Assembly: GCA_026129685.1 (NCBI GenBank)
Contig: JAHCHO010000006.1
Coordinates: 124,001 to 188,000, forward strand
Direction of reading: 5' to 3'
DNA from: Fimbriimonadaceae bacterium
GTDB lineage: Bacteria; Armatimonadota; Fimbriimonadia; Fimbriimonadales; Fimbriimonadaceae
Length of the DNA stretch: 64,000 nucleotides
Part shown: positions 1 through 64,000 of the stretch, piece after piece
Layout: every line of letters starts with the position of its first letter
Numbering within the stretch: position 1 is the stretch's first letter
Program-made: the position numbers and the translations under genes
Notes under the pieces: model-generated
Seen by the model: the letters and a program-made list of their open reading frames with translations, nothing else
What the model was told of the DNA's origin: nothing
Database searches by the model: none

Positions 1-107
1 TTCACGTCGCTGTTCACGACGTAGTTGAACACGCGACCACCGAGGGGCTGGGCCATGGCCATTCCCGCGGTCGCCGCGATTCCGAGAGTCAGAGCGAGTT
101 TGCGCAT
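1..107 (-). CDS. Secreted protein, N-terminal fragment (cut by window edge)
   Basis: Reading leftward from an ATG at 107, the frame is open to the window edge and gives 35 residues. They begin MRKLALTLGIAATAGMAMAQ, a clear Sec signal peptide with an AMA-QP cleavage site, so the product is exported. An AGGAG ribosome binding site lies at 124-120, about 12 bases before the ATG. The mature part starts PLGGRVFNYVVNSDV; too little is present to name a family. It is divergent from the regulator that starts at 515. Confidence 0.6.
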   Translation of the reverse strand, partial: MRKLALTLGIAATAGMAMAQPLGGRVFNYVVNSDV

Positions 108-514
108 ATTGTCCGAGAACTCCTATGGTTCTTCAGCCTCGCCCACGGATCGCGGGCCGAAGCCACCGTCATTCTTACCAGGTCGATTGTACCAGGCAAG
201 TCCCCAGAGTGGGGGACAGGCGCAACATTTGGGGGGAAATTCAGATTGTCGGCGAGCCGGCGGACAATCCCCAGGGTCCTCTGGCAAAGACCCCGTCGGA
301 CCGATCATCGGGAAGCGGGCGACCGCCCTCGACGTTACCCCCGGGCCTAAAGGCCGGGTCCAAAGGACCCAGGCCCGAAACCTCCGACCGTCCGAAAGGG
401 TCGCATTGGTATCCCAATGGGGCCGGCAGGTTCACCGGGATTGCCGTCGAAGCGCTCGTCGCGAGACGGCGAGCCCTGAGCGAACCGCGGATCGAGGCCA
501 AAGGAAGGAACAGC
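108..514. other. Long non-coding, hairpin-rich divergent intergenic region
   Basis: About 400 bases separate the divergent secreted-protein fragment and the HTH-PAS-GAF regulator. Open frames cross the region but their sequences look like no protein, and the regulator has a good start at 515, so I treat it as non-coding. It holds a short direct repeat (TACCAGG at 177 and 190), an inverted repeat of GTCCCC/GGGGAC type near 200-215, and a cluster of small perfect hairpins at 343-416 listed separately. I see no consensus sigma-70 promoter. Confidence 0.5.
343..416 (+). promoter_or_regulatory. Cluster of compact RNA hairpins in the 5' leader of the regulator
   Basis: Three structures lie side by side. 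GGGTCC (356-361) pairs with GGACCC (365-370) over an AAA loop. GGGCCT (343-348) can pair with AGGCCC (371-376) and enclose that hairpin, or instead form a local hairpin with AAGGCC. CATTGG (404-409) pairs with CCAATG (414-419) over TATC. The run ends about 100 bases before the GTG at 515. There is no U-tract, so it is not a simple terminator. It matches no riboswitch consensus I know; regulatory function is inference. Confidence 0.3.
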
Positions 515-1741
515 GTGATCGGTGACTTCGAAAACTCGTTGCAGGAAGAACCACAGACCCGTGAGCAGCAGGTGCTGTTCTACGCGGCGCAAGGCATGAC
601 CGACAAGGAGATCGCTCACCGCCTGGGGATCAGCCGGGAAACCGTGCTCACCTACTGGCGGCGCATCCGCCTGCGGCACGGGTCGGCGAGCCGGACCGAG
701 GTCGTCGCCAAGTCCCTCCAGATCAAGGCGAGCGAGAAGATCAACGAGGTCGAGGACCACAACCAGCGCCTGCTCTTCGAAATCGCCGAACGCAAGCGCA
801 TGGAGCTCCTCCTCGTCCAGGCGTCCTCCCGTCTGCGAACCCTTATGGACGCCCTCCACTCGGGCGTGCTGTTCGAGGACGACGCTGGCCGCGTCTCCTT
901 CGTCAACCACGCCTTCTGCACGATGTTCGACATCCCCTTCCGACCGAAGGAGTACGTCGGGCAGGAGCACAAGAACCTGATTCAGCGCGCCAAGAAGGTG
1001 TTCACCGACGGCAACGCCTTCGCCGACCGGGTCACTGAACTGGAGCGGCTCGGCGAGCCCGTACGCGAGGAGCGCTTTGAGCTAATCGACGGCCGCGTCT
1101 TCGCCCTCGACTACCTGCCGATCGATCCCAGCGCTTCCGTCCAAGGCCACCTCTGGCACTTCCGCGACGTCACCGACACCGCCCACATCCATCGGCGGCT
1201 CGACGAGCACCGCGAGAAGCGCCGCTTCGTCTCCGAGATGGGCGCCGAACTCATCCTCGTGACGAACGACGCCGCCCGAAGCACCGTCGCCGCCTACTTG
1301 GAGCGGCTCGGCACGTCGGCGGGGGCGGACCGGGCCTATGTCAGCCTGGCCGGGCCGGACGGACGCGAGGCGGACGCCATCCAATGGTGCGCCCCGGGAA
1401 TCGAGCCGAAGGAAAGCTGCGTGCCCAAGTACAAAGGCTCGCAGAAGGCTTGGTGGCTCCAGCGGTTGCACGATTCCAGCGTCGTCAACGTGGACGCCAT
1501 CGAGAACATGCCGGGCGACGCCACCGACGAGAAAGCGGCCCTCGACCAATCGCACGTGCGCTCGCTCATGCTGGTGCCCGTGTCGGCGGAGGGCCGATTC
1601 GTCGGCTACATCGGTTTGGAGGCGGTCCGGGAGCCCCAACGCTGGGACGAAGAGGTGTCTTCCCTGCTCGAGGACACCGGACGACTCGTGTCGGCCCTGT
1701 TCCGTCGCCCGGAGGCGACCCGAACCGAGCGCAGCGCGTAA
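515..1741 (+). CDS. LuxR-type HTH / PAS / GAF regulatory protein
   Basis: A 408-residue cytoplasmic sensor-regulator. Residues about 14-65 form a LuxR/FixJ-type helix-turn-helix (EQQVLFYAAQGMTDKEIAHR followed by LGISRETVLTYW). A short helical linker (EIAERKRMELLL) leads to a PAS domain at about 100-200 (LMDALHSGVLFEDDAGRVSF). The C-terminal third is GAF-like (GADRAYVSL and SLMLVPVSAEGRFVGYIGLE). The order is unusual: LuxR HTH domains normally sit at the C terminus after the sensor. I chose GTG 515 because AAGGAAGG at 501-508 is correctly spaced and upstream codons look non-coding. The ligand and targets are unknown. Confidence 0.75.
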   Translation: MIGDFENSLQEEPQTREQQVLFYAAQGMTDKEIAHRLGISRETVLTYWRRIRLRHGSASRTEVVAKSLQIKASEKINEVEDHNQRLLFEIAERKRMELLLVQASSRLRTLMDALHSGVLFEDDAGRVSFVNHAFCTMFDIPFRPKEYVGQEHKNLIQRAKKVFTDGNAFADRVTELERLGEPVREERFELIDGRVFALDYLPIDPSASVQGHLWHFRDVTDTAHIHRRLDEHREKRRFVSEMGAELILVTNDAARSTVAAYLERLGTSAGADRAYVSLAGPDGREADAIQWCAPGIEPKESCVPKYKGSQKAWWLQRLHDSSVVNVDAIENMPGDATDEKAALDQSHVRSLMLVPVSAEGRFVGYIGLEAVREPQRWDEEVSSLLEDTGRLVSALFRRPEATRTERSA

Positions 1742-1779
1742 GGCAAGCGTTGGGCCGCCGCCTGTCACAATGGGGCGGC

Positions 1780-3168
1780 ATGCCCGAAGCCAAGCCCATC
1801 GTCCGCATCGTCACCCTCGGGTGCGCCAAGAACGACGTCGACAGCGAGGAGATCGCGGGAGTCCTGCAAGGCGACGGCTTCCGCGTGGACGGCCTCGCGC
1901 CTCGCACGGAGGTAACGGTGATCAACACCTGCGGCTTCCTCGAGGCCAGCAAACAGGAGTCCATCGAGGCCATCCGGGAAGCGGTCAAGGCGAAAGCCGA
2001 CGGTCGGACCGGCCGCGTCATCGTCGCCGGTTGCCTGGCCCAACGGCTCGGCGCGGAAATGGAGGTCTTGGCCCCGGGCGCGGACGCCTACGTCGGCGTC
2101 GGGCAGATGGGGCGGTTCCACGAGATCGTGCGCGGCGCCCTCGTGACGCGGGAGCCTATGATCGAGATCGGTCCGCCCCACCACCGATGGGCGGACGTGC
2201 CGACGCGCGCCCGCGCAGGGCACCCTTGGTCGGCCTACCTCAAGGTCAGCGAGGGCTGCGACCACACCTGCACCTTCTGCACGATCCCCAGCTTCCGTGG
2301 ACGGCACGTCAGCAAGCCGATCGAGCGGGTCGTGGCGGAGGCTCGCCACCTTGCCTCGCAGGGGGCCAAGGAGATCAACCTGATCGCGCAGGACGTGACC
2401 CAATACGGCTACGACCTGTACCGTAAGTTCACCTTGCCACAACTCCTTCGCGACCTGAACGGCGTCGAGGGGATCGAGTGGATCCGGCTTCTCTACTTCT
2501 ATCCCAACCGCTTGACCGACGAAGTGATCGAGGCGATGGCGACCCTCGACAAAGTGCTTCCGTACATCGACATCCCACTCCAGCACGTCCACCCGGACAC
2601 GCTCCGCCGGATGAAGCGCCCGTGGGACGGAGACCGTTACCTCAGCGTCCTCGGAAAGGTGCGCGAGGCGATGCCCGACGTCGCGATTAGAACGACCTTC
2701 ATCGTCGGGTTCCCGGGGGAGACGGAGGGGGAGTTCCAGGCGCTGCTCGACTTTGTGGAAGCCGCCCGTCTCGACCGGGTTGGCGCCTTCGTCTACAGTC
2801 GTGAACCGGGCACGCCGAGCCACGACATGCCCTGCCAGGTTCCTTTTCGCACAAAGCGTGCTCGCTACGACCGGCTGATGCGCGCCCAGCAGGCGATCTC
2901 GCTGGCCAAAAACGAGTCGTGGATCGGTCGGTCGCTCAAGGTCCTTGTCGAAGAGAATCGCGAGGGCTGGGCCGTCGGTCGGTCCTTCCGCGACGCGCCC
3001 GAGATCGACGGGCTGGTGTGCGCGCAGGGCGAGGCCGCGCAGGGAACGATGTTGGAGGTCGTCGTCGAGTCCGCCGAGCCTTACGACCTGTTCGGTCGAC
3101 CCTTGGGCGCCGCCCCGACGGTGTCGCGAACCCCACTTCGCATGGCCTCACCCGCCGCGCCTCGTTGA
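1780..3168 (+). CDS. rimO: Ribosomal protein S12 methylthiotransferase RimO
   Basis: A radical-SAM enzyme of 462 residues that adds a methylthio group to the conserved aspartate of ribosomal protein S12. The N-terminal MTTase domain opens with TLGCAKNDVDSEE, the RimO version of the motif. The radical-SAM centre is SEGCDHTCTFCTIPSFRGRH, whose CxxxCxxC cysteines bind the catalytic 4Fe-4S cluster. A C-terminal TRAM-like region follows (VLVEENREGWAVGRSFRDAP), and a tail of about 20 residues extends beyond the usual end. ATG 1780 gives the normal N terminus; an ATG at 1770 is out of frame. No Shine-Dalgarno sequence is evident. MiaB is the alternative, but KNDVDSEE favours RimO. Confidence 0.93.
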   Translation: MPEAKPIVRIVTLGCAKNDVDSEEIAGVLQGDGFRVDGLAPRTEVTVINTCGFLEASKQESIEAIREAVKAKADGRTGRVIVAGCLAQRLGAEMEVLAPGADAYVGVGQMGRFHEIVRGALVTREPMIEIGPPHHRWADVPTRARAGHPWSAYLKVSEGCDHTCTFCTIPSFRGRHVSKPIERVVAEARHLASQGAKEINLIAQDVTQYGYDLYRKFTLPQLLRDLNGVEGIEWIRLLYFYPNRLTDEVIEAMATLDKVLPYIDIPLQHVHPDTLRRMKRPWDGDRYLSVLGKVREAMPDVAIRTTFIVGFPGETEGEFQALLDFVEAARLDRVGAFVYSREPGTPSHDMPCQVPFRTKRARYDRLMRAQQAISLAKNESWIGRSLKVLVEENREGWAVGRSFRDAPEIDGLVCAQGEAAQGTMLEVVVESAEPYDLFGRPLGAAPTVSRTPLRMASPAAPR

Positions 3169-3300
3169 TCGCACCGGCTTGACGAGTCTGCGAACGACCC
3201 TGGAGCGGCCCGCGGCCCATCGTCAGCGAGACTGTCGGCAAATCCATAGACAGCAAAGGCACGACTTGCTGACGCGGGTCATACCCCGGACAATGGGGGC

Positions 3301-3639
3301 ATGAGACTTGCGCGCGCATCGCTCTTCGTCGCCGCTCTCGGCATCGGAACCATTGGGCTGTGCCTGCCGAACTTCATCAAGGACTTCGGAAGCACCTACG
3401 GCGTAAAGAAGGAGAGCTAGATCGGCAAGGCGTCGTGCTCCCTCTGCCACGTAGGCAAGACCACCAAGCTCAACCCTTACGGAACGGACTTGGTCGCCGC
3501 GCTGAAGCAGGAGAACACGAAGGTCCTCACCGGCAGCGTCCTGAAGAAGGTCGAAGGCCTAGACTCGGACAAGGACGGTGTCAAGAACATCGACGAGATC
3601 AACGCCGACAAAATGCCAGGGGACCCCAAGAGTAAGTAG
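3301..3639 (+). pseudogene. Small c-type haem protein interrupted by an in-frame TAG
   Basis: Translation from ATG 3301 gives an N-terminal signal segment (MRLARASLFVAALGIGTIG) and then a TAG at codon 40 (3418-3420). The same frame continues after the stop with coherent protein: GKASCSLCHVGKTT carries a CxxCH haem-attachment motif, followed by LNPYGTDLVAALKQE and the acidic Ca-binding-like loop DSDKDGVKNIDEIN, ending at TAG 3637-3639. The whole frame has 112 codons, a normal size for a small periplasmic monohaem protein. No start codon lies just after the amber codon, so the haem domain would be lost without read-through. Recent nonsense mutation, sequencing error and suppression are all possible. 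Confidence 0.6.
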
Positions 3640-3673
3640 GCAAGCCGCTCGAACGCCGCCCGCAGAGGAGCCC

Positions 3674-4453
3674 ATGAACACTCGTACCAGCCCGATCCTT
3701 GTGGCGTCCGTCGCCATCGTCGCCTCTTTGGCGAGCTCGGCCAAGGCCGACTCCGTTCTCGAACAGATCGCGATCCAGCTTCTGGCCTCCAAGTTCGGCG
3801 TCAATACCGCCGATATCACGCGGGTTCAGTCGCTGACTGGGCTCTCGACCACCGAAGTCGCCCCCATCTTCTCGGCGAGCAAACTCGGCAACACTCAGGT
3901 GGACACCATCGTGCGGCTGCGAAAAGAAGGACTCGGTTGGGGAGAGGTCGCGCACCGCATCGGGATGGATCCGGGCACCTTCAACAAACTTCGGAGCGTC
4001 GGCGCCTTCGACTCCGGACCGATCTGGAACAACACGTTGGCGAACCGTTTCGCCGTGCCCCGCGCCGATGTCTGGGCCACCCAGCGACGCGGAGCGAGCC
4101 TGCAAGACCAGATCGCGGCGATCCTGATCGCCAGATCCAGTGGTCGCACGCCGCTCGTCGTCTACGAGGAGTACCGGAAGGTGAAGGACTGGGAGCCGAT
4201 CCGCACCAAATCCAAGGTCGTCTACAGCGACTGGAAGAAGTACGCCACCCGCCCCGCCTATTCGGCGCCCGTCGGCCAGAAGCACCGCGGCAAGGTCAAG
4301 AAGAACTCATCCCACCCATCGGGCAAAGCGGTGGGTCACCGTACCGCCCCGGGCCAGAACAAGAATCGCCGTGACGACCCCAAAAAGGAGAGGGGCAACG
4401 GCAAGAACGATGACAAGGGTCGGCACAAGGGCAAGGGACACGGCGGCAACTGA
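3674..4453 (+). CDS. Secreted protein with duplicated helical unit and basic tail
   Basis: A 259-residue exported protein of no family I recognise. Residues 1-25 are a signal peptide (MNTRTSPILVASVAIVASLA, then SSAKAD). Two related units of about 55 residues follow, one from LASKFGVNTADITRVQS and one from LANRFAVPRADVWATQR; they share the pattern L-A-x-[KR]-F-x-V-x-x-A-D, a later [QE]-[VI]-A-x-I block and a closing tryptophan. The last 60 residues are highly charged and low in complexity (KKERGNGKNDDKGRHKGKGH), which would suit binding to nucleic acid, polysaccharide or cell wall. An AGAGGAG ribosome site ends three bases before ATG 3674. Confidence 0.7.
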   Translation: MNTRTSPILVASVAIVASLASSAKADSVLEQIAIQLLASKFGVNTADITRVQSLTGLSTTEVAPIFSASKLGNTQVDTIVRLRKEGLGWGEVAHRIGMDPGTFNKLRSVGAFDSGPIWNNTLANRFAVPRADVWATQRRGASLQDQIAAILIARSSGRTPLVVYEEYRKVKDWEPIRTKSKVVYSDWKKYATRPAYSAPVGQKHRGKVKKNSSHPSGKAVGHRTAPGQNKNRRDDPKKERGNGKNDDKGRHKGKGHGGN

Positions 4454-4529
4454 TGCGCCGCGCTCCCGGCTCGACCCGCTCCCGATTGACCGCGTTTCCT
4501 ACACCCACCTTCCCTAGGAGGAACACAAC

Positions 4530-5027
4530 ATGAAGACTTTGGCGTGCCTTGCCGCTTTCGCCGCGTTCGCCGGCCCCTTCTTCGGAGCCTCGTCTCCCGA
4601 AATGAAAACCGAAGCCGGACGCGATCTCATTGATACCGCGATGCAGGTCCATCGCTTCGACACCTTTCTGATGCTCGTGCGCGATGCGGACCTCATGTTC
4701 AACCTCAAGGGAGGGGGACCGTACACGATCTTCGCACCGACCGACGACGCGTTCGACAAGATGCCGGGCGGCCTCCTCGATCACCTTCACGGCAACGCGC
4801 CTCGCCTCAAGCAGTTCCTCCTGCATCACGTGGTGCGCGGAAACATGACCGCCGAGCAGGTCGTCCGCGCTCGTCGGCTCACCGCGCTGGACGGTCGGGT
4901 GTTGATCGCCCGCAACCTGGGCGGACACGGGACGGTCGGCGGCGCGGGCTTCACGATCGGGAACATCCGAACGAGCAATGGTACGTTGCACGCGATGGAC
5001 GCGGTGATCATGTCCGCGTCAGACTAG
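4530..5027 (+). CDS. Secreted fasciclin (FAS1) domain protein
   Basis: A 165-residue single-domain fasciclin protein. A signal peptide (MKTLACLAAFAAFAGPFFGA) precedes one FAS1 fold with both family signatures: YTIFAPTDDAFDKMP near residues 71-85 and, before the C terminus, the H2-like region ending in TLHAMDAVIMS. The hallmark LLHHVVRGNMTAEQV lies between them. Proteins of this type act in adhesion or as matrix proteins outside the cell; the ligand is unknown. AGGAGG at 4516-4521 is eight bases before the ATG. Four bases separate its stop from the downstream mutarotase-like gene, so they are probably cotranscribed. Confidence 0.88.
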   Translation: MKTLACLAAFAAFAGPFFGASSPEMKTEAGRDLIDTAMQVHRFDTFLMLVRDADLMFNLKGGGPYTIFAPTDDAFDKMPGGLLDHLHGNAPRLKQFLLHHVVRGNMTAEQVVRARRLTALDGRVLIARNLGGHGTVGGAGFTIGNIRTSNGTLHAMDAVIMSASD

Positions 5028-5031
5028 CTTC

Positions 5032-5454
5032 ATGCTCATCGGTTCCCTTCAACATCCCGACGTGCTCCGCGCGCTGGCCGCGGCGGGCCACGGGTCGCGC
5101 ATCGCGATCACCGACGGGAACTTCCCCGTCGCCACCGAGCACGGCCCGCACGCCACCGTCGTGTATCTCAACCTCGCCCGGGGGGCCATGAACGTGACGC
5201 AGGTTCTGCAAGCCCTCGTCCAGGCCGTCCCGATCGAACGCGCCACCGGCATGACTCCCTCGGACGGGACCATTCCGGAGATATTCAACGAATACCGGGC
5301 GATCCTGGGCGACACCCCGCTCGACCCGCGTCCGCACGCCGAGTTCAAGCGTCTCGTCGCCAGTCCGGACGTCTGCCTGCACATCGCGACGGGAGAGACC
5401 CGGCTCTACGCTTGCGTCCTCCTCACGATCGGCGTCGTGAACCATCCCGCCTAG
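5032..5454 (+). CDS. RbsD/FucU family sugar mutarotase
   Basis: A 140-residue member of the RbsD/FucU family, which interconverts ring forms or anomers of ribose or fucose so that kinases and isomerases get the right form. The family's catalytic pair is visible as H20 and D28 in AGHGSRIAITDGNFP. The C-terminal substrate region contains TGETRLYACVLLTIGVV, typical of FucU (ETRLYAN-type) rather than RbsD. The length is normal. It starts four bases after the fasciclin stop with no obvious ribosome site, suggesting translational coupling. Sugar specificity is not settled; no fucose or ribose operon is adjacent. Confidence 0.82.
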   Translation: MLIGSLQHPDVLRALAAAGHGSRIAITDGNFPVATEHGPHATVVYLNLARGAMNVTQVLQALVQAVPIERATGMTPSDGTIPEIFNEYRAILGDTPLDPRPHAEFKRLVASPDVCLHIATGETRLYACVLLTIGVVNHPA

Positions 5455-5490
5455 GAACGAAGTCCCGCTCTGCCCCGATCGCCGAGGGCC

Positions 5491-7314
5491 ATGCTCGGGC
5501 CGATGACGCCCGTCATGGCCCTCGTTCTGGCCGTTCTCGCCCCCCAAGCGAACTACGAGGCGGAGGCGCTCCGGGCGTTGCCCGTCCCCGGCGTCCGCCT
5601 GATCGAGACCGAAACGAGAACCCTGACGCTTCCCACCGGCGCGACGATCGTACCGACCGACCGGCCCTTCGGCGACGTGGTGCGTATGGTCGTCGCCGCC
5701 GGTTCTGCGCGCCCCTACGACCTCCAGGTCTTCGCCACGCCGAGCGTGGCGGCGGTCGGCGAAGGGGACACCGTGTACGCCACCTTCTGGGCGAGGCGCA
5801 CCGATTCCGACCAGCCCGGCGTCGTGAGCGTCCACCTCCAGGAATCGACCGAACCCTGGACCCAGGTCGCGACCACCTCCCTGCAACTGGGCCCAGACTG
5901 GCGACGCTATCACGTGTCGGGGGTCTCGAGGGGCAAACACCCGGTCGGCGGCCTGAACTTGGCCTTCCACCTCGCCCGGCAGCGCCAGACGATCGAGTTG
6001 GGCGGTCTCTTGGCTCGCAACCTCGGGCCGAACGTCGATCCCAACTCGATCCCCTTCAACGCGTTGCGCTACGCGGGCGAAGAGCCGAACGCCGCCTGGC
6101 GCGCGGAAGCCGCCGAACGTATACGACGTACCCGGATGGCGAACCTGGACGTGCGGGTTCTCGACGCCCAAGGAAAGCCCGTCCGCAACGCGAACGTCCG
6201 CGTCGCGCTGCGCCGCCACGCCTTCGAGTTCGGCTCGTTCGTCGAAGAGCCGCTGCTCGAGACCGGCCCCGACGGCGACCGCTACCGCGCGACGTTCGAC
6301 CGGCTCTTCAACAAGGCGACCGTCCCGATGTACTGGGCGGACTGGGGTTGGGAGTACGAGGGGTCGCGCAAGCGCTACCTCGCCTTCGCCGACTACTTCT
6401 GGCGAAAGCGCGTGCCGACCAAGGCCCACGTCCTGATCTACCCCGGCTGGAACTTCCTGCCCGGTTCGTTGCGGGCGCTCGAGACGAACCCCGCCGAACT
6501 TCGCCGACGCATCGACGGGCACGTGGACGAGATCCTCGCCGCAACCAAGAAGTATGGGTTTGTGTCGTGGGACGTGATCAACGAGACCCGCGACCTTCAG
6601 GTGCTTCCCCCCTTGCTCGGGCCGGAGTTCTACGCCGACCTGTTCCGCGCCGCCCACGCGGCCCAGCCTAAGGCGACCCTCTACATCAACGAGTACGCGA
6701 TCCTCAGCGACGGAGGCACGAACGTGGCGAACCACGACCACTACGAAGGGATGATCCGCGACCTTCTCGCCCGCAAGGCGCCGCTGGGAGGGATCGGGAT
6801 GCAAGGGCACTTCGGCGAGTCCCTCACCCCGCCGACCCAGGTGTGGAAGGTGCTCGACCGGTTCGCCAAGTTCGGATTGCCGATCCAAGTGACGGAGTTC
6901 GACATCGCCACCCGCGACGAGGCGGGCCAAGCCGCGTACACGCGCGACTTCCTCACCGCCCTGTTCGCCCACCCGTCGGTCACCGGCTTCACCGTGTGGG
7001 GCTTCTGGGAGAAGAGCATGTGGACGAAGAACGGGGCGATGTTCCGCCCCGACTGGCGGCCCAAGCCCAACGCCTCCGCCTTCGAAAGCCTCACCCGCAA
7101 AACCTGGTGGACGGACGCCACCGCCAAGTCCGACCGAGGCGGCAAGTGCCGGGTGCGCGGATTCAAGGGAACCTACGAGGTCACCGTCCGAGCCGGGGGA
7201 GCAGTCGTGCGCCGAACGGTCGATCTCGACCGGGACCGAGCCCTGGACGTGAGGCTCGCAGCGAGGGAGACGGCCTCCGCGAAGAAGGGAACGCGCACCA
7301 AGGCGAAGGTATAA
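5491..7314 (+). CDS. Secreted GH10 endo-1,4-beta-xylanase
   Basis: A 607-residue exported glycoside hydrolase. After a hydrophobic N terminus (MTPVMALVLAVLAPQA) comes a beta-rich region resembling a carbohydrate-binding module at about 50-185, then the GH10 TIM barrel at about 225-545. The acid/base glutamate is E365 in SWDVINETRD, and the nucleophile is E469 in QVTEFDIATRD. Other GH10 marks are TLYINEYAI and the late barrel motif FTVWGFWEKSMW. It should cut internal beta-1,4 bonds in xylan outside the cytoplasm. A basic C-terminal tail (KKGTRTKAKV) is unusual. ATG 5503 is an alternative start. Confidence 0.9.
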   Translation: MLGPMTPVMALVLAVLAPQANYEAEALRALPVPGVRLIETETRTLTLPTGATIVPTDRPFGDVVRMVVAAGSARPYDLQVFATPSVAAVGEGDTVYATFWARRTDSDQPGVVSVHLQESTEPWTQVATTSLQLGPDWRRYHVSGVSRGKHPVGGLNLAFHLARQRQTIELGGLLARNLGPNVDPNSIPFNALRYAGEEPNAAWRAEAAERIRRTRMANLDVRVLDAQGKPVRNANVRVALRRHAFEFGSFVEEPLLETGPDGDRYRATFDRLFNKATVPMYWADWGWEYEGSRKRYLAFADYFWRKRVPTKAHVLIYPGWNFLPGSLRALETNPAELRRRIDGHVDEILAATKKYGFVSWDVINETRDLQVLPPLLGPEFYADLFRAAHAAQPKATLYINEYAILSDGGTNVANHDHYEGMIRDLLARKAPLGGIGMQGHFGESLTPPTQVWKVLDRFAKFGLPIQVTEFDIATRDEAGQAAYTRDFLTALFAHPSVTGFTVWGFWEKSMWTKNGAMFRPDWRPKPNASAFESLTRKTWWTDATAKSDRGGKCRVRGFKGTYEVTVRAGGAVVRRTVDLDRDRALDVRLAARETASAKKGTRTKAKV

Positions 7315-7315
7315 T
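7310..7315 (+). promoter_or_regulatory. Consensus -10 box (TATAAT) upstream of the E1 gene
   Basis: A perfect TATAAT overlaps the stop codon of the xylanase gene. It lies about 58 bases before the ATG of the dehydrogenase E1 gene, giving a leader of about 50 bases. No good -35 hexamer is present at 16-18 bases upstream. Promoter function is inference. Confidence 0.4.
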
Positions 7316-7373
7316 CGGGCTCCCGCCGGTTTGTGCCGGCCCTGCGTTTCAGCGTCGAAATCAGAGGACCTTC

Positions 7374-9338
7374 ATGCAGACCGTTACTTCCCAGTACAAC
7401 AAACTCGACCTCTTGCGCCTCATGGTCCTGAGCCGAGAGGGCGATCGCCGCGAGGGCATTCTCCTTCGCCAGAGCAAGGGCTGGTTCCAGGTGAGCGGCC
7501 ACGGCCACGAGGCCATCGCCGCCCTGGTGCATCACCTGCGTCCCGACGACTTTCTGTTCCCGTATTACCGCGACCGGGCGATGCTCCTTCAGCGGGGTGT
7601 GACGAATTTCGAGTTGGCGCTCGCCTACTTCGCCAAGCGCGACTCTTCTTCCGGCGGCCGCCAGATGCCGGCCCACTTCTCCTGCCGTCGGCACAACATT
7701 TTCAGCGTCGCGACGCCCACGGCGACGAGCCTCTTGCCCGCCGCCGGGGCCGCCTGGGGCATGAAGCTCAGCGGAACGGACACCGTCGCGATCGCCAGCG
7801 TGGGCGACGCGTCGTCCCGGCAGGGCGAGTTTTACGAAGCGATCGCCTTCGCCTTCCAAGAAAAACTGCCCGTCGTGTTCCTGGTCGAGGACAACAAGTT
7901 CGGCATTTCGACGCCGACCGAGAAGTTTCTGCCGTTCCACCTGGATATCCTCAGCGAACACGCCTTCACCCACGTCGACGCCCGCCATCCCGACAACGTG
8001 TACGAGGCGACGGGCAAGGCGATCGCCAAGGCTCGGCGGGGCGAGGGACCCAGCCTCCTGTGGTGCGACGTGGATCGCCTCGGCAGCCACACCAGTTCCG
8101 ACGACCACCGGGTTTACCGCACGGCGGACGATATCGACCGGATGTTCAAGCGCGACCCGATCGTCCTTCTGGCCCAGGAGCTCATCGCGGCGGGCGAGCT
8201 CACCCAGGAAGCCTTCGACCGGATGCAGGACGAGGTGAAAGACGAGGTGGACGCCGATTACCTTCGCGCCGAAAGGGAGGAGGACCCGCGCGCTTCCGAA
8301 CTCGAACTGCACAACTTCAGCGGCGAAGAGGACCGGGTGGAGGCCCCGCCCCTCCAACCCGCCGAACGCGTCACGATGGTCCAGGCCATCAACCAGACCT
8401 TCCGCAAAGCCCTCGAGGACGACCCCAAAGTCATCTTCTTCGGCGAGGACATCGAGGACCCTAAGGGCGGCGTCTTCGGCATGACCAAAGGGCTGTCCGA
8501 GGCGTTCCCCCGCCAGGTGTTCAACTCGCCCCTCGCCGAAGCCACCATCTTCGGCGTGGCGGTTGGGCTTGCCGCCTACGGGATGAAACCGGTCTTCGAA
8601 CTCCAGTTCATCGATTTCATCTCGCCGGCCTGGAACCAACTCGTCACCAACATCTCGACCCTTCGCTGGCGCACGTTCGGCACCTGGAAATGCCCCATGA
8701 CGATCTATGCGCCCTGCGGCGCCTACCTGCCCGGCGGTTCGCTTTGGCACAGCCAGACGAACGAGGGCGGCCTCGCCCATGTGAGCGGCATACGGGTGGC
8801 CGTTCCCTCGACCCCCGAGGACGCTTCCGGCCTGCTCTGGACGGCGATGCACGGCGACGATCCCACCTTTGTCCTGGTTCCGAAGCACGTCTTCCGAAAG
8901 CCGGTCGCGGTGGTCCAGGCGGAGCCGGTGCCGCTGGGCAAGGCTCGCTTGGTGAAGGAGGGCCGCGATTGCACCGTCGTCGTCTGGGGCAACTGCGTCG
9001 AACTCGCGGAGGAGGCCGCCGCCAAACTGGCGGGCGAGTGCGACGTCGAGATCTTGGACCTGCGCTCGATCGTGCCGTGCGACTACGAGGCGATCGTGCG
9101 CTCGGTGGACAAGACCGGACGCTTGGTCGTGATCCACGAGGACACCCGGACCTGCGGCTTCGGCCAAGCGATCGTCTCGGAGATGACCACCGACCCCGAT
9201 CGTTTCCAGCTGTTCCTCGCCGCGCCCCAGTTGGTGACTCGGCCGGACGTTCCCATCGGCTACAACCCGATCTACGAATACGCCTCGTTGCCCGACCTCG
9301 ACCAGGTCGTCGCCGCGATTCGTACGACCATGGCCTAG
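7374..9338 (+). CDS. 2-oxoacid dehydrogenase E1, fused alpha and beta subunits
   Basis: A 654-residue thiamine-diphosphate enzyme in which the alpha half (about 1-310) and the beta half (about 335-654) of a branched-chain or related 2-oxoacid dehydrogenase E1 form one chain. The TPP/Mg site starts at G144-D145 (SVGDASSRQGEFYEA) and ends with EDNKFGIS. The first motif is GDA rather than GDG, as I recall for fused E1 proteins. The beta half shows FFGEDIEDPKGGVFGMTKGL and VIHEDTRTCGFGQAI. It decarboxylates a 2-oxoacid and passes the acyl group to E2 lipoamide; no E2 or E3 gene is nearby. An AGAGGA ribosome site precedes ATG 7374. Confidence 0.88.
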   Translation: MQTVTSQYNKLDLLRLMVLSREGDRREGILLRQSKGWFQVSGHGHEAIAALVHHLRPDDFLFPYYRDRAMLLQRGVTNFELALAYFAKRDSSSGGRQMPAHFSCRRHNIFSVATPTATSLLPAAGAAWGMKLSGTDTVAIASVGDASSRQGEFYEAIAFAFQEKLPVVFLVEDNKFGISTPTEKFLPFHLDILSEHAFTHVDARHPDNVYEATGKAIAKARRGEGPSLLWCDVDRLGSHTSSDDHRVYRTADDIDRMFKRDPIVLLAQELIAAGELTQEAFDRMQDEVKDEVDADYLRAEREEDPRASELELHNFSGEEDRVEAPPLQPAERVTMVQAINQTFRKALEDDPKVIFFGEDIEDPKGGVFGMTKGLSEAFPRQVFNSPLAEATIFGVAVGLAAYGMKPVFELQFIDFISPAWNQLVTNISTLRWRTFGTWKCPMTIYAPCGAYLPGGSLWHSQTNEGGLAHVSGIRVAVPSTPEDASGLLWTAMHGDDPTFVLVPKHVFRKPVAVVQAEPVPLGKARLVKEGRDCTVVVWGNCVELAEEAAAKLAGECDVEILDLRSIVPCDYEAIVRSVDKTGRLVVIHEDTRTCGFGQAIVSEMTTDPDRFQLFLAAPQLVTRPDVPIGYNPIYEYASLPDLDQVVAAIRTTMA

Positions 9339-9383
9339 GCGGTTCGCTCGGACGATGCGATGGCGCGAATCCGTGGCGATTCG

Positions 9384-9413
9384 TTGCGCCTCGGCGTGTC
9401 GGGGGAGTAGAGT
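9384..9413 (+). promoter_or_regulatory. Possible promoter for the metalloprotease gene
   Basis: TTGCGC (9384-9389) and TAGAGT (9408-9413) are separated by 18 bases and lie about 40 bases before ATG 9453. Both match the sigma-70 consensus only partly. A small inverted repeat (CGAATC/GATTCG, 9366-9383) lies immediately before it. Confidence 0.3.
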
Positions 9414-9452
9414 GCCGCAAAGCCGCTCCTTGCCGAACCAGAGTCCGAGCCC

Positions 9453-12400
9453 ATGCGAACCAAAACGACCTCCTGCCGACGCATCGCGTTCCTCATTGCC
9501 CTGGGGATCGCCCTGATCGGCGGCCGACTCGGAGGAGACCGGACCCTCGCGGTCCACGCGGCAGGGCCTCGTCACGACCTCGAATCGGTGTTCGGGCGGC
9601 TGTCGTCGGTCTACCTCTGCGGCCCGGCGACCCATGAGACGCGGCTCTGTCTAGACCTGCCCGATGGGCGACGCCTCGCGGTCAAACCGGATCGAGCGGT
9701 TTTCGGGCCGGTGGGTGGCATGGAGGAACTTGAGGGGCGTTTCGTCCGCCTGACCGGCGCCTTCGACCCGTTTGAGCGTCGCTTCGTCGCCCATCGCGTC
9801 GACGCGCTGCGCCGCGAGGTCGTGGACGGTCCCTACGCCGACGAGTCGCTGAAGGAACTGGTCCCGGCGGGCGAGTTCCGCAACGAGGGCAAGGGCCGAC
9901 GAAACCTCGCCCCGACGGCGAAGAAGTACCTGAGCCTTCTGGTGAAGTTCGCCGACACCGGCGACGCCGAGCCGCAACTGCGCACGTGGTACGACCGCGT
10001 GATGTCCAACGAGTACCCCGGGATCGACCACTACTCGCGGAACGGCTCGTACCAGACCATCGGCAACGAAGGCTCCCGGTCCATCGGATGGATCCAGTTG
10101 CCGGGTAACGCCTCCCAGTACAAGGACACCTCGCTGGGTGGACGGCCGTTTCCCGGCGGGGTTTGGTCGACCACGAAGATCATGGACGTCCTGGTCCCGC
10201 TGCTCGATGGCCAGGTCGACTTCACCCAATACTTCGGGTTTCAGGTCTTCCCCCACGTCGACGACAACAGCGGCGTTTCCTACGCGGTGGGATACCACCT
10301 ACAAGCCGACGGCCGAGACGAGTGGGTCCCGATCGCGATGGAAAACGTCTGGGCAACCTCGCACACCCTCGCGCACGAGATCGGGCACAACTATGGCTTC
10401 GATCACGCGTCGGTTCAGGGAAGCGCCGACGAGTACGCTTCGAAGTGGTCGCCGATGGGCAACGGCGCGGGTCAGGCGGCAGCCCCGTTTCACTGGGTTC
10501 AGAACCAGCAGAACATGTACCACAAGATTCTCGCGGGCTGGGTCGAGCGGGACAAGATCCTCTTCGCGTCGGCGGGCGCCAACCAAACGATCGATCTGAA
10601 GCAGAGCGAACGGGCGCCCGGTCCCGGTTACCAAGCCATCAAAGTATATCGGGGCGCCCGGGCTTCGAGGTACTACCTGGTGGAGAGCCGGCGCGCGAAT
10701 ACGGTGTACGATCGCTCCAACTCCATTCCGGGGAGCGGAGTCGTCATCCACGATGTCGATCGCCTCGACGCCAACCGCAAGACGACCTCGCTGGTCGTCG
10801 ACGCCGACGGCAACGGCGACAGCGGCGACGCGGGCGCCATCTGGTTGCCGGGAGAAACCTTCACAGACGCGGCGAGCGGCATTACCATCAGCGTGTTGAG
10901 CGCCAACGCGGACGGCCACCGCGTGAGGGTGCAGGTGGCGGCCAACCAGCCGGTGCCTTGGGAAGTCACCTCGGGAGCGGATACCGGACCCGGCACGCTG
11001 CGCGAGGCCATCTGGTACGCGAACGACCATCCGGGCACCACCGTTCGCTTCAAAATGCCGATCAGCGATCCCCGATACTCGGCCGGGGTCTTTCGTATCG
11101 CGCTCGGTTCTCCCCTGCCCGACGTCACCGCGGACGGCACGATCGTCGACGGGCGCTCGCAGACCCAGTTCACCGGGAACACCAACGCCAACGGGCCGGA
11201 GGTCTTCGTGGATGGCACGAACGCCGGCGAGTGGTCGCACGGGTTCGCGATCAGGGCTTCCGGTTGCCGCGTGCTGGGCCTCGCCGTCGGCAACTTTCGA
11301 TTGAGCGGAATCTGGATCGAGGGTCCCGGCGTTTCGAACGTGCAGGTCCTGGGCTGCATGTCCGGTCTTTCGCCCGACGGAACGGCGGCGGCAAAGAACA
11401 ACTGGGACGGCGTGACGCTCTATCGCGGGGCCCGCAACTGCTCGATCGGCGGCCCTGGGGGCGACCGCAACGTGGTGTCCGGGAACGGCTCCGTGGGAAT
11501 CAGCCTGATCGAGGCGGGCACCGATGCGAACACCATCGCGAACAACCACTGCGGCACCAACGCGGCGGGCACCGCCGCCGTCCCCAACGCCTACGACGGA
11601 ATCTGGTTCGGGCGCGGCCCCAAGTCGAACACCGTCTCCGGCAACCTGATCTCGGGGAACGCCCGCTACGGCGTGACCTTGCTGGACGTCGGGACCGACG
11701 CGAACAAGATCCAGAACAACCGGTGCGGCACCGACGTCACCGGGACGGCCCCCATTGGGAATGGCAGCGAGGGCATTTTGGTGTACGGTGGCCCCAAACA
11801 GACCTTGGTCGCCGACAACGTCGTTTCCGGCAACGGAGGCAGTGGCATCTGGGTCGCGGGGGCCGAGACCCTCTCGAACACGGTCACGCGCAATCGTTGC
11901 GGCACCAACGCCAATGGAACGGGCGCGATTCCCAACACCTACTCCGGGATCGTGCTGCACACGGGAACGAGGCTGAACTCGGTCGTGGACAACCTCTGTT
12001 CCGGGAACGGCGAGTTCGGCGTGTACCTGGGGGGCGCGAACACGAGCGGCAATATCGTCCAGAGCAACCGGTGCGGCACCAACGCGTCCGGGACGGCCGC
12101 CCTTCCGAACGGTCGAGACGGCATCCTGGTGAGCGAAGGCACGACTCAAAACACGATCGGCGGCGTGAGCGCGGGCGGGGCCTCGCTCGGCAATCTGCTG
12201 TCGGGCAACCTCGGCACCGGGCTCGTCCTCTACAAGAGCACCGAGAACGTCGCCCGGTCCAACTTCGTGGGCACCGACGCGACCGGACGGGCCACGCTCC
12301 CCAACGGCGGTAACGGGATCTATCTCCTCGGCCAGGCGAACCGTAACGTCATCGGGGGGGCCGGATTGCGCGAAGGAAACCTCGTGTCGGGAAACGGCGC

Positions 12401-13508
12401 CCACGGCATCGTGCTTGGGGACGCGTCGAACCAAAACACGATCCAGGGCAACCTCGTCGGCGTCGACGTGGACGGGTCGAAGCCCCTCGGCAACGGGTAT
12501 CAGGGCATCCTGCTCTTCAACGGTTCGAGCGCGAACACGATCGGTGGAACCGGCGCCGGGCAAGCCAACCGCGTCTCGGCATGCGTGTACCACGGAGTGC
12601 TCCTGACGGACGACTCGACCGTCGGCAACTCCGTCCGAGGCAACATGATCTGGCGAAACGGGGGACTGGGGATCCTGCTCAACAAGAACAACGGTGGCTG
12701 GGGGGTGACGCCGAACGACAACCTCGATGCCGACACGGGACCCAACAACCTCCAGAACTACCCCGTCCTAAACGCGCCGACGAGGTCCGGGGGCAACACC
12801 ACCGTCTCCGGGTCGCTCCACTCGACCCCGTCCGCCGCCTACGACCTCGACTTCTACGCCGTCTTCGACGGCGAGCCGAGCGGGTACGGCGAAGGGTTCG
12901 TCCATCTCGGCACCCACCGCGTCACGACCGACGCGGCCGGCAACGCCTCCTTCAACCGGACGTTCTCCTCTGCGGCGGGGGTCGGGGTGAGCGCCACCGC
13001 AACCCGCGCGACCACCGGGGACACCTCGGAATTCGGCCAGACCCGGCTGTTCGCCAATGCCCGAACCGTCTCGGGATCCGTCGCGTTCGAGGACCTGGCG
13101 TCCGGCGCCCCGAAACCTTCGGGCTTGACGGTCGAGTTCTACGATTCCGCCGCGAGCGCGCCTTTCGCGACCTGGCCCGTCGAGCTCGGCGCGGATGGGG
13201 CCTTCGTCCTGCCCGCTCCGGGACCCCTGGTCGAGATCGGCTTCCGAACCGGCACTTGGCTCCGAAAGCGGGTGGCCGCGAACACGACCAACGGCAACGT
13301 CACGGGTCTGAACGTAAGCCTGAGCAACGGCGACGTCAACGGGGACAACAGCGTGAACGTGAGCGATTTCCTCCTGTTGCGGGCCGCCTACGGGAGTACT
13401 GCGGGTACCCCCAGCTTCCGTCCGGAAGCCGACCTGAACCGCGACGGCTCCGTCGGGGTGGCCGACTTCCTGATTCTGCGGAGGAACTTCGGCCGAAGCG
13501 GCCAATAG
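9453..13508 (+). CDS. Secreted metzincin-like metalloprotease with beta-helix repeats and dockerin-type tail
   Basis: A 1351-residue multidomain exported protein. The signal region is about residues 1-36. A zinc peptidase domain follows, with HEIGHNYGFDH at H308, E309, H312 and H318, a HExxHxxGxxH metzincin site, and a probable Met-turn in SKWSPMGNG; it resembles the gametolysin (M11) type. From about residue 520 comes a right-handed beta-helix built of tandem units (CGTNA, GT, PN, DGI, SGN motifs). A beta-sandwich region follows, and the last 60 residues are a dockerin type I-like pair of Ca loops (DVNGDNSVNVSDF and DLNRDGSVGVADF). Dockerin tails usually bind cohesins; none is seen here. The ribosome site is weak. 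Confidence 0.82.
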   Translation: MRTKTTSCRRIAFLIALGIALIGGRLGGDRTLAVHAAGPRHDLESVFGRLSSVYLCGPATHETRLCLDLPDGRRLAVKPDRAVFGPVGGMEELEGRFVRLTGAFDPFERRFVAHRVDALRREVVDGPYADESLKELVPAGEFRNEGKGRRNLAPTAKKYLSLLVKFADTGDAEPQLRTWYDRVMSNEYPGIDHYSRNGSYQTIGNEGSRSIGWIQLPGNASQYKDTSLGGRPFPGGVWSTTKIMDVLVPLLDGQVDFTQYFGFQVFPHVDDNSGVSYAVGYHLQADGRDEWVPIAMENVWATSHTLAHEIGHNYGFDHASVQGSADEYASKWSPMGNGAGQAAAPFHWVQNQQNMYHKILAGWVERDKILFASAGANQTIDLKQSERAPGPGYQAIKVYRGARASRYYLVESRRANTVYDRSNSIPGSGVVIHDVDRLDANRKTTSLVVDADGNGDSGDAGAIWLPGETFTDAASGITISVLSANADGHRVRVQVAANQPVPWEVTSGADTGPGTLREAIWYANDHPGTTVRFKMPISDPRYSAGVFRIALGSPLPDVTADGTIVDGRSQTQFTGNTNANGPEVFVDGTNAGEWSHGFAIRASGCRVLGLAVGNFRLSGIWIEGPGVSNVQVLGCMSGLSPDGTAAAKNNWDGVTLYRGARNCSIGGPGGDRNVVSGNGSVGISLIEAGTDANTIANNHCGTNAAGTAAVPNAYDGIWFGRGPKSNTVSGNLISGNARYGVTLLDVGTDANKIQNNRCGTDVTGTAPIGNGSEGILVYGGPKQTLVADNVVSGNGGSGIWVAGAETLSNTVTRNRCGTNANGTGAIPNTYSGIVLHTGTRLNSVVDNLCSGNGEFGVYLGGANTSGNIVQSNRCGTNASGTAALPNGRDGILVSEGTTQNTIGGVSAGGASLGNLLSGNLGTGLVLYKSTENVARSNFVGTDATGRATLPNGGNGIYLLGQANRNVIGGAGLREGNLVSGNGAHGIVLGDASNQNTIQGNLVGVDVDGSKPLGNGYQGILLFNGSSANTIGGTGAGQANRVSACVYHGVLLTDDSTVGNSVRGNMIWRNGGLGILLNKNNGGWGVTPNDNLDADTGPNNLQNYPVLNAPTRSGGNTTVSGSLHSTPSAAYDLDFYAVFDGEPSGYGEGFVHLGTHRVTTDAAGNASFNRTFSSAAGVGVSATATRATTGDTSEFGQTRLFANARTVSGSVAFEDLASGAPKPSGLTVEFYDSAASAPFATWPVELGADGAFVLPAPGPLVEIGFRTGTWLRKRVAANTTNGNVTGLNVSLSNGDVNGDNSVNVSDFLLLRAAYGSTAGTPSFRPEADLNRDGSVGVADFLILRRNFGRSGQ
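11550..12245 (+). repeat. Tandem coding repeat with an exact 174-bp period
   Basis: Within the beta-helix part of the metalloprotease gene, the TGCGGCACC block (Cys-Gly-Thr) recurs at 11550, 11724, 11898 and 12072, exactly 174 bp (58 codons) apart each time. Each unit encodes CGT[ND]-x-x-GT-x-x-[IL]PN, then a DGI/SGI strand and a V-x-GN-x-x-SGN strand. A degenerate unit precedes the array (TGC at 11355) and longer variants with FVGTDATG follow. Confidence 0.85.
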
Positions 13509-13511
13509 CGC

Positions 13512-15200
13512 TCAGTAGCCGGCGGCCCCCGCATCGCCAAGGCGGGGATCGACGCCCGCCACGCGCAGGCCCGTGCCCGGTTCGATCAGGACCGCGTGGC
13601 ACGATCCCATGTTGGCGGCGCGCGCGGCGAACCGGTGGCCCAGCGCCGCCAGCGCCGCCCGGACGTCCGGGTTGACCGCGCCCTCCTCGTACCGAACCTC
13701 GTCGGGCATCCACTGGTGGTGGATTCTGGGCGCGGTGACCGCCTGCCGAACGCTCATCCGATGATCCACGACGTTGACGATCGTCTGCAGGACGGTGTTG
13801 ATGATCGTCGGTCCACCCGGCGAACCCAACACGAGGTACGGCTTGCCGTCGCGGAGGACGACCGTGGGGGTCATAGAACTGAGGGGCCGCTTGCCGGGGG
13901 CGATCGCGTTGCGCTCCCCCTGCATCAGCCCGTAGCCGTTGGGCTTGCCCAAAACGGTGGCAAAGTCGTCCATTTCGTTGTTCATCAGGAAACCGAGCCC
14001 CTTCGGAACGTAGGCCGATCCATAGCCCGTGTTGAGGGTCGTGGTGCAGGCGACGACGTTTCCCGCCTTGTCCACCACCGTGAAATGGGTCGTGTGCTCG
14101 CCTTCGCGAAGACCCTCTCCGGTCCGGATCTCGCCGGCGGGGGTCGCCCGGTTGGCTTGGATCGAGGCGCGCATGGCGGCGATGTGGGCGGGATCGAGGA
14201 GCCGCGCCACCGGCACTTCGGCGAAATCCGGGTCGCCAAGGAACTCCGCCCGGTCGGCGAAGGCGCGCTTCATCCCCTCCACCGTACGGTGGATCGTCGC
14301 GGCGGTTCCGAACCCGGACGCGCGAACGTCGGTCGCTTCGAGCATCCCGAGCATCTGGAGGAGGGCGATCCCGCCCGAACTTGGGGGCGGCATCGTCACG
14401 ACTTCGTCGCCACGGTAGCTTCCGACCAGCGGCTCGCGGGCGATCACCCGATAGTTCCTAAGATCGTCCATCGTGATCAGGCCCCCGTCCTCGCGCATGG
14501 CGGCGCTCAGACGGCGCGCCGTCTCCCCCTCGTAGAACTCCCGTGGCCCTTTGTCGCGCAGACGAAGAAGCGTACGGGCTAGGTCGGGTTGGCGGAAGGT
14601 GTCGCCCTCGCGCAAGCCCGCCCCAAAGATGCGGTTCGCCTCGGGGTCGAGGGCGAGGCGCTTCGCCTCCTGGTGGAGATCGCTTTCGAAGAAGCGGCTC
14701 ACCGCAAAGCCGCGCGCGGCCAGACGCTGGGCGGGCCCGACGAGCCGCGCCCAGGGCAACGACCCGAACCGACGGTGCGCTTCCCCCATCCCCGCCACGC
14801 TCCCCGGCACCCCGGAGGCGAGCGGACCGTCGAGCGACGCGCGAGGCTTCGGCTCGCCGTTGGCGCCCAGGTACATGTCGCGGGTCGCGGCGGCGGGCGC
14901 GGTCTCGCGGTAGTCCAGGGCGACGGTCCTGCCGTCCGCCATCCGAACGAGCATGAACCCGCCGCCCCCCAGGTTTCCCGCCGTCGGATGGGTCACCGCC
15001 AGGGCAAAGTGAGTGGCGACGGCGGCGTCGACCGCGTTGCCCCCCTGACGCAGGATGTCCCGCCCGACCTCGGAGGCGATCATGCTGTCCGACACGACGG
15101 CGCCGGCGGAGTACTTTGGCAGAGGCAGGCTCTGGCCCAAAACGAGGCCGACGAGAAGGCTCGCGAGCATGAATCGGTGGATTCGACGGAGGCGCGCCAA
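13512..15200 (-). CDS. ggt: Gamma-glutamyltransferase
   Basis: A 562-residue exported N-terminal nucleophile hydrolase that transfers or hydrolyses the gamma-glutamyl group of glutathione and related compounds. The autoprocessing nucleophile is T370 in GEHTTHFTVVDKAGN, which would give large and small subunits after self-cleavage. Other signatures are GGNAVDAAVA near the N terminus, NLGGGGFM, and in the small subunit PLSSMTPTVV and LGSPGGPTI. The hydrophobic segment FMLASLLVGLVLGQ acts as signal peptide. The longest frame starts at TTG 15200, preceded by GGAAGG; ATG 15170 is an alternative. Its end is three bases from the convergent metalloprotease gene. Confidence 0.93.
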   Translation of the reverse strand: MARLRRIHRFMLASLLVGLVLGQSLPLPKYSAGAVVSDSMIASEVGRDILRQGGNAVDAAVATHFALAVTHPTAGNLGGGGFMLVRMADGRTVALDYRETAPAAATRDMYLGANGEPKPRASLDGPLASGVPGSVAGMGEAHRRFGSLPWARLVGPAQRLAARGFAVSRFFESDLHQEAKRLALDPEANRIFGAGLREGDTFRQPDLARTLLRLRDKGPREFYEGETARRLSAAMREDGGLITMDDLRNYRVIAREPLVGSYRGDEVVTMPPPSSGGIALLQMLGMLEATDVRASGFGTAATIHRTVEGMKRAFADRAEFLGDPDFAEVPVARLLDPAHIAAMRASIQANRATPAGEIRTGEGLREGEHTTHFTVVDKAGNVVACTTTLNTGYGSAYVPKGLGFLMNNEMDDFATVLGKPNGYGLMQGERNAIAPGKRPLSSMTPTVVLRDGKPYLVLGSPGGPTIINTVLQTIVNVVDHRMSVRQAVTAPRIHHQWMPDEVRYEEGAVNPDVRAALAALGHRFAARAANMGSCHAVLIEPGTGLRVAGVDPRLGDAGAAGY

Positions 15201-15213
15201 GCCCTTCCGAAGC

Positions 15214-15219
15214 CATAAT
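15214..15219 (+). promoter_or_regulatory. -10-like hexamer (CATAAT) eight bases before a start codon
   Basis: CATAAT ends eight bases before GTG 15228, so a transcript from it would begin at or within two or three bases of the start codon. There is no recognisable -35 box at the usual distance. AGAGG at 15221-15225 is too close to the GTG to be a standard ribosome site. Confidence 0.3.
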
Positions 15220-15227
15220 CAGAGGCC

Positions 15228-15866
15228 GTGAACGTCGTCGTGTTCGGGGCGTCGGGCCGGGTGGGCCGGAAACTGATCGAGGAGGCGCTGGCCGCCGGTC
15301 ACCACGTGCGAGCAGTGGACCGGGGCGCCGGCGCCCTGGCCGACCATCCGGAGCATGGCCGGTTCGAATCGTGGTGGGCGGACGTGCTCGATCCCGCCAT
15401 GGTGCGGGAGGCGATGGTCGGGCAGGACGCCGTCCTCGGCGCCCTCGGCGTTCGCGACATTTCCCGGCCCTTCACGTTTCTCTCGGACGCGATGCGGGTG
15501 ATCGTCGGCGCGATGGAACGACAGGGGATTCGCCGCATCGTCGCCGTGGGCAACAGCGGCGCCCTCGACGGCCCGGACGGACGGCCCGTCGTCGAGCAGC
15601 GGGACTTCCCCGCCGACTACGTCCACGTCGCGACCGATCACTTGCGGGCGTTGCGGGTGCTGGAAGCCTCGGACCGTGACTGGACCTACGTCTGCCCGCC
15701 GATGATGCCGAGCGGCGAGGCGACCGGCCGGTACGTGCTCGAACCGGACCGACTCCCCGCCGGGGAGGACCGGATCACCGTGGGCGACGTGGCCCGGGCG
15801 CTCGTTTCGTGCCTGAACGACGGGCGGTTCGTGGGCTCGAAGGTCGGGATCAACACGCCGTCCTGA
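15228..15866 (+). CDS. NAD(P)-binding Rossmann-fold protein (NmrA/SDR-a5-like)
   Basis: A 212-residue atypical short-chain dehydrogenase. The dinucleotide-binding loop is right at the N terminus, VVVFGASGRVGRKLI (GxxGxxG type). The middle contains RRIVAVGNSGALDG and DWTYVCPPMMPSGEATGRY, typical of NmrA-like or NAD(P)H-binding epimerase-like proteins that lack the classic YxxxK site. It may act as a redox sensor or a small-molecule reductase; the substrate is unknown. It starts at GTG 15228, divergent from ggt with only 27 bases between the two starts. Confidence 0.8.
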   Translation: MNVVVFGASGRVGRKLIEEALAAGHHVRAVDRGAGALADHPEHGRFESWWADVLDPAMVREAMVGQDAVLGALGVRDISRPFTFLSDAMRVIVGAMERQGIRRIVAVGNSGALDGPDGRPVVEQRDFPADYVHVATDHLRALRVLEASDRDWTYVCPPMMPSGEATGRYVLEPDRLPAGEDRITVGDVARALVSCLNDGRFVGSKVGINTPS

Positions 15867-15905
15867 CGCGCCCCGCAGATTGTCCGACTTTTTTCGCGGG
15901 TCCCC

Positions 15906-15934
15906 TTGACAGGACCTTCGACCCCTGCTAAGAT
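15906..15934 (+). promoter_or_regulatory. Sigma-70-type promoter of the PEP-CTERM gene
   Basis: TTGACA (15906-15911) and TAAGAT (15929-15934) are separated by exactly 17 bases. Transcription would start near 15941, giving a leader of about 80 bases that contains the AGGAG ribosome site at 16006-16010. This is one of the two best promoter matches in the window. Confidence 0.7.
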
Positions 15935-16019
15935 TCTCATATCTTCTGCGATCACGCCCGTTAGAGGCAGGCGCTCCCGTAAAGCGACCGGATCGGCAGA
16001 GGGGTAGGAGTACGTACAA

Positions 16020-16772
16020 GTGAAGAAACTCGCATTTGCGCTCATCGGCGCTTCCTCGCTCGTTGCCACCGCTTCGGCCGAAGTCATTTACGACGCGATC
16101 TACACCAACGCGTCGCAAACCACGTTCCAGACCTTGACCGATACCGGCTCAACGCCGCGCACGTTCAAGGCCGACTTCTTCTCGGTCGCGAACTACACCG
16201 GGATCAACGACCGCTACAACATCACGGGCTTGTCCTTCTGGCAGATCAACTGGACGAACGCGCTGACCGCAAACGTCAAGGCCGACATCACGATCTACCA
16301 GAACGCGAGCGGCGCCACCTCGGGCACGACCGCCGCCTTCGACACCCCCCTGTACAGCGCGACCGTCGACTTCGGCACGCAGGTGATGGCCGCCAACACC
16401 GGGTACCTCCGCAACGTGGACCTCACCGGAGCCGGGATCGTGTTTAATCAGCCGAACGGCCACCTCTACGGCATTTCGATCCGCACCCGAGCCGACAACG
16501 TTGAGAACACCCTCGTCACCCCCGGCTTGGTCAACGACACGACCGGGCTCTCCGCGCCCGTCAACTACGTCGGTGCCTCACCCAACGGCTGGTACCGCGA
16601 CGCGGACAGTAGCGGCACCTTCACCGGCGCGGATTACCGCACGTTCGCGTCCCCGAGCATGTCGAATCTCGGCATTCACCTCGAAGGCACGGCGGTTCCC
16701 GAGCCGACCTCGATGATCGCCCTCGCCGTCGGCGCCTGTGGGTTGCTCGCCCGCCGACGCCGCGCGAAGTAA
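16020..16772 (+). CDS. PEP-CTERM sorting-signal protein
   Basis: A 250-residue exported protein. Residues 1-20 are a signal peptide (MKKLAFALIGASSLVATASA). The body is beta-rich, aromatic and Asn/Thr-rich, as in surface or extracellular proteins. The C terminus is a textbook PEP-CTERM tripartite signal: VPEP, a hydrophobic stretch (TSMIALAVGACGLLA) and a basic end (RRRRAK). Such proteins are processed by an exosortase (EpsH) and linked to exopolysaccharide or biofilm; no exosortase is in this window. The start is GTG 16020 with AGGAG nine bases upstream. It has its own promoter and terminator, so it is a single-gene unit. Confidence 0.88.
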   Translation: MKKLAFALIGASSLVATASAEVIYDAIYTNASQTTFQTLTDTGSTPRTFKADFFSVANYTGINDRYNITGLSFWQINWTNALTANVKADITIYQNASGATSGTTAAFDTPLYSATVDFGTQVMAANTGYLRNVDLTGAGIVFNQPNGHLYGISIRTRADNVENTLVTPGLVNDTTGLSAPVNYVGASPNGWYRDADSSGTFTGADYRTFASPSMSNLGIHLEGTAVPEPTSMIALAVGACGLLARRRRAK

Positions 16773-16798
16773 GCGGTTCGCCCCACCCTTCTGCAATC

Positions 16799-16834
16799 GG
16801 CCCGATCCCCATGGGATCGGGCCAATTCGTTTTG
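16799..16834 (+). terminator. Rho-independent terminator after the PEP-CTERM gene
   Basis: A perfect 11-bp stem (GGCCCGATCCC / GGGATCGGGCC) with a three-base CAT loop is followed by AATTCGTTTT. It sits between the convergent PEP-CTERM and uvrC genes. The T-rich tail is on the plus strand, so it serves the PEP-CTERM transcript first. Confidence 0.85.
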
Positions 16835-16853
16835 GCGGGCCGAGCGACCCCGA

Positions 16854-18836
16854 TCAGCCCTCGAGGTGCAACTTGATCTGTTGCGCCAGTTGCCGCGTGA
16901 GGGTCGGGACGGCAGCGATTTCTTCGACGGTCGCCCGCCGAATCCCTTCGACCGAACCGAAGTTGCGCAACAGCAACCGACGACGGCGCGGCCCGACCCC
17001 GGGGACCTCCTCCAACGCCGTCCCCACCATCCGCTTGTCCCGAAGCTTGCGGTGGTAGCTGAGGGCGAACCGGTGCGCCTCGTCCCGCAATCGCCGCAAC
17101 AGCAGCAGGCCGGGCGAGTTGAGCGGCAACTCGACCGCCCGGTAGGCGTAGCGGCGGGTCGGCTTGGCGTCGTAGGTGTAGGCCTCGGCGCGGTAGTTCC
17201 GGCGCACCTGGCCGACGCCGGCGGGCGCGACCTCCGGGATGACCTCGTCGAGTTCCTGCCAGTCGCCGGTCAGCGGCGCTCCCTCGTCGAGCGGGATCGG
17301 CACGAACACGATCTCCTGCTTCTTGGCCAAGCCGACCATCGGCACGTCCACCCCGACCTCGTCCCGCGCCTTCAGAGCGGCCATCAACTGGCCCCGTCCG
17401 CCGTCGATCATGATTAGGTCGGGAAGCTTTGCGAACTTCTCGTCGCCGTCGGCATAGGCGCGAAGCCGGCGGGTGATGACCTCGTGCATCATCGCGAAGT
17501 CGTTCGGCCCCTCCGGATGGAAGCGGATGCGAAAGCGACGGTACTCCGCCTTGGCGGGCTTGGCGTCCTCGGTCACGACCATCGAACCCGTCGGGGCGGT
17601 GCCCTGGGTGTTCGAGATGTCGTACCCCTCCACCCGCTTCGGCGGCGCCGGCAGACCCAGCTGCTCCTGGAGCATCGCCATCGCCTGCTCGGCCCAGTCC
17701 TCTTCCCGCTCGAGTTCGAGGGCAAGGGTCTTGAGCGCCTGTTCGGCGTTCGTCGCCGCCATCTCGACCAACCTCAGCTTCTCGCCCCCCTGCGGCACGT
17801 CGATCGTGACCGCCGCGCCGCGCCGGTTCCGAAGCCACGACTGGACGATGTTGCGCTCCTCGATCTCGACGGGCAGGAGGATTTCGCGGGGCACGTCGGT
17901 GGCGGTGGCGTAGTACTGCTTGACGAACTCCTGAACCGCCGTCGCGGGCGATTCCTCGTTCGCGCCGTCGAGGAAGAACTGGTGCTGGCCGATCAGCTTC
18001 CCGCTGCGCACGTAGAGCATCTGGATCGCGGAGCCGCGCTCGTCCTTCACGACGGCGATCACGTCACGGTCGGTTTCCTCGACGCTCAAGACCTTCTGCC
18101 GCTCGAGCACGCTCTGGATCGAGGCGATCCGGTCCCGCAGGGCGGCGGCGTCCTCGAAGCGCAGCTCGTCTGCCGCCTTCTCCATCTCCCGCTTCATCTC
18201 GGGAACGACGTCGTCCACCTTGCCGGAGAGGAACCGCTCGACGTTGTGGATCACCTTCGCGTACTCGGACGGGTCGGCCAAGCCCGCGCACGGGGCGAGG
18301 CACTGCTTCAGGTGGTAGTACAGGCAGGGGCGCTGTTCTCGCTTCCCCGACCACGACTTGCCGCAGGGGATCAGCGGGAACACCTGGTGCAACACGCCCA
18401 GGGTCTCGCGAACCGCCCACGCGCTCGAATAGGGACCGAAGCACTTCCCCAACTCCGGCCGGGGCCGGCGGACGAACAGCACCCGGGGGTACGCCTCGCG
18501 GGTGATCGCGATGTACGGGTAGCTCTTGTCGTCGCGAAGCCGAACGTTGAAGGGGGGCCGATGCTCCTTGATCAGGGTGCATTCGAGGACGAGCGCCTCG
18601 AGTTCGCTGTCCACCACGATCCACTCGATGCGCCGCACTTTTCGAACGAGCCGGTCGATGCGGGGGCCGTGGCGTGCCGACTTCTGGAAGTAGCTGCGAA
18701 CCCGGTTCTTGAGCGAGAGCGCCTTGCCGACGTAGAGCACGGCGTCGTTCTCGTCGTGATAGATGTAGCAACCCGGGTTGTTCGGGAGCTTGCCGAGGAA
18801 CTCGACGACGTGGGGATTGGTGGACGAGACGGCCAT
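16854..18836 (-). CDS. uvrC: Excinuclease ABC subunit C
   Basis: A 660-residue nucleotide-excision-repair nuclease that makes both incisions around UvrAB-marked DNA damage. Domains in order: GIY-YIG nuclease at about 15-95 (CYIYHDENDAVLYVGKALSL), a Cys-containing segment (CLYYHLKQCLAPCAG), the UVR motif that binds UvrB at about 205-240 (EKAADELRFEDAAALRDRI), an RNase H-like nuclease (VEGYDISNTQGTAPTGSMVV, IMIDGGRGQL), and a C-terminal HhH pair (LEEVPGVGPRRRRLLL). An insert of about 50 residues in the RNase H-like domain (near GDWQELDEVIPEV) makes it slightly longer than usual. It starts at ATG 18836, divergent from the next gene by 72 bases. Confidence 0.96.
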   Translation of the reverse strand: MAVSSTNPHVVEFLGKLPNNPGCYIYHDENDAVLYVGKALSLKNRVRSYFQKSARHGPRIDRLVRKVRRIEWIVVDSELEALVLECTLIKEHRPPFNVRLRDDKSYPYIAITREAYPRVLFVRRPRPELGKCFGPYSSAWAVRETLGVLHQVFPLIPCGKSWSGKREQRPCLYYHLKQCLAPCAGLADPSEYAKVIHNVERFLSGKVDDVVPEMKREMEKAADELRFEDAAALRDRIASIQSVLERQKVLSVEETDRDVIAVVKDERGSAIQMLYVRSGKLIGQHQFFLDGANEESPATAVQEFVKQYYATATDVPREILLPVEIEERNIVQSWLRNRRGAAVTIDVPQGGEKLRLVEMAATNAEQALKTLALELEREEDWAEQAMAMLQEQLGLPAPPKRVEGYDISNTQGTAPTGSMVVTEDAKPAKAEYRRFRIRFHPEGPNDFAMMHEVITRRLRAYADGDEKFAKLPDLIMIDGGRGQLMAALKARDEVGVDVPMVGLAKKQEIVFVPIPLDEGAPLTGDWQELDEVIPEVAPAGVGQVRRNYRAEAYTYDAKPTRRYAYRAVELPLNSPGLLLLRRLRDEAHRFALSYHRKLRDKRMVGTALEEVPGVGPRRRRLLLRNFGSVEGIRRATVEEIAAVPTLTRQLAQQIKLHLEG

Positions 18837-18908
18837 GGGTCGCGCGGATCTTCAGTGTACGCCGAGCACGGCCTTGGCCACCGAGCGTTCCTGGCGCATA
18901 CTCGAAAC

Positions 18909-20150
18909 ATGAAGGGTTCCTCGGTGTGGACGTTCCTCTTCCTCGGCGTCGCCGGTTTTGCCCATTCGTCGCCGCTGGCCGCTTTCCCGGGACAAGAGAG
19001 GACTTTGTTTCAGCAGGTGTTCCGCGTACCTCCCAAGGAGACGAACGGTTACGCCGACTACGTGCGCGCGGCGGACGCCGTGCAGGCCAATGCGGTCCTC
19101 GGTTCGCTCCTGGCGGGGGAAGGGGACTTGACGCCCCTCGAGCGCAACCGCCGCATCGCCCAAGAGGGCAAAGTCGCCCTCGACCTCGTCCGGGCCGGCA
19201 ATCGGAAGCCGGTCGAGGACCCGCGCACCGCCGTCGAAATCGACACCCTGTTCCCCGAACTCGCCGGATTCAAGAGCGTGGCCAAGGTCGCCATGGCCGA
19301 CCTCTCCTACCGCTTCGCCATCGGCGATTCTCGCGGCGCGACCGACACCTTCGTGGAGGCCTCCAAGTTCGTCTCCCGCATTCCCAGTACGCCCACCTTG
19401 ATCAGCGGCCTGGTCATGGTCGCCTGCGACTCGATCCTCCTGGCCCCCCTCGAACAGAACATCGGGCGGGTCGCCTTGCTCGACCTGGATCGGCTGGAGC
19501 AGGTCGCGAAGGACCGGGTCGCCTCCGTCGAGGTCATGCAGCGGATGATGGCGGGCGAGGCACGCTACCTCGACAAGGTCACGGTCGAGTCGCTCGGTCC
19601 TCTCCTCGCGGTGGACGACGACGAAGAGGAGGCCGACGAGGCGCGGGCGATAAAGGCGGCGTTCGACGCTCTGGCGCCCGCCGATCGCGAACGGTTGCTG
19701 CTCGACGTCAAGAAGCGGGCTCGCTCGACGATCGCTCGCGTGATCGCCACCTTGGCCGAGCCCGAGTCCAGTTGGAGGCTCGTCCAAGCCCCCGAAACCC
19801 CCGCTAAGCCGTCGCTCGCCGACTACCTCGTCGAGACGCTGATTCCCATTCACACCCAAGCCCTGACCGCGTTCGCCAAGAACCGCACCCAGTGGCGCCT
19901 GTTGCGGCTGCACACCCGTCTCGAACGCTTCCGCCTGGTCTACGGGCGATTGCCGTACCGCCTTTACGAGGCCGCTCCGGCCGACCTGATCACCGACCCG
20001 TGGAACGACGGGCCGTTCGACTACAAAGTCGTCAGCGTCCGCGACTACGAGTTGACCAGCAAGGGCGACGAGTTCACCGGGCCGATCGCCATCCGCTACC
20101 GCCGACAACCGCCGCCCGACGACGCCAAGAGCGAACCCCCTCCCCGGTGA
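18909..20150 (+). CDS. Secreted protein with pseudopilin-like C-terminal motif
   Basis: A 413-residue exported protein. Residues 1-25 form a signal peptide (MKGSSVWTFLFLGVAGFAHS). The bulk is alpha-helical and charged. The end resembles the C-terminal signature of type II secretion major pseudopilins: RLVYGRLPYRLYE, then LITDPWNDGPFDYKV and YELTSKGDEFTG, which recall the DPWGNPYxY...YDLYSxGxDG pattern of GspG. There is no prepilin methylation motif at the N terminus, so it is not itself a pseudopilin. The function is unknown. No ribosome site is evident before ATG 18909. Confidence 0.6.
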   Translation: MKGSSVWTFLFLGVAGFAHSSPLAAFPGQERTLFQQVFRVPPKETNGYADYVRAADAVQANAVLGSLLAGEGDLTPLERNRRIAQEGKVALDLVRAGNRKPVEDPRTAVEIDTLFPELAGFKSVAKVAMADLSYRFAIGDSRGATDTFVEASKFVSRIPSTPTLISGLVMVACDSILLAPLEQNIGRVALLDLDRLEQVAKDRVASVEVMQRMMAGEARYLDKVTVESLGPLLAVDDDEEEADEARAIKAAFDALAPADRERLLLDVKKRARSTIARVIATLAEPESSWRLVQAPETPAKPSLADYLVETLIPIHTQALTAFAKNRTQWRLLRLHTRLERFRLVYGRLPYRLYEAAPADLITDPWNDGPFDYKVVSVRDYELTSKGDEFTGPIAIRYRRQPPPDDAKSEPPPR

Positions 20151-20264
20151 CTTCTCGGAAATCACTCGCTTTGCCCAACGGGAAACCCGCCGGCGTGGAA
20201 ACCGGCGAAGAATGAGCCGATCCGGGAACTCGGCGCGGCGGCGACCGGGTAGGTGCCAACAACG

Positions 20265-21254
20265 ATGACGCCGAGGGACGATCGCAACTTTGCCGGTGGC
20301 CGCCTCATGCGGGCGACCGACCTCGCGCCCGGCGCGTCGCGCGTGGCGATGCCGAAGCCGTGGCGGGTTCACTCGCCGAGTCCCGACTCCAACGTCGAGT
20401 TGCGCGACTGCGTCGTCGCGGGCACCGTGCGGTCGTTCGATTGGGAAGGTTCCGCGCCGCTCTCCCTCAAGTTCGTTTTCGAGGGCGAGGCCCTGTTCGA
20501 ATCGGGCGGCTCGGCGCATCGGGTGGATTCCTCCGCGTTCCTTGCGTTGAACGCGGGATCGTCTTACCGGGTACGCGTCGGACCTCCCGCTGGGGCGGAC
20601 GCTCTATCGGTGTTCTTTTCGCAGGCCTTCGCCGAGTCGGTGCTGCGGGAGATCGGTCGCTCGGCCCGCCAAAAGCTGGACGATCCGTTCGGCCCTGGCG
20701 TGCCTTCCGGCGGGGTGTTCGAGCGTCTGTACCCGGACGCGGGCGGACTCGCCCTCGCGCGCCGACTGAAGAACGGCCTCCCGCTCCTGAAGTACGACCC
20801 GATGTGGCTGGAGGAGCACGCCCGCGCGCTCCTCGTGCTTCTGTTCGAGGCTCAGGCGGAGGCCCGGCGCGAGGCGACCGCCATCCAAGCCGCCCGGAGC
20901 GCGACCCGCGAAGAGCTGTACAGGCGGCTCTACCTCGCGCGCGACTACGCGGAGGCGAAACTGGCCGACCCGCTGACCCTCGACGAACTCGCGTTCGTCG
21001 CCTGCCTTTCGACCAACTACTTCCTCCGCACCTTCCGGGAGTTGTTCGGGACCAGCCCGCACCAGTTCCTGATCGAGATGCGCCTCCAGAAGGCGCAACG
21101 TCTGCTGGTGGAGACCGACCTGACGGTCGGCGACGTGTGCCTGCGCGTGGGCTTCCAGAGCCTTGGGTCGTTCAGTTGGCTGTTCAAGCGCCGAATCGGA
21201 GTCTCGCCGGACGCCTATCGGAGGGCGGCCCGATCGGTGGCGCCCCCGCTCTAG
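20265..21254 (+). CDS. AraC-family transcriptional regulator
   Basis: A 329-residue regulator. The N-terminal half has a short cupin-like sensing region (PLSLKFVFEGEALFESGG). The C-terminal 100 residues hold the double helix-turn-helix of the AraC family: LTLDELAFVACLSTNYFLRT, then FGTSPHQFLIEMRLQKAQRL, and the second HTH VGDVCLRVGFQSLGSFSWLF, finishing with GVSPDAYRR. It should bind DNA and respond to a small ligand. ATG 20265 is preferred because GGGTAGG precedes it at good distance; GTG 20253 is an alternative. Its TAG stop overlaps the TAG of the convergent CHAD gene by four bases (CTAG). Confidence 0.9.
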   Translation: MTPRDDRNFAGGRLMRATDLAPGASRVAMPKPWRVHSPSPDSNVELRDCVVAGTVRSFDWEGSAPLSLKFVFEGEALFESGGSAHRVDSSAFLALNAGSSYRVRVGPPAGADALSVFFSQAFAESVLREIGRSARQKLDDPFGPGVPSGGVFERLYPDAGGLALARRLKNGLPLLKYDPMWLEEHARALLVLLFEAQAEARREATAIQAARSATREELYRRLYLARDYAEAKLADPLTLDELAFVACLSTNYFLRTFRELFGTSPHQFLIEMRLQKAQRLLVETDLTVGDVCLRVGFQSLGSFSWLFKRRIGVSPDAYRRAARSVAPPL

Positions 21255-22225
21255 GGCTCAACCCAGGCGACTCCCAGCAGCTCGAGCATCGCCCGACGAG
21301 ACTCATCAAGCTCGTCCAGCAAACGCACGGCCTGCCTCGAGAGGCCCGGATGGGCGGGCACCATCGCCGCGACCGTCTCCAACCGAACGACCGCGTCCTG
21401 GTGGGCGCCCAGCCGATCTTGCAGGTCCCGATGGTAGCGAACCCGCCGCTTCAGGTCGCGGGCGGCAAGCGGGAGCGGGTTCAGGTCGCGCACCGATTCG
21501 AGCAGGTAGCGGAAGCGCTTGTGCACGATGCGCAGGAGGTGCAGGCTGGGGTCGCTCGGATCGCCGGCCAACCGGTCGCAGGCGGCCGACTCGACGCGCG
21601 CCAGGCGCGCCTCCGCCTCGCGAAACGCTTCGAGCGCCGTCGGACCGGCCAAGGATTCCGGTTCGGCGGACGACAAGGTGGCGAGCAGATCCGAGAATCC
21701 GCTCCGCGCGAGGTAGCGGCGCAAGGCCCTCCGCTCTTTCGCCTCCCTCTCGGTCAACTCTCGAATCACCAGTTCGAACTCGACGGCGTCGGGACGGGCG
21801 GTGAAGGCCGCCACGAGCACGTCGAGGTCCCGAACCACGCCCAACCGCCGTCCCGCCTTCTTCAGGCCGCCAATCTTCGCCCGAATCGTCGCGGGAACGT
21901 AGGGGTCGAACTCGATCAGGAGGGCCCGCAAACGGCGGGTCGCCACGCGGGCCTTGTGAACCGCTTCCGGGTCGTCCGAGCCCAGCGCATCGGTCGAACG
22001 GGCCTCCAACTCCCGCGCCAAGTCCCGCACTCTTCGGGCGATGAACTCGGCCGCCCCCTCGTCGGGCGCAGCCTCGGACGCAACGTCCTCGCGATCCTCC
22101 GCCTCGACCGCCCGCGTTCCCGGCAACGCGACCTCTTGTCCGGGCACGTCCGACCGGACCGTACTGGGTTGCGGACAAGACGGGAGACGCCTGCGCGGGG
22201 GGCGCTTCGGACGGTACGTGGGCAC
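21251..22225 (-). CDS. CHAD domain protein
   Basis: A 324-residue protein made mostly of a CHAD domain, an all-helical fold with conserved His and basic residues known to bind polyphosphate. Visible marks are VHKARVATRRLRALLIEFDP and LHLLRIVHKRFRYLLESVRD, the two paired basic helices, plus DRLGAHQDAVVRLE. The first 70 residues are Pro/Arg-rich and probably disordered. The GTG start at 22225 overlaps the stop of the upstream HEAT-like gene by one base (TAGTG), so the two are translationally coupled. No CYTH triphosphate tunnel domain is attached. Confidence 0.85.
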   Translation of the reverse strand: MPTYRPKRPPRRRLPSCPQPSTVRSDVPGQEVALPGTRAVEAEDREDVASEAAPDEGAAEFIARRVRDLARELEARSTDALGSDDPEAVHKARVATRRLRALLIEFDPYVPATIRAKIGGLKKAGRRLGVVRDLDVLVAAFTARPDAVEFELVIRELTEREAKERRALRRYLARSGFSDLLATLSSAEPESLAGPTALEAFREAEARLARVESAACDRLAGDPSDPSLHLLRIVHKRFRYLLESVRDLNPLPLAARDLKRRVRYHRDLQDRLGAHQDAVVRLETVAAMVPAHPGLSRQAVRLLDELDESRRAMLELLGVAWVEP

Positions 22226-23220
22226 TACGGCCCCTCGTCGGGAAAGGTCGGCTCGACGATGTGATCGAGCCGCTCGGCCTCGATGTCGCGCGCCATCGCC
22301 TCCGCGTAGACGCGCAAGGCGGGCTCGGCTTCTTGGGCGGCGGCCCGGCGCAACGCCCCGACCACCTCGCCGCGACGTTCGGGCTGCCACTCCACGACGT
22401 GGAACAGACCATGCGTCGCGCTCCGGCGGCCAATACGGGACGGCGCGCGGAGGCACTCGATCAGGGCGTCGCCGCCCTCCGAAAGCGGGACCTGGCCCCC
22501 GAGCACGACCCCCGCCTTGTACACCGTCCGGCAGTAGTCGTCTTCCGCGTCCCAGAGGAGGCTCTTCATCGCCGCGACCGCCCGCAACTCCTCGACCCGC
22601 GAGTCACAGAAGCTCGGCAGGTCTTCGAAGAGGTCGAGAACGGCCCACTGGGCGGCCCGGCGGAAGGGGTGGGAACGGTCCCTCAGGATCGAGAGCAACG
22701 CGGGAAACAGGGCGCGCCGCTCGTGCAGCGTCTCGATCGCCACCTGGGCCTCGTGTCCAATGTCTCGGTCCTCGCAGTAAAGCAACTTGAGATGCTCGAG
22801 CGGACCGAGTTCGGAGATCGGTCCGGCGTGCCGCCCCTCTAGACCCAACATCCGGGCGACCAACCTTTGGCGTCGGAGCAACGGCTCCGCCCGATCCGCG
22901 AGTTCGGCGAGCGCTTCGTCGACCGAGGGCCCGTGCGCGTCCAACCATAGCGCGTCGCAACGAGCGACGACGGCGGCGGGCGTCTCCACGACCTCGACCT
23001 CGAACGGCTCCTCACCCATCGCGACGACGACCTCGGTCCGCGCGTCCTCGTCCCGAACCGGAAAACGGTGGAGCACCGAAGGTGGCGGCCATCGGAACGG
23101 CACCCGGTGTCCCGGGTCGAGCGAGACGGCGTCTCCGCCCCTTGCCCGGCGCAACGCGGCGACGAAGGCCTGGAGATCGGCCTCGAGGCGTTGCGGATCG
23201 AGCGGGGACGTGGTCGGCAT
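22225..23220 (-). CDS. HEAT-repeat-like protein upstream of CHAD
   Basis: A 331-residue soluble protein of no family I can name with certainty. The N-terminal 100 residues are mixed alpha/beta. From about residue 110 it is alpha-helical with repeating units such as ALFPALLSILRDRSHPFRRA, AQWAVLDLFEDLPSF and GEVVGALRRAAAQEAEPALR, which look like HEAT/ARM-type scaffolding repeats. It starts at ATG 23220 with AGGAAA upstream and overlaps the CHAD gene, suggesting the two products work together. Divergent from secDF. Confidence 0.55.
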   Translation of the reverse strand: MPTTSPLDPQRLEADLQAFVAALRRARGGDAVSLDPGHRVPFRWPPPSVLHRFPVRDEDARTEVVVAMGEEPFEVEVVETPAAVVARCDALWLDAHGPSVDEALAELADRAEPLLRRQRLVARMLGLEGRHAGPISELGPLEHLKLLYCEDRDIGHEAQVAIETLHERRALFPALLSILRDRSHPFRRAAQWAVLDLFEDLPSFCDSRVEELRAVAAMKSLLWDAEDDYCRTVYKAGVVLGGQVPLSEGGDALIECLRAPSRIGRRSATHGLFHVVEWQPERRGEVVGALRRAAAQEAEPALRVYAEAMARDIEAERLDHIVEPTFPDEGP

Positions 23221-23310
23221 CGTCGGGTTTCCTATTCTACGGCACGACGCGCGGCGTTCGGGATGGCCGACGTGGACTCACGACCTCCGTCCACGCGCCG
23301 AGCGCTTCGG

Positions 23311-23316
23311 TATACT
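23311..23316 (+). promoter_or_regulatory. -10-like hexamer (TATACT) upstream of secDF
   Basis: TATACT lies 45 bases before the GTG of secDF. The region 17-18 bases upstream shows no good TTGACA match. GGGAGG at 23344-23349 within the leader can serve as ribosome site. Confidence 0.35.
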
Positions 23317-23361
23317 GCCTCTCGCTTAACACGGCCAGAGGCCGGGAGGCGTTTCGCGCCT

Positions 23362-25896
23362 GTGAAGAACGTCTATTTTCTCCTCATTGTCATCGCCCTG
23401 ACCGCTCTTGCCGCGTTCGGCTTCTACAAGACTCCGTTCCACCTCGGCCTCGACATCGAGGGCGGCGTACGGATCGTCTATCGGATGAAGTCGGAAGACC
23501 TCACCGCCGATCAGCGCCAGAACATCGATTCGATCCGATCGAACATCCAGCGCATCATGACCAGCCGCGTCGCCGCGAACCTGGGCGTGGTCGAGGGCAA
23601 CGTCGTGACGAAGTTGCCGGACCAGTTCATCGTCGAGATTCCCGGCTTCAAGGACATCGACCAGGCCAAACAGGTGCTCAGCACGACGGCGAGCATTCGC
23701 ATGTACCACGCGAAGAACGTCTCGACGAGCAAGCGAGACCGCCTCTTCCGCATCTCGGACGACCGCAAGATGGTCGCCGGACAGCCCCAGGTCGAGTTCG
23801 AAAAGCTGGACGGCACCAAGGTCAAGCCCGGCACCGTCGCCTACAAACAGATGATCGACGGCTGGCGGCTCATCCTTCAGGGCGGCGACCTCGCGCGCGC
23901 TTCGCTGCTTCAGACCGGCCAGGGCTACCAGCCGCAGATGTTCTTCCAGGGCAAGGGGGCCGAGGAACTGGAGCGCTGGTCTCGTACCTACCGCGACGAC
24001 GGCGAGCAGTTGGCCTTCGTTTTGGACGGCGTCGTGCTCAGCATCGCCCCCTTGAAAGAGGGCTCGGTCCTGAGAGACAGCGCCTTCATCGACGGGCAGT
24101 TCGAGACGAACTACGTCCGAAACCTTGTGGACCTTCTGAACGCGGGCGCCCTCCCGGTGGACCTCGTCGAACTCAGTTCCCAGCAGGTGGACCCGTCGAT
24201 CGGCAAGGGCGCGCTCCAGAAGATCATTCTGGCGGGCGAGATCGCCTTTGGCGTGATCTCCGTCTTCCTGATCGGCTATTACGCTTTTCCCGGGTTCGTC
24301 GCGTTCCTCGCGCTCATCCTTTACTCGCTGTTCACGCTGGCCGCCCTGAAGCTGCTCAACGCCACCTTCTCGCTGGCCTCCATCGCCGGCTTCATCCTGT
24401 CGGTCGGCATGGCGGTGGACGCCAACGTCCTCGTCTTCGAACGCCTGAAGGAGGAGCTACGCTCTGGCAAGTCGCTGATGAAGTCGGTGGATCTCGGCTT
24501 CCGGAGGGCGCTTCCCGCCATCGTCGACTCGAACGCCTGTACGATCCTCACCTCGTTGGTGCTGTTCAATTTCGGCGACGGGCCCGTCAAGGGCTTCGCC
24601 ACGACCCTGATCATCGGCGTCGCGATTTCGCTGTTCACCGCCGTCACCGTTACCCGGTCGCTCCTGTTCCTGTTTTCGAGCTGGGGCATCGGCCACGACG
24701 TCAAGAACTATGCGTTGGGCCGTAACTGGTTCGGCGAGGGCATGGAGAAGAACGCCGAGACCAAGCCGATGCCGGTCGTCGAAAAGTCCGGCCGCTACTT
24801 CCTCATTTCCGCCGCGATCATGGTCGTGGGCCTGATCTTCGTCGCGATGGGCGGCATCAAGCCCAACGTCGAGTTCACGGGCGGCGTCCAGGCCGAGTAC
24901 CTCGTGAAAGGCGACGACCCCATGACCGCCGCGCAGGTCGAGAGCAACCTCGAGAAAGCCGGATTCCAGGGCGCGACCGTCACGATCGCCCGCAGTCCCG
25001 CCGGCGACCAGAAGGTGATCGGAGTCACCGTCGCCGAGTCGGCAAAGGTCAAGCTGGACGACCCGACCCTCGACAAGACCCTCCTCGACGCCACCGGTAT
25101 CCAGTCGCAGGGCCGGGCGTCCCTCGCCAAAATCGGACCCTCGGTGCGCCAGGAAACGATCAACAACGCGATCAACGGCATCGTCTTCAGCACCTTGCTG
25201 ATCGTCGTCTATCTCGCCATCCGCTTCGGCATGGGCCTTGGCGGCATGAAGGTCGGTTTCCGATTCGGGATGTCGACCGTCGCCGCTCTGCTGCACGACG
25301 TCGTCGTGGTGATCGGCTTTGCGGGCATCGTGGGCTACCTTTTCAACTGGCAGATCAGCGCCCTCTTCATCACCTCGATGTTGACGGTTGCCGGCTTCTC
25401 GACCCACGACACGATCGTCATTTTCGACCGGATTCGGGAAAACCTCCGCAAGTACCGGGGGTCGCGCGACTTCAAAGACACGGTCAACATCTCGATCACC
25501 CAGTCCTTCGCCCGTTCGATCAACACCTCGTTCACCGTCATCCTCTCCCTGGTGCTGATGCTGACCGTCGGCGCCTCGACGATCGAGCTATCGTTCTTCA
25601 ACGCCGTCATGCTCGTCGGCATCGTGATCGGCACCTACTCGTCGATCTTCAACGCCTCGCCCATCCTCTACCTGTGGGACCGGGCGATCCTGAAGCGGAA
25701 GGGCGAGGGCGAGACGCTCGTCGGTCACGCGCGAGCCGAGTTGCTCCACGCGCACCAGGTCGCCCAGGCCCCTGGCGCGCCGGCGCCGACAGAACGCGTC
25801 TACCGGGACGCGCAAGGGAACGTGTACGGCCAGGTCAAGCGCCGCGACGCCGCCGCGCCCACGAAGCGGTCGACGACGAACGACGACGACGAGTGA
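23362..25896 (+). CDS. secDF: Protein translocase SecDF, single fused chain
   Basis: An 844-residue inner-membrane protein fusing SecD and SecF, which use the proton-motive force to help pull proteins through SecYEG. The SecD half: first membrane segment (YFLLIVIALTALAAFGFY), GLDIEGGVRIVYRM, a large periplasmic domain, then a membrane bundle with SLASIAGFILSVGMAVDANV and LVFERLKEELR. The SecF half starts near residue 470 (FLISAAIMVVGLIFVAMGGI, VEFTGGVQAEYL) and has the bundle VAGFSTHDTIVIFDRIRENL. A polar tail of about 50 residues closes the protein. GTG 23362 is chosen because the membrane segment follows directly; GGAGG lies 12 bases upstream. Confidence 0.93.
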   Translation: MKNVYFLLIVIALTALAAFGFYKTPFHLGLDIEGGVRIVYRMKSEDLTADQRQNIDSIRSNIQRIMTSRVAANLGVVEGNVVTKLPDQFIVEIPGFKDIDQAKQVLSTTASIRMYHAKNVSTSKRDRLFRISDDRKMVAGQPQVEFEKLDGTKVKPGTVAYKQMIDGWRLILQGGDLARASLLQTGQGYQPQMFFQGKGAEELERWSRTYRDDGEQLAFVLDGVVLSIAPLKEGSVLRDSAFIDGQFETNYVRNLVDLLNAGALPVDLVELSSQQVDPSIGKGALQKIILAGEIAFGVISVFLIGYYAFPGFVAFLALILYSLFTLAALKLLNATFSLASIAGFILSVGMAVDANVLVFERLKEELRSGKSLMKSVDLGFRRALPAIVDSNACTILTSLVLFNFGDGPVKGFATTLIIGVAISLFTAVTVTRSLLFLFSSWGIGHDVKNYALGRNWFGEGMEKNAETKPMPVVEKSGRYFLISAAIMVVGLIFVAMGGIKPNVEFTGGVQAEYLVKGDDPMTAAQVESNLEKAGFQGATVTIARSPAGDQKVIGVTVAESAKVKLDDPTLDKTLLDATGIQSQGRASLAKIGPSVRQETINNAINGIVFSTLLIVVYLAIRFGMGLGGMKVGFRFGMSTVAALLHDVVVVIGFAGIVGYLFNWQISALFITSMLTVAGFSTHDTIVIFDRIRENLRKYRGSRDFKDTVNISITQSFARSINTSFTVILSLVLMLTVGASTIELSFFNAVMLVGIVIGTYSSIFNASPILYLWDRAILKRKGEGETLVGHARAELLHAHQVAQAPGAPAPTERVYRDAQGNVYGQVKRRDAAAPTKRSTTNDDDE

Positions 25897-25905
25897 CGCA
25901 ACCCG

Positions 25906-25911
25906 TATACT
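25906..25911 (+). promoter_or_regulatory. -10-like hexamer (TATACT) seven bases before the ABC fusion start
   Basis: TATACT ends seven bases before ATG 25919, the usual distance from a -10 box to the transcription start. No ribosome site fits in the gap, so the gene may be read from a leaderless mRNA. No clear -35 box is visible. Confidence 0.4.
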
Positions 25912-25918
25912 GACGCCC

Positions 25919-28330
25919 ATGCGGATCGCGGCGTGGCTCTGCGCGGTGCCGGCCCTTCTCGGGTCGGTGGCGTTCGCGCAAGAGCGGACGCTTGTCCGCA
26001 TGATGGGAGGCGCCGGCTACGGCATCCCGGGAAAGGAACTCGCCGACCCCCGTTCGCTCGCTCGCCGCGCCGTGTTCGAGGAATTCCATCGCCAGAACCC
26101 GGACGTCCAGGTGGTCAACGCGGGCGGCCTCGAGTTCACCCCCGGGCCGCAGATGGAGAGCATGTTCCTCATGTCCATGGCGGGCTCGACCGCCCCGGAC
26201 GTGTTCTACGTCAACTTCCGCCAGTACTACAACTACATCGACCAAGGGTTCTGCCGCCCCCTCGACGACCTGATCGCCGCCGATCCCGACGCCATCGCGA
26301 GAGTGAGCCCGATCATCCTCGACGTGCTCAAATCCTACGACGGTCACGTCTACGCCGTCCCTTGGATGCAGGTGGCCCAGGGCCTGTACTTCCGCAAAGA
26401 CCACTTTCTGGAGGCCGGCCTCGACCCCAGCAAGCCGCCACGAACCTGGGACGAGTTCTATCGCTACGCCCAACGCCTGACCGAGAGCAAGCCCGGGCGG
26501 TCCGGGTTCGCCTTCTCGCTCGGACCGGGCTACCATTGGTCGAACTTCGTCTGGCAGGCGGGCGGCGAGATCGTCGTTCCCGGCGACCGTGGCTACTGGA
26601 AGTCGGCGATCGACTCGCCCGAGGCGGCCAAGGCGGTCGACTTCTTCCGCAGGCTCACGCTCGACAAGTGGACGAAAGGGGGCAAGACGTACGGTCCCGC
26701 CGCCTACGTCGCCTCGCGCTGGTTCGACGACATTCGCGACGGAAAGGTCTCCATGTGGTTCACCTACACGAACGACGTGGTGCTGAACATGTCCGACCTG
26801 AACCCGGCCCTTCTCGGCGTGTCGCAGATGCCGGCCGGACCCGGGGGGCACCGCAACGAGATCAACGCCGGGATGTGGGCGATCAACCCGAACGTGACCG
26901 ACCCGAAGAAGCTCGCCGCGTGCTGGCGGTTCATCAAGTACTTCTCCGGAGACGAGGCCGCCCGGGTCAGCACCGCCCAATACGTGGATCTTGGCCTCGG
27001 CGCGCTCGTCAACCCGGTCGCCCTCCGCAAGTTCGGCTACGAGGACCTCGTCCGTTCCGTCGACCCGATGTTCGTGCGCGCGAACGAAGAGCTCTTCGCG
27101 ACCGGGCATCCCGAACCGTACGGACGCAACTGCCAGCAGGTGTACCTCGTCCTCGACAACGCGCTCGACCGAGCACGGCTCGAGCCGAACGTCCCCGCCC
27201 GCGACATCCTCCGGGCGGCCGCCCGGGAGATGGACGAGAAGCTCCTCGGCTACACCCCAAGCGACGTTCTCGCCAAGCAGCGCGCCTGGGCGATGGGGAT
27301 TCTCGTCTCGTTCGCCGCCGTCGTCTTCGGCCTCGTTCTCGCTTGGGTACGACGGGCACGCTCCCGTCCCGACACGTTCGTGGAACGTTTGCCGGCGGGG
27401 ACGAACCGGCGCACGATGTGGCGCTTCCTCGCCGTCTGTCTCCTACCCGCCGGACTCACCCTTCTCGTCTGGAACTACTACCCGCTCTTCAAGGGGCTGC
27501 AGATCGCCTTCCAGGACTATCGGATCATGAAGGGGACGGTCTGGGTCGGCCTCGACAACTTCATCGCGGTGTTCACCGCCCCGGTTTTCTACAAGTCGCT
27601 CGTCAACAGCTTTGTCTTCGTCGGACTGACGGTCCTTATCGGCTTCCTCATGCCGATCTTTCTGGCCCTCGCCCTGAACGAAATTCCCCGGTTCAAGGTG
27701 TTCTTTCGGACGGTGTTCTACCTGCCCGCGATGACCTCGCCCGTCGTGATCGCCTTCCTGTGGCGGCAGTTCTACGAGAAGGACGAGACGGGCCTTCTGA
27801 ACACGGTCCTCGCCCCCTTCACCCAGGCGTTGAACCAGTTGCTGGGAGCGGTCGGCAAGGGTCCGATCCCGCTGACCCACGACTGGCTCGGCGACCCCTC
27901 GCTCGCCATGTTCGCCGTCGTCCTTCCCGGCATATGGGCGGGCGCGGGTCCCGGATCGATCCTCTATCTCGCCGCCCTCAAGAACATCCCTCTCGAGCGC
28001 TACGAGGCGGCCGACCTGGACGGGGCGACCTGGCTCCAGAAGGTCCGTTACATCGTGTTCCCGGGCCTCAAGCCGCTCATCCTCATCAATCTCCTCGGCG
28101 TGTTCATTGCCGGGTTCAAGGCGATGGAGAGCGTGTTCATCCTCACCGGCGGCGGCCCCCTTTACGCCACCCACACGATCGGACTCGAAGTCTGGACCAA
28201 CGCCTTCATGTTCCTGAAGTTCGGCTACGCGACGGCGGCGGCCTGGGTGATGGGCACCATCCTGATCGGTTTCACCCTGATCCAGATCCGGAATCTGCTG
28301 CGGATGCGCTTTACCGCCGCCCGGGTCTAG
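25919..28330 (+). CDS. Sugar ABC transporter: solute-binding protein fused to a MalF-type permease
   Basis: An 803-residue fusion. Residues 1-21 are a signal peptide. About 22-440 is a family-1 extracellular solute-binding protein (FEEFHRQNPDVQVVNAGG, APDVFYVNFRQYYNYIDQG, KPPRTWDEFYRYAQRLTE). A membrane segment at about 455-478 (AWAMGILVSFAAVVFGLVLA) is followed by a basic cytoplasmic loop, then a binding-protein-dependent permease (about 500-803) whose EAA loop reads ERYEAADLDGATWLQKVRYI. CUT1-type importers normally keep these parts separate. A second permease and an ATPase are absent here, so partners must lie elsewhere. Its stop overlaps the convergent receiver gene by four bases. Confidence 0.87.
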   Translation: MRIAAWLCAVPALLGSVAFAQERTLVRMMGGAGYGIPGKELADPRSLARRAVFEEFHRQNPDVQVVNAGGLEFTPGPQMESMFLMSMAGSTAPDVFYVNFRQYYNYIDQGFCRPLDDLIAADPDAIARVSPIILDVLKSYDGHVYAVPWMQVAQGLYFRKDHFLEAGLDPSKPPRTWDEFYRYAQRLTESKPGRSGFAFSLGPGYHWSNFVWQAGGEIVVPGDRGYWKSAIDSPEAAKAVDFFRRLTLDKWTKGGKTYGPAAYVASRWFDDIRDGKVSMWFTYTNDVVLNMSDLNPALLGVSQMPAGPGGHRNEINAGMWAINPNVTDPKKLAACWRFIKYFSGDEAARVSTAQYVDLGLGALVNPVALRKFGYEDLVRSVDPMFVRANEELFATGHPEPYGRNCQQVYLVLDNALDRARLEPNVPARDILRAAAREMDEKLLGYTPSDVLAKQRAWAMGILVSFAAVVFGLVLAWVRRARSRPDTFVERLPAGTNRRTMWRFLAVCLLPAGLTLLVWNYYPLFKGLQIAFQDYRIMKGTVWVGLDNFIAVFTAPVFYKSLVNSFVFVGLTVLIGFLMPIFLALALNEIPRFKVFFRTVFYLPAMTSPVVIAFLWRQFYEKDETGLLNTVLAPFTQALNQLLGAVGKGPIPLTHDWLGDPSLAMFAVVLPGIWAGAGPGSILYLAALKNIPLERYEAADLDGATWLQKVRYIVFPGLKPLILINLLGVFIAGFKAMESVFILTGGGPLYATHTIGLEVWTNAFMFLKFGYATAAAWVMGTILIGFTLIQIRNLLRMRFTAARV

Positions 28331-28743
28331 GAAGGGCGCTCGGACAGCCATTGTTCGCCGACGTGGCGAATGACCTGGATGAACTCGTCGTAGTCCACCG
28401 GCTTGCGGATGTAGCCGTTCGCGCCCAGGCGGTAGCTCTGGGAGACGTCGCTCTCTTCATCGGAAGAGGAGCAGACCACGATCGGGACCTCGCGCAACAC
28501 CGCGCTCTTTCGAAATCGGCGAAGCACGTCCAGGCCGCTGACCTTCGGCAATTTGAGGTCGAGCAACACGAGTCTGGGCAACCCAAACTCCGGGTCGGAC
28601 GCCTCAAGGCGCTCGAGGTACTCGATCGCCTCGTGCCCGTCGCGAACGACGTGCACATGGTCGGCATGGCCGCCTTGGCGAAGCGCCCTCAGGGCCAGTT
28701 TTTCCTCATCGGGATTGTCCTCGACGAGCAGAATCCTGTTCAA
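28327..28743 (-). CDS. Stand-alone response-regulator receiver protein
   Basis: A 138-residue CheY-like protein with only a receiver domain. Acidic pocket residues are E8 and D9 (LLVEDNPDEEK), the phosphoacceptor is D62 (LVLLDLKLPKVSG), and the signalling lysine is K114 (YIRKPVDYDEF). It resembles the Rcp1-like single-domain class that works with hybrid or phytochrome-type histidine kinases; no kinase is adjacent. The start is TTG 28743, well supported by GAGGGG nine bases upstream. Without an output domain it should act through protein contacts. Confidence 0.92.
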   Translation of the reverse strand: MNRILLVEDNPDEEKLALRALRQGGHADHVHVVRDGHEAIEYLERLEASDPEFGLPRLVLLDLKLPKVSGLDVLRRFRKSAVLREVPIVVCSSSDEESDVSQSYRLGANGYIRKPVDYDEFIQVIRHVGEQWLSERPS

Positions 28744-28957
28744 ATTGCGTTACCCCTCGATCGCGCGGACCCGGCCCGCGCGCGGAACACGCCCTTCCCA
28801 CCATAGGCATCGGCGAATAGCCCCGCGTTCGACAGAGAACCGAAGGGCTATCTTCGACTAACGTTTCCGCCATTCTACCGTCCGCCCACGCCGCCCGCGT
28901 CCGAACGTCGAATCGAACCCTTCGGGCGCGATTGCCGTATCCTAAGGAAACCCGCAC
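28744..28957. other. Divergent intergenic region with a 7-bp hairpin
   Basis: The 214 bases between the receiver gene and dxs contain an inverted repeat, ATAGCCC (28817-28823) with GGGCTAT (28845-28851), whose loop holds a smaller GTTC/GAAC pairing. No T-run follows in either direction. A TAAGGAA ribosome site for dxs lies near its right end. I see no consensus promoter. Confidence 0.35.
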
Positions 28958-30850
28958 ATGGAACCTTCCGGGCATCTCGCATCCATCGTCCAGCCGACCG
29001 ACCTGCACCGCCTCAACGCGAAGGAGCTTCGCGAGGTCGTCCACGAGGTTCGCCAGGCGATCCTCGACAACGTGAGCCGGACGGGGGGCCACTTCAGCTC
29101 GAATCTGGGCACCGTCGAACTGACCGTCGCAATGTACGCCGCCTATTCGATCCCGCCCGACGTCGTCGTCTGGGACACCGGCCACCAGGCGTACCCGCAC
29201 AAGCTGCTCACCGGGAGGTTGCCCCGCTTCGACACCCTGCGCAAGCACAAGGGCATCAGCGGGTTCTTGCGGCGCGAGGAGCACGAACTCGACTATTTCG
29301 GGGCTGGACACGCCGGAACCGCCATTTCGGCGGCGGTCGGATTCGCGCTCGGGCGAGACCGCAAGGGCACCTCCGAGCGGGTGGTCGCCGTGACCGGCGA
29401 CGCCGCGATCTGCGCCGGCATGAGTTGGGAGGCCCTGAACCACGCCGGCGACGCCCAGACCGATGTCACCGTCGTCCTGAACGACAACCGCATGTCGATC
29501 GCGCCGAACGTCGGGGCCCTCACCCGCTACTTCACCCGGTTGCGATCGCGTCCGCATCTCCAGGACGCCGCCCAGCACGCTCGCCAGATGGCCGAAAGGC
29601 TCCCCTCCCCCGTGCACCGCGTCGCCGCCGGACTCCGGCACGGCATCACCCACTACTTCGCGCCGGAGGACACGGGCACCGTTTTCGAAGAGCTGGGATT
29701 CGAGTACATCGGCCCGGTGGACGGGCACGACTTCGACACCCTGCTCGAGATTTTCCGCAACGTGCGGGAACTGCACGGACCGACCTTCGTCCACGCCCTG
29801 ACCGTTAAGGGCAAGGGGTATCAGGTCGCCGAGGAGGACGCCCGCAAGTGGCACGGCGTCGTTCCTTTCGATCTGGGTAGCCAGGAAATGGCGAAGTCGG
29901 GTGGCCCGGTCACCTACACCCAGGCCTTCGGCGACGTGGCGATCGAGTGCGCCGAGGACGACCCGCGCGTGGTCGCCATCACCGCCGCGATGCCGGACGG
30001 CACCGGCCTAACGGGCTTTGCCAAGAAATTTCCGGATCGGTACCACGACGTGGGCATCGCCGAGCAGCACGCCGTCACCTTTGCCGCCGGCCTCGCCGCA
30101 GCCGGGTCGCGGCCCTTCTGCGCGATCTACTCGACGTTCCTCCAGCGGGGGTTCGACCAGGTGCTCCATGACGTGTGCATCCAAAGCCTGCCGGTGCGCT
30201 TCTTCCTCGACCGGGCCGGTCTGGTCGGCGACGACGGCCCCACCCATCACGGCGCCTTCGACGTCAGCTACCTGGCCCTGATGCCGAACCTGGCGCTGAT
30301 GGCGCCTCGCGACACCACCGAACTGCGCGAGATGACCTGGTTCGCGAAGGATTTCGACCAAGGACCGATCGCCGTCCGCTACCCTCGGGGCGCGGGCCCT
30401 TCCGATCTGCCGGAGGCGCGGCGACCCATCGTCCTCGGGCGCTCGGAAACCCTTCGCACGGGAAGCGACGTCACCCTGCTCGCCGTTGGCTCGATGGTGG
30501 AAGCGGCGTGGGACGCCGCCCGGACCTTGGCGGAGGAAGGCGTCTCCGCCGAGGTGATCAACGCCCGGTTCCTCAAGCCCTTCGACGCCGACGCTTTCGC
30601 CGAATCCCTCGCGCGCACCGGCGCGATGCTCGTCATCGAGGAAAACGTTCGGACCGGCGGATTCGGGCAACAGGTGCGCGATGCGATGGGCGACCGCAAC
30701 CTTGGCGCCCTTCCCTTTGCCATCGTCGCCTTGCCCGACGCCTTTGTCGAGCACGGGTCGGTGCCCGTCCTCCGCGCCCAGTGCGGCCTGGATCGAGACG
30801 GCATCGTGACCCGTGTCCGGAGTCTCCTCGCCTCGCGCCGACGACGCTGA
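28958..30850 (+). CDS. dxs: 1-deoxy-D-xylulose-5-phosphate synthase
   Basis: A 630-residue thiamine-diphosphate enzyme that condenses pyruvate and glyceraldehyde 3-phosphate, the first step of the MEP isoprenoid pathway. Key marks: GGHFSSNLGTVELTVA near the N terminus, DTGHQAYPHKLLTGR, the TPP/Mg site from VVAVTGDAAICAGMSWEALN to VVLNDNRMSIAPN, GPVDGHDF, and the catalytic glutamate in YHDVGIAEQHAVTFAAGLA. The TPP motif reads GDAA rather than the usual GDGA, but the Mg-binding D and N are kept. AAGGA lies about ten bases before ATG 28958. Confidence 0.95.
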   Translation: MEPSGHLASIVQPTDLHRLNAKELREVVHEVRQAILDNVSRTGGHFSSNLGTVELTVAMYAAYSIPPDVVVWDTGHQAYPHKLLTGRLPRFDTLRKHKGISGFLRREEHELDYFGAGHAGTAISAAVGFALGRDRKGTSERVVAVTGDAAICAGMSWEALNHAGDAQTDVTVVLNDNRMSIAPNVGALTRYFTRLRSRPHLQDAAQHARQMAERLPSPVHRVAAGLRHGITHYFAPEDTGTVFEELGFEYIGPVDGHDFDTLLEIFRNVRELHGPTFVHALTVKGKGYQVAEEDARKWHGVVPFDLGSQEMAKSGGPVTYTQAFGDVAIECAEDDPRVVAITAAMPDGTGLTGFAKKFPDRYHDVGIAEQHAVTFAAGLAAAGSRPFCAIYSTFLQRGFDQVLHDVCIQSLPVRFFLDRAGLVGDDGPTHHGAFDVSYLALMPNLALMAPRDTTELREMTWFAKDFDQGPIAVRYPRGAGPSDLPEARRPIVLGRSETLRTGSDVTLLAVGSMVEAAWDAARTLAEEGVSAEVINARFLKPFDADAFAESLARTGAMLVIEENVRTGGFGQQVRDAMGDRNLGALPFAIVALPDAFVEHGSVPVLRAQCGLDRDGIVTRVRSLLASRRRR

Positions 30851-30895
30851 GCGCGTCGAATGTGACCCGGCGCGTCTCGCGCGCGTCCGGTATGG

Positions 30896-31762
30896 GTGCG
30901 TCGTCTTGACGTCGGCCCGTTGATCGTGCTTGTCCTCGCCATCCTTGTCGGATGCCAAAAGTCCGAGCCGACGTCGGTCGTCCCACCAAAGGGGACGTCG
31001 GCGAGCCAAAGCGCCCCCGCGACCGCCGCCGACGACGTTACGGCGAAGCAGATCTCCTTCGAGGCCACCGACGGCGCAACGGCCTTCGCCGATCTGTACA
31101 CGGCGCGCCGAGGTTCACGCACCGTCGCGTTGCTCTTCCATCAGGCGGGCTCCAACGCCGGCGAGTACGCGACCCTTGCCCCTCTGCTGTGCGGAGTCGG
31201 TATGGACTGCCTCGCGGTGGATCAGCGCAGCGGCGGAACGATGTGGGGCCGCGACAATCGCACCGTCCAAGCGTCGGGCCGGTCGGCCGAATACGTCGAC
31301 GCCTACGCCGACCTTGAGGGGGCGCTCCGCTGGGCGCGCTCGCAGGGCAAGTACGGGCGCGTTTTGGTCGCGGGTAGCAGTTACTCCGCGTCGCTTTGCT
31401 TTCGGTTGGGGGTCGAGCACCCGGGGATCGCCGCGATCCTTGCGTTCTCTCCCGGCGAATACCTGCCGGAACCGGGCACGGTCGAGCGCTGGGCAAAGGC
31501 CTGGCGAGGTCCCCTGTTCGTGTCGTGCTCGCCGGAGGAGGCCATCGGTGACGCCAAACGTCTGTTCGACGCCTGCGCCGGCACGAGCGATGCGCCGACG
31601 AGGCTCGCCACCCACCCCGGCGGCGTCCACGGGGCGAGCGCCTTCCGGTCCGACAAGTGCCAAGTGGCCAAGGAATACGCCGACGACCTCTTCGGCTTCC
31701 TGAACTCCCTGCGACCAAAGCGGACCACCGTCGGCGCGATCACGGAGCCGACCACCGAGTGA
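30896..31762 (+). CDS. Lipoprotein with alpha/beta-hydrolase fold
   Basis: A 288-residue predicted lipoprotein. The N terminus has a hydrophobic stretch ending in the lipobox LVGC, so C20 would be lipidated and the protein anchored to a membrane face. A Pro/Ser/Ala linker follows, then an alpha/beta-hydrolase core: VALLFHQAGSNAGEY with the oxyanion-type HQAGS, the nucleophile elbow VAGSSYSASL, LAFSPGEYL, and a late histidine in GGVHGASAF. The elbow is GSSYS rather than the classic GxSxG. It may be an esterase or peptidase of unknown substrate. The GTG 30896 start has a poor ribosome site. Its stop overlaps the next gene by four bases. Confidence 0.72.
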   Translation: MRRLDVGPLIVLVLAILVGCQKSEPTSVVPPKGTSASQSAPATAADDVTAKQISFEATDGATAFADLYTARRGSRTVALLFHQAGSNAGEYATLAPLLCGVGMDCLAVDQRSGGTMWGRDNRTVQASGRSAEYVDAYADLEGALRWARSQGKYGRVLVAGSSYSASLCFRLGVEHPGIAAILAFSPGEYLPEPGTVERWAKAWRGPLFVSCSPEEAIGDAKRLFDACAGTSDAPTRLATHPGGVHGASAFRSDKCQVAKEYADDLFGFLNSLRPKRTTVGAITEPTTE

Positions 31763-32547
31763 GCGTCCCGTTCTTTCTGGTGGACGCGTTCGCCGACGAG
31801 CCGTTCACAGGCAACCCGGCGGGCGTCGTGCTGGTGGACGGCGACGGGGACGACCGCTGGATGGCCGCCTTCGCCGCCGAGGTCAACCAGGCGGAAACCG
31901 CTTTCGTCGAACTCCAAGACGAAGGCTTTGGGTTGCGCTGGTTCACGCCCACCGTCGAGGTGGATCTCTGTGGCCACGCCACCCTCGCCGCCGCCCACGT
32001 CCTGTACGAGGTTGGCAGGACGAAGGCGGACCAGCCGATCCACTTCTCGACCAGGAGCGGGGACTTGTCCGCCCGGCGCACCCGGAACGGAATCGAACTC
32101 GACTTCCCTGCCGAGCGGGCGTGGCCGTGTGCGCCTCCCGAAGGGCTCACCCCCCTCGTCCCCGATCCCGTCTGGGTGGGCCGCAATCGGTTCGACTGGT
32201 TTGTCGAACTGAAGGACGAGGCGTCGGTGAGGTCGTTCGCTCCCGACATGGCCGGGATCGCGGACCTGGGCCTCCGGGGCTTGATCCTCACCGCAAAGAG
32301 CGAGACGAACCAGAGGGACTTTGTCTCGAGGTTCTTCGCGCCTCAGTCCGGGGTGCCCGAGGACGCGGTCACCGGCTCGGCGCACTGCTGCCTCGGACCC
32401 TACTGGTCGGATCGCCTCCGCAAGGCAAACGTGATCGGTTACCAGGCCTCCGCGCGGGGCGGGACGGTAGCGGTCGAGGTGCGCGGCGACCGGGTCGGCC
32501 TCTTCGGCGAAGCGCGTATAGTCGTCCGAGGCTGGGCGCAACGCTAG
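31759..32547 (+). CDS. PhzF family isomerase/epimerase
   Basis: A 262-residue protein of the PhzF family, which share the diaminopimelate-epimerase fold and catalyse isomerisations with a single glutamate. Visible marks: FFLVDAFADEPFTGNPAGV at the N terminus, the catalytic E46 in VNQAETAFVE, DLCGHATLAAAHVLYE and, in the second half, PEDAVTGSAHCCLGPYW. All are diagnostic of the family; the substrate is unknown. The GTG start at 31759 overlaps the TGA of the lipoprotein gene (GTGA), so the two are probably one operon. Confidence 0.9.
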   Translation: MSVPFFLVDAFADEPFTGNPAGVVLVDGDGDDRWMAAFAAEVNQAETAFVELQDEGFGLRWFTPTVEVDLCGHATLAAAHVLYEVGRTKADQPIHFSTRSGDLSARRTRNGIELDFPAERAWPCAPPEGLTPLVPDPVWVGRNRFDWFVELKDEASVRSFAPDMAGIADLGLRGLILTAKSETNQRDFVSRFFAPQSGVPEDAVTGSAHCCLGPYWSDRLRKANVIGYQASARGGTVAVEVRGDRVGLFGEARIVVRGWAQR

Positions 32548-32628
32548 GAAAGTCCTCATTCGAGCAAATTCGGGACTACAATGCAGGAGGACGCGGACCC
32601 TGTTCGGCCCCGCCCAGGAGACTTCACG

Positions 32629-33639
32629 ATGCGACGCTTGGCTCTCGTCATCTTGCCGTTCGCGGCGTTCGCCCTTCTCTGCCCGGCGCCGGTTGTCGGC
32701 CAGGCGAAGAAACCCGACCCCAAGACCATCGCCGCCCTGCCCCCGTACAAGGGACCTAAGAAGCGCATCGCCGTGATGAACATGGAGGTGCCGTCGAACA
32801 ACGACGAGCGCTTCCGCGAGTTCGCCGAGATCTTCAAGTCGGTCAGCGGAGTCAGCACGCCGAGCGACGTGGGCAAGCGACTGACCGAAATGCTCACGAC
32901 CGCCCTCGATTCGACCGGCCGTTTCGTCTTGCTCGAGCGGGCGGCGATCGGCGACATCCGGGGCGAGATGGCGATCGGCGAGGAACTCGGCAACGAGAAA
33001 ACGGCCGTGAAGAAGGGCAACGTCCTCGGTGCGCAGATGCTCATCCGGGCGGCCGTCACCGAGTTCACCGCGAGCAAGAAGGCACGGGGCGGGGGGATCA
33101 GCCTGGGCAACCTGAGGCTCGGCGGAGCCGACAACGAGGCGGCCGTCGTGCTGGACATCCGTTTCATCGACCCGAACACCTCGCAGGTCCTCTACACCGC
33201 CAAGGCGGAAGGCTCGTCGAAAGCCACGGCGGTGGCGGCGGGCATCACCATCGGCGGGGTCGGGCTCGGCGGCGGCCAAGCCGAACGGCAACCGATCGAG
33301 CGGGCCACCCGCAACGCGATCGAGAAGGCCGTCCTTCTTGTGATCGAAAAAATGGACCCGTTGCCCTGGGAGGCTCGGATCGCCAAGGTCAACGAGGACG
33401 GCACCCTCGTCCTGAACCGTGGCCTGAACGACGGCCTCAAGATCGGCGACGTTCTGCGCGTCTACAAGCCCGGCGAGACGATCAAGGACCCGGAGACCGA
33501 CGAAGTGCTGGGGCGCGACGAGGACGTCCTGGTCGGCGAGGCGACGGTGAACTGGGTCAGCGACCGGCTCGCCCGGGCAACCTTCAGCGGCAGCGGCGCC
33601 CCCGGCGCGAACTACGTGCTGAAGCTGTTCGTCAAGTAG
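32629..33639 (+). CDS. CsgG-family secreted protein
   Basis: A 336-residue exported protein. A signal peptide (MRRLALVILPFAAFALLCPA) precedes a CsgG-like domain: KRIAVMNMEVPSNNDE, LTTALDSTGRFVLLERAAIG and VLGAQMLIRAAVTEFTA, then AVVLDIRFIDPNTSQVLYTA. The last 100 residues form a small beta domain (VLNRGLNDGLKIGDVLRVYK). CsgG proper is the curli export pore and a lipoprotein; this one has no lipobox cysteine and no curli genes nearby, so it is more likely one of the broad CsgG-like periplasmic proteins. AGGAG lies eight bases before ATG 32629. Its end overlaps the convergent M16-like gene by eight bases. Confidence 0.82.
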   Translation: MRRLALVILPFAAFALLCPAPVVGQAKKPDPKTIAALPPYKGPKKRIAVMNMEVPSNNDERFREFAEIFKSVSGVSTPSDVGKRLTEMLTTALDSTGRFVLLERAAIGDIRGEMAIGEELGNEKTAVKKGNVLGAQMLIRAAVTEFTASKKARGGGISLGNLRLGGADNEAAVVLDIRFIDPNTSQVLYTAKAEGSSKATAVAAGITIGGVGLGGGQAERQPIERATRNAIEKAVLLVIEKMDPLPWEARIAKVNEDGTLVLNRGLNDGLKIGDVLRVYKPGETIKDPETDEVLGRDEDVLVGEATVNWVSDRLARATFSGSGAPGANYVLKLFVK

Positions 33640-34825
33640 CGCCCTCCGGTTTCCGTACCAAACCGATCGAGAGTTGGAGGTTGCGGGTCGCAACCTCCTT
33701 CATCTTCTCCAGACTCACCGTGCGCAGTCCGTCAAGAACGCCTTGGGGGTCCCAGACCTCCCCCGTCTTGAGGAACCACCATCCCGCCAAGCGGGTGCGG
33801 CCCGCCAGGTTCTCGGTTTCGGCGTGATCCCTCGCCGAAAGCCGGATCGGCAGGTACGGCGCGTCGCGCAGGAGGACGGCTTCGGCGATCCCCAGCGCCC
33901 GGGCGCGGGTCGCCTCGCCCCACCCGGCGACGTCCGCGATAAGGGCCTTCTTCGCCTCCTCCGGACTCGGCGACACGGCTCTGGCCTCGGAGAGGATCAC
34001 CGTGCGCAGTCGCACCCCCTCCCGGTCGGGCCACAAGAACGCCTCCTGGCGGTAGCTCCATCCGTTCGCTTCGCGCAACACCCGAAACACCGACGATCCC
34101 TTGCCGGAACCCAACGCGAAGGCGGCCAGAAGCGGGGCGTAGGGCTCGGCGCGCAAGGAGATCGGCGGACCGACCAGCGAAACAACCCGCAGTCCGGGGT
34201 TCCACGACCTCGTCTCGCGCTCGTAGTCGAAGCGTCCGACGACCTTGCGCGGGTTCCAGCCCGAGAATCGCCCCGCCACCACCTCCGCCAGGACCTTCGG
34301 ATCGAACTTCCCGCCCACGCACAGGAACGTGGATTCGGGTCGGACGATCGACTCATGCAGGTCAAGCAGGTCAGACCGCCGGATCGCGCGAAAGTCGAGC
34401 CGCAAGGGGTCCAGCGCGATGGACCAGTCGGAAGGCGTGGTGGTCGACCGCGCCAGGACCGAGTCCTCGATCGCCTCGTTGCTCAAGGTCGGCGCCCGCA
34501 GCACGCTCGCCAGAATCCCAAGAACCGTTGCGAGTTGGTCCGGCGGGCAGCTCGCCTCGAGTCGCAAGTAGTCGGGCCCGACGGTCGCGCGCAACGGCCG
34601 GCCCACGATGCCCGTGTACCGGCGAATCTGCGCCTCCGTGTAGTTGTCCGCCCCCTTCGGAAGCGTGTCGGCCAGCACCTCAAGTTGGGCGCGAAAAGGG
34701 GCGCTCAGCGCCGGAAGCACGACGAAAGCCTGAACGCACACCGTATCGGCGCCAGACTCCGGCATCGGGAGGGTGGTGATCGGGGACACCTGGGCCAACC
34801 AAATCCCAACGGCGGCGGCGATCAT
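33632..34825 (-). CDS. M16 peptidase-like protein, no zinc site
   Basis: A 397-residue exported protein similar to the non-catalytic half of M16 peptidase pairs. A short signal segment (MIAAAVGIWLAQVSPITTLP) is followed by two M16-like halves (LDLHESIVRPESTFLCVGG; FALGSGKGSSVFRVLREANG with WSYRQEAFLWP). There is no HxxEH motif, so it should be a partner rather than the active protease. Its ATG overlaps the stop of the upstream HxxEH-bearing gene by four bases (ATGA), the typical arrangement of heterodimeric bacterial M16 proteins. Confidence 0.85.
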   Translation of the reverse strand: MIAAAVGIWLAQVSPITTLPMPESGADTVCVQAFVVLPALSAPFRAQLEVLADTLPKGADNYTEAQIRRYTGIVGRPLRATVGPDYLRLEASCPPDQLATVLGILASVLRAPTLSNEAIEDSVLARSTTTPSDWSIALDPLRLDFRAIRRSDLLDLHESIVRPESTFLCVGGKFDPKVLAEVVAGRFSGWNPRKVVGRFDYERETRSWNPGLRVVSLVGPPISLRAEPYAPLLAAFALGSGKGSSVFRVLREANGWSYRQEAFLWPDREGVRLRTVILSEARAVSPSPEEAKKALIADVAGWGEATRARALGIAEAVLLRDAPYLPIRLSARDHAETENLAGRTRLAGWWFLKTGEVWDPQGVLDGLRTVSLEKMKEVATRNLQLSIGLVRKPEGAT

Positions 34826-35958
34826 CGCCGCACCCCCACCACGATCGTCGCTCGATCGCGGCCGAACGCGGCGAGACCCTCTTTGAACTCGTCGAACGTC
34901 ATCTTCTTGGCGAGCCCGACCGCGTCCTCGGGGCGGGCGCCGAGCTCCTGCACCTGGAGGAAGCCCCGCAGGTAGGCGACCCCGGACGGACTCGTCAAGT
35001 AACGGTCGATCCAACGTCGCAACAGGTCGTAGCCCGACCGATAGAGGGTCGCCTTGTCCGCCTCGGTGAGGGCGTCCAACCTTGCCCCGAGCCCGCCGAC
35101 CTGCTCCTCGCGACCGAGCGTCACCACCCCCGGACCGAGGGACGGGGTGTAGGCGACGAAGCAGTCCCCCATTTCTGAGGCCACCGCGAGGGCGGCTCCG
35201 AGGGTCGCCAGCGTGCCGGGGCGCAAAAATCCGTTGACGAATCCGGTCCGCGCCTCGCCCACCGCTTGCTCGATCTCGACCCGGCCGGCGACGGGTGCGG
35301 GGAGCGGATCGCCGGCAGACGGCCCACCGTCCGGCGCCGTCGCCACGAGTTCGGCGATCCTCGCCGTGGTTCGATCCAAGTCGACCGGCCCCACCACGAC
35401 GACGCAGAGGTTCGGCTTGGCGAACTGACGCGCGTGGAGATCGCGCAACGAATCCGGGGTCGCCCCCTCGAGGGCGGCGAGGGTGCCGAAGGGGTCGAGC
35501 CCCTTGCCCCCGAAAGACGCCACCCAACCGGCGGCGGCCAGCCGGTCGGCGTCCGCGACCGAAGCGAACTCGTGACGCATCACGGCAACCTCCCGGCGGA
35601 TCGCCTCCGGCGTCGTCGCGAACGGCCGGAGTATTTCCGCGAGGGCCGCGAGCCCCGTCGCCTCCTTGCCAACCGGGCAAGAAAGCTGGATATGGGTGGC
35701 ATCGCGGTAGGTGGAAGCGGTCAGCGTGATGCCTTCGCTCTCCAGGCGCGCGTCGAGCGTACCGTCCCTTCCCTTCGCCACAAGGTGTTCGAGGAGGTGT
35801 CGGAAACCGTGGGTCGTGGGCGTTTCCCGCGCCGACCGCGACGATGCCCACAGACTGATCGCCACCTCCCGGGCGTCCGGCATCCGCTCGACGAGGCACG
35901 ACGCCCCGGACTCGAACAAGGTACGAAGGCGAGGGGCGTCTCCTTGGGCCGACGACAC
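34822..35958 (-). CDS. M16 zinc peptidase, catalytic subunit
   Basis: A 378-residue M16-family metallopeptidase. The inverted zinc motif is H54-L-L-E57-H58 in HGFRHLLEHLVAKG, with a downstream glutamate in EVAVMRHEFAS. The second half contains FVNGFLRPGTLATLGAALAV. The first standard start is GTG 35958, but in-frame codons upstream read IAPILGAAIALAPFVSSAQ, which is clearly a signal peptide. No ATG, GTG or TTG lies there before a stop; ATT at 36015 would give MSTRS plus that peptide. The real start is therefore uncertain. It works with the adjacent non-catalytic M16 protein. Confidence 0.83.
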   Translation of the reverse strand: MSSAQGDAPRLRTLFESGASCLVERMPDAREVAISLWASSRSARETPTTHGFRHLLEHLVAKGRDGTLDARLESEGITLTASTYRDATHIQLSCPVGKEATGLAALAEILRPFATTPEAIRREVAVMRHEFASVADADRLAAAGWVASFGGKGLDPFGTLAALEGATPDSLRDLHARQFAKPNLCVVVVGPVDLDRTTARIAELVATAPDGGPSAGDPLPAPVAGRVEIEQAVGEARTGFVNGFLRPGTLATLGAALAVASEMGDCFVAYTPSLGPGVVTLGREEQVGGLGARLDALTEADKATLYRSGYDLLRRWIDRYLTSPSGVAYLRGFLQVQELGARPEDAVGLAKKMTFDEFKEGLAAFGRDRATIVVGVRR

Positions 35959-36004
35959 GAAGGGAGCGAGGGCGATCGCCGCTCCAAGAATCGGCGCGAT
36001 GGAC

Positions 36005-36757
36005 CTAGTGGAAATAGCTCGCCCCGTTGATGTCGATGATGTGCCCGCTCAGGTAGCTCGCCTCGTCCGAAAGCAGGAAGGCGACGGCGGTCGCGCAGTC
36101 CTCCGGCGTCGCCATCCGCCCCATCGGGATGGTCGAGAGGATTTCGGGCAGTCGCTGGTCCATTCCCTCGCGCACCATCGCCGTATCCACCCATCCGGGC
36201 GCGATCCCGAACACCTGGACGTTTTTCGGCGCGAGTTCGACGGCGAGCGATCGCACCATGTTCGCCAGCGCCGCCTTGGACGCCGCGTAAAGCGAGGCGC
36301 CCGCCTCGCCCTTGAAGCCGACGCGGCTCGCGACGTTCAGGATCTTGCCTCCCCCGTTGGCCGCGAAGTGCCTTGCCGCCACCCGCATGGCGTTCACGGG
36401 AGCCTCGAAATTGACCGCGAACGTCTTGTGGAGGTTGGCGGCGAACACCGCCTCGCTTTCTTCGAGGATGCTCATGGGCAGGTAGACGCCGGCGTTGTTG
36501 ACGAGCGCATGGACCGGACCGTCGGCAAGGGCTCGCTCGAAAAGCGTCCCCGCCGTCGCCGGGTTGCTGAGGTCGGCCCGGTAGACGCCCGCCGCCGCCT
36601 CGCCGAGCTCGTCCGCGATCGTGGGACCCGTCCGGTCCCGGGTGCTGAAATGCACGGCGACCCTCCAGCCACGGTCGGCCAGACGCAACGCGATGGCGCG
36701 GCCGATGCCGCGGGAAGAGCCGGTGACGAGGACGCGCTTCTGCTCCACGATCCTCAT
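36005..36757 (-). CDS. SDR-family oxidoreductase (FabG-like)
   Basis: A 250-residue classical short-chain dehydrogenase/reductase. The cofactor loop is VLVTGSSRGIGRAIAL (TGxxxGIG), followed by NNAG in HALVNNAGVYLP. The catalytic set is serine in ILNVASRVG and YxxxK in SLYAASKAALANM. The sequence PGWVDTAMV and the C-terminal SGHIIDINGA match FabG-like enzymes, which use NADP(H) to reduce 3-oxoacyl or similar carbonyls. The substrate is not settled; no other fatty-acid synthesis genes are close. It lies 31 bases after the sigma factor gene and overlaps the N-terminal coding region of the M16 gene. Confidence 0.9.
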   Translation of the reverse strand: MRIVEQKRVLVTGSSRGIGRAIALRLADRGWRVAVHFSTRDRTGPTIADELGEAAAGVYRADLSNPATAGTLFERALADGPVHALVNNAGVYLPMSILEESEAVFAANLHKTFAVNFEAPVNAMRVAARHFAANGGGKILNVASRVGFKGEAGASLYAASKAALANMVRSLAVELAPKNVQVFGIAPGWVDTAMVREGMDQRLPEILSTIPMGRMATPEDCATAVAFLLSDEASYLSGHIIDINGASYFH

Positions 36758-36788
36758 TCTAGACGGACGGACACCCTCGCTGGTACCT

Positions 36789-37349
36789 TCAGCCGAGGGC
36801 GGGCGCGAGGTCGGCGCGAAGCATCGCCCGGGCGCGGAACAACCAGGACTTGATCGTCCCCTCCGGCTTCCCGAGCGCGGCGGCGATCTCGCTCACGTCC
36901 ATATGCCGGAAGTGGCGCATCATCACGATCTCCTGGTACCGCTTCGGCAACCGAGCGATCGCCTGCATGAGCTGGGTCGTCCGCCAGCCGCGCGCCGAAG
37001 CCTCCTCGCCGCCCTCCGACGGGTCGGCGAGCATGAACTCGTGCGGCTCGAGCGATTCGGCGCTCTTGCGGCGCAACCTCACCGAATCGACGCACACGTT
37101 GCTGCAGATCCGGGTGAGCCAAGGGCGCAGGGGACGATCCGCGTCGAACTCCTCCAAGGCGCGAAACGCTTTGACGAACGACTCCTGAACCGCGTCGTGC
37201 GCGTCCTCGGGATTGCGCAACATGCGCAGTGCCAAGTTGTACAGCACCGGACGGTAGGCGTCCGCGATGAGTTCAAAAGCGACCCGCTCCCCTGCGCGGG
37301 CCCGATAGACCAAGTGGGCTTCCCAAGACCGAACCGGCGTGCCTTTCAT
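36789..37349 (-). CDS. ECF-type RNA polymerase sigma factor
   Basis: A 186-residue extracytoplasmic-function sigma factor. Region 2 shows YNLALRMLRNPEDAHDAVQE and SFVKAFRALEEF, contacting core polymerase and the -10 element. Region 4 shows LPKRYQEIVMMRHFRHMDVS with EIAAALGKPEGTIKSWLFRA, the -35-binding HTH. The start is ATG 37349 with GGAGGT six bases upstream. No anti-sigma factor is directly adjacent; a zinc-finger-type candidate is encoded about 4 kb away at 41606. It heads a minus-strand group with the SDR and the two M16 genes. Confidence 0.93.
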   Translation of the reverse strand: MKGTPVRSWEAHLVYRARAGERVAFELIADAYRPVLYNLALRMLRNPEDAHDAVQESFVKAFRALEEFDADRPLRPWLTRICSNVCVDSVRLRRKSAESLEPHEFMLADPSEGGEEASARGWRTTQLMQAIARLPKRYQEIVMMRHFRHMDVSEIAAALGKPEGTIKSWLFRARAMLRADLAPALG

Positions 37350-37374
37350 TCCGCGACCTCCGACGACGCGCTCC

Positions 37375-37380
37375 ATTGTA
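37375..37380 (-). promoter_or_regulatory. -10-like hexamer (TACAAT) upstream of the sigma factor gene
   Basis: On the minus strand TACAAT lies about 25 bases before ATG 37349, leaving room for the GGAGGT ribosome site in a short leader. No good -35 box is visible at 17 bases. Confidence 0.3.
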
Positions 37381-37466
37381 AGGGAGGGGTCTCGGCACGG
37401 TGCGCCCAAATCCCCAATCCGGGGCGCGTCGGGCGCTCCGCGACCGTAACCGGTGCAACGTTAGTC

Positions 37467-39212
37467 CTACGGCGGAGGTTCCTTCGAGCCTCGCGGTACG
37501 AACCGGGCGAGCGTATAGGGTCCGAGCGTCGCCGCCCCCTCCTTCTCGTCGCCGGAGGTGGCGAACCCTTTCTCGAGCGCCTCCTCGTCCAACCCACCTT
37601 GGCGCCGGTGACCGGGGACGACGACGGGCAACTCCCAGGGGGTGAGGTTGACGACCCATAGGGCGGGCCGCTCCCCCCGAACCCCGAACGCCACCGCGCG
37701 CAAAGGGCTCGACGTCGTCACCGCGTCCCACCAGGGCTCGTTCCCGATCGCCTCGAAGGCCATGGCGAGCGGGGTTGGTCTCCCGCCATCGAGCAAATCG
37801 GCATCGTGACACACCGTCACCGCGCCGGCCTCGGACACACGAGCGAGGCTCGCGACCGTCCAGGCCGCCTCCAGAAGCGTCCCGCGTCGCGGATCGCCGG
37901 TCGGGCCGATTGAAATCGGACCGACCGCGATGGCCTTTCCGGGGTACAGCCGGCGCGCGCTGTAGACCTGTGCCCCGTGGGTCAGGCACGTCTCGAGGAT
38001 GTCCACGTTCTCGAACGCGTGGACTTGGGCGTTCACCGGGTAACCGACGTAGTCCATCCGGCTTGGCGAGGGGGGTCGGCGATTCAGTTCCGTGAAGTTC
38101 CCGGACGATCCGGCGCCCCAACGCACCACCCCGAAGAAGGGCTCGAGCCGACTTCGCGCAACCAGGAAATCCTCCGCATCGGTCGTCGGCGCTCCGTCGG
38201 AGAGCACCGTCACGCCCCGAACCTCCGATCGAATGACGGCGTCCGCGATCTCGCTCCCCCGGCCCGCCATCGCGTGATGCACGGCGATCTCGAGCGGGAT
38301 CGATGCCCTCGCCGCCACGCCCGCCGCCTCGCGCAGGATCGCCAGGTCCTCCGGTGCCGCGACTTCGACGCGCACGAACCCGATGCCGCAACGCCCGAGC
38401 ACGTCGTGGTCGCGCCCAAGACCGCGACGAAACACCAACCCCCGTCGAGCGACGGGATGAACGCCGCCGGGTTCACCGATCGTCACCGTCTCGTCGCTCG
38501 AAGCCACCGCGCCCTCCGAACCGGCCCGGAGCGTCACCGACTGGCGAACCGACCCGCCCTTCCGGAACCTCGAACCCACCGAGAGATGCAGCGGGGTGCA
38601 GTAGGTCTTGAAACTGGCGTCCGACCAGTTCCTCTGGTCCTCCATTTCGAACGTGTCGCCCTCGAACGACGCCTCGCACCAGACGCCCGGCGCGGCAAGG
38701 TGGCGGATGCTCTTGATGTCGCAGAACGGCTGGTGCGGGGCGATCGCCTCGGGGAACTCCGCGTCCTGCGCCGAACCGTCCACGTGCTCCACCCGACACG
38801 CGCGACCCGCCGCCTCCGCCGGGTGCAACAGGCAGAACCCCACCCGGTTGGCCACGAACGACTCGAGGACGAGCCCCTCGATGGCGAACCGGATTTCGCC
38901 CGAAGGAAGACCGAGAACCGACGCCCGCCACTCCATCCGGTGGGGCGACCGATCGTGCCGGGCGACGAAATCGATCGTGAAGTCGTCCGAGCCTGCCCTC
39001 AGGGTTACGTCCGTGACCTGAAGCGGGACCGTCCCCCAGCGATCGTCGCGGAGCGCGAAGTACACCCGCCGGATCAGTTCGTGCGCGCCCAGACGCAGGT
39101 AGCGCAGGTCCCCGCGCCACCACTCGACGCTCAACGGCCCCGCGCGGAGAACAACGGGACGCGCGGGAGGCTCGGCTCGCCCGTGGACACGGAGGGCGAG
39201 ATGAGGGTTCAT
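37467..39212 (-). CDS. Probable D-apionate-lactonase-like protein
   Basis: A 581-residue cytoplasmic protein with three parts. The N-terminal beta region begins with VVLRAGPLSVEWWRGDLRYL and ELIRRVYFALRDDRWGTVP. The middle looks like a TIM barrel (FRRGLGRDHDVLG, VGYPVNAQVHAFENVDILE). The C-terminal beta region contains ALWVVNLTPWELPV. The N-terminal pattern and overall size resemble ApnL-type D-apionate lactonases, which open a lactone in apiose breakdown. I rest this on remembered family features and could not align it. An uncharacterised sugar-acid hydrolase is the alternative. It is divergent from EF-G2 and upstream of the sigma factor. Confidence 0.5.
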   Translation of the reverse strand: MNPHLALRVHGRAEPPARPVVLRAGPLSVEWWRGDLRYLRLGAHELIRRVYFALRDDRWGTVPLQVTDVTLRAGSDDFTIDFVARHDRSPHRMEWRASVLGLPSGEIRFAIEGLVLESFVANRVGFCLLHPAEAAGRACRVEHVDGSAQDAEFPEAIAPHQPFCDIKSIRHLAAPGVWCEASFEGDTFEMEDQRNWSDASFKTYCTPLHLSVGSRFRKGGSVRQSVTLRAGSEGAVASSDETVTIGEPGGVHPVARRGLVFRRGLGRDHDVLGRCGIGFVRVEVAAPEDLAILREAAGVAARASIPLEIAVHHAMAGRGSEIADAVIRSEVRGVTVLSDGAPTTDAEDFLVARSRLEPFFGVVRWGAGSSGNFTELNRRPPSPSRMDYVGYPVNAQVHAFENVDILETCLTHGAQVYSARRLYPGKAIAVGPISIGPTGDPRRGTLLEAAWTVASLARVSEAGAVTVCHDADLLDGGRPTPLAMAFEAIGNEPWWDAVTTSSPLRAVAFGVRGERPALWVVNLTPWELPVVVPGHRRQGGLDEEALEKGFATSGDEKEGAATLGPYTLARFVPRGSKEPPP

Positions 39213-39385
39213 CGGGGTCCGCTTCGACCCCCGGGGCGCCGATTCCTCGCCCACTGGGTCTCTTTGCGCGAAACGGACCCGGGTCCCTTGCAGGAATCGT
39301 CCGTGGTGGGGCGTAATGGAGGTTCCAGGCGGGTCGCAATTCGCCCGCCTCCTTAAGGGAGGGGTTTCGTCAACGGAGCTATCGC
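39213..39385. other. Divergent intergenic region upstream of EF-G2
   Basis: The 173 bases hold a small inverted repeat, CCTCC-TTAAG-GGAGG near 39346-39362, and a GGAG ribosome site seven bases before GTG 39386. No consensus promoter stands out. The GGAGG arm of the hairpin could also compete as a decoy ribosome site. Confidence 0.3.
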
Positions 39386-41452
39386 GTGAAGGAATACACC
39401 ACCGACAAGATTCGCAACGTCGCCATTGTAGGCCACGGCGGGTCGGGCAAGACCATGCTCGTCGAGCACTTGCTCTACACCGCCGGCGCCACCGACCGGC
39501 TCGGCAGCGTCGACGCCGGAAACACATCGAGCGACTTCGACCCTCTGGAGATACGGCGCAAGATCAGCCTCAGCGCTTCGGTTCTCCCCATCGAGTGGCA
39601 CGGCCATAAGATCAACCTGATCGACGTGCCCGGATACCCCGATTTCATCGGCGACCTGTACGGCGTCGCCAGCGTCGTCGAAGCGATGATCCTGGTCTGC
39701 GAGGCCAAGCGCGACCTGGACGTCGGCTTCGAGATCGCATGGGAGGTCGCCGAAAAGCACGGCCTCGCCAAGTGCATCTTCGTCAACAAACTGGAAAAGG
39801 ACAACGCCGACTACGAGGGCCTCCTCAACACCCTCCACGAGCGCTACGGCCGCAAGGTGGTCAGCGTCCAGATTCCGATCGGCCACCAGGCCGCCTTCAG
39901 CGGCGTTCTCGACCTGCTCAACATGAAGGTCTACAAGGGCCGGGATCGAGGCGTCGACATGGAGGACATCCCGACCGGGTACCTCGAAGACGCTCAGTAC
40001 CGTCGCGAGAAGATGATGGACGCCGCCGCCGAAGGCGACGACGAACTCGCGATGAAGTACCTCGAGGGAGAGGAACTCACCCCTGAAGAGGTCGAGCACG
40101 GTCTGCTCGTCGGCGTCGAAACGGGCAAGGTCGTGCCCGTGTTGCTGGGTTCGGCCATGAGCGGCATCGGCGTCGCCACCCTGTTGGATCGCATCATCCA
40201 TGAGTTGCCCGGACCCCACGAACTGCCCAAAACGTTCGGCGACCTTACGTTGACCGCCAACGCCAACGGCCCCCTCGCCGCCTACGTTTTCAAGACGAGC
40301 GCTGACCCGTACGTCGGCCGCATCAACTACCTTCGCGTATTCAGCGGATCCCTCACGATCGACCAGCACGTCCAGAACGCGAACCAGGACAAGGACGAGC
40401 GGCTGCACAACCTCTTCTTCGCGCACGGAAAGGGCCAGGAACCGGCCTCCAAGGTGATCGCGGGCGACATTTGCGCGGTGGCCAAGCTCCAGTACACCCA
40501 TACGGGCGATACCCTCACCACCGTCAAGGACAAGATTCAGATCCCGCCGATCGCCGCGCCCGAGCCGATCTATCGGGTCGCGATCCGCCCCGTCGCGAAG
40601 TCCGACGAAGACAAGCTCGGCGAGGCGGTTAACCGCATCCGCGAGGAGGACCCCACTTTCCACTACCGGCGGGACCCGGTCGTGCACCAGGAGATCATCG
40701 AGGGGATGGGCGACATCCACCTCGAGACGGTGATCGAGAAGCTGAAATCCAAGTTCGGCGTCAACGTGACGATCGAGGACGCCAAGGTGCCCTACCTCGA
40801 AACGGTGCGCGGGTCCGCCAAAGCCCAGGGCCGCCACAAACGGCAGACCGGCGGCAAGGGCCAGTTCGGCGACTGCTGGCTCGAACTGAACCCCCTCCCG
40901 CGCGGGGGCGGATTCGAATTCGAGAACAAGGTCGTGGGGGGCGCCATCCCTAAGAACTTCATCCCCGCCATCGAAAAGGGCGTTCGCGAAGCGATGGAAC
41001 GCGGCTACGTCGCGGGCTACCCCATCGTGGACATCAAGTTGACCGTGTACGACGGCAGTTACCACGATGTGGACTCGAGCGAAATGGCGTTCAAGACGGC
41101 GGGCGCCCTCGCGTTGGCGGCCTGCATGGAAAAGTCGCAACCGACCATCCTCGAGCCGATTCTCGACCTTGAGGTGGAGGTCCCCGACGAAAACGTCGGC
41201 GACGTGGTCGGCGACCTGAACACCCGGCGCGGACGACTCCAAGGCATGGACTCTATCGGCGCCGGCAAGCAGGTGGTGCGCGCCCAGGTCCCGATGGCGA
41301 CGATGATGCGCTACGCCCTCGACCTCCGCTCGATCACGAAAGGCCGCGGACGGTTCCGCCAGACTTTCGCCCACTACGACGAGGTCCCCTTCAACGAGCA
41401 GCAAACCCTGATCGAAGAGTACAAGAAGCGTCGGGCCGCCGAAGAAGGATAG
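39386..41452 (+). CDS. fusA: Elongation factor G paralogue (EF-G2 type)
   Basis: A 688-residue translational GTPase with the five-domain EF-G layout. G1 is VAIVGHGGSGKTMLVEHL. G3 is DVPGYPDF rather than the DTPGHVDF of canonical EF-G. G4 is N134-K-L-E137, so the usual NKxD aspartate is a glutamate. Domain IV contains GKGQFGDCWLELNPLPRGGG and the C terminus SITKGRGRFRQTFAHYDEVP. The G3/G4 differences and the short linker match the EF-G2 subgroup rather than the main translocase. Its role (translocation, recycling or stress) cannot be read from the sequence. GTG 39386 has GGAG upstream, and a strong terminator follows the gene. Confidence 0.88.
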   Translation: MKEYTTDKIRNVAIVGHGGSGKTMLVEHLLYTAGATDRLGSVDAGNTSSDFDPLEIRRKISLSASVLPIEWHGHKINLIDVPGYPDFIGDLYGVASVVEAMILVCEAKRDLDVGFEIAWEVAEKHGLAKCIFVNKLEKDNADYEGLLNTLHERYGRKVVSVQIPIGHQAAFSGVLDLLNMKVYKGRDRGVDMEDIPTGYLEDAQYRREKMMDAAAEGDDELAMKYLEGEELTPEEVEHGLLVGVETGKVVPVLLGSAMSGIGVATLLDRIIHELPGPHELPKTFGDLTLTANANGPLAAYVFKTSADPYVGRINYLRVFSGSLTIDQHVQNANQDKDERLHNLFFAHGKGQEPASKVIAGDICAVAKLQYTHTGDTLTTVKDKIQIPPIAAPEPIYRVAIRPVAKSDEDKLGEAVNRIREEDPTFHYRRDPVVHQEIIEGMGDIHLETVIEKLKSKFGVNVTIEDAKVPYLETVRGSAKAQGRHKRQTGGKGQFGDCWLELNPLPRGGGFEFENKVVGGAIPKNFIPAIEKGVREAMERGYVAGYPIVDIKLTVYDGSYHDVDSSEMAFKTAGALALAACMEKSQPTILEPILDLEVEVPDENVGDVVGDLNTRRGRLQGMDSIGAGKQVVRAQVPMATMMRYALDLRSITKGRGRFRQTFAHYDEVPFNEQQTLIEEYKKRRAAEEG

Positions 41453-41473
41453 CCGTCCAAGTCCGTCACCGCC

Positions 41474-41507
41474 AAGGGGCGTTCGCACGTTGCGGGCGCC
41501 CCCTTTT
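41474..41507 (+). terminator. Rho-independent terminator after EF-G2
   Basis: GGGGCG (41476-41481) pairs with CGCCCC (41497-41502), with two G-U pairs and an inner CGCA/TGCG stem around a CGT loop. This gives a nearly continuous 12-bp hairpin followed by CTTTT. It lies 21 bases after the EF-G2 stop. Confidence 0.88.
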
Positions 41508-41605
41508 GCACCCCTCGCTCCCCCTGAGGAATTTGCCGGGCTGCCCGATACTTGAGGCGTCGCTCGAAGTTTTCCCCTTCGGAACGCTCGCGCGGAGCCT
41601 CAGGG

Positions 41606-42451
41606 ATGGTCACCAGAAGCCTCGTCTGCCAACTCGTCGAAACGCAGGTCGTCCGCTACCTTGCGGGAGACTCGCTGTCCGACGAGGCCCTGCGACAACT
41701 CGACGCCCACATTGCCGGGTGTCGCGAATGCCAGTCCTTCCTCGAAGCCAAAAAGGCGGAGTTGACCGGCGCCTTGCGTCCGGCGGACGCCAGCCCCACG
41801 GACCCCAAGGAGCGGGTCTTGCGCGCCATCGTGGACGCGCGCCGCGTCAACGAGTCCGGTCCCGTCGCGCGCGAGCCGTTGGCGCCGGTGGTCCATCCCC
41901 AGCCGAAGGCCGCCCCCAAGCCCGCCCGCGCGGCACTGGTCCAATGGAAACCTCTCGTCCTGTCGGCCGCCCTTGCCCTGGTGCTCGTCGCGATGAGCGC
42001 CCTCACGAACAACCCGGCGACCGTGTTTGGACGCAAGGCCTCCGAAGCGCTCGCGGCGGGGGCCGCGAACGCCCCCGTCGAAACCAAGTCCCCCGCCGAG
42101 AAGGCGCCCTCGTCCCCCGTAGATCCGACCGTTGAGGGCGAGCCTTCCACCGAAGCGCCCGAAACCCTCCCCTACGCCGAAGGCTGGACGCCACCGCTCA
42201 CCGCGTCGATCCCCGGCGATCCCGAGTTCGTCGGCCCCGCCGCTCCCGCTCCGGGGCTGGACGAGTCCGCGAAGGTCGAGCCGTCCCCACCCGACACGCC
42301 GGTCCCAACCCCCACCGTCCGAGCCGAGGCGCCGCGCGTCGTCGTACGATCGAAAGCCCGCGCGACGCGCAAGCGGGCACGCCCCGCCCCCCGGCCCCCG
42401 GTGGCGCAACCCACCATCCGCGTCTACGATCCCAACGGACGACCCCTTTGA
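41606..42451 (+). CDS. Putative zinc-finger anti-sigma-type membrane protein
   Basis: A 281-residue protein with one membrane segment. The cytoplasmic N terminus carries the HxxxCxxC pattern of zinc-binding anti-sigma factors in HIAGCRECQSFLEAKK, preceded by YLAGDSLSDEALRQLDAH. A hydrophobic helix at about 113-133 (PLVLSAALALVLVAMSAL) leads to a long Pro/Ala/Glu-rich periplasmic region and a basic end (RSKARATRKRARPAP). It should hold a sigma factor at the membrane, but none is adjacent; the nearest is the ECF factor at 36789-37349. GGAG precedes ATG 41606. Its stop is 20 bases before the STN-domain gene. Confidence 0.68.
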   Translation: MVTRSLVCQLVETQVVRYLAGDSLSDEALRQLDAHIAGCRECQSFLEAKKAELTGALRPADASPTDPKERVLRAIVDARRVNESGPVAREPLAPVVHPQPKAAPKPARAALVQWKPLVLSAALALVLVAMSALTNNPATVFGRKASEALAAGAANAPVETKSPAEKAPSSPVDPTVEGEPSTEAPETLPYAEGWTPPLTASIPGDPEFVGPAAPAPGLDESAKVEPSPPDTPVPTPTVRAEAPRVVVRSKARATRKRARPAPRPPVAQPTIRVYDPNGRPL

Positions 42452-42471
42452 GAACCTCTGTGAGCCGAACC

Positions 42472-43158
42472 ATGCGCAAAACCCTCAGCCTTATCGCCGC
42501 CTTCGCCTTCCTGGTTTCGCCGGCTCTTGCCGACGACGACGTGAAGACCTCGCCGCTCGGAACGGTCTCCGTATCCGCCAAAGGGACCGACGTCCGCTCC
42601 GTGCTGCACGATCTCTTCACCCAGGGCAAGAAGAACTATGTCCTGGACCTGGACCTGCGCAAATCGCTCTACCTGAACCTGACCGACGTCGGATTCGACG
42701 AGGCCTTCGCCACGATTCTGCACCTGTCCGGCCTCGATTACGACCTCCAGAACGGCATCTACTTCCTGAAGAAGGCGGTCGAGAAGAAGGCGACCGTGGA
42801 TCCTGCGGCCTCCAACCCGGAACCGCCCAAGGCGATCGAAGCGCCCAAGAAGTCGGGCCGCCTCCCCGATGCCGTGCTCGCCAAGACCGTCACGACCCGT
42901 CTGCAGAAGGCGGACCTTCGTGAGGTGCTCAAGACCCTCAGCGACCAGACGGGCGTCCCGATCGAACTCGACATCAGCGTTCCCCTCTACAAGATCGACG
43001 CCTTCCTCATCAAAACCTCCCTCAAGTACGCCCTCGACAACATTTGTCGCGCCGCGAACCTCGAGTACGCGTTCACCACCGAGCTCTCTCTGCGCGTCGC
43101 CTCGAAGGACCGGCCTGCCGTCGCCGAGGCGCCCGTCAAGGTCTACAAGGAAGGCTAG
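42472..43158 (+). CDS. Secreted protein with two secretin/TonB N-terminal-like (STN) units
   Basis: A 228-residue exported protein. A signal peptide (MRKTLSLIAAFAFLVSPALA) precedes two similar units: VSVSAKGTDVRSVLHDLFTQ through YDLQNGIYFLKK, and VTTRLQKADLREVLKTLSDQ through YAFTTELSLRVASK. Both have the beta-alpha-beta pattern of STN or secretin N domains, found in periplasmic parts of PilQ-type secretins and TonB receptors. No secretin pore domain follows, so it may be an accessory protein. ATG 42472 gives the proper signal peptide; a TTG at 42448 would overlap the upstream stop. It is probably cotranscribed with the anti-sigma-like gene. Confidence 0.72.
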   Translation: MRKTLSLIAAFAFLVSPALADDDVKTSPLGTVSVSAKGTDVRSVLHDLFTQGKKNYVLDLDLRKSLYLNLTDVGFDEAFATILHLSGLDYDLQNGIYFLKKAVEKKATVDPAASNPEPPKAIEAPKKSGRLPDAVLAKTVTTRLQKADLREVLKTLSDQTGVPIELDISVPLYKIDAFLIKTSLKYALDNICRAANLEYAFTTELSLRVASKDRPAVAEAPVKVYKEG

Positions 43159-43201
43159 CCCGATTTTAAGACCCGCTTCACGAACAGCGCCTCCTACTCC
43201 G

Positions 43202-43237
43202 GAACCCCACCGCCCACACCTGGGCGGTGGGTTCTTT
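43202..43237 (+). terminator. Rho-independent terminator after the STN gene
   Basis: A perfect 11-bp stem, CCCACCGCCCA (43206-43216) with TGGGCGGTGGG (43221-43231), closes a CACC loop and is followed by TTCTTT. GAA/TTC can extend the base. Confidence 0.87.
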
Positions 43238-43242
43238 CCCAC

Positions 43243-43271
43243 TTGTCGGCGCCCCTCCCGTGCGCTACAAT
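43243..43271 (+). promoter_or_regulatory. Promoter of the small membrane protein gene
   Basis: TTGTCG (43243-43248) and TACAAT (43266-43271) are 17 bases apart. The promoter follows directly after the terminator hairpin. Transcription from about 43278 would give a leader of about 28 bases, with a GCGAC/GTCGC hairpin at 43281-43295. Confidence 0.6.
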
Positions 43272-43305
43272 CGTGGAGACGCGACTTCGGGTCGCGCCAA
43301 CCACC

Positions 43306-43686
43306 ATGGACGGCATCTGGACGCTCATCGCCCCGCTGACCTCGGGTCTTGCCCAAGTGGCCGACTTCGAGGAGGTCATCATCCTGCCCGCCATCTTCGG
43401 GGTCTTCGGCACGATCGTCTGGTTGGCGGCACTCGGTAACCGCACCGCCGGCGCCCAGAAGATTCGGTACATCGCCTACGGTCTGCTCGCCCTCGCCTTC
43501 CTCTTCGGATTCCGGCACACGCTCAACATGCTTGACGGCGTCTACCGCGTGATGATCAACCAGCGTCGCGTGGCCTATGCCCACTGGGCGGCCGGACTCG
43601 GGCCGTTGATCGCCCTTGCCGCCTTCTTCGCCATCGACTTCTTCCGCAACAAGGGCGCGCGCACGGGCGCCAACTTGCCCGAATAG
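43306..43686 (+). CDS. Small membrane protein with three predicted helices
   Basis: A 126-residue integral membrane protein of unknown family. Predicted membrane helices are VIILPAIFGVFGTIVWLAAL (about 23-42), IRYIAYGLLALAFLFGF (about 51-67) and WAAGLGPLIALAAFFAIDFF (about 93-112), with a short basic end (RNKGARTGANLPE). No catalytic motif is visible. ATG 43306 is chosen because it follows the promoter at 43243-43271; no classic ribosome site is present. It lies upstream of the metallohydrolase gene with a gap of about 50 bases. Confidence 0.68.
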   Translation: MDGIWTLIAPLTSGLAQVADFEEVIILPAIFGVFGTIVWLAALGNRTAGAQKIRYIAYGLLALAFLFGFRHTLNMLDGVYRVMINQRRVAYAHWAAGLGPLIALAAFFAIDFFRNKGARTGANLPE

Positions 43687-43739
43687 GTCCCTTTGTCGAA
43701 GGACCCGGTCGCCGGTTGGCGAAGTGGGAGGATGGCCGC

Positions 43740-45158
43740 GTGCGGCCACGAGACTTCACCGTGCCCCAACCTTCGCTCACTTTCCTCGGCGCCGCCCAGA
43801 CCGTCACCGGCTCCCGCCACCTATTGCGCCACCAAGGGCGAACGATCCTCGTCGACTGCGGGATGTTCCAGGGAGGGCGCGAACTGCGCGAGCGGAACCG
43901 AGGCGAGTGGGGTTTCGACCCCCGCGAACTCGACGCGGTGATCGTGACCCACGCCCACATGGACCACATCGGCCTCATTCCTCGCCTGGTGCGCGAGGGG
44001 TACGCCGGCCCGGTCTTTGCGACGCGGGCGACGGTGGCCCTGGCCCGGGTGAGCCTTCCCGACTCCGGACGCATCCAGGAAGAGGAGGCGAGGAGCGCGA
44101 ACAAGCACGGCTGGAGCCGCCACTCCCCCGCCGAACCCCTCTACACGGAACGCGACACCTACGAGGCGCTGAAGCACTTCCGGCCGTTGCGGTACTTCGA
44201 GTTCCACGACCTGCCCGGAGGCGGCACGTGGCGGTTCCTTCCCGCCGGGCACATCCTCGGCGCGGCCTTCGCCGAGATCTACTTCAAGAACGGCGAGCGC
44301 GTCCTCATGTCCGGCGATCTCGGCCGACGGGATCGGCCCATCATCAAGGACCCGACCCCGGTGGACTTCGCCGAGTACCTGGTGCTCGAAAGCACCTACG
44401 GCGACCGCGACCACTCGGACGAGGACCCCGAGGTCGTCCTGGAGCGGACGATCAAGGAGGTCTGGCACGGCGGCGGGGCGCTCATCGTGCCGAGTTTCGC
44501 CATCGGCCGAACCCAGGAACTGCTCTACTACGTCCGCAAGCTCCAAGACGAAGAGCGCATCCCGCGCATTCCCATCTTCGTCGACAGCCCAATGGCGTCG
44601 CGAACGACCCTCCTCACCATGGAGCACGACGAAGAGCACGACCACGACATGAAACTCGCCCTGGACCAGGGCGTGAGCCCGATCGAACCCGCCCATCTCA
44701 CCATGGTGCGGGACCGCAACCAGTCGAAGGCCCTCAACAGCCACCCCGGTCCGCTCATGATTATCGCGGGGAGCGGCATGGCGAACGGCGGCCGCGTCGT
44801 CCACCACCTCCTCGCCCGCCTCGACGACCCCCGGACGATCGTGCTCTTCACCGGGTTCCAAGCTCAAGGAACGGCCGGCCGCGCCCTCCTCGAGGGCGCG
44901 GAGACATGGCGCGCGATGGGACGCTCCGTGCCCGTGCGCGCCTCCGTCCGCACCCTCACCTCCCTCTCCGCCCACGCCGACCGAAAGGAGATCTTGGCCT
45001 GGCTCCATGGCTTCAAAGCGCCCCCCAAGCGCACCTTCCTGGTTCATGGCGAACCGGAAGCCCAGGCCTCTCTCCGCGAGCGGATCGTGGCCGAACTCGG
45101 CTGGGACGTCACGATCCCCGCGCCCGGCGAGACGCACGTCCTTGGAAGCGTCGTATAA
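43740..45158 (+). CDS. Beta-CASP metallo-beta-lactamase-fold RNase-like protein
   Basis: A 472-residue metallohydrolase of the RNA-processing (CPSF/Ysh1-like) group. Zinc motifs: THAHMDHIG (HxHxDH), a later histidine in FLPAGHILGAAFAE and an aspartate in LMSGDLGRRDRPI. The beta-CASP insertion shows VLESTYGDRDH and PSFAIGRTQELLYYV, and the end has SLSAHADRKEILAW and TFLVHGEPEAQ. Such proteins are RNA endo- or exonucleases. GTG 43740 has GGAGG eight bases upstream; GTG 43761 is an alternative. The substrate is unknown. Confidence 0.9.
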   Translation: MRPRDFTVPQPSLTFLGAAQTVTGSRHLLRHQGRTILVDCGMFQGGRELRERNRGEWGFDPRELDAVIVTHAHMDHIGLIPRLVREGYAGPVFATRATVALARVSLPDSGRIQEEEARSANKHGWSRHSPAEPLYTERDTYEALKHFRPLRYFEFHDLPGGGTWRFLPAGHILGAAFAEIYFKNGERVLMSGDLGRRDRPIIKDPTPVDFAEYLVLESTYGDRDHSDEDPEVVLERTIKEVWHGGGALIVPSFAIGRTQELLYYVRKLQDEERIPRIPIFVDSPMASRTTLLTMEHDEEHDHDMKLALDQGVSPIEPAHLTMVRDRNQSKALNSHPGPLMIIAGSGMANGGRVVHHLLARLDDPRTIVLFTGFQAQGTAGRALLEGAETWRAMGRSVPVRASVRTLTSLSAHADRKEILAWLHGFKAPPKRTFLVHGEPEAQASLRERIVAELGWDVTIPAPGETHVLGSVV

Positions 45159-45159
45159 T
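45154..45159 (+). promoter_or_regulatory. Consensus -10 box (TATAAT) upstream of phhA
   Basis: A perfect TATAAT overlaps the stop codon of the metallohydrolase gene and lies 30 bases before GTG 45190. The short leader would still contain the GAGG ribosome site. A -35 match is lacking. Confidence 0.4.
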
Positions 45160-45189
45160 CCACCCATCAACTTCCCGAGGTGATGCGAC

Positions 45190-46122
45190 GTGGCAACGCT
45201 GCGTGAGGAAATCGACCGCTTCAAACCGGGGCTGACGACGACGGAAGCCCCTTTCATCGAGGAGGCCAAGGCGCGCGGCCAACTCTACATCCACCAACCC
45301 TACGACCTGTATTCGGAGCTCAACCACGAGGCGTGGAAGAAGCTGTTCGCCCGCATTCGGCCCCGCTGGGAACGCTACGCCAATCCCGCCTTCCAACGAG
45401 GGATCGAGAGCCTTTGCTTCGACCCGGACCGCATCCCCCGGCTCGACGACGTCAACCGGTTTCTGAATCCCCTTACCGGATTCCGGGCGAAAGCGGTCAG
45501 CGGCTACGTGGCCGCCTACCTGTTCTTCGACTGCCTCCGGAACCGGGAGTTTCCCACCACGATCACCATCCGCCGGGCCGACAAACTCGACTACCTCCCC
45601 GAACCGGACCTGTTCCACGATATTGCCGGCCACGTGCCCATGCACACCGATAAGGCGTTCGCCGACACCCTCGTGCAGTTCGGCGAGTGCGCGCGAACGG
45701 CGGCGGCCATCGCCCGCGAAGAGAAAGACCCCGCCGATCGCGTGCGCCGCCTCTCCTCCGTCATTCAGGCTCTCGCCCGCTTCTTCTGGTTCACGATCGA
45801 GTTCGGCCTCATGAAGGACGGCAAGGGAGGCCTTTCCGTCTACGGAAGCGGTCTGCTCAGTTCCTTCGGCGAGATCGCCCACTCCATCGAATCCCCCGAC
45901 GTCCAGCGCTACCCGATCCAACTGGAGTGGGTCGTCAACCAATCGTTCGAGATCGACCGGTACCAGCCGCTTCTGTTCGTCGTCGACTCCTTCGACCACC
46001 TTTTCGCCCTCGTCTCCGAACTCGAAACCTGGATGAAAGAGGGCCGGCTGAACAACGTCGCGCCGGGGGAGCCGGGTGTGAACGAGGCCGATCTCGCGAG
46101 TTTCCTCGAAGCCGAGTCCTGA
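45190..46122 (+). CDS. phhA: Phenylalanine 4-hydroxylase (pterin-dependent aromatic amino acid hydroxylase)
   Basis: A 310-residue iron enzyme that hydroxylates phenylalanine to tyrosine using tetrahydropterin and oxygen. The iron ligands are H143 and H148 in LFHDIAGHVPMHTD and E204 in WFTIEFGLMKDGK. Other family marks are SGYVAAYLFFDCLRNREFP and VYGSGLLSSFGEIAHS. The gap between the second histidine and the glutamate is about 15 residues longer than in the enzymes I remember. There is no N-terminal ACT regulatory domain. GTG 45190 is preceded by GAGG. No pterin-carbinolamine dehydratase gene is adjacent. Confidence 0.9.
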   Translation: MATLREEIDRFKPGLTTTEAPFIEEAKARGQLYIHQPYDLYSELNHEAWKKLFARIRPRWERYANPAFQRGIESLCFDPDRIPRLDDVNRFLNPLTGFRAKAVSGYVAAYLFFDCLRNREFPTTITIRRADKLDYLPEPDLFHDIAGHVPMHTDKAFADTLVQFGECARTAAAIAREEKDPADRVRRLSSVIQALARFFWFTIEFGLMKDGKGGLSVYGSGLLSSFGEIAHSIESPDVQRYPIQLEWVVNQSFEIDRYQPLLFVVDSFDHLFALVSELETWMKEGRLNNVAPGEPGVNEADLASFLEAES

Positions 46123-46194
46123 CCCGGTCCCGCGCAAGACGCTTTTGCGCGACCGGGAAGGAACCAGAGCGCTTCGGGGCGTATCCGATGATCA

Positions 46195-47031
46195 GTGGGC
46201 GCTCCCCGGTTTCCCCTCTCCGCGTTCGCCGACGAGATCGATCGGTCGGTGGACGTCCAGTTGGCGTGCCTCCGGGCCAACGGCGTCGAAATGCTCGACG
46301 TGCGCGGCGCGGAGGGTTACAACGTGATGGACTTCTCGCCGGCCCTGCTGGCGAAGGTGAAGCGTCGTGCCGCCGAAGAGGGGATCGGCATCCACGGCGT
46401 GGGGTCGCCCGTGAACAAGATTCGGCTCGAGCCGAAAGCGGCGAGGATGGAGGTGGCCAAGTTCGCCAAAGCCTGCGACATCGCGAATCGCTTCGGGACC
46501 CGAAAGGTTCGTGTCTTCACCCCCGAAGCGGAGGGCGGCCTCAACGAAGGCGCCTGGCCCGAGGTTCGGGCGCAGCTGCGGGACATGATCGCCATCGCGG
46601 ACGAGAAGGGCATCGTGATCCTCCACGAAAACGACGCCAAGTTCTACGGCGCCTACCCTTCCCAGGCTCGTCGCATCTTCGAGGAACTGGGGTCGCCGGC
46701 GTTCCGAGCCGTGTTCGATTTCGCGAACACCGTCTTGCTCGGATATCGCGCGTTCGACGACTGGTTCCCGTGGATTCTGCCCCACCTCGACAGCCTGCAC
46801 ATCAAGGACGCGATCTTCGAGGGGCAACGCATCGTCCCGTCCGGCGAGGGCGAAGGCCAAATGGTCGAGACGTTTCGGTTTCTCATCGAGAGCGGATGGG
46901 TGGGCACCCTGAGTCTGGAACCCCACCTTTCCGCCGCCGGTCCCTTCAGCGGCTTTACGGGACCCGAATTGTTCGGTTCGGCGGTCCGCGCCTTGCGGAA
47001 CGCCGTCGAGAAAGCAGGAGGCACATGTTGA
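46195..47031 (+). CDS. Sugar phosphate isomerase/epimerase, first copy
   Basis: A 278-residue TIM-barrel protein of the xylose-isomerase-like (AP endonuclease 2) superfamily. It begins PLSAFADEIDRSVDVQLACL, has GIGIHGVGSPVNKIR, the metal-site glutamate region IVILHENDAKFYG, then FRAVFDFANTVLLG, LDSLHIKDAIF and the last-strand glutamate in GTLSLEPHL. Members isomerise or epimerise keto sugars and cyclitols with a divalent metal. It is the first gene of an overlapping operon with a Gfo/Idh/MocA dehydrogenase, pointing to oxidation and isomerisation of a sugar or inositol-like compound. The GTG 46195 start has no clear ribosome site. Confidence 0.85.
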   Translation: MGAPRFPLSAFADEIDRSVDVQLACLRANGVEMLDVRGAEGYNVMDFSPALLAKVKRRAAEEGIGIHGVGSPVNKIRLEPKAARMEVAKFAKACDIANRFGTRKVRVFTPEAEGGLNEGAWPEVRAQLRDMIAIADEKGIVILHENDAKFYGAYPSQARRIFEELGSPAFRAVFDFANTVLLGYRAFDDWFPWILPHLDSLHIKDAIFEGQRIVPSGEGEGQMVETFRFLIESGWVGTLSLEPHLSAAGPFSGFTGPELFGSAVRALRNAVEKAGGTC

Positions 47032-48098
47032 TTCGATTCGGAGTCGTCGGTTGTGGCGCGATTCACGGCACCCACTGCGACGCGATCGGTAAGATCGCGG
47101 GCGCGACCTTGGCGGGCGTCTATGATGTGGTTCCCGAACGATCGGGCGCGGCGGGCGAGAAGTTCGGGGTCAAAGCACACCGCTCGTTCGGCTCCCTATT
47201 GAACGCCGTGGACGCGGTCTGCGTTTGTGTGCCCAGCGGACTGCACGCCCAACTTGCGCTCAAGGCCGTCCGGGCCGGCAAGCACGTCGTCGTCGAGAAG
47301 CCGGTGGACGTCAAGGTGGCGCCCGCGACCAAGCTTGTTCGCGCCGCGCGCGACGCCGGGGTGAAACTCACCGTCATCAGCCAGCACCGCTTTGCGGCCG
47401 ACATCCGCCGCGTGCGCGACGCCGTCCAGTCCGGCGAACTGGGAAGGCCCCTCATCGGCGACAGCTTCACCAAGTGGTACCGCACCCAGGCTTACTACGA
47501 CAGCGGCGCCTGGCGCGGCACCTGGAAGCTTGACGGCGGATCGCTCATGAACCAGTCCGTCCACTACATCGACATGATCCAGTGGATCATGGGCGGGGTC
47601 GCGGCGGTCCGGGCGATCATGCGGACCGCCGCGCACGACATCGAGGCGGAGGACGTCGCCTACGCCCTCGTCGAATACCGCAACGGCGCGATCGGCGTGA
47701 TTCACGGCGCGACGGTGGCCTATCCCGGGTTCGCGGAGCGACTCGAAGTAAGCGGCACGTACGGGTCGATGATCGTCGAGGGCGATCGCCTCAAGTTCTG
47801 CGAACTGGACCCGAACGCCCCCTCCGATCCCTCGCCCTACGGCAAAGGGGTTCAGAAGCAACCCACCCCCAAAGTGACCTCGCAGGACGACGGCCCCCCC
47901 GTCCTGGGCGGCGCCAACGACCCGACCGCGATCTGGGGCGAGCAGCACCGGCTGCAGATCGAGGACTTCGTCCGAGCGATCCACGACGATCGAGACCCCT
48001 TCATCACCGGCGAGGACGCCCTGGAACCCCTGAAGGTCCTGGAAGCGATCTACCGGAGCGGGCGCAACGGCGGAAAGAAGGTGACGATCGCCTCGTGA
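47025..48098 (+). CDS. Gfo/Idh/MocA family dehydrogenase
   Basis: A 357-residue NAD(P)-dependent sugar or inositol dehydrogenase. The Rossmann start is IRFGVVGCGAIHGTHCDAIG, followed by AVCVCVPSGLHAQLALKAVR and the conserved AGKHVVVEKPVDV (EKP). The C-terminal catalytic domain has GTWKLDGGSLMNQSVHYIDM, with Asp-Gly-Gly and the histidine expected for proton transfer. ATG 47025 has AGGAGG upstream and overlaps the isomerase gene by seven bases; its TGA overlaps the next GTG by four. The substrate is unknown. Confidence 0.92.
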   Translation: MLIRFGVVGCGAIHGTHCDAIGKIAGATLAGVYDVVPERSGAAGEKFGVKAHRSFGSLLNAVDAVCVCVPSGLHAQLALKAVRAGKHVVVEKPVDVKVAPATKLVRAARDAGVKLTVISQHRFAADIRRVRDAVQSGELGRPLIGDSFTKWYRTQAYYDSGAWRGTWKLDGGSLMNQSVHYIDMIQWIMGGVAAVRAIMRTAAHDIEAEDVAYALVEYRNGAIGVIHGATVAYPGFAERLEVSGTYGSMIVEGDRLKFCELDPNAPSDPSPYGKGVQKQPTPKVTSQDDGPPVLGGANDPTAIWGEQHRLQIEDFVRAIHDDRDPFITGEDALEPLKVLEAIYRSGRNGGKKVTIAS

Positions 48099-48871
48099 GG
48101 TTCGGCCTCTGCTGTTCGCTCGAGGACGCCGCCGAAGCGGTAAGGCTCGGCGCCGAGTTCGTCGAGCTCCCCATTTCCGCTTTCGCCGAGCCGGACCTGT
48201 TCGACCCCAAACCGTACCACGACCTCCCCGTCCTCGCCGGCAACCTGTTCTTCCCCGGCTCGATCGTGCTGGTCGGCCCGGAGGCGACCGAGTACCGCGA
48301 CTACGCCAAGCGCGCGATGGACCGCGCGTCGCGGATCGGCATGAGTATCGCGGTGATCGGTAGCGGAGGGTCCCGGCGCGCCCCGTTTGGCACGACCGTT
48401 TCGCGCGCGGGACGGCGCTTCGTCGAAATCGCCCAGGACGTCTCCGAGATCGCGGCCGCGGCCGGCGTCGTCGTGGCGCCCGAGTCGCTCAACCGATCCG
48501 AGACCAACGTGGGCAACGACCTCGCTTGGATGAGCCGCGCCCTCAACGTTCGTGGGGTCGCCTACACCGCCGACAGCTACCACGTCCTCTACGAGTGGGA
48601 CGCCAACATGCGCGAACGGGACCCCGAGCGGCTTGTGCCCACGACCTATTATCTCGGCGACCAGATTCCCTACCCGCCGGCGCACGTTCACCTCTCGAAC
48701 CTGTTTCGGGAGGCCGCCGACCCGAACGACCCGATGATGCTCGCGTTCGCCGCGCGCGTGAGGGAGACCGGCTTCGACGGCGGCGTGAGTCTCGAGTGCC
48801 GGTGGCCCGGCCCCCTCCGACGTTGGCTCCCCAAGGCGCTCGACCAGGCGCGCGCCTTGATGGAGGGCTGA
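48095..48871 (+). CDS. Sugar phosphate isomerase/epimerase, second copy
   Basis: A 258-residue TIM-barrel protein of the same superfamily as the gene at 46195 but clearly divergent. It begins RFGLCCSLEDAAEAVRLGAE and has ELPISAFAEPDLF, metal-binding glutamate in GVVVAPESLNRSETN, GVAYTADSYHVLYEW, AHVHLSNLFREA, and the last-strand GGVSLECRWPGP. It starts with GTG 48095 overlapping the dehydrogenase stop (GTGA). Two isomerase-like genes flanking one dehydrogenase suggest successive steps on one substrate. Confidence 0.83.
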   Translation: MRFGLCCSLEDAAEAVRLGAEFVELPISAFAEPDLFDPKPYHDLPVLAGNLFFPGSIVLVGPEATEYRDYAKRAMDRASRIGMSIAVIGSGGSRRAPFGTTVSRAGRRFVEIAQDVSEIAAAAGVVVAPESLNRSETNVGNDLAWMSRALNVRGVAYTADSYHVLYEWDANMRERDPERLVPTTYYLGDQIPYPPAHVHLSNLFREAADPNDPMMLAFAARVRETGFDGGVSLECRWPGPLRRWLPKALDQARALMEG

Positions 48872-48872
48872 G

Positions 48873-49601
48873 ATGGTCGGAATCGTGCCGGCCGCGGGGC
48901 TGGGTAAACGAATGGTCGAGGTCACGGGCGGCGCACCCAAAGAGTTGCTGCCCGTCGGCGACCGACCGGTGCTCGCTTGGGTCCTCGACGAAGCGTTTCG
49001 GGCGGGTTGCCACCGCGTCGTCGTGGTCTCTTCACCTAAAAAGCCGGACCTGGACCGGTACCTCACCTCGCTCAACGACCGGCGCGTTTCGGTGGCCCAC
49101 CAAACCTCGTGCCGTGGATTGGCGCACGCCGTTGCCTGCGCCGGCGTCCAAGGCGAGCCGTCGGTCGTCCTGATGGCGGACGTCTTCATGGTGCCGGGCA
49201 CGTCCCTCGGCCACCTCGTCAGGGCGCTCTTGAAGGGCGCCTGGGCGGGCGCCCTCGTTCGCCCCGTGCCCGAGGCGGACGTGCGACGGTACGGGATCGT
49301 CGAACGCACTCCCGCCGGATCGGTCTCTCGCCTCCTGGAAAAGCCGAATCCCGAGGAGACCGAAAGCCGCTGGGCGGTTTCCGGCCGGTACGGGATCGGG
49401 GCCGAGGCGATGGACGCCGTCCACCGAGCCTGCCTCGACCTCGCCGACGATGGGCCCGAGTTGTACCTCGCACCCATTCTCTCGGCCGGAATCGCGGCCG
49501 GAAGGCCCTTCGCCGCGGTGGAATTGGGCCAAGACCTGCTCTTCGACTGCGGGTCGCCCGAGGGTTACCGGTCGGCGGTCTCCGCCCTCGACGGCGCTTA
49601 G
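48873..49601 (+). CDS. Sugar-1-phosphate nucleotidyltransferase-like protein
   Basis: A 242-residue GT-A-fold nucleotidyltransferase. The nucleotide-binding loop is VGIVPAAGLGKRMVEVTGG, followed by PKELLPVGDRPVLAWVLDEA and the metal-binding VVLMADVFMVPG. RYGIVERTPAGSVSRLLEKP and LLFDCGSPEGYRSAVSAL match UTP-glucose-1-phosphate uridylyltransferase/RmlA-type enzymes. It would activate a sugar phosphate with NTP. It starts one base after the second isomerase gene with GGAGGG upstream, so it belongs to the same operon. Its stop overlaps that of convergent selB by three to four bases. Confidence 0.86.
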   Translation: MVGIVPAAGLGKRMVEVTGGAPKELLPVGDRPVLAWVLDEAFRAGCHRVVVVSSPKKPDLDRYLTSLNDRRVSVAHQTSCRGLAHAVACAGVQGEPSVVLMADVFMVPGTSLGHLVRALLKGAWAGALVRPVPEADVRRYGIVERTPAGSVSRLLEKPNPEETESRWAVSGRYGIGAEAMDAVHRACLDLADDGPELYLAPILSAGIAAGRPFAAVELGQDLLFDCGSPEGYRSAVSALDGA

Positions 49602-51439
49602 GCGATCACCCGGTTGTCCCCCAGCCGTTGGGTGAACCCGATCGAGTCGAAGTACTCCAGCAAGGGGATCGCGTATTTCCGGCTCGAGCCCACCGCGTCG
49701 CGAAAGTCCGCCGCGGTGAACGGCCTCCCCGCCGCCATCTCCCGCAACCGAACCTTGAGCGCCTCGAGACCCGCCGGAGTGTAATAGACGCCCTCTTCGA
49801 TCCGCAACACCTCGTTGGCCTCGATTCCGATCCGTAGGATCTCCTCCACCGCTTGCGGGGGGACCCCCGCCCGCTTCGCGAGTTCGGGCGGCGGCGGGAC
49901 GTTCACTCCCGCCTCGTCGAGCAATTCGGTCACGCGCGTGAGCAACTCGCGTTGGCGAGCGTTCAGCCTCAGTCGGAACTCGGGGTGACGAAGGCCTGTC
50001 CCTTGCGCGTACACGCGCCCCTCGGCGACCAGTCGCGCCACGATCCGGTCAAGAGGCTTGCCCGCCCACATCAGGCCGGCGGCGAGCACCGCTCGCTCGC
50101 GGGGAACGTAGGCTTTGGTCGGGTTCAGGTCGTGGAGCGGTCGAAGCGCATTGAGGAGCCGCGCCGCGCACCGGTCGTACGCCTCCGGCGTCAGCCATAA
50201 CCCGGCGAAGCCGACCAAGCGGCCCTCCCCCAGAAGAGACTCGAACACCGGGCCGAGCGTCTGCGGGGTCTTGCCCAGCAACCGGCAGACCTCGGCCGTC
50301 TCGACGCCGATCTTCATTCCCTCGACGATGGTGAGAACCCCGTAGGCATCGCCTTGCTCGTCCTTCGGTTGAACCAGGACCTCCGTCCGCCGCCGCTTGG
50401 TCGCCACGGGCACGACCACCCGGCCGCCGCCCAGCAGGTCCGGAGGGCTGTACCGACGCACCACCAGCGGTTGGTCGAGGGCGCAAGCGACGCTCGACTC
50501 CAGGCGAAGCTGGACCAGATCGGGCTCGGCGTCCGCCAGAAACACCTTGCCGATCGCCTCCGCCGCTCCGAGCGAAACCCGCACCCGCTGGCCGTGTTTC
50601 GGCTCCCGTCGCCAACGCACGCGGGCGTCGAACATCGTCGTTTCAAAGAGGGCCCCCGGTTCGCCGACCGCCATTCCCCGATAAACGTTCTCCAACTTCA
50701 CCCCGCCCAGGTTCACCGCCACGCGCCGGCCGTACTCGGCTTCGGAAACCGGCTCGTCGTGGCACTGCAGACCACGGACCCGTGTCTCGGTATGACCGGG
50801 CTCGAGGATGGCCGCCTCGCCCACCCGCATCGTGCCCCGCGCCAACGTTCCGGTGACCACCGTTCCGTGTCCTTTCACCGCGAAAGCGCGATCGATCGGC
50901 AAATACCAAGGCCCGGAACGCACCGCTTCCGGGCCCGACAGAGCCTCGGCGAGAACGTCCCGGAGACGTTCGATCCCTTCGCCCGTCGTCGCCGACACCT
51001 CGACGACCGGAACCGTGCCAAAGCGGCTCGACCCGACCAGTTCTTCGACGTCTTGCCGCACCAGACCGCGCAGTTCGCCGTCGGCAAGGTCGCTGCGCGT
51101 CAACGCGACCACGAGCCTCTCCACGGGCAACACCTCCAAAATCTCAAGGTGCTCGAGCGTCTGGGGCATTGCCCCTTCGTCGGCGGCGACGCACAGGAGT
51201 CCCACGTCGATTCCGAGCGCGCCGACGAGCATGTTCGTCACGAACCGCTCGTGCCCGGGCACGTCCACGATCGAAACGCGGCCGTACCCCGGCAGATCGA
51301 GGTAGGCGAACCCGATATCGATCGTCAACCCCCGTTGCTTCTCTTCGGGCAAGCGGTCGGCGTCGATTCCCGTGAGCGCCTTGAGTAGGGTCGTCTTGCC
51401 GTGATCGACGTGTCCGGCGGTACCGATCAGGCGTGCCAT
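49598..51439 (-). CDS. selB: Selenocysteine-specific translation elongation factor SelB
   Basis: A 613-residue EF-Tu-like GTPase that brings selenocysteyl-tRNA(Sec) to UGA codons marked by a SECIS hairpin. G1 is [19 protein letters not shown], switch I has [20 protein letters not shown]3 is [13 protein letters not shown], and the G4 position reads ALTRSDLAD. Domains II and III follow ([19 protein letters not shown]). The C-terminal half is the SelB-specific array of winged helices that binds SECIS ([40 protein letters not shown]). This C-terminal part excludes EF-Tu or IF2. No selA, selD or tRNA-Sec gene was found in the window. Confidence 0.93.
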
Positions 51440-51467
51440 GGGGTCGCTCGGAAGGGACCGATCAGGC

Positions 51468-54400
51468 TCACAGCTTGATCTGGTAGTTGAGGTAGATCGT
51501 CCAGTTGTTCCTGTGGAAGCCTTCGGCGATCGAATGCTCGTAAGCGACGTTCCCGGCGAAGATGCTGAACATCTGGTTCGGCCCCGGCTTCTGGTCGAAG
51601 CGCAGGTGGTACCGGTGTTGGGTCTGGCGCTTGCCGTTCTGGTCCTTCTGTTCGACGCCGTAGAAAAGGCTGAGCGGGGAGCCGCTCTTGGCGAAGAGCT
51701 GGAGGTCCATGCCTCCGATTCGAGACATGAACTTCTTGTCGCGATCCAGCAGTTCTTCCCAACTGAAGCCGAACTTCGTGTTCGGATTGCGCTCGAATCC
51801 GAGGCGCCACTTCAGGGACTGGGACGCCTTCACGACCGAACCGAGGATGGCGTCGCCCTTGGCGATCTCCGGGTTGGTCTGAACCTGGTGCGACAGCTCG
51901 ATGCCCGCCGCCGGCCGGTAGGTCAGATTGAAGTTTCGGACGATGATCTGGTTCCCGTCCGGCATCGTCCGTATCTTGTACTCGACCCCTCCGGCCAACG
52001 GGGCCTTGGGGTTCGGGTCGGTAATGAAGAAGTACTTCCGATCGATGGCGCGGTACCCGCTCTGGTGGACCTGGCTCTTGTAGGAGAAGCCAAGGGCGTT
52101 CGAGCCGAGTTTCCAGGCGGTCGACACGTCGCGGTTTTCCTTCAGCCAGTGGAACTGGTTGCGGTCCGTGTCGGCGGCGAAGCGGAACGTGAGGTCGCGG
52201 AACGGCCCGAAGCTCAACGGCTTTACGGTCCCGAACTGGACGTTCCCGACGTGCCGATCCTGCAACGTATCGTCCACCCGGTCCCGGTTGTAGGTCGCGG
52301 AATCGATCTGAATTCCGCCCGCCTGCCCGGGCGAGATCGAGAGGTCGGACTTCATCGTCGCGCCGCCGGCATCGCCCTTCAGATGCCGATCCACCCCGTA
52401 CTTCAGGCGGATGTTCTTGCCGAAGTCGTACCAGAATCCGTACGTTCGTTTGCGCTCGTCCTTGTCCTCGCCCTGCCGGTCGATGCTCACGTCGGAAACC
52501 GTCACCCCGACCCGCTTGCTCAACTCCTTGCTCACGGTGTTCGCGCTGACGTTCTCCTTGTCGCCGTTCTCGTAGTCGGTGCGAATCTGCTCCGTCTTGA
52601 AGCCGGTGGACTTGTCGAGCTTGGTTTCCCAGCCGACGTAGGTCTTGCGCACGTCCGGTTGCTTCGCGTCCTTCCCTTCGTAGTCGATCGTGTCGGAAAC
52701 GTAGCTGAGCGAACCCAGCCGACCAAGATCGCGCTTGAGCGAGAAGATCTGTTGGTCCTGGGCGTACAACAGAGTCGAGGGGTCGTCGTCCCTCCGCTGA
52801 AGGTGCGTGTAGCCGAATTGCGTCTTCTTGTCGATCGCGTACTCGAGCTTCGTGGAGCGGAAGTAGCGCTGTTGCTCCAGGGTCTCGTTCTTCGCGTCGA
52901 ACCAGTAGGCGGCCAGCGTCAGGTTCGGCAGAATCTTCCAGTTGGCAACGATGTCGCGCTGGTTGAACCCGCGGATCGCGTAGAGCAGGTCCTTCTCCGG
53001 GTCCACCAGCTGGCGCAAATTGTCGAAGCCGGGGTCCACGTCCCGCGTGATCACCTTGACGTCGAGGGTCTTGCCCTGAAGCGAGGTCTCGGTGCGATGG
53101 ACGTCGCCCTGCGCCGAGGACACCACCGTCGAGGCGTAACCGACCTTGCCGAACCGTCGCAGGTTCGCCGCGAACGCCAGGTCGAGCCGGTCGAGGCCGG
53201 AAATCGCGCCGAGCTGAATCCGTTCCTGATCCGTCAACCGCGCGAACTCGGCGAAGCCGTCACCCGAGCGTTGGTTCCGGTAGCTGAACGTCGTGTCCTT
53301 GTTGCCGACCGCGAGCGTTCCGACCGTCGCCCCGTCCTTCTTACCCTTGAGTTCGAGGGCGTCGAAGCGCAGGTTCCATCCCTTGAACGGCTCGCCGCTG
53401 ATCCGGGTCATCTGCCGATCCAGCCCAAATCCGCCGACGAGCTGACCCGGCTCGTTGCCCTTGAACGGGAGGCCGCCCGGCTGGTACATCTTGCCGACCT
53501 TCTGGAGGTTGGCGGCGACCTCGTCGGGCCGCATCGACCCGCCCTGCTTGAACCCATCGTCCATTTTCATGGTCGAGGTTTCCAGACTGAACGGCCCGAC
53601 CTTCGCGAGCAATTCGGCGGTCTGGAACTCGCCGCCATCAGACTTGATCTTGTTGAGGGCGTACTTGATCGGCGCGCCCGTCCCGAACATCGCTGTCTCG
53701 ACGCCGATCCACTGGCGGCGGAGTCCTTGCTCCCGCGCCCACTGGCCCTTCTCCGCGTCCATCAGCCCGCCGAACTTGGTGAACCCCTTCTCGACGTGCT
53801 GGTCGCCGATCCGGAAGTTCGACTTCGCCACGTTCAACTCAAAGTCGCGCCGGAAGATACCGTTACCGGAGAAGTCCTCGATCTTGCGGGCGTTGTACTT
53901 GAGCCCGGAGGTCTTGTCCTTGAACTCGAGGCCCAGGTTCTCGCGTTCGATCCCGCGCTCGTTCTGGAGTACCGCCCGGTCGGCTTCGGCGATGTCCTTG
54001 AAGGAGGCGAACTTTTCGTCCACCTTGCGCGCGTCCCAGTTGAGCGTCAACCCGCCGCTCTGGAAGCCGAGGGTCCGCCATTCCAGGGCGCCCTTGTCGT
54101 CGGTCACCGTGCGGTAGGACTGGCTGAACTTGCCGAACCCGAGGGCAACGTCTTTGAGGCTGTAGCCCTGGCGCGTGAGGCCCTTCTCCTTCGCCAACTG
54201 GTCGACGTTGGCGTTCGGGTTGTTGCCGCGCACCGACTGGAAGCCCGCGAAGTTCTTGCTGATGTCCTGGTAATCGACTTCGAAGGTTCCGCCCTGGACC
54301 TTTGTGCCGAAAGTCTGCTGGATGAAGTGCGCGCGGCCGGTATCGGTCGCCTGCTTCTGCCCCTCCACCTCGTAGCCGGACCGGGCGTCCGTGCGCTGCC

Positions 54401-54968
54401 GGTCGCCCACCAGGTACATGCCGGTCAGCTTGGAACTCCCCCCGAAGCTGAAGGCGTTGTTCAGCCCGTACACGTTCGAGCGTACGACCGACCCGTCCTG
54501 AAGGCGCTCCGTCATCCCGAGGCCGAGCACCATGCTCATCGAGCCGGGTACCAAATCGAACCGGATGCCGTTGAGGGCGGTCGCGATCTTGTCCTTGCCG
54601 GTGGGTTTCGCCTGGGGGTCGTAGCGGTAGACGGCGCGAAGCGAATCGCCCTGCCGAACCGGGACCATCAGAAACACGACGCCGGATTCGGCGTCCAGAT
54701 GGTAGTCCCGGCCGCGTTTCAGGACCCGCCCGGACAGCTCAACCTGCTCGGAGCCCAGGACAACGTTGCCGTGCCGCAGGGCGACGCCCGGAACCGAGCC
54801 GTCCACGGGGACGAGGTCGATGGACTGGAGCCCGCCCACGCTGGGGGTCAGCTTCTCGGTGGCGGCCCCGTCAAGCTCGAACAGCGACTGGCCGTGGCTC
54901 CACGCTCCAAGCGTGGCCACTAGACCCATCGCGCAAATTCGTAGCTTCGGCACTTGCATGGCCTCCAT
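51468..54968 (-). CDS. Very large predicted outer-membrane beta-barrel protein
   Basis: A 1166-residue exported protein of no named family. A signal peptide ends near WSHGQS. An N-terminal domain of about 120 residues (ELSGRVLKRGRDYHLDAESG, VFLMVPVRQGDSLRAVYRYD) resembles an Ig-like plug or carboxypeptidase-regulatory-like fold. Almost all the rest is alternating hydrophobic/polar strands with frequent aromatic girdle residues (FRFAADTDRNQFHWLKE, YRAIDRKYFFITDPN), as in large beta barrels, ending with NWTIYLNYQIKL, a barrel-like last strand. Charged GxxF/LG elements recur. ATG 54959 is an alternative start. LptD- or TamA-like roles cannot be distinguished from the sequence. Confidence 0.65.
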   Translation of the reverse strand: MEAMQVPKLRICAMGLVATLGAWSHGQSLFELDGAATEKLTPSVGGLQSIDLVPVDGSVPGVALRHGNVVLGSEQVELSGRVLKRGRDYHLDAESGVVFLMVPVRQGDSLRAVYRYDPQAKPTGKDKIATALNGIRFDLVPGSMSMVLGLGMTERLQDGSVVRSNVYGLNNAFSFGGSSKLTGMYLVGDRQRTDARSGYEVEGQKQATDTGRAHFIQQTFGTKVQGGTFEVDYQDISKNFAGFQSVRGNNPNANVDQLAKEKGLTRQGYSLKDVALGFGKFSQSYRTVTDDKGALEWRTLGFQSGGLTLNWDARKVDEKFASFKDIAEADRAVLQNERGIERENLGLEFKDKTSGLKYNARKIEDFSGNGIFRRDFELNVAKSNFRIGDQHVEKGFTKFGGLMDAEKGQWAREQGLRRQWIGVETAMFGTGAPIKYALNKIKSDGGEFQTAELLAKVGPFSLETSTMKMDDGFKQGGSMRPDEVAANLQKVGKMYQPGGLPFKGNEPGQLVGGFGLDRQMTRISGEPFKGWNLRFDALELKGKKDGATVGTLAVGNKDTTFSYRNQRSGDGFAEFARLTDQERIQLGAISGLDRLDLAFAANLRRFGKVGYASTVVSSAQGDVHRTETSLQGKTLDVKVITRDVDPGFDNLRQLVDPEKDLLYAIRGFNQRDIVANWKILPNLTLAAYWFDAKNETLEQQRYFRSTKLEYAIDKKTQFGYTHLQRRDDDPSTLLYAQDQQIFSLKRDLGRLGSLSYVSDTIDYEGKDAKQPDVRKTYVGWETKLDKSTGFKTEQIRTDYENGDKENVSANTVSKELSKRVGVTVSDVSIDRQGEDKDERKRTYGFWYDFGKNIRLKYGVDRHLKGDAGGATMKSDLSISPGQAGGIQIDSATYNRDRVDDTLQDRHVGNVQFGTVKPLSFGPFRDLTFRFAADTDRNQFHWLKENRDVSTAWKLGSNALGFSYKSQVHQSGYRAIDRKYFFITDPNPKAPLAGGVEYKIRTMPDGNQIIVRNFNLTYRPAAGIELSHQVQTNPEIAKGDAILGSVVKASQSLKWRLGFERNPNTKFGFSWEELLDRDKKFMSRIGGMDLQLFAKSGSPLSLFYGVEQKDQNGKRQTQHRYHLRFDQKPGPNQMFSIFAGNVAYEHSIAEGFHRNNWTIYLNYQIKL

Positions 54969-54972
54969 GCTG

Positions 54973-54978
54973 AGTATA
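54973..54978 (-). promoter_or_regulatory. -10-like hexamer (TATACT) next to the start of the barrel gene
   Basis: On the minus strand TATACT ends four bases before ATG 54968 and 13 before ATG 54959. Transcription would begin at or just after the first ATG, so the transcript would be leaderless or nearly so, and ATG 54959 may be the true start. No -35 consensus is visible. Confidence 0.35.
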
Positions 54979-55177
54979 GGCCCATCCGTGGGCGAAAAAC
55001 CCGTTGTCCGGCATATTCTATGACGAACCTGGCTTGAATCTGGTTTCGCCTTGTCGCAGGGACGTCCGATACGGCCCGAAACGAGCCGTTCCGCACGCCC
55101 GGACATCCCTCTTTACGGCGCCAAATCGCCCGTCGCGGGTAGAAAGTCCCAAGCCCACCGACCGACCTTCGAAGGAG

Positions 55178-55642
55178 CTAGCTCCAGTGCCAGGCGTCGT
55201 CCCCGCGCAAGGTCTGAATGTAGTTCAGTTGGCCGCTGTGGTACCAAAGGTGCATCGCCACGAACTGGAAGCGCTCGAATCGGGTGGTCTCGCCCCGCTC
55301 CGTCCGTACGGTCGCTTCGATCGCCTCGGCGGAAAGCGCTTCCGCCGTCGCCACGATCGCCTGGCACGATCGGTCGAACGCTGCGATCACCGCCTCCTTC
55401 GACCGGAAGCCCTCCGGTGCCTTGATCCACCCGCCCTCCGGCCAAGGTAACGGCGCCTCGCCGCGCAACGTCATCCCGATGTGGTCGTTCGCCAGGTTGA
55501 CCTCGTACACGATGTCCGCCACCGTCCGCGTCCGGTCGCCGAACCGTTGACCGAACGCCTCGTCCGGGAGCGCTTCCAGATCCTGCCGAAACATCTTGCA
55601 CGCGTCTTGAACAATGCGTACGGCGATCGCCTTGGTGTCCAT
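55178..55642 (-). CDS. DinB-family protein
   Basis: A 154-residue four-helix-bundle protein of the DinB/YfiT-like group. The three histidines that bind a metal in this family are visible: one in VNLANDHIGMTL and two in VAMHLWYHSGQLNYIQTL. Family members include thiol S-transferases and many uncharacterised proteins. The length is normal if translation starts at ATG 55642; the longer frame upstream looks non-coding. No strong ribosome site is seen. The stop lies inside the 12-base palindrome GGAGCTAGCTCC. Confidence 0.82.
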   Translation of the reverse strand: MDTKAIAVRIVQDACKMFRQDLEALPDEAFGQRFGDRTRTVADIVYEVNLANDHIGMTLRGEAPLPWPEGGWIKAPEGFRSKEAVIAAFDRSCQAIVATAEALSAEAIEATVRTERGETTRFERFQFVAMHLWYHSGQLNYIQTLRGDDAWHWS

Positions 55643-55730
55643 CGGTGGGACGTTACCCAGCCGAAACTCCCGAATCGGCGGCAGCGTCCGTAATGGTGCG
55701 ACCGTAAGAACCAACGACGAACGGACAACC

Positions 55731-56231
55731 ATGAACAAAGGACGTACACGCGCCGCGTTGTGGGTAGGGGGACTCGCGATCCTGGCGGTCGGAGTATGGG
55801 TCGCTTGGCCCTCCGCCCGGTGCCCCGTTTCGATGCCGGCAGCCTACACCTACCTCGGCTATACCCCCCCGCCCACGACGCTGGCGTTCGCCGAGATGGC
55901 CCAAAGAGACCCCGCCGACGCGGGAGGCGCCGCGAACTGGCTCTTCGAGGGCACGGGTTCGGCGGAGGTCGCGGCCCAGAGGCTCGCCGCTTACCTGAGC
56001 GCCCAAGGAACCTGGCGGCCGATTCGTTCCCGACCGAACGCGATGCACGTTTTGCGGAGTTCGGACGGCTCCTGCCTCATCGCCGTGTTTCCGAAGCGGG
56101 ATGATCGCGGCGCCCCGTCGGCCGAGGCGCATCGCGTACGGGTGAACGGGTACTGGCGCGGCCCGAACGTCCTAGAGCGCGCCTTGGCCGGCCTACCGCC
56201 GCCGCTCCTCCGGTCTCTATCCGGTCGCTGA
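55731..56231 (+). CDS. Small membrane-anchored protein of unknown function
   Basis: A 166-residue protein with an N-terminal membrane helix (ALWVGGLAILAVGVWVAWPS) and a soluble part of about 135 residues outside the cytoplasm. The soluble part has two cysteines (ARCPV and GSCLIAVF) that could form a disulfide, and the motif RLAAYLSAQGTWRPIRSRPN. I do not recognise a family. ATG 55731 follows a region without a clear ribosome site. It is divergent from DinB, with 88 bases between starts. Confidence 0.55.
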   Translation: MNKGRTRAALWVGGLAILAVGVWVAWPSARCPVSMPAAYTYLGYTPPPTTLAFAEMAQRDPADAGGAANWLFEGTGSAEVAAQRLAAYLSAQGTWRPIRSRPNAMHVLRSSDGSCLIAVFPKRDDRGAPSAEAHRVRVNGYWRGPNVLERALAGLPPPLLRSLSGR

Positions 56232-56322
56232 CCCCTCAAGAGCAGGAGTCGGGCCGACGATCGCCGAACTCGGAACGTTGGGACCGTGGCCCGCTTTGGG
56301 CACGACCGCCCCGGGGGTCCGA

Positions 56323-57360
56323 ATGCGCCAACTGTTCTCGCACGCCGATTTCGACCAACTCGCCGACCTCTGGAATCGGGTCTGCCCCCCGAAGTACGGG
56401 ACGGACGCCTCCCTGCTTCGCGACAACACCGTCGAGTCGCCGCTCTTCGACTGGGGAGCGTCCTTTATCGAGACGGAGGGCGAGCGGCCGACCGGCTTCG
56501 TGACCGTCAAGAGGTCCGCCAACCCTTCGCTCTTTCGTGGGCCGGACCCCGACGGTGCGCACATTAACGCGATCGTCTTCGAACGCCCCGAAGTCGGCGT
56601 CGACCTCCTCGCCGCCGCCAAGCGCGTCCTCCGCGAGCGCGGCGTTTACCGATTGGCCTTCGGCCAGGACTCGCGCCACTTCTTCCCCGGTTGCCCGATG
56701 GACTGCCACAACCTGCGCGACTTCCTCATTATCGAGGGCTTCGACGAGGGTCACGAGGAAGTGGACCTGGAGCGCGACCTGCGCGACTACGTTCCGCCCG
56801 CCGGTTCGCTCGACCCGCTCGGCGGCTTTGAGGCGGTCGCCGAGGCGTTCGGCACCGTCCGCCCGATCGGCGAGCGAGGCAATCCCGCCCCGATGGCCTG
56901 TATCGTTCACGACGCCGATGTCCCGTTGCTCGAGGAGTTCCTGGAGCGGGAGTTCCCCGGTCGGTGGCGGCACGACGTGATCGACAAGGTCCACCGCGAG
57001 GGCTCCTCGGCCGGCATCGTCGGTCTTTTCGAACACGGCCACTGCCAGGGTTTCGCCCTGACCCAGACCTGGACCGACCGACATCCCATCGGCGGCGCAG
57101 TATGGCGAAAAGACCTTGGCGAGCACTGGGGCAGCCTCGGCCCGATCGGGGTCTCGAAGGGCGTGCGCGGGCGAGGGCTCGGGAACGCCCTCCTCGGCGC
57201 CGGCCTCGTCAGTCTCAAGCAACGGGGCGCCCGTCGCACCATTATCGACTGGACCACGCTCGTCGATTTCTACGGCGGCCACGGGTTCGCCGTCAACCGG
57301 CGCTACAAGACCTTCGCCCTGCGGCTGGACCGCGAGTCGCCCGGGCCTTCCGGGTCTTGA
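56323..57360 (+). CDS. GNAT-family N-acetyltransferase (two-domain)
   Basis: A 345-residue protein with two GNAT-like halves. The N-terminal half (RQLFSHADFDQLADLWNRV, INAIVFERPEVGVDLLAAA) appears degenerate. The C-terminal half has the acetyl-CoA site: LGPIGVSKGVRGRGLGNALL, with R-G-R-G-L-G as the pyrophosphate-binding loop, then LVSLKQRGARRTIIDWTT and FYGGHGFAVNRRYKTF. It should acetylate an amine of unknown nature. ATG 56323 is chosen because the GNAT fold begins directly after it. Its TGA stop lies within the -35 box of the next operon. Confidence 0.82.
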   Translation: MRQLFSHADFDQLADLWNRVCPPKYGTDASLLRDNTVESPLFDWGASFIETEGERPTGFVTVKRSANPSLFRGPDPDGAHINAIVFERPEVGVDLLAAAKRVLRERGVYRLAFGQDSRHFFPGCPMDCHNLRDFLIIEGFDEGHEEVDLERDLRDYVPPAGSLDPLGGFEAVAEAFGTVRPIGERGNPAPMACIVHDADVPLLEEFLEREFPGRWRHDVIDKVHREGSSAGIVGLFEHGHCQGFALTQTWTDRHPIGGAVWRKDLGEHWGSLGPIGVSKGVRGRGLGNALLGAGLVSLKQRGARRTIIDWTTLVDFYGGHGFAVNRRYKTFALRLDRESPGPSGS

Positions 57361-57386
57361 CAAAGTAGACGCCCGTCTGCTATACT
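57357..57386 (+). promoter_or_regulatory. Sigma-70-type promoter of the HerA/NurA-like operon
   Basis: TTGACA (57357-57362) and TATACT (57381-57386) are separated by 18 bases. The -10 box ends nine bases before GTG 57396, so transcription should start near 57393 and leave almost no leader. The -35 box overlaps the stop codon of the upstream acetyltransferase gene. Confidence 0.7.
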
Positions 57387-57395
57387 CGACGCGAC

Positions 57396-58370
57396 GTGGC
57401 GTTCTGGAAAGGACTGAAAGAGAGTCGGCCGGGCCTGAAGGTCCTGCGCCAAGGTTCGTTCAAAGAGGACGACCTGCCCCGGTTCTCGTCCGACCCCAAC
57501 GCGGAAGACCCCCCGATGGTGGGCGACGAGACCCCCGAGGGCAAACCCGTTCCGCCGGCCCTCGAGAGCGGCTTCACCCACTTCATGGACGGGGCGCAGA
57601 AGGTCCGTGCGATCGCCGAGTACGAAGGCGCGACGATCTACCTGGCCCACCTTTCGGCGGCGCTGGCGAAGCGCGAGGAGCGCACGATGCTCACGCCCTC
57701 CCCCGATTGGTACCGCGGTGGCCTCTTCCTGTTCGTTCCCAGCGTGATCGAGGACCGGCACGAGTTCGGGCGACCGGGCACATGGGTCTCGGAGTCGGTG
57801 GTCGTCCGGGACGAGGATGCCGCGCGTGGCTTCGAAAGGGTGCGCGAGGTGACCGTCAAGGCGATCGACGAGCACCGCAACGGACTCGAGACCCAGTTGC
57901 TTCAACTCTTTCGCGACGGAGCGCTGTTGACCGACGGGACCCTCGTGAACGCAAAGCCGAGGAGCGGGGACTACCCCTTCGTCGTCGGCATCGTGAAGAG
58001 CCACTCCCACCAATACTTCAACTCCCACGAACGCCGAAGGGCGATCCTCGGCCTCCGAACCGGCGAGCGGAGCGGCGTGTTCGAGGTCGCTCGCGGCAAG
58101 GATCGGGACACGGTCTACAGCTTCTACCTTCGCCTCGTCGAAGCGGACGACCGGCCGGCGCTCTTTGGCATGATCCGCGTCGAGATCCCTCCCGAACGCA
58201 AGTACCTGGATAGGGTGGACGAGATCGCGAGTTGGATTCTCGCCGAACGGGCGCCGACGAGCCGGCCCGACCCTCGCCACGACAAGCTCCTCTATCCCAT
58301 TCATTGGATCGAGGAGTACCTTCGCTCGCGACAACCGACCGACGCGGGCATGTCCCTTTACACCGCCTGA
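57396..58370 (+). CDS. NurA-like nuclease domain protein
   Basis: A 324-residue protein resembling NurA, the manganese-dependent 5'-3' nuclease that works with the HerA ATPase in DNA end resection. The candidate metal aspartates are D65 in THFMDGAQKVRAIAEYEG and D180 in GALLTDGTLVNAK. K201 follows in VVGIVKSHSHQY, and the end has KLLYPIHWIEEYLRS, like the closing YP motif of NurA. The first 55 residues are a charged extension. The assignment rests on these spaced motifs and on the HerA-like gene 18 bases downstream. The GTG start has no ribosome site and follows a promoter almost directly, implying leaderless translation. Confidence 0.65.
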   Translation: MAFWKGLKESRPGLKVLRQGSFKEDDLPRFSSDPNAEDPPMVGDETPEGKPVPPALESGFTHFMDGAQKVRAIAEYEGATIYLAHLSAALAKREERTMLTPSPDWYRGGLFLFVPSVIEDRHEFGRPGTWVSESVVVRDEDAARGFERVREVTVKAIDEHRNGLETQLLQLFRDGALLTDGTLVNAKPRSGDYPFVVGIVKSHSHQYFNSHERRRAILGLRTGERSGVFEVARGKDRDTVYSFYLRLVEADDRPALFGMIRVEIPPERKYLDRVDEIASWILAERAPTSRPDPRHDKLLYPIHWIEEYLRSRQPTDAGMSLYTA

Positions 58371-58388
58371 CTTACCGCGCACATCACC

Positions 58389-60326
58389 ATGAGAGAAATC
58401 GGACGCGTCATCGGAACGGAGCGCAAGCCCAGCACCGCTTACACCTTTCAGTTCTGGGCGAGACCCGAGGAGAACCTCGGCATCGGCTCCATTGTCAAGG
58501 TCGCGGCGACGGTGGGCGACCACGACGTCACCGTCTACGGCGTCGTCGTCGAGGCGCAAGGGTTCAACGACCTCGAGAGCCCCCTCCACGAGTACCTCTC
58601 CGTCGGCGGAGACGCCGGCGCCGAACCCCCGACCCTCCGCCACGAGATTCGCGTCTTCCAGGCCGCCGTCCTGCGCCGCGAACCGGAGGAACCTGTCGGT
58701 GCCGTCCCCCTCGGCCGGGTCTACGCCGCCGAGGACGACGACGTCCGCATCGCCCTCCGCACGGAGAAGTACGCCGAGGAGTACGGGATTGTCTGCGGCG
58801 TCTACGGCCCAAAGGACGCCCAGGTGCCCGTCCATCTGCACCGCGACTTCCTCCTCGGCCCGGAATCCGGACACCTCAACATGACCGGCACGAGCGGACT
58901 TGCCGCCAAGACCAGTTACATCTTGTTCCTGCTCAAGGCCATCTTCGAGCACTACGAAAGCGGTAAGCCCGGCGACCAAAACGGGGTCGCCGCCCTCTTG
59001 TTCAATACGAAGGGTGGCGATCTCCTCTACATCGACCGTGAGCCGAAGGAGACGCTTCCCAAGGAGCACCTCGAGCTGTACGAGCGGTGCGGCATCGACC
59101 CGACCCCCTTCAAAAAGGTGGTCTACTTTGCGCCTTACGACGCCCGTAACTGGACGACCCTCGACTCGATCCGCCAGCACCCGGAACTGGAAAAGGACAA
59201 CCCAACCTGGCCTTTCGCCTTCGGACTCGAGAACATCATCGACCATTTTGAGGTGCTCGTCGGCCGTGACGACTTGGACGCCAAAGCGTCCGGTTACATC
59301 ACCTACCTGCGCGACGAGTACGTTCAAGGAAAGGGGCGCGCGATCGAGCCGGGTGGTCCCGTCGAAACCGCCAAGACGCTCGGAGAACTGACCACGATCA
59401 TCCGAAAGGAACTCCAGCGGGCGGACGAGTCCTCGGGGACCGGGAAGTTCGGCGTGCACCATCCACTCACGATGCGCAAGGTGCTGAACCGCTTGCAGAA
59501 CCTGGAGCACCGTTACTCCGGCCTCATCTCCCGCGACGGCGTAACCGAGGGTCCGCTGGTGAAGCCTCTCGAGCCCGGCACCATCTACGTGGTGGACGTC
59601 AACGAACTCGACAGCGACGCCAAAGACCTCGTGTTCGCCTCCTTCGTCAGCCAGCTCAAGGACAAGATGGAGCAACGCCAGCTCGGCGTGGACCGACTGA
59701 TCGTGATGGTGGACGAAATGAACAAGTACGCCCCCACCGGCGGCGGCGACAGCCACGTCTCGCGCGCTCTGCGCGAAATTTCCGCCCGTGGACGCTACAT
59801 GGGCCTGACTCTCTTCGGCGCTCAGCAGTTCCGTAGCCGCGTGGACAAGGAGATCGTCGGCAACGCGGCGACCCATGCCTTCGGGCACATCGAGGCCGAA
59901 GAGCTCGCCCAGCCGGGGTACAGCTACTTCACCCCCGCCGTCAAGGAGAAGCTCGCGACCCTGCCCACCGGCGACGTGCTCATCAAGCACCCCCACTTCG
60001 CCCAGCCCATCTTCGTGCGATTCCCCCTGCCGCCCTGCATGAAGGGGTCCGACGGCATGCGCGACTTCCCCGCCCAACGGGGCGTCTCGGCCAAGGAGGC
60101 GCTCACGAAGCAGGCCCTCGCGATGGGGGGCAACGCCAACCGGGTCGCCGACGCGATCGAGAGCCTCGGCGAGGGCGAGACCGACCTCATGCGCCTCCTC
60201 ACCGAGTTGCGCCGTGCCGCGCCCGGAGCCGACCCGATCGCGATTCTCGGGACCGGGAAGAAGAAGGCCTTTCGCGCCGAGCCGCGCCCGACGATCGAAG
60301 AGTCCGACCCGTTCGAAAAAGAGTGA
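58389..60326 (+). CDS. HerA-like hexameric ATPase/helicase
   Basis: A 645-residue ATPase of the HerA/FtsK group. An N-terminal beta-barrel (HAS-barrel-like) starts REIGRVIGTERKPSTAYTFQ. The P-loop region reads NMTGTSGLAAKTSYILFLL: G167 to K174-T175, with alanine where the glycine before the lysine is expected. Walker B is LIVMVDEMNKYAP with D442 and E443, followed by RALREISARGRYMGLTLFGA and QQFRSRVDKEIVGNA. The sequence GDVLIKHPHFAQPIFVRFPL near the C terminus also fits HerA. It should form a ring that moves along double-stranded DNA with the NurA-like protein. ATG 58389 lies 18 bases after the upstream stop. Confidence 0.77.
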   Translation: MREIGRVIGTERKPSTAYTFQFWARPEENLGIGSIVKVAATVGDHDVTVYGVVVEAQGFNDLESPLHEYLSVGGDAGAEPPTLRHEIRVFQAAVLRREPEEPVGAVPLGRVYAAEDDDVRIALRTEKYAEEYGIVCGVYGPKDAQVPVHLHRDFLLGPESGHLNMTGTSGLAAKTSYILFLLKAIFEHYESGKPGDQNGVAALLFNTKGGDLLYIDREPKETLPKEHLELYERCGIDPTPFKKVVYFAPYDARNWTTLDSIRQHPELEKDNPTWPFAFGLENIIDHFEVLVGRDDLDAKASGYITYLRDEYVQGKGRAIEPGGPVETAKTLGELTTIIRKELQRADESSGTGKFGVHHPLTMRKVLNRLQNLEHRYSGLISRDGVTEGPLVKPLEPGTIYVVDVNELDSDAKDLVFASFVSQLKDKMEQRQLGVDRLIVMVDEMNKYAPTGGGDSHVSRALREISARGRYMGLTLFGAQQFRSRVDKEIVGNAATHAFGHIEAEELAQPGYSYFTPAVKEKLATLPTGDVLIKHPHFAQPIFVRFPLPPCMKGSDGMRDFPAQRGVSAKEALTKQALAMGGNANRVADAIESLGEGETDLMRLLTELRRAAPGADPIAILGTGKKKAFRAEPRPTIEESDPFEKE

Positions 60327-60329
60327 GGC

Positions 60330-63101
60330 CTAGCCCCGACCCGGGTCGATCTTGGCCGCGACGGCTTTGACCATTGGGTCCGGATCGCTTCGAAGAGCCA
60401 GCAGGTCCGTGCGAAACTCCGCCGGGCATCGGCCGTTCAACGCCTGCATGGCCTGGACCTTGACCCCCGGGCGAACGTCTTTCAGATACTTCGCCGCCGC
60501 TCGCAGGCAGTCCGCATCGCCGAGGCGACCGAGCAGTTCGAGGCCGACCCTCACCGATCGCTCGTCCGCGACCCGCGTGTACCGATCCGCCGTCTGCTTC
60601 GCCAAAGCCGGCGACTGCGCGACCAGTTCGAGCGCCGCCTTACGGATCGGAAGCTCGGGGCTCAGGAGCAACGCCTCGCCGGTCGAGTAGGCGGCCGGAT
60701 CGGCGATCTCCGAGAGTGAGATCACCGCGTTCTGCGCCGTCAGCCGGTCCGGTTGTCCCGCCAGCAGCATGAGTTCTTGCACCACCGACGAAACCGTGGC
60801 GGGCGGAACCTGGGCCTTCCCTTCGCCGCCGATCACCGCCCCCGCCGCTCGTGCCGCCGCCCGACGGTGAACCGGATTGCGCAGCGCCGCGCTCAGGTAC
60901 GGGGCCGCCGCCGAGACCTTCGAGGTGACCACGAGCGACAGCGCGTTCCGTGCCTCCCCCACGTTCGGGCTCGCGATCTTGGGGGCGAGCGCCTTGCGCG
61001 CGTCCTCCCCCAGCGCCGAAACCATCGCCGTGAAAGCCCGCAACTGGAGTCGGTCCGCCGTGCCGAGCTTTCGATCCAGCATCCACTCGAAGGCCGGCAT
61101 CCCGATCCCGATCAGACGGTCGGTGTTGGCCTGCACGTCCTTCTGCGCCGTCCCCACCCCCCACTGGGTCGCCAGCGCGTACACACGCTCCAGTTCTCCG
61201 TCCGTTGGACGGGCCAGGCTCCCCGGATGGGGCTGCACCCGGTTCACCGGTTCCGTCGCCCCGACGGGACCGGGCTGGGTGGTCGCCGCGTCGTAGGCCA
61301 CCCCCCACACCCCGCCGAGCGCGGCTTGCCCGTCCCCGACCCCGCCTCGATACAGGTCGGGGCCGTTCAGGTCGACGAAGACCCCCAACGAACCGCTCGA
61401 CCTCGATGGATTGCCGAAGCCGGCGGGTCCGTTGTATCGGTCCTCGCCCTCCGCATCGATGAAGATCCCCAGTCCGTTGGCGTTGCCCAAGCCCGGGCGG
61501 GAGTCACGGGCCGAGTAGAGGTCCGAGCCCGCTCGGTCGAGCAGAAAGGCCACCCCATAGTCGTGGCCGATCGCGTGGGCCGCGCCGAACTTGGTCGAAT
61601 ACGCGTCGTCCCCCGCCAGGTCGAAGAGGTACGCCCCCGTCATGTGCATCGCGCTCGCCTGGGCGTAGTGGTAGGCCGAGTACGTGTCGTGCCCGGCTTG
61701 GTCGTAGAGCGTGCCCAGCGAAAACCAGTAGGACGCCGCCTGGCAGTACGTCTCGCCTAGGTAGGCGTCGTCGCCCTCCCCGTCCGTCACGAGACCGATG
61801 CCTCCGCTCACCCCGCCCGTGTCCTCGCGATAGCCGCTTCCGAACCCCTGCGCGAACGAGTAGTGAACGTCGGCGAAAAGAGGCGAGTTGAGGATCAGGC
61901 CCCCCGCGCGATAGACGTCCGCGCCCTTCGTGTCTACCAGCCACCCGACGCCCTGGGTCCGTGCCGCCCCCTGGGCGTAGAGTTCGGCGTCGTAGCGGTC
62001 GCTTCCGCCCGCATCCACCAATAGGCCGATCCCAAACTGGCCGAAGCCCTGGCACAACGTGTCCGAAACGCGGTCGTCCTGTCCGGACTCGTCCACGAAG
62101 AGCCCCACCCCCGCGAGGCCCGCGCCCATGGCGAGCGATCGGGTCCGGTAGGTGTCGTTCCCGCCGCCGTCATAGGCGATGCCCACCCCGACCAGACCCG
62201 CGCCCAGATTGAGGTCCCCAACTTCGTACACGTCGTTCCCGTCGAGATCGATGAGCACCGAGCAGTAGCCGACGCCCGCCCCGTGTCGGCCCACGTACCG
62301 GTCGTCTCCACCCAGGTCGAGCGTCAGCATCGCGTTCGTGTCGGTGTGCAGTTCGGCGTCCTTCCCCCCCACCACGATCGGGATGCCGTCCACCACGAAG
62401 CGAGTCGCCCTGATCTCGGAGAACTGGTTGGTCATCCGCCGGAGATCCGTGACGCAAGCCTCCACGACCGACGCGAGCGAGGCCGCCGCGCCCGCAATCC
62501 GGGCCAAGTCCACCTTCGCCACCAGCCCGAACACCCGCGCTCGGTCCTTGCTCGCGTTCTTCACGAACGAAAACGTGACGCCCGCCTCCTCGACCGCCAG
62601 GCCGGGAAGGCTGTCGATCAAGAGTCTTCGCTCTTCCGGCGTCAGCGTCGCCGTCGCCCGCTTCACCTCCTCGTTCCCCGCCTTGATGGCGGCGACCAAG
62701 CGCGCCACGACCGGCCTAACGGGCCCCAAGTTCGCGGGAACCGCGTTGAGCATCGTGGATGACGCCTCCGGATAGACCCCCGGCGACCCGGTGCCTCCGA
62801 GGAGAGTGCGCGCGGTCGCCAGAATCCGGGAAGGCCGCTGGCTCAGCGCCTCGCGATGAAGCGCCATCAAGCGATCCGCCGCGTCGAGCGGCTTGTCGAG
62901 CGACAGATTTACCAGATCGAGGCGCCCCGGATCGGCGAAGGGCTTCCGCTCGAACTCAAGGTCCTTGAGCGTCATGTTCCCCACGAATAACGCCCGCTCG
63001 ACCCCGCGCCGCTCCGCTTCGCTCAACTGGGCGGACCCCAGGGGAACGAGGGCCACGAGCGCGACCAAACCGACGATCCTCAATCGAGTTGCCATAAGCA
63101 T
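60330..63101 (-). CDS. Secreted beta-repeat protein with C-terminal HEAT-like region
   Basis: A 923-residue exported protein of unknown function. The signal peptide is within the first 25 residues (RIVGLVALVALVPLGSAQ). After a helical N-terminal region, about residues 255-590 contain a tandem repeat of the form LxDxxGxDxYxxxxxAxGxGxxGxG (LDLGGDDRYVGRHGAGVGY, LIDLDGNDVYEVGDLNLGAG, LFVDESGQDDRVSDTLCQGF). This suggests a calcium- or carbohydrate-binding beta solenoid. The C-terminal 300 residues are HEAT-like helices (AKYLKDVRPGVKVQAMQAL). The start region offers ATG 63101 and 63095; both overlap the end of the upstream phosphoglycerate mutase-like gene. Its stop is three bases from that of the HerA-like gene. 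Confidence 0.7.
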   Translation of the reverse strand: MLMATRLRIVGLVALVALVPLGSAQLSEAERRGVERALFVGNMTLKDLEFERKPFADPGRLDLVNLSLDKPLDAADRLMALHREALSQRPSRILATARTLLGGTGSPGVYPEASSTMLNAVPANLGPVRPVVARLVAAIKAGNEEVKRATATLTPEERRLLIDSLPGLAVEEAGVTFSFVKNASKDRARVFGLVAKVDLARIAGAAASLASVVEACVTDLRRMTNQFSEIRATRFVVDGIPIVVGGKDAELHTDTNAMLTLDLGGDDRYVGRHGAGVGYCSVLIDLDGNDVYEVGDLNLGAGLVGVGIAYDGGGNDTYRTRSLAMGAGLAGVGLFVDESGQDDRVSDTLCQGFGQFGIGLLVDAGGSDRYDAELYAQGAARTQGVGWLVDTKGADVYRAGGLILNSPLFADVHYSFAQGFGSGYREDTGGVSGGIGLVTDGEGDDAYLGETYCQAASYWFSLGTLYDQAGHDTYSAYHYAQASAMHMTGAYLFDLAGDDAYSTKFGAAHAIGHDYGVAFLLDRAGSDLYSARDSRPGLGNANGLGIFIDAEGEDRYNGPAGFGNPSRSSGSLGVFVDLNGPDLYRGGVGDGQAALGGVWGVAYDAATTQPGPVGATEPVNRVQPHPGSLARPTDGELERVYALATQWGVGTAQKDVQANTDRLIGIGMPAFEWMLDRKLGTADRLQLRAFTAMVSALGEDARKALAPKIASPNVGEARNALSLVVTSKVSAAAPYLSAALRNPVHRRAAARAAGAVIGGEGKAQVPPATVSSVVQELMLLAGQPDRLTAQNAVISLSEIADPAAYSTGEALLLSPELPIRKAALELVAQSPALAKQTADRYTRVADERSVRVGLELLGRLGDADCLRAAAKYLKDVRPGVKVQAMQALNGRCPAEFRTDLLALRSDPDPMVKAVAAKIDPGRG
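61335..62320 (-). repeat. Tandem Gly/Asp/Tyr coding repeats of a beta-solenoid type
   Basis: This part of the secreted protein gene encodes roughly ten imperfect repeats sharing G-x-D-x-Y at a turn and G-x-G-[LVI] strands, for example LIDLDGNDVYEVGDLNLGAG, LLVDAGGSDRYDAELYAQGA, LVTDGEGDDAYLGETYCQAA and LLDRAGSDLYSARDSRPG. Period is about 22-45 residues. At DNA level the copies are diverged. Confidence 0.75.
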
Positions 63102-64000
63102 CCAGCTTCCACCGTATCCGAAACGGTGCGACGAGCCACGCGCCGATCCTCGAGGCCACGCTCGTCGAACGGAATCGCGTTGCGCTCGCGGCCTGGGCTT
63201 TCGTACCACAATGCCAGCCCGTCGTGCCCCGCCTCTTGGTTCGCAGGGGCCACGACTAACAGACGGATCGGCTCGGCCAAAGAACGCTCGAAGATGGGCG
63301 CCAGCCACTCACGATCCCATTCCTGCACCCACCGCTCCAACTCGTCCCGTTTCGATTCCGCCCGAAGCGCCGCCGGCATCTCGTCCACGACGAAAGTCAG
63401 GGACCGCTCGAGGCACCCCTGGGCGGACGACCTCAACGTCGCCGACAGCCCGCGCCCCGAGGTCAACGGCACCGGCCGGTAGCCTACGAGCCGCGACAGG
63501 CCCCGCGTTCGTAAGGACCTGGATTCCACCCAAGCCGGCTCTCCCCGTTCGATCGCCAGATTCGGCAACCGTCCGCGAACCCCCTGGCCCCACGGCCACA
63601 ACACGTTCAGCGGCGGCAACCCCTCTTCGCGGCGACGCCGGTTGAACTCGAGTTCGTCCAGCAGGTTGACCGAGTCGTCGATGAAGCGTCGCAACAGCGT
63701 CGCCCCGTCCCCTTCCGGAAAACGTCCCTCGATCCGGCCGCCCGCCAACGCGTCCGGGCGGGTCGTCGCCAATTCGAGCGAACCGTCCTCCCAGACCAGT
63801 CCGTGGTCCAAGCCGCTTCCCGCCACGAACGTGAGCGTCCGCGTGTTCAACCGTCCTGCCGCCGCGACGATCGCCGTCCGCTCCGCCTCGCTCGGCGACC
63901 CGGCGGGTCTCGCGGCGCACCCGTCGTGCAGCGAGAGCACCGACGCGTGGAAATGCACCGAACGATCCGGCGGGTCCGCCCCCATCGCGGCCACGACCAA
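63080..64000 (-). CDS. ApgM-type cofactor-independent phosphoglycerate mutase, C-terminal part (cut by window edge)
   Basis: The frame is open at the window edge and ends at TGA 63082-63080, giving about 306 residues of the C-terminal part. The pattern matches archaeal-type 2,3-bisphosphoglycerate-independent phosphoglycerate mutases of the alkaline-phosphatase superfamily: FTVAG-like sensor region (LTFVAGSGLDHGLVW), GGRIEGRFPEGDGATLLR, the segment VNLLDELEFNRRRREEGLPP and the diagnostic NVLWPWGQGVRG. It would interconvert 2- and 3-phosphoglycerate in glycolysis. A closing segment with WLAPIFERSLAEPIRLLVVA, EAGHDGLALWYESP and VSDTVEAGCLWQLD differs from the usual ApgM end. Active-site N-terminal residues lie outside the window. 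Confidence 0.65.
   Translation of the reverse strand: MVVAAMGADPPDRSVHFHASVLSLHDGCAARPAGSPSEAERTAIVAAAGRLNTRTLTFVAGSGLDHGLVWEDGSLELATTRPDALAGGRIEGRFPEGDGATLLRRFIDDSVNLLDELEFNRRRREEGLPPLNVLWPWGQGVRGRLPNLAIERGEPAWVESRSLRTRGLSRLVGYRPVPLTSGRGLSATLRSSAQGCLERSLTFVVDEMPAALRAESKRDELERWVQEWDREWLAPIFERSLAEPIRLLVVAPANQEAGHDGLALWYESPGRERNAIPFDERGLEDRRVARRTVSDTVEAGCLWQLD

Follow-up and report, generated by a model that had tools for sequence, protein, structure and literature searches.

A gene pair on a Fimbriimonadaceae contig, coding for a NurA-like nuclease and a HerA-like ATPase whose P-loop departs from GxxxxGK[ST], raises the question of what such a pair does in a bacterium: whether it processes the ends of the cell's own DNA, destroys foreign DNA, or works without an ATP-driven pump. 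In the window, by which we mean the whole 64-kb stretch of DNA analysed, the two proteins very probably form a bacterial NurA-HerA complex of the Deinococcus radiodurans type, and the pair belongs to a known type of system, not a new one. This reading is supported by PF09376 matches of NurA homologues, the fold of NurA, the match of HerA to D. radiodurans HerA (drHerA), the catalytic residues, the co-occurrence of the two genes, the linkage to mre11-rad50, and a tree that follows taxonomy.

Locus layout and transcription start

The pair is laid out as follows:
57357 to 57386, + strand: sigma-70-type promoter TTGACA-18-TATACT, consensus score 11/12
57396 to 58370, + strand: nurA, predicted RNase H-like nuclease of 324 aa with a GTG start (PF09376 in homologues, 1zup, AF2 fold)
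58389 to 60326, + strand: herA, predicted hexameric DNA translocase ATPase of 645 aa (drHerA profile match, Z 37.1, AF2 model)

The promoter, the NurA-like gene, the gap of 18 nt and the HerA-like gene had all been named in a preliminary description made from the sequence, and all were recovered in place. The promoter is the sole site with 11/12 matches in 7 kb (0.5 expected) and overlaps the stop codon of the upstream GNAT acetyltransferase gene, which ends at 57360; nurA–herA thus has its own promoter. As the GTG start at 57396 lies 9 nt past the -10 element, the transcript is probably leaderless. Across 380 kb of the contig, 16/136 genes have a TANNNT that ends 5-9 nt ahead of their first start codon, against ~1.1 expected, a statistic that comes from one contig only and from a crude gene finder which overlooked nurA itself. 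The excess indicates that leaderless starts are common, and leaderless transcription is plausibly a general habit in this Fimbriimonadaceae genome, so that the leaderless start proposed earlier is plausible but ordinary.

The acetyltransferase had been suggested to join the module, which would make it the third member of the operon. Its gene ends beside the promoter, and 37 loci of Gemmatimonadota have a GNAT gene after rad50. However, the promoter comes after the GNAT gene, the sequence available ahead of nurA has no homologue in the sister genome (G002) or other relatives, and of the Gemmatimonadota GNATs just one (L092) shows detectable similarity to that of the window, at a level (2e-6) that indicates a common superfamily and nothing closer. 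Membership is therefore very improbable, and for the window's lineage we reject this unconserved gene as a partner. In Gemmatimonadota, where the GNAT gene lies 3' of rad50 (e.g. L061, L062 and L088), an acetyltransferase may be part of the repair operon.

Among the other genes of the window, SelB, the selenocysteine-specific elongation factor (49601-51439, - strand), suggests that the genome uses selenocysteine. A 992-aa protein with C-terminal HEAT repeats and many repeated GGDDxY-like stretches is encoded at 60330-63308 (- strand).

Folds and active sites of NurA and HerA

Two regions of nurA carry the residues discussed here:
57588 to 57590, + strand: D65 of motif FxDG, invariant and aligned with the catalytic D53 of D. 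radiodurans NurA (drNurA)
57933 to 58004, + strand: D180-G to the KSH motif (K201, H203), invariant in 20 homologues

The preliminary description had proposed a profile search and a structure prediction as checks on NurA, and the structure prediction bears it out. The PF09376 profile did not match the window NurA sequence alone; it matched 14/20 aligned NurA homologues (best 1.1e-9). The AF2 model (pLDDT 84.9) superimposes on drNurA (7f6d_G) with Z 20.1 over 273 residues and on Sulfolobus NurA with Z 13.8, unrelated RNase H-like structures (Argonautes) starting at about Z 10. Thermotoga maritima NurA (TM1739, PDB 1zup), a structure deposited with little characterisation (PMC9960219), was reached both by the NurA-family profile (E 1.5e-5) and by fold (Z 19.9). 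In contrast, drNurA was reached by fold and not directly by sequence, the window NurA having diverged past direct detection. D65, E165, D180, K201, H203, Y300 and P301 are all invariant in the 20 homologues, and among them are the aspartates, the lysine and the closing YP singled out earlier. The equivalence of D65 and D53 was obtained via an intermediate homologue (L056) aligned to 7f6d NurA, taking chain residue 73 as D53 on the assumption of a 20-residue tag (inferred from 369 vs 349 aa); the drNurA variant D53A has no nuclease activity (PMC9960219). The predicted structure of the window NurA thus has the RNase H-like NurA fold and the conserved acidic active site.

In herA, three regions matter for assembly and ATP hydrolysis:
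58410 to 58583, + strand: HAS-barrel, HerA residues 8-65 (PF09378 E 0.0063, under its curated cut-off)
58887 to 58916, + strand: Walker A GTSGLAAKTS, K174/T175 corresponding to drHerA K175/T176 (GxSGxAxKTS conservation, drHerA alignment)
59709 to 59723, + strand: Walker B VDEMN, D442/E443 corresponding to drHerA D487/E488 (both invariant; drHerA alignment)

The assignment to the HerA family, which had also been put forward for checking, is firm: the HerA profile matches drHerA (7f6d/7wrw/7wrx) with E 3.6e-112 over 548 profile positions, the next solved HerA following at 1.1e-7, and residues 2-560 of the AF2 model (pLDDT 84.6) align with 7wrw/7wrx at Z 37.1. In D. radiodurans, the HAS-barrel is the part of HerA that holds NurA (PMC9960219).

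The preliminary description was literally correct that the P-loop lacks the glycine before its lysine (the loop also exceeds GxxxxGK[ST] by one residue), but calling it unusual does not hold. GxSGxAxKTS is invariant in 23 HerA homologues and occurs in 77/77 named loci, those that carry the relevant part of HerA, and the loop of drHerA reads GISGVATKTS. Further, K174, T175, D442, E443, K208 and D211 are invariant in the 23 homologues and align with drHerA K175, T176, D487, E488, K217 and D220, which are reported as catalytic residues (PMC9960219); Walker B is intact, as described before. A degenerate ATPase, with a pair that works without ATP-driven pumping, would fit the deviation from GxxxxGK[ST] taken by itself. 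However, the loop is invariant across several phyla and shared with drHerA, in which K175 contacts the ADP beta-phosphate, T176 coordinates Mg, and mutation of K175 impairs ATPase and resection (PMC9960219). Since the loop is a family invariant and its lysine is needed for activity in drHerA, we reject an inactive ATPase as extremely improbable; judged by its sequence, GTSGLAAKTS is the normal loop of a bacterial HerA and no lesion.

The window pair thus resembles D. radiodurans NurA-HerA (PDB 7f6d, 7wrw, 7wrx; PMC9960219) in the gene pair, the folds, a P-loop of the GxSGxATKTS kind, Walker B, the ASCE residues and the nuclease motif FxDG. It differs in the diverged NurA sequence, in an extra C-terminal extension of HerA of ~90 residues with an acidic DPF tip, and in the DNA-binding R495 of drHerA, which is not conserved (T450 in the window). 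By analogy with the published homologue, six HerA subunits would form a ring that pumps double-stranded DNA, driven by ATP, into a NurA dimer on its HAS-barrel face, and NurA would cut the 5' strand, leaving a 3' tail for recombination.

Gene neighbourhood, descent and the question of defence

The two genes had been expected to be found together, and this is what the phylum Armatimonadota shows: of 291 genomes, 58 have both NurA and HerA, 10 HerA only, 6 NurA only and 217 neither (Fisher p 2e-43, a statistic that ignores phylogeny). NurA lies at most 3 kb upstream of HerA on the same strand in 40 of the 58 genomes having both, and directly upstream in 59/74 named loci (80 loci in the set). Mre11 or Rad50 neighbours, suggested earlier as a further check, are frequent in relatives, where by Pfam a Mre11/SbcD gene lies downstream of HerA in 57 and Rad50/SbcC in 50 of the 80 named loci. 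The operon order nurA–herA–mre11–rad50 is found in Gemmatimonadota and some Armatimonadota; in the latter phylum, L083, L066 and L136 carry the mre11–rad50 part, preceded by nurA–herA in L083 and L066. One genome (G012) has the order herA–mre11–rad50–nurA, the same as a Streptomyces plasmid locus. In the window's genome, mre11–rad50 lies on a separate contig (G000:C12:85380-89073) and is not adjacent to nurA–herA. Across 61 relatives, HerA and Mre11 are both present in 21, with HerA only in 2, Mre11 only in 9 and neither in 29.

The archaeal HerA-NurA-Mre11-Rad50 sets of Sulfolobus, Pyrococcus and Thermococcus have the same components, and mre11 and rad50 also adjoin the genes for relatives of the window pair. 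On the other hand, sequence similarity to the archaeal proteins is low and mre11-rad50 is unlinked in the window's genome. Archaeal HerA is expected to have a canonical P-loop. The separately encoded Mre11-Rad50 (SbcCD) probably cooperates with NurA-HerA in the window's organism.

Most genomes of the window's own family are without the pair, which is thus dispensable there. A replacement of AddAB by NurA–HerA is not supported, given that PF12705 (the PD-(D/E)XK nuclease domain of AddB type) was found in 61/61 relatives, a coarse count that takes in any PD-(D/E)XK protein of the AddB kind.

Two side observations concern related loci. A Gemmatimonadetes MAG has a single 1230-aa frame (L115:9722-13411) with Mre11 (Metallophos) and Rad50 (AAA_23/SbcC Walker B) domains, which may reflect a fusion of Mre11 with Rad50 or an artefact of sequencing. 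A second, diverged HerA-NurA pair occurs in some genomes of the order (L026 in G049, L027 in G045, and G055:C118), which carry it in addition to the pair orthologous to that of the window.

In the HerA tree, the nearest neighbours of the window copy come from its genus, followed by its family and next by the sister family, and the Armatimonadota come together with moderate support (88/78). This agreement with taxonomy points to vertical descent with repeated loss and not to a recently mobile defence gene. Anti-phage defence, with HerA feeding foreign DNA to NurA, has to be weighed because other bacterial HerA-nuclease pairs serve in defence (PDB 8wfd TdpAB, 8xaw, 8j4u). TdpAB, HerA-DUF4297 and HerA-Sir2 share with the window pair a HerA-type ring and an effector, and TdpB even has a NurA-like fold (Z 13.1); however, their setting is defence, Sir2 and DUF4297 are other enzymes, and their HerA proteins are clearly more distant (TdpA Z 21.8 and the Sir2/DUF4297 partners 17-27, against 37.1 for drHerA). 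The pair is patchily distributed within the window's family, and PADLOC mad8 gives a weak, partial match to HerA (1.6e-8).

The Streptomyces plasmid locus (L223, NZ_CP134205.1 414754-428379), with herA-sbcD-sbcC-nurA, stands next to TIGR02680/TIGR02678/DUF2397 genes and shows that defence systems can have such related sets in their vicinity. We take these neighbours to be Wadjet type III-like. Against this, no recognised defence gene adjoins the pair in the 64-kb window, viral contigs were without relatives and phage records had two distant ones only, and the linkage to mre11-rad50 recurs in several phyla.

The tree speaks for a repair module that was inherited vertically and at times lost, rather than for mobile defence, and we regard defence as unlikely. 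The earlier characterisation as a resection or defence module therefore stands for resection, defence being less likely than repair given the closeness to drHerA and the tree, and the "distinct subfamily" comes down to a clade of the bacterial NurA-HerA family and nothing beyond that. Family membership, fold, conserved catalytic residues, operon structure, NurA/HerA/Mre11 co-occurrence and mre11-rad50 linkage in relatives were observed here; a role in repair of the organism's own DNA is one that we only infer. In D. radiodurans, resistance to UV and mitomycin C rose ~10-fold when nurA-herA was knocked out (PMC9960219), so that even the nearest pair studied so far has a disputed role in the cell.

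The C-terminal tip of HerA and the SSB tail

The extension of HerA ends in a short acidic motif:
60297 to 60323, + strand: C-terminal tip EESDPFEKE after a disordered linker ([DE]P[FY] conservation, SSB-tail likeness)

The linker has a pLDDT below 50. [DE]P[FY] occurs in the last 12 aa of 82/103 HerAs against 1.1 by shuffling, many of these sequences being related, and a tip of this kind is present in just two of the 248 coding-like ORFs in 380 kb of the contig, HerA being one of them. The SSB of the same genome (L156, G000:C14) ends in DEYDPFADE, and DPF stands in both the HerA and SSB tails of 14/14 Armatimonadota genomes in which both tails were read. In Actinomycetota the HerA tip again follows the SSB of its lineage, with PP[FY] in both proteins: HerA ends in DDDIPPF (Nonomuraea) and DEPPY (Streptomyces) and SSB in DEPPF, a comparison of two organisms with the Streptomyces SSB taken from another strain. 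The fit is loose in 15 Gemmatimonadota, where SSB ends in LPF (DLPF) and HerA mostly in DPY; the match between the tails is thus not general.

We tentatively suggest that the HerA tip might imitate the C-terminal tip of SSB, in which case the ring could dock on readers of the SSB tail such as RecJ, RecO, PriA and others. In D. radiodurans, the C-terminal domain of RecJ binds both SSB-Ct (PMC4846377) and HerA (PMC4663267), which suggests a shared docking site. However, RecJ of the window's genome (581 aa) has DHH, DHHA1 and OB domains only, and the lack of the extra Deinococcus-type domain weakens the RecJ C-terminal domain as the reader of this tip. PDB searches for the drHerA tip with guessed tails as queries gave alignments that reached no further than residue 610/618.

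If the suggestion is true, the tip would let the ring pass the resected strand on to repair directed by SSB, and an SSB-like tail offers a simple, testable idea for how NurA–HerA might be recruited. More broadly, the results add Armatimonadota and Gemmatimonadota to the range of the bacterial NurA–HerA family. In these phyla the pair can share an operon with Mre11 and Rad50, its archaeal partners, which is relevant to the dispute over what NurA–HerA does in bacteria.
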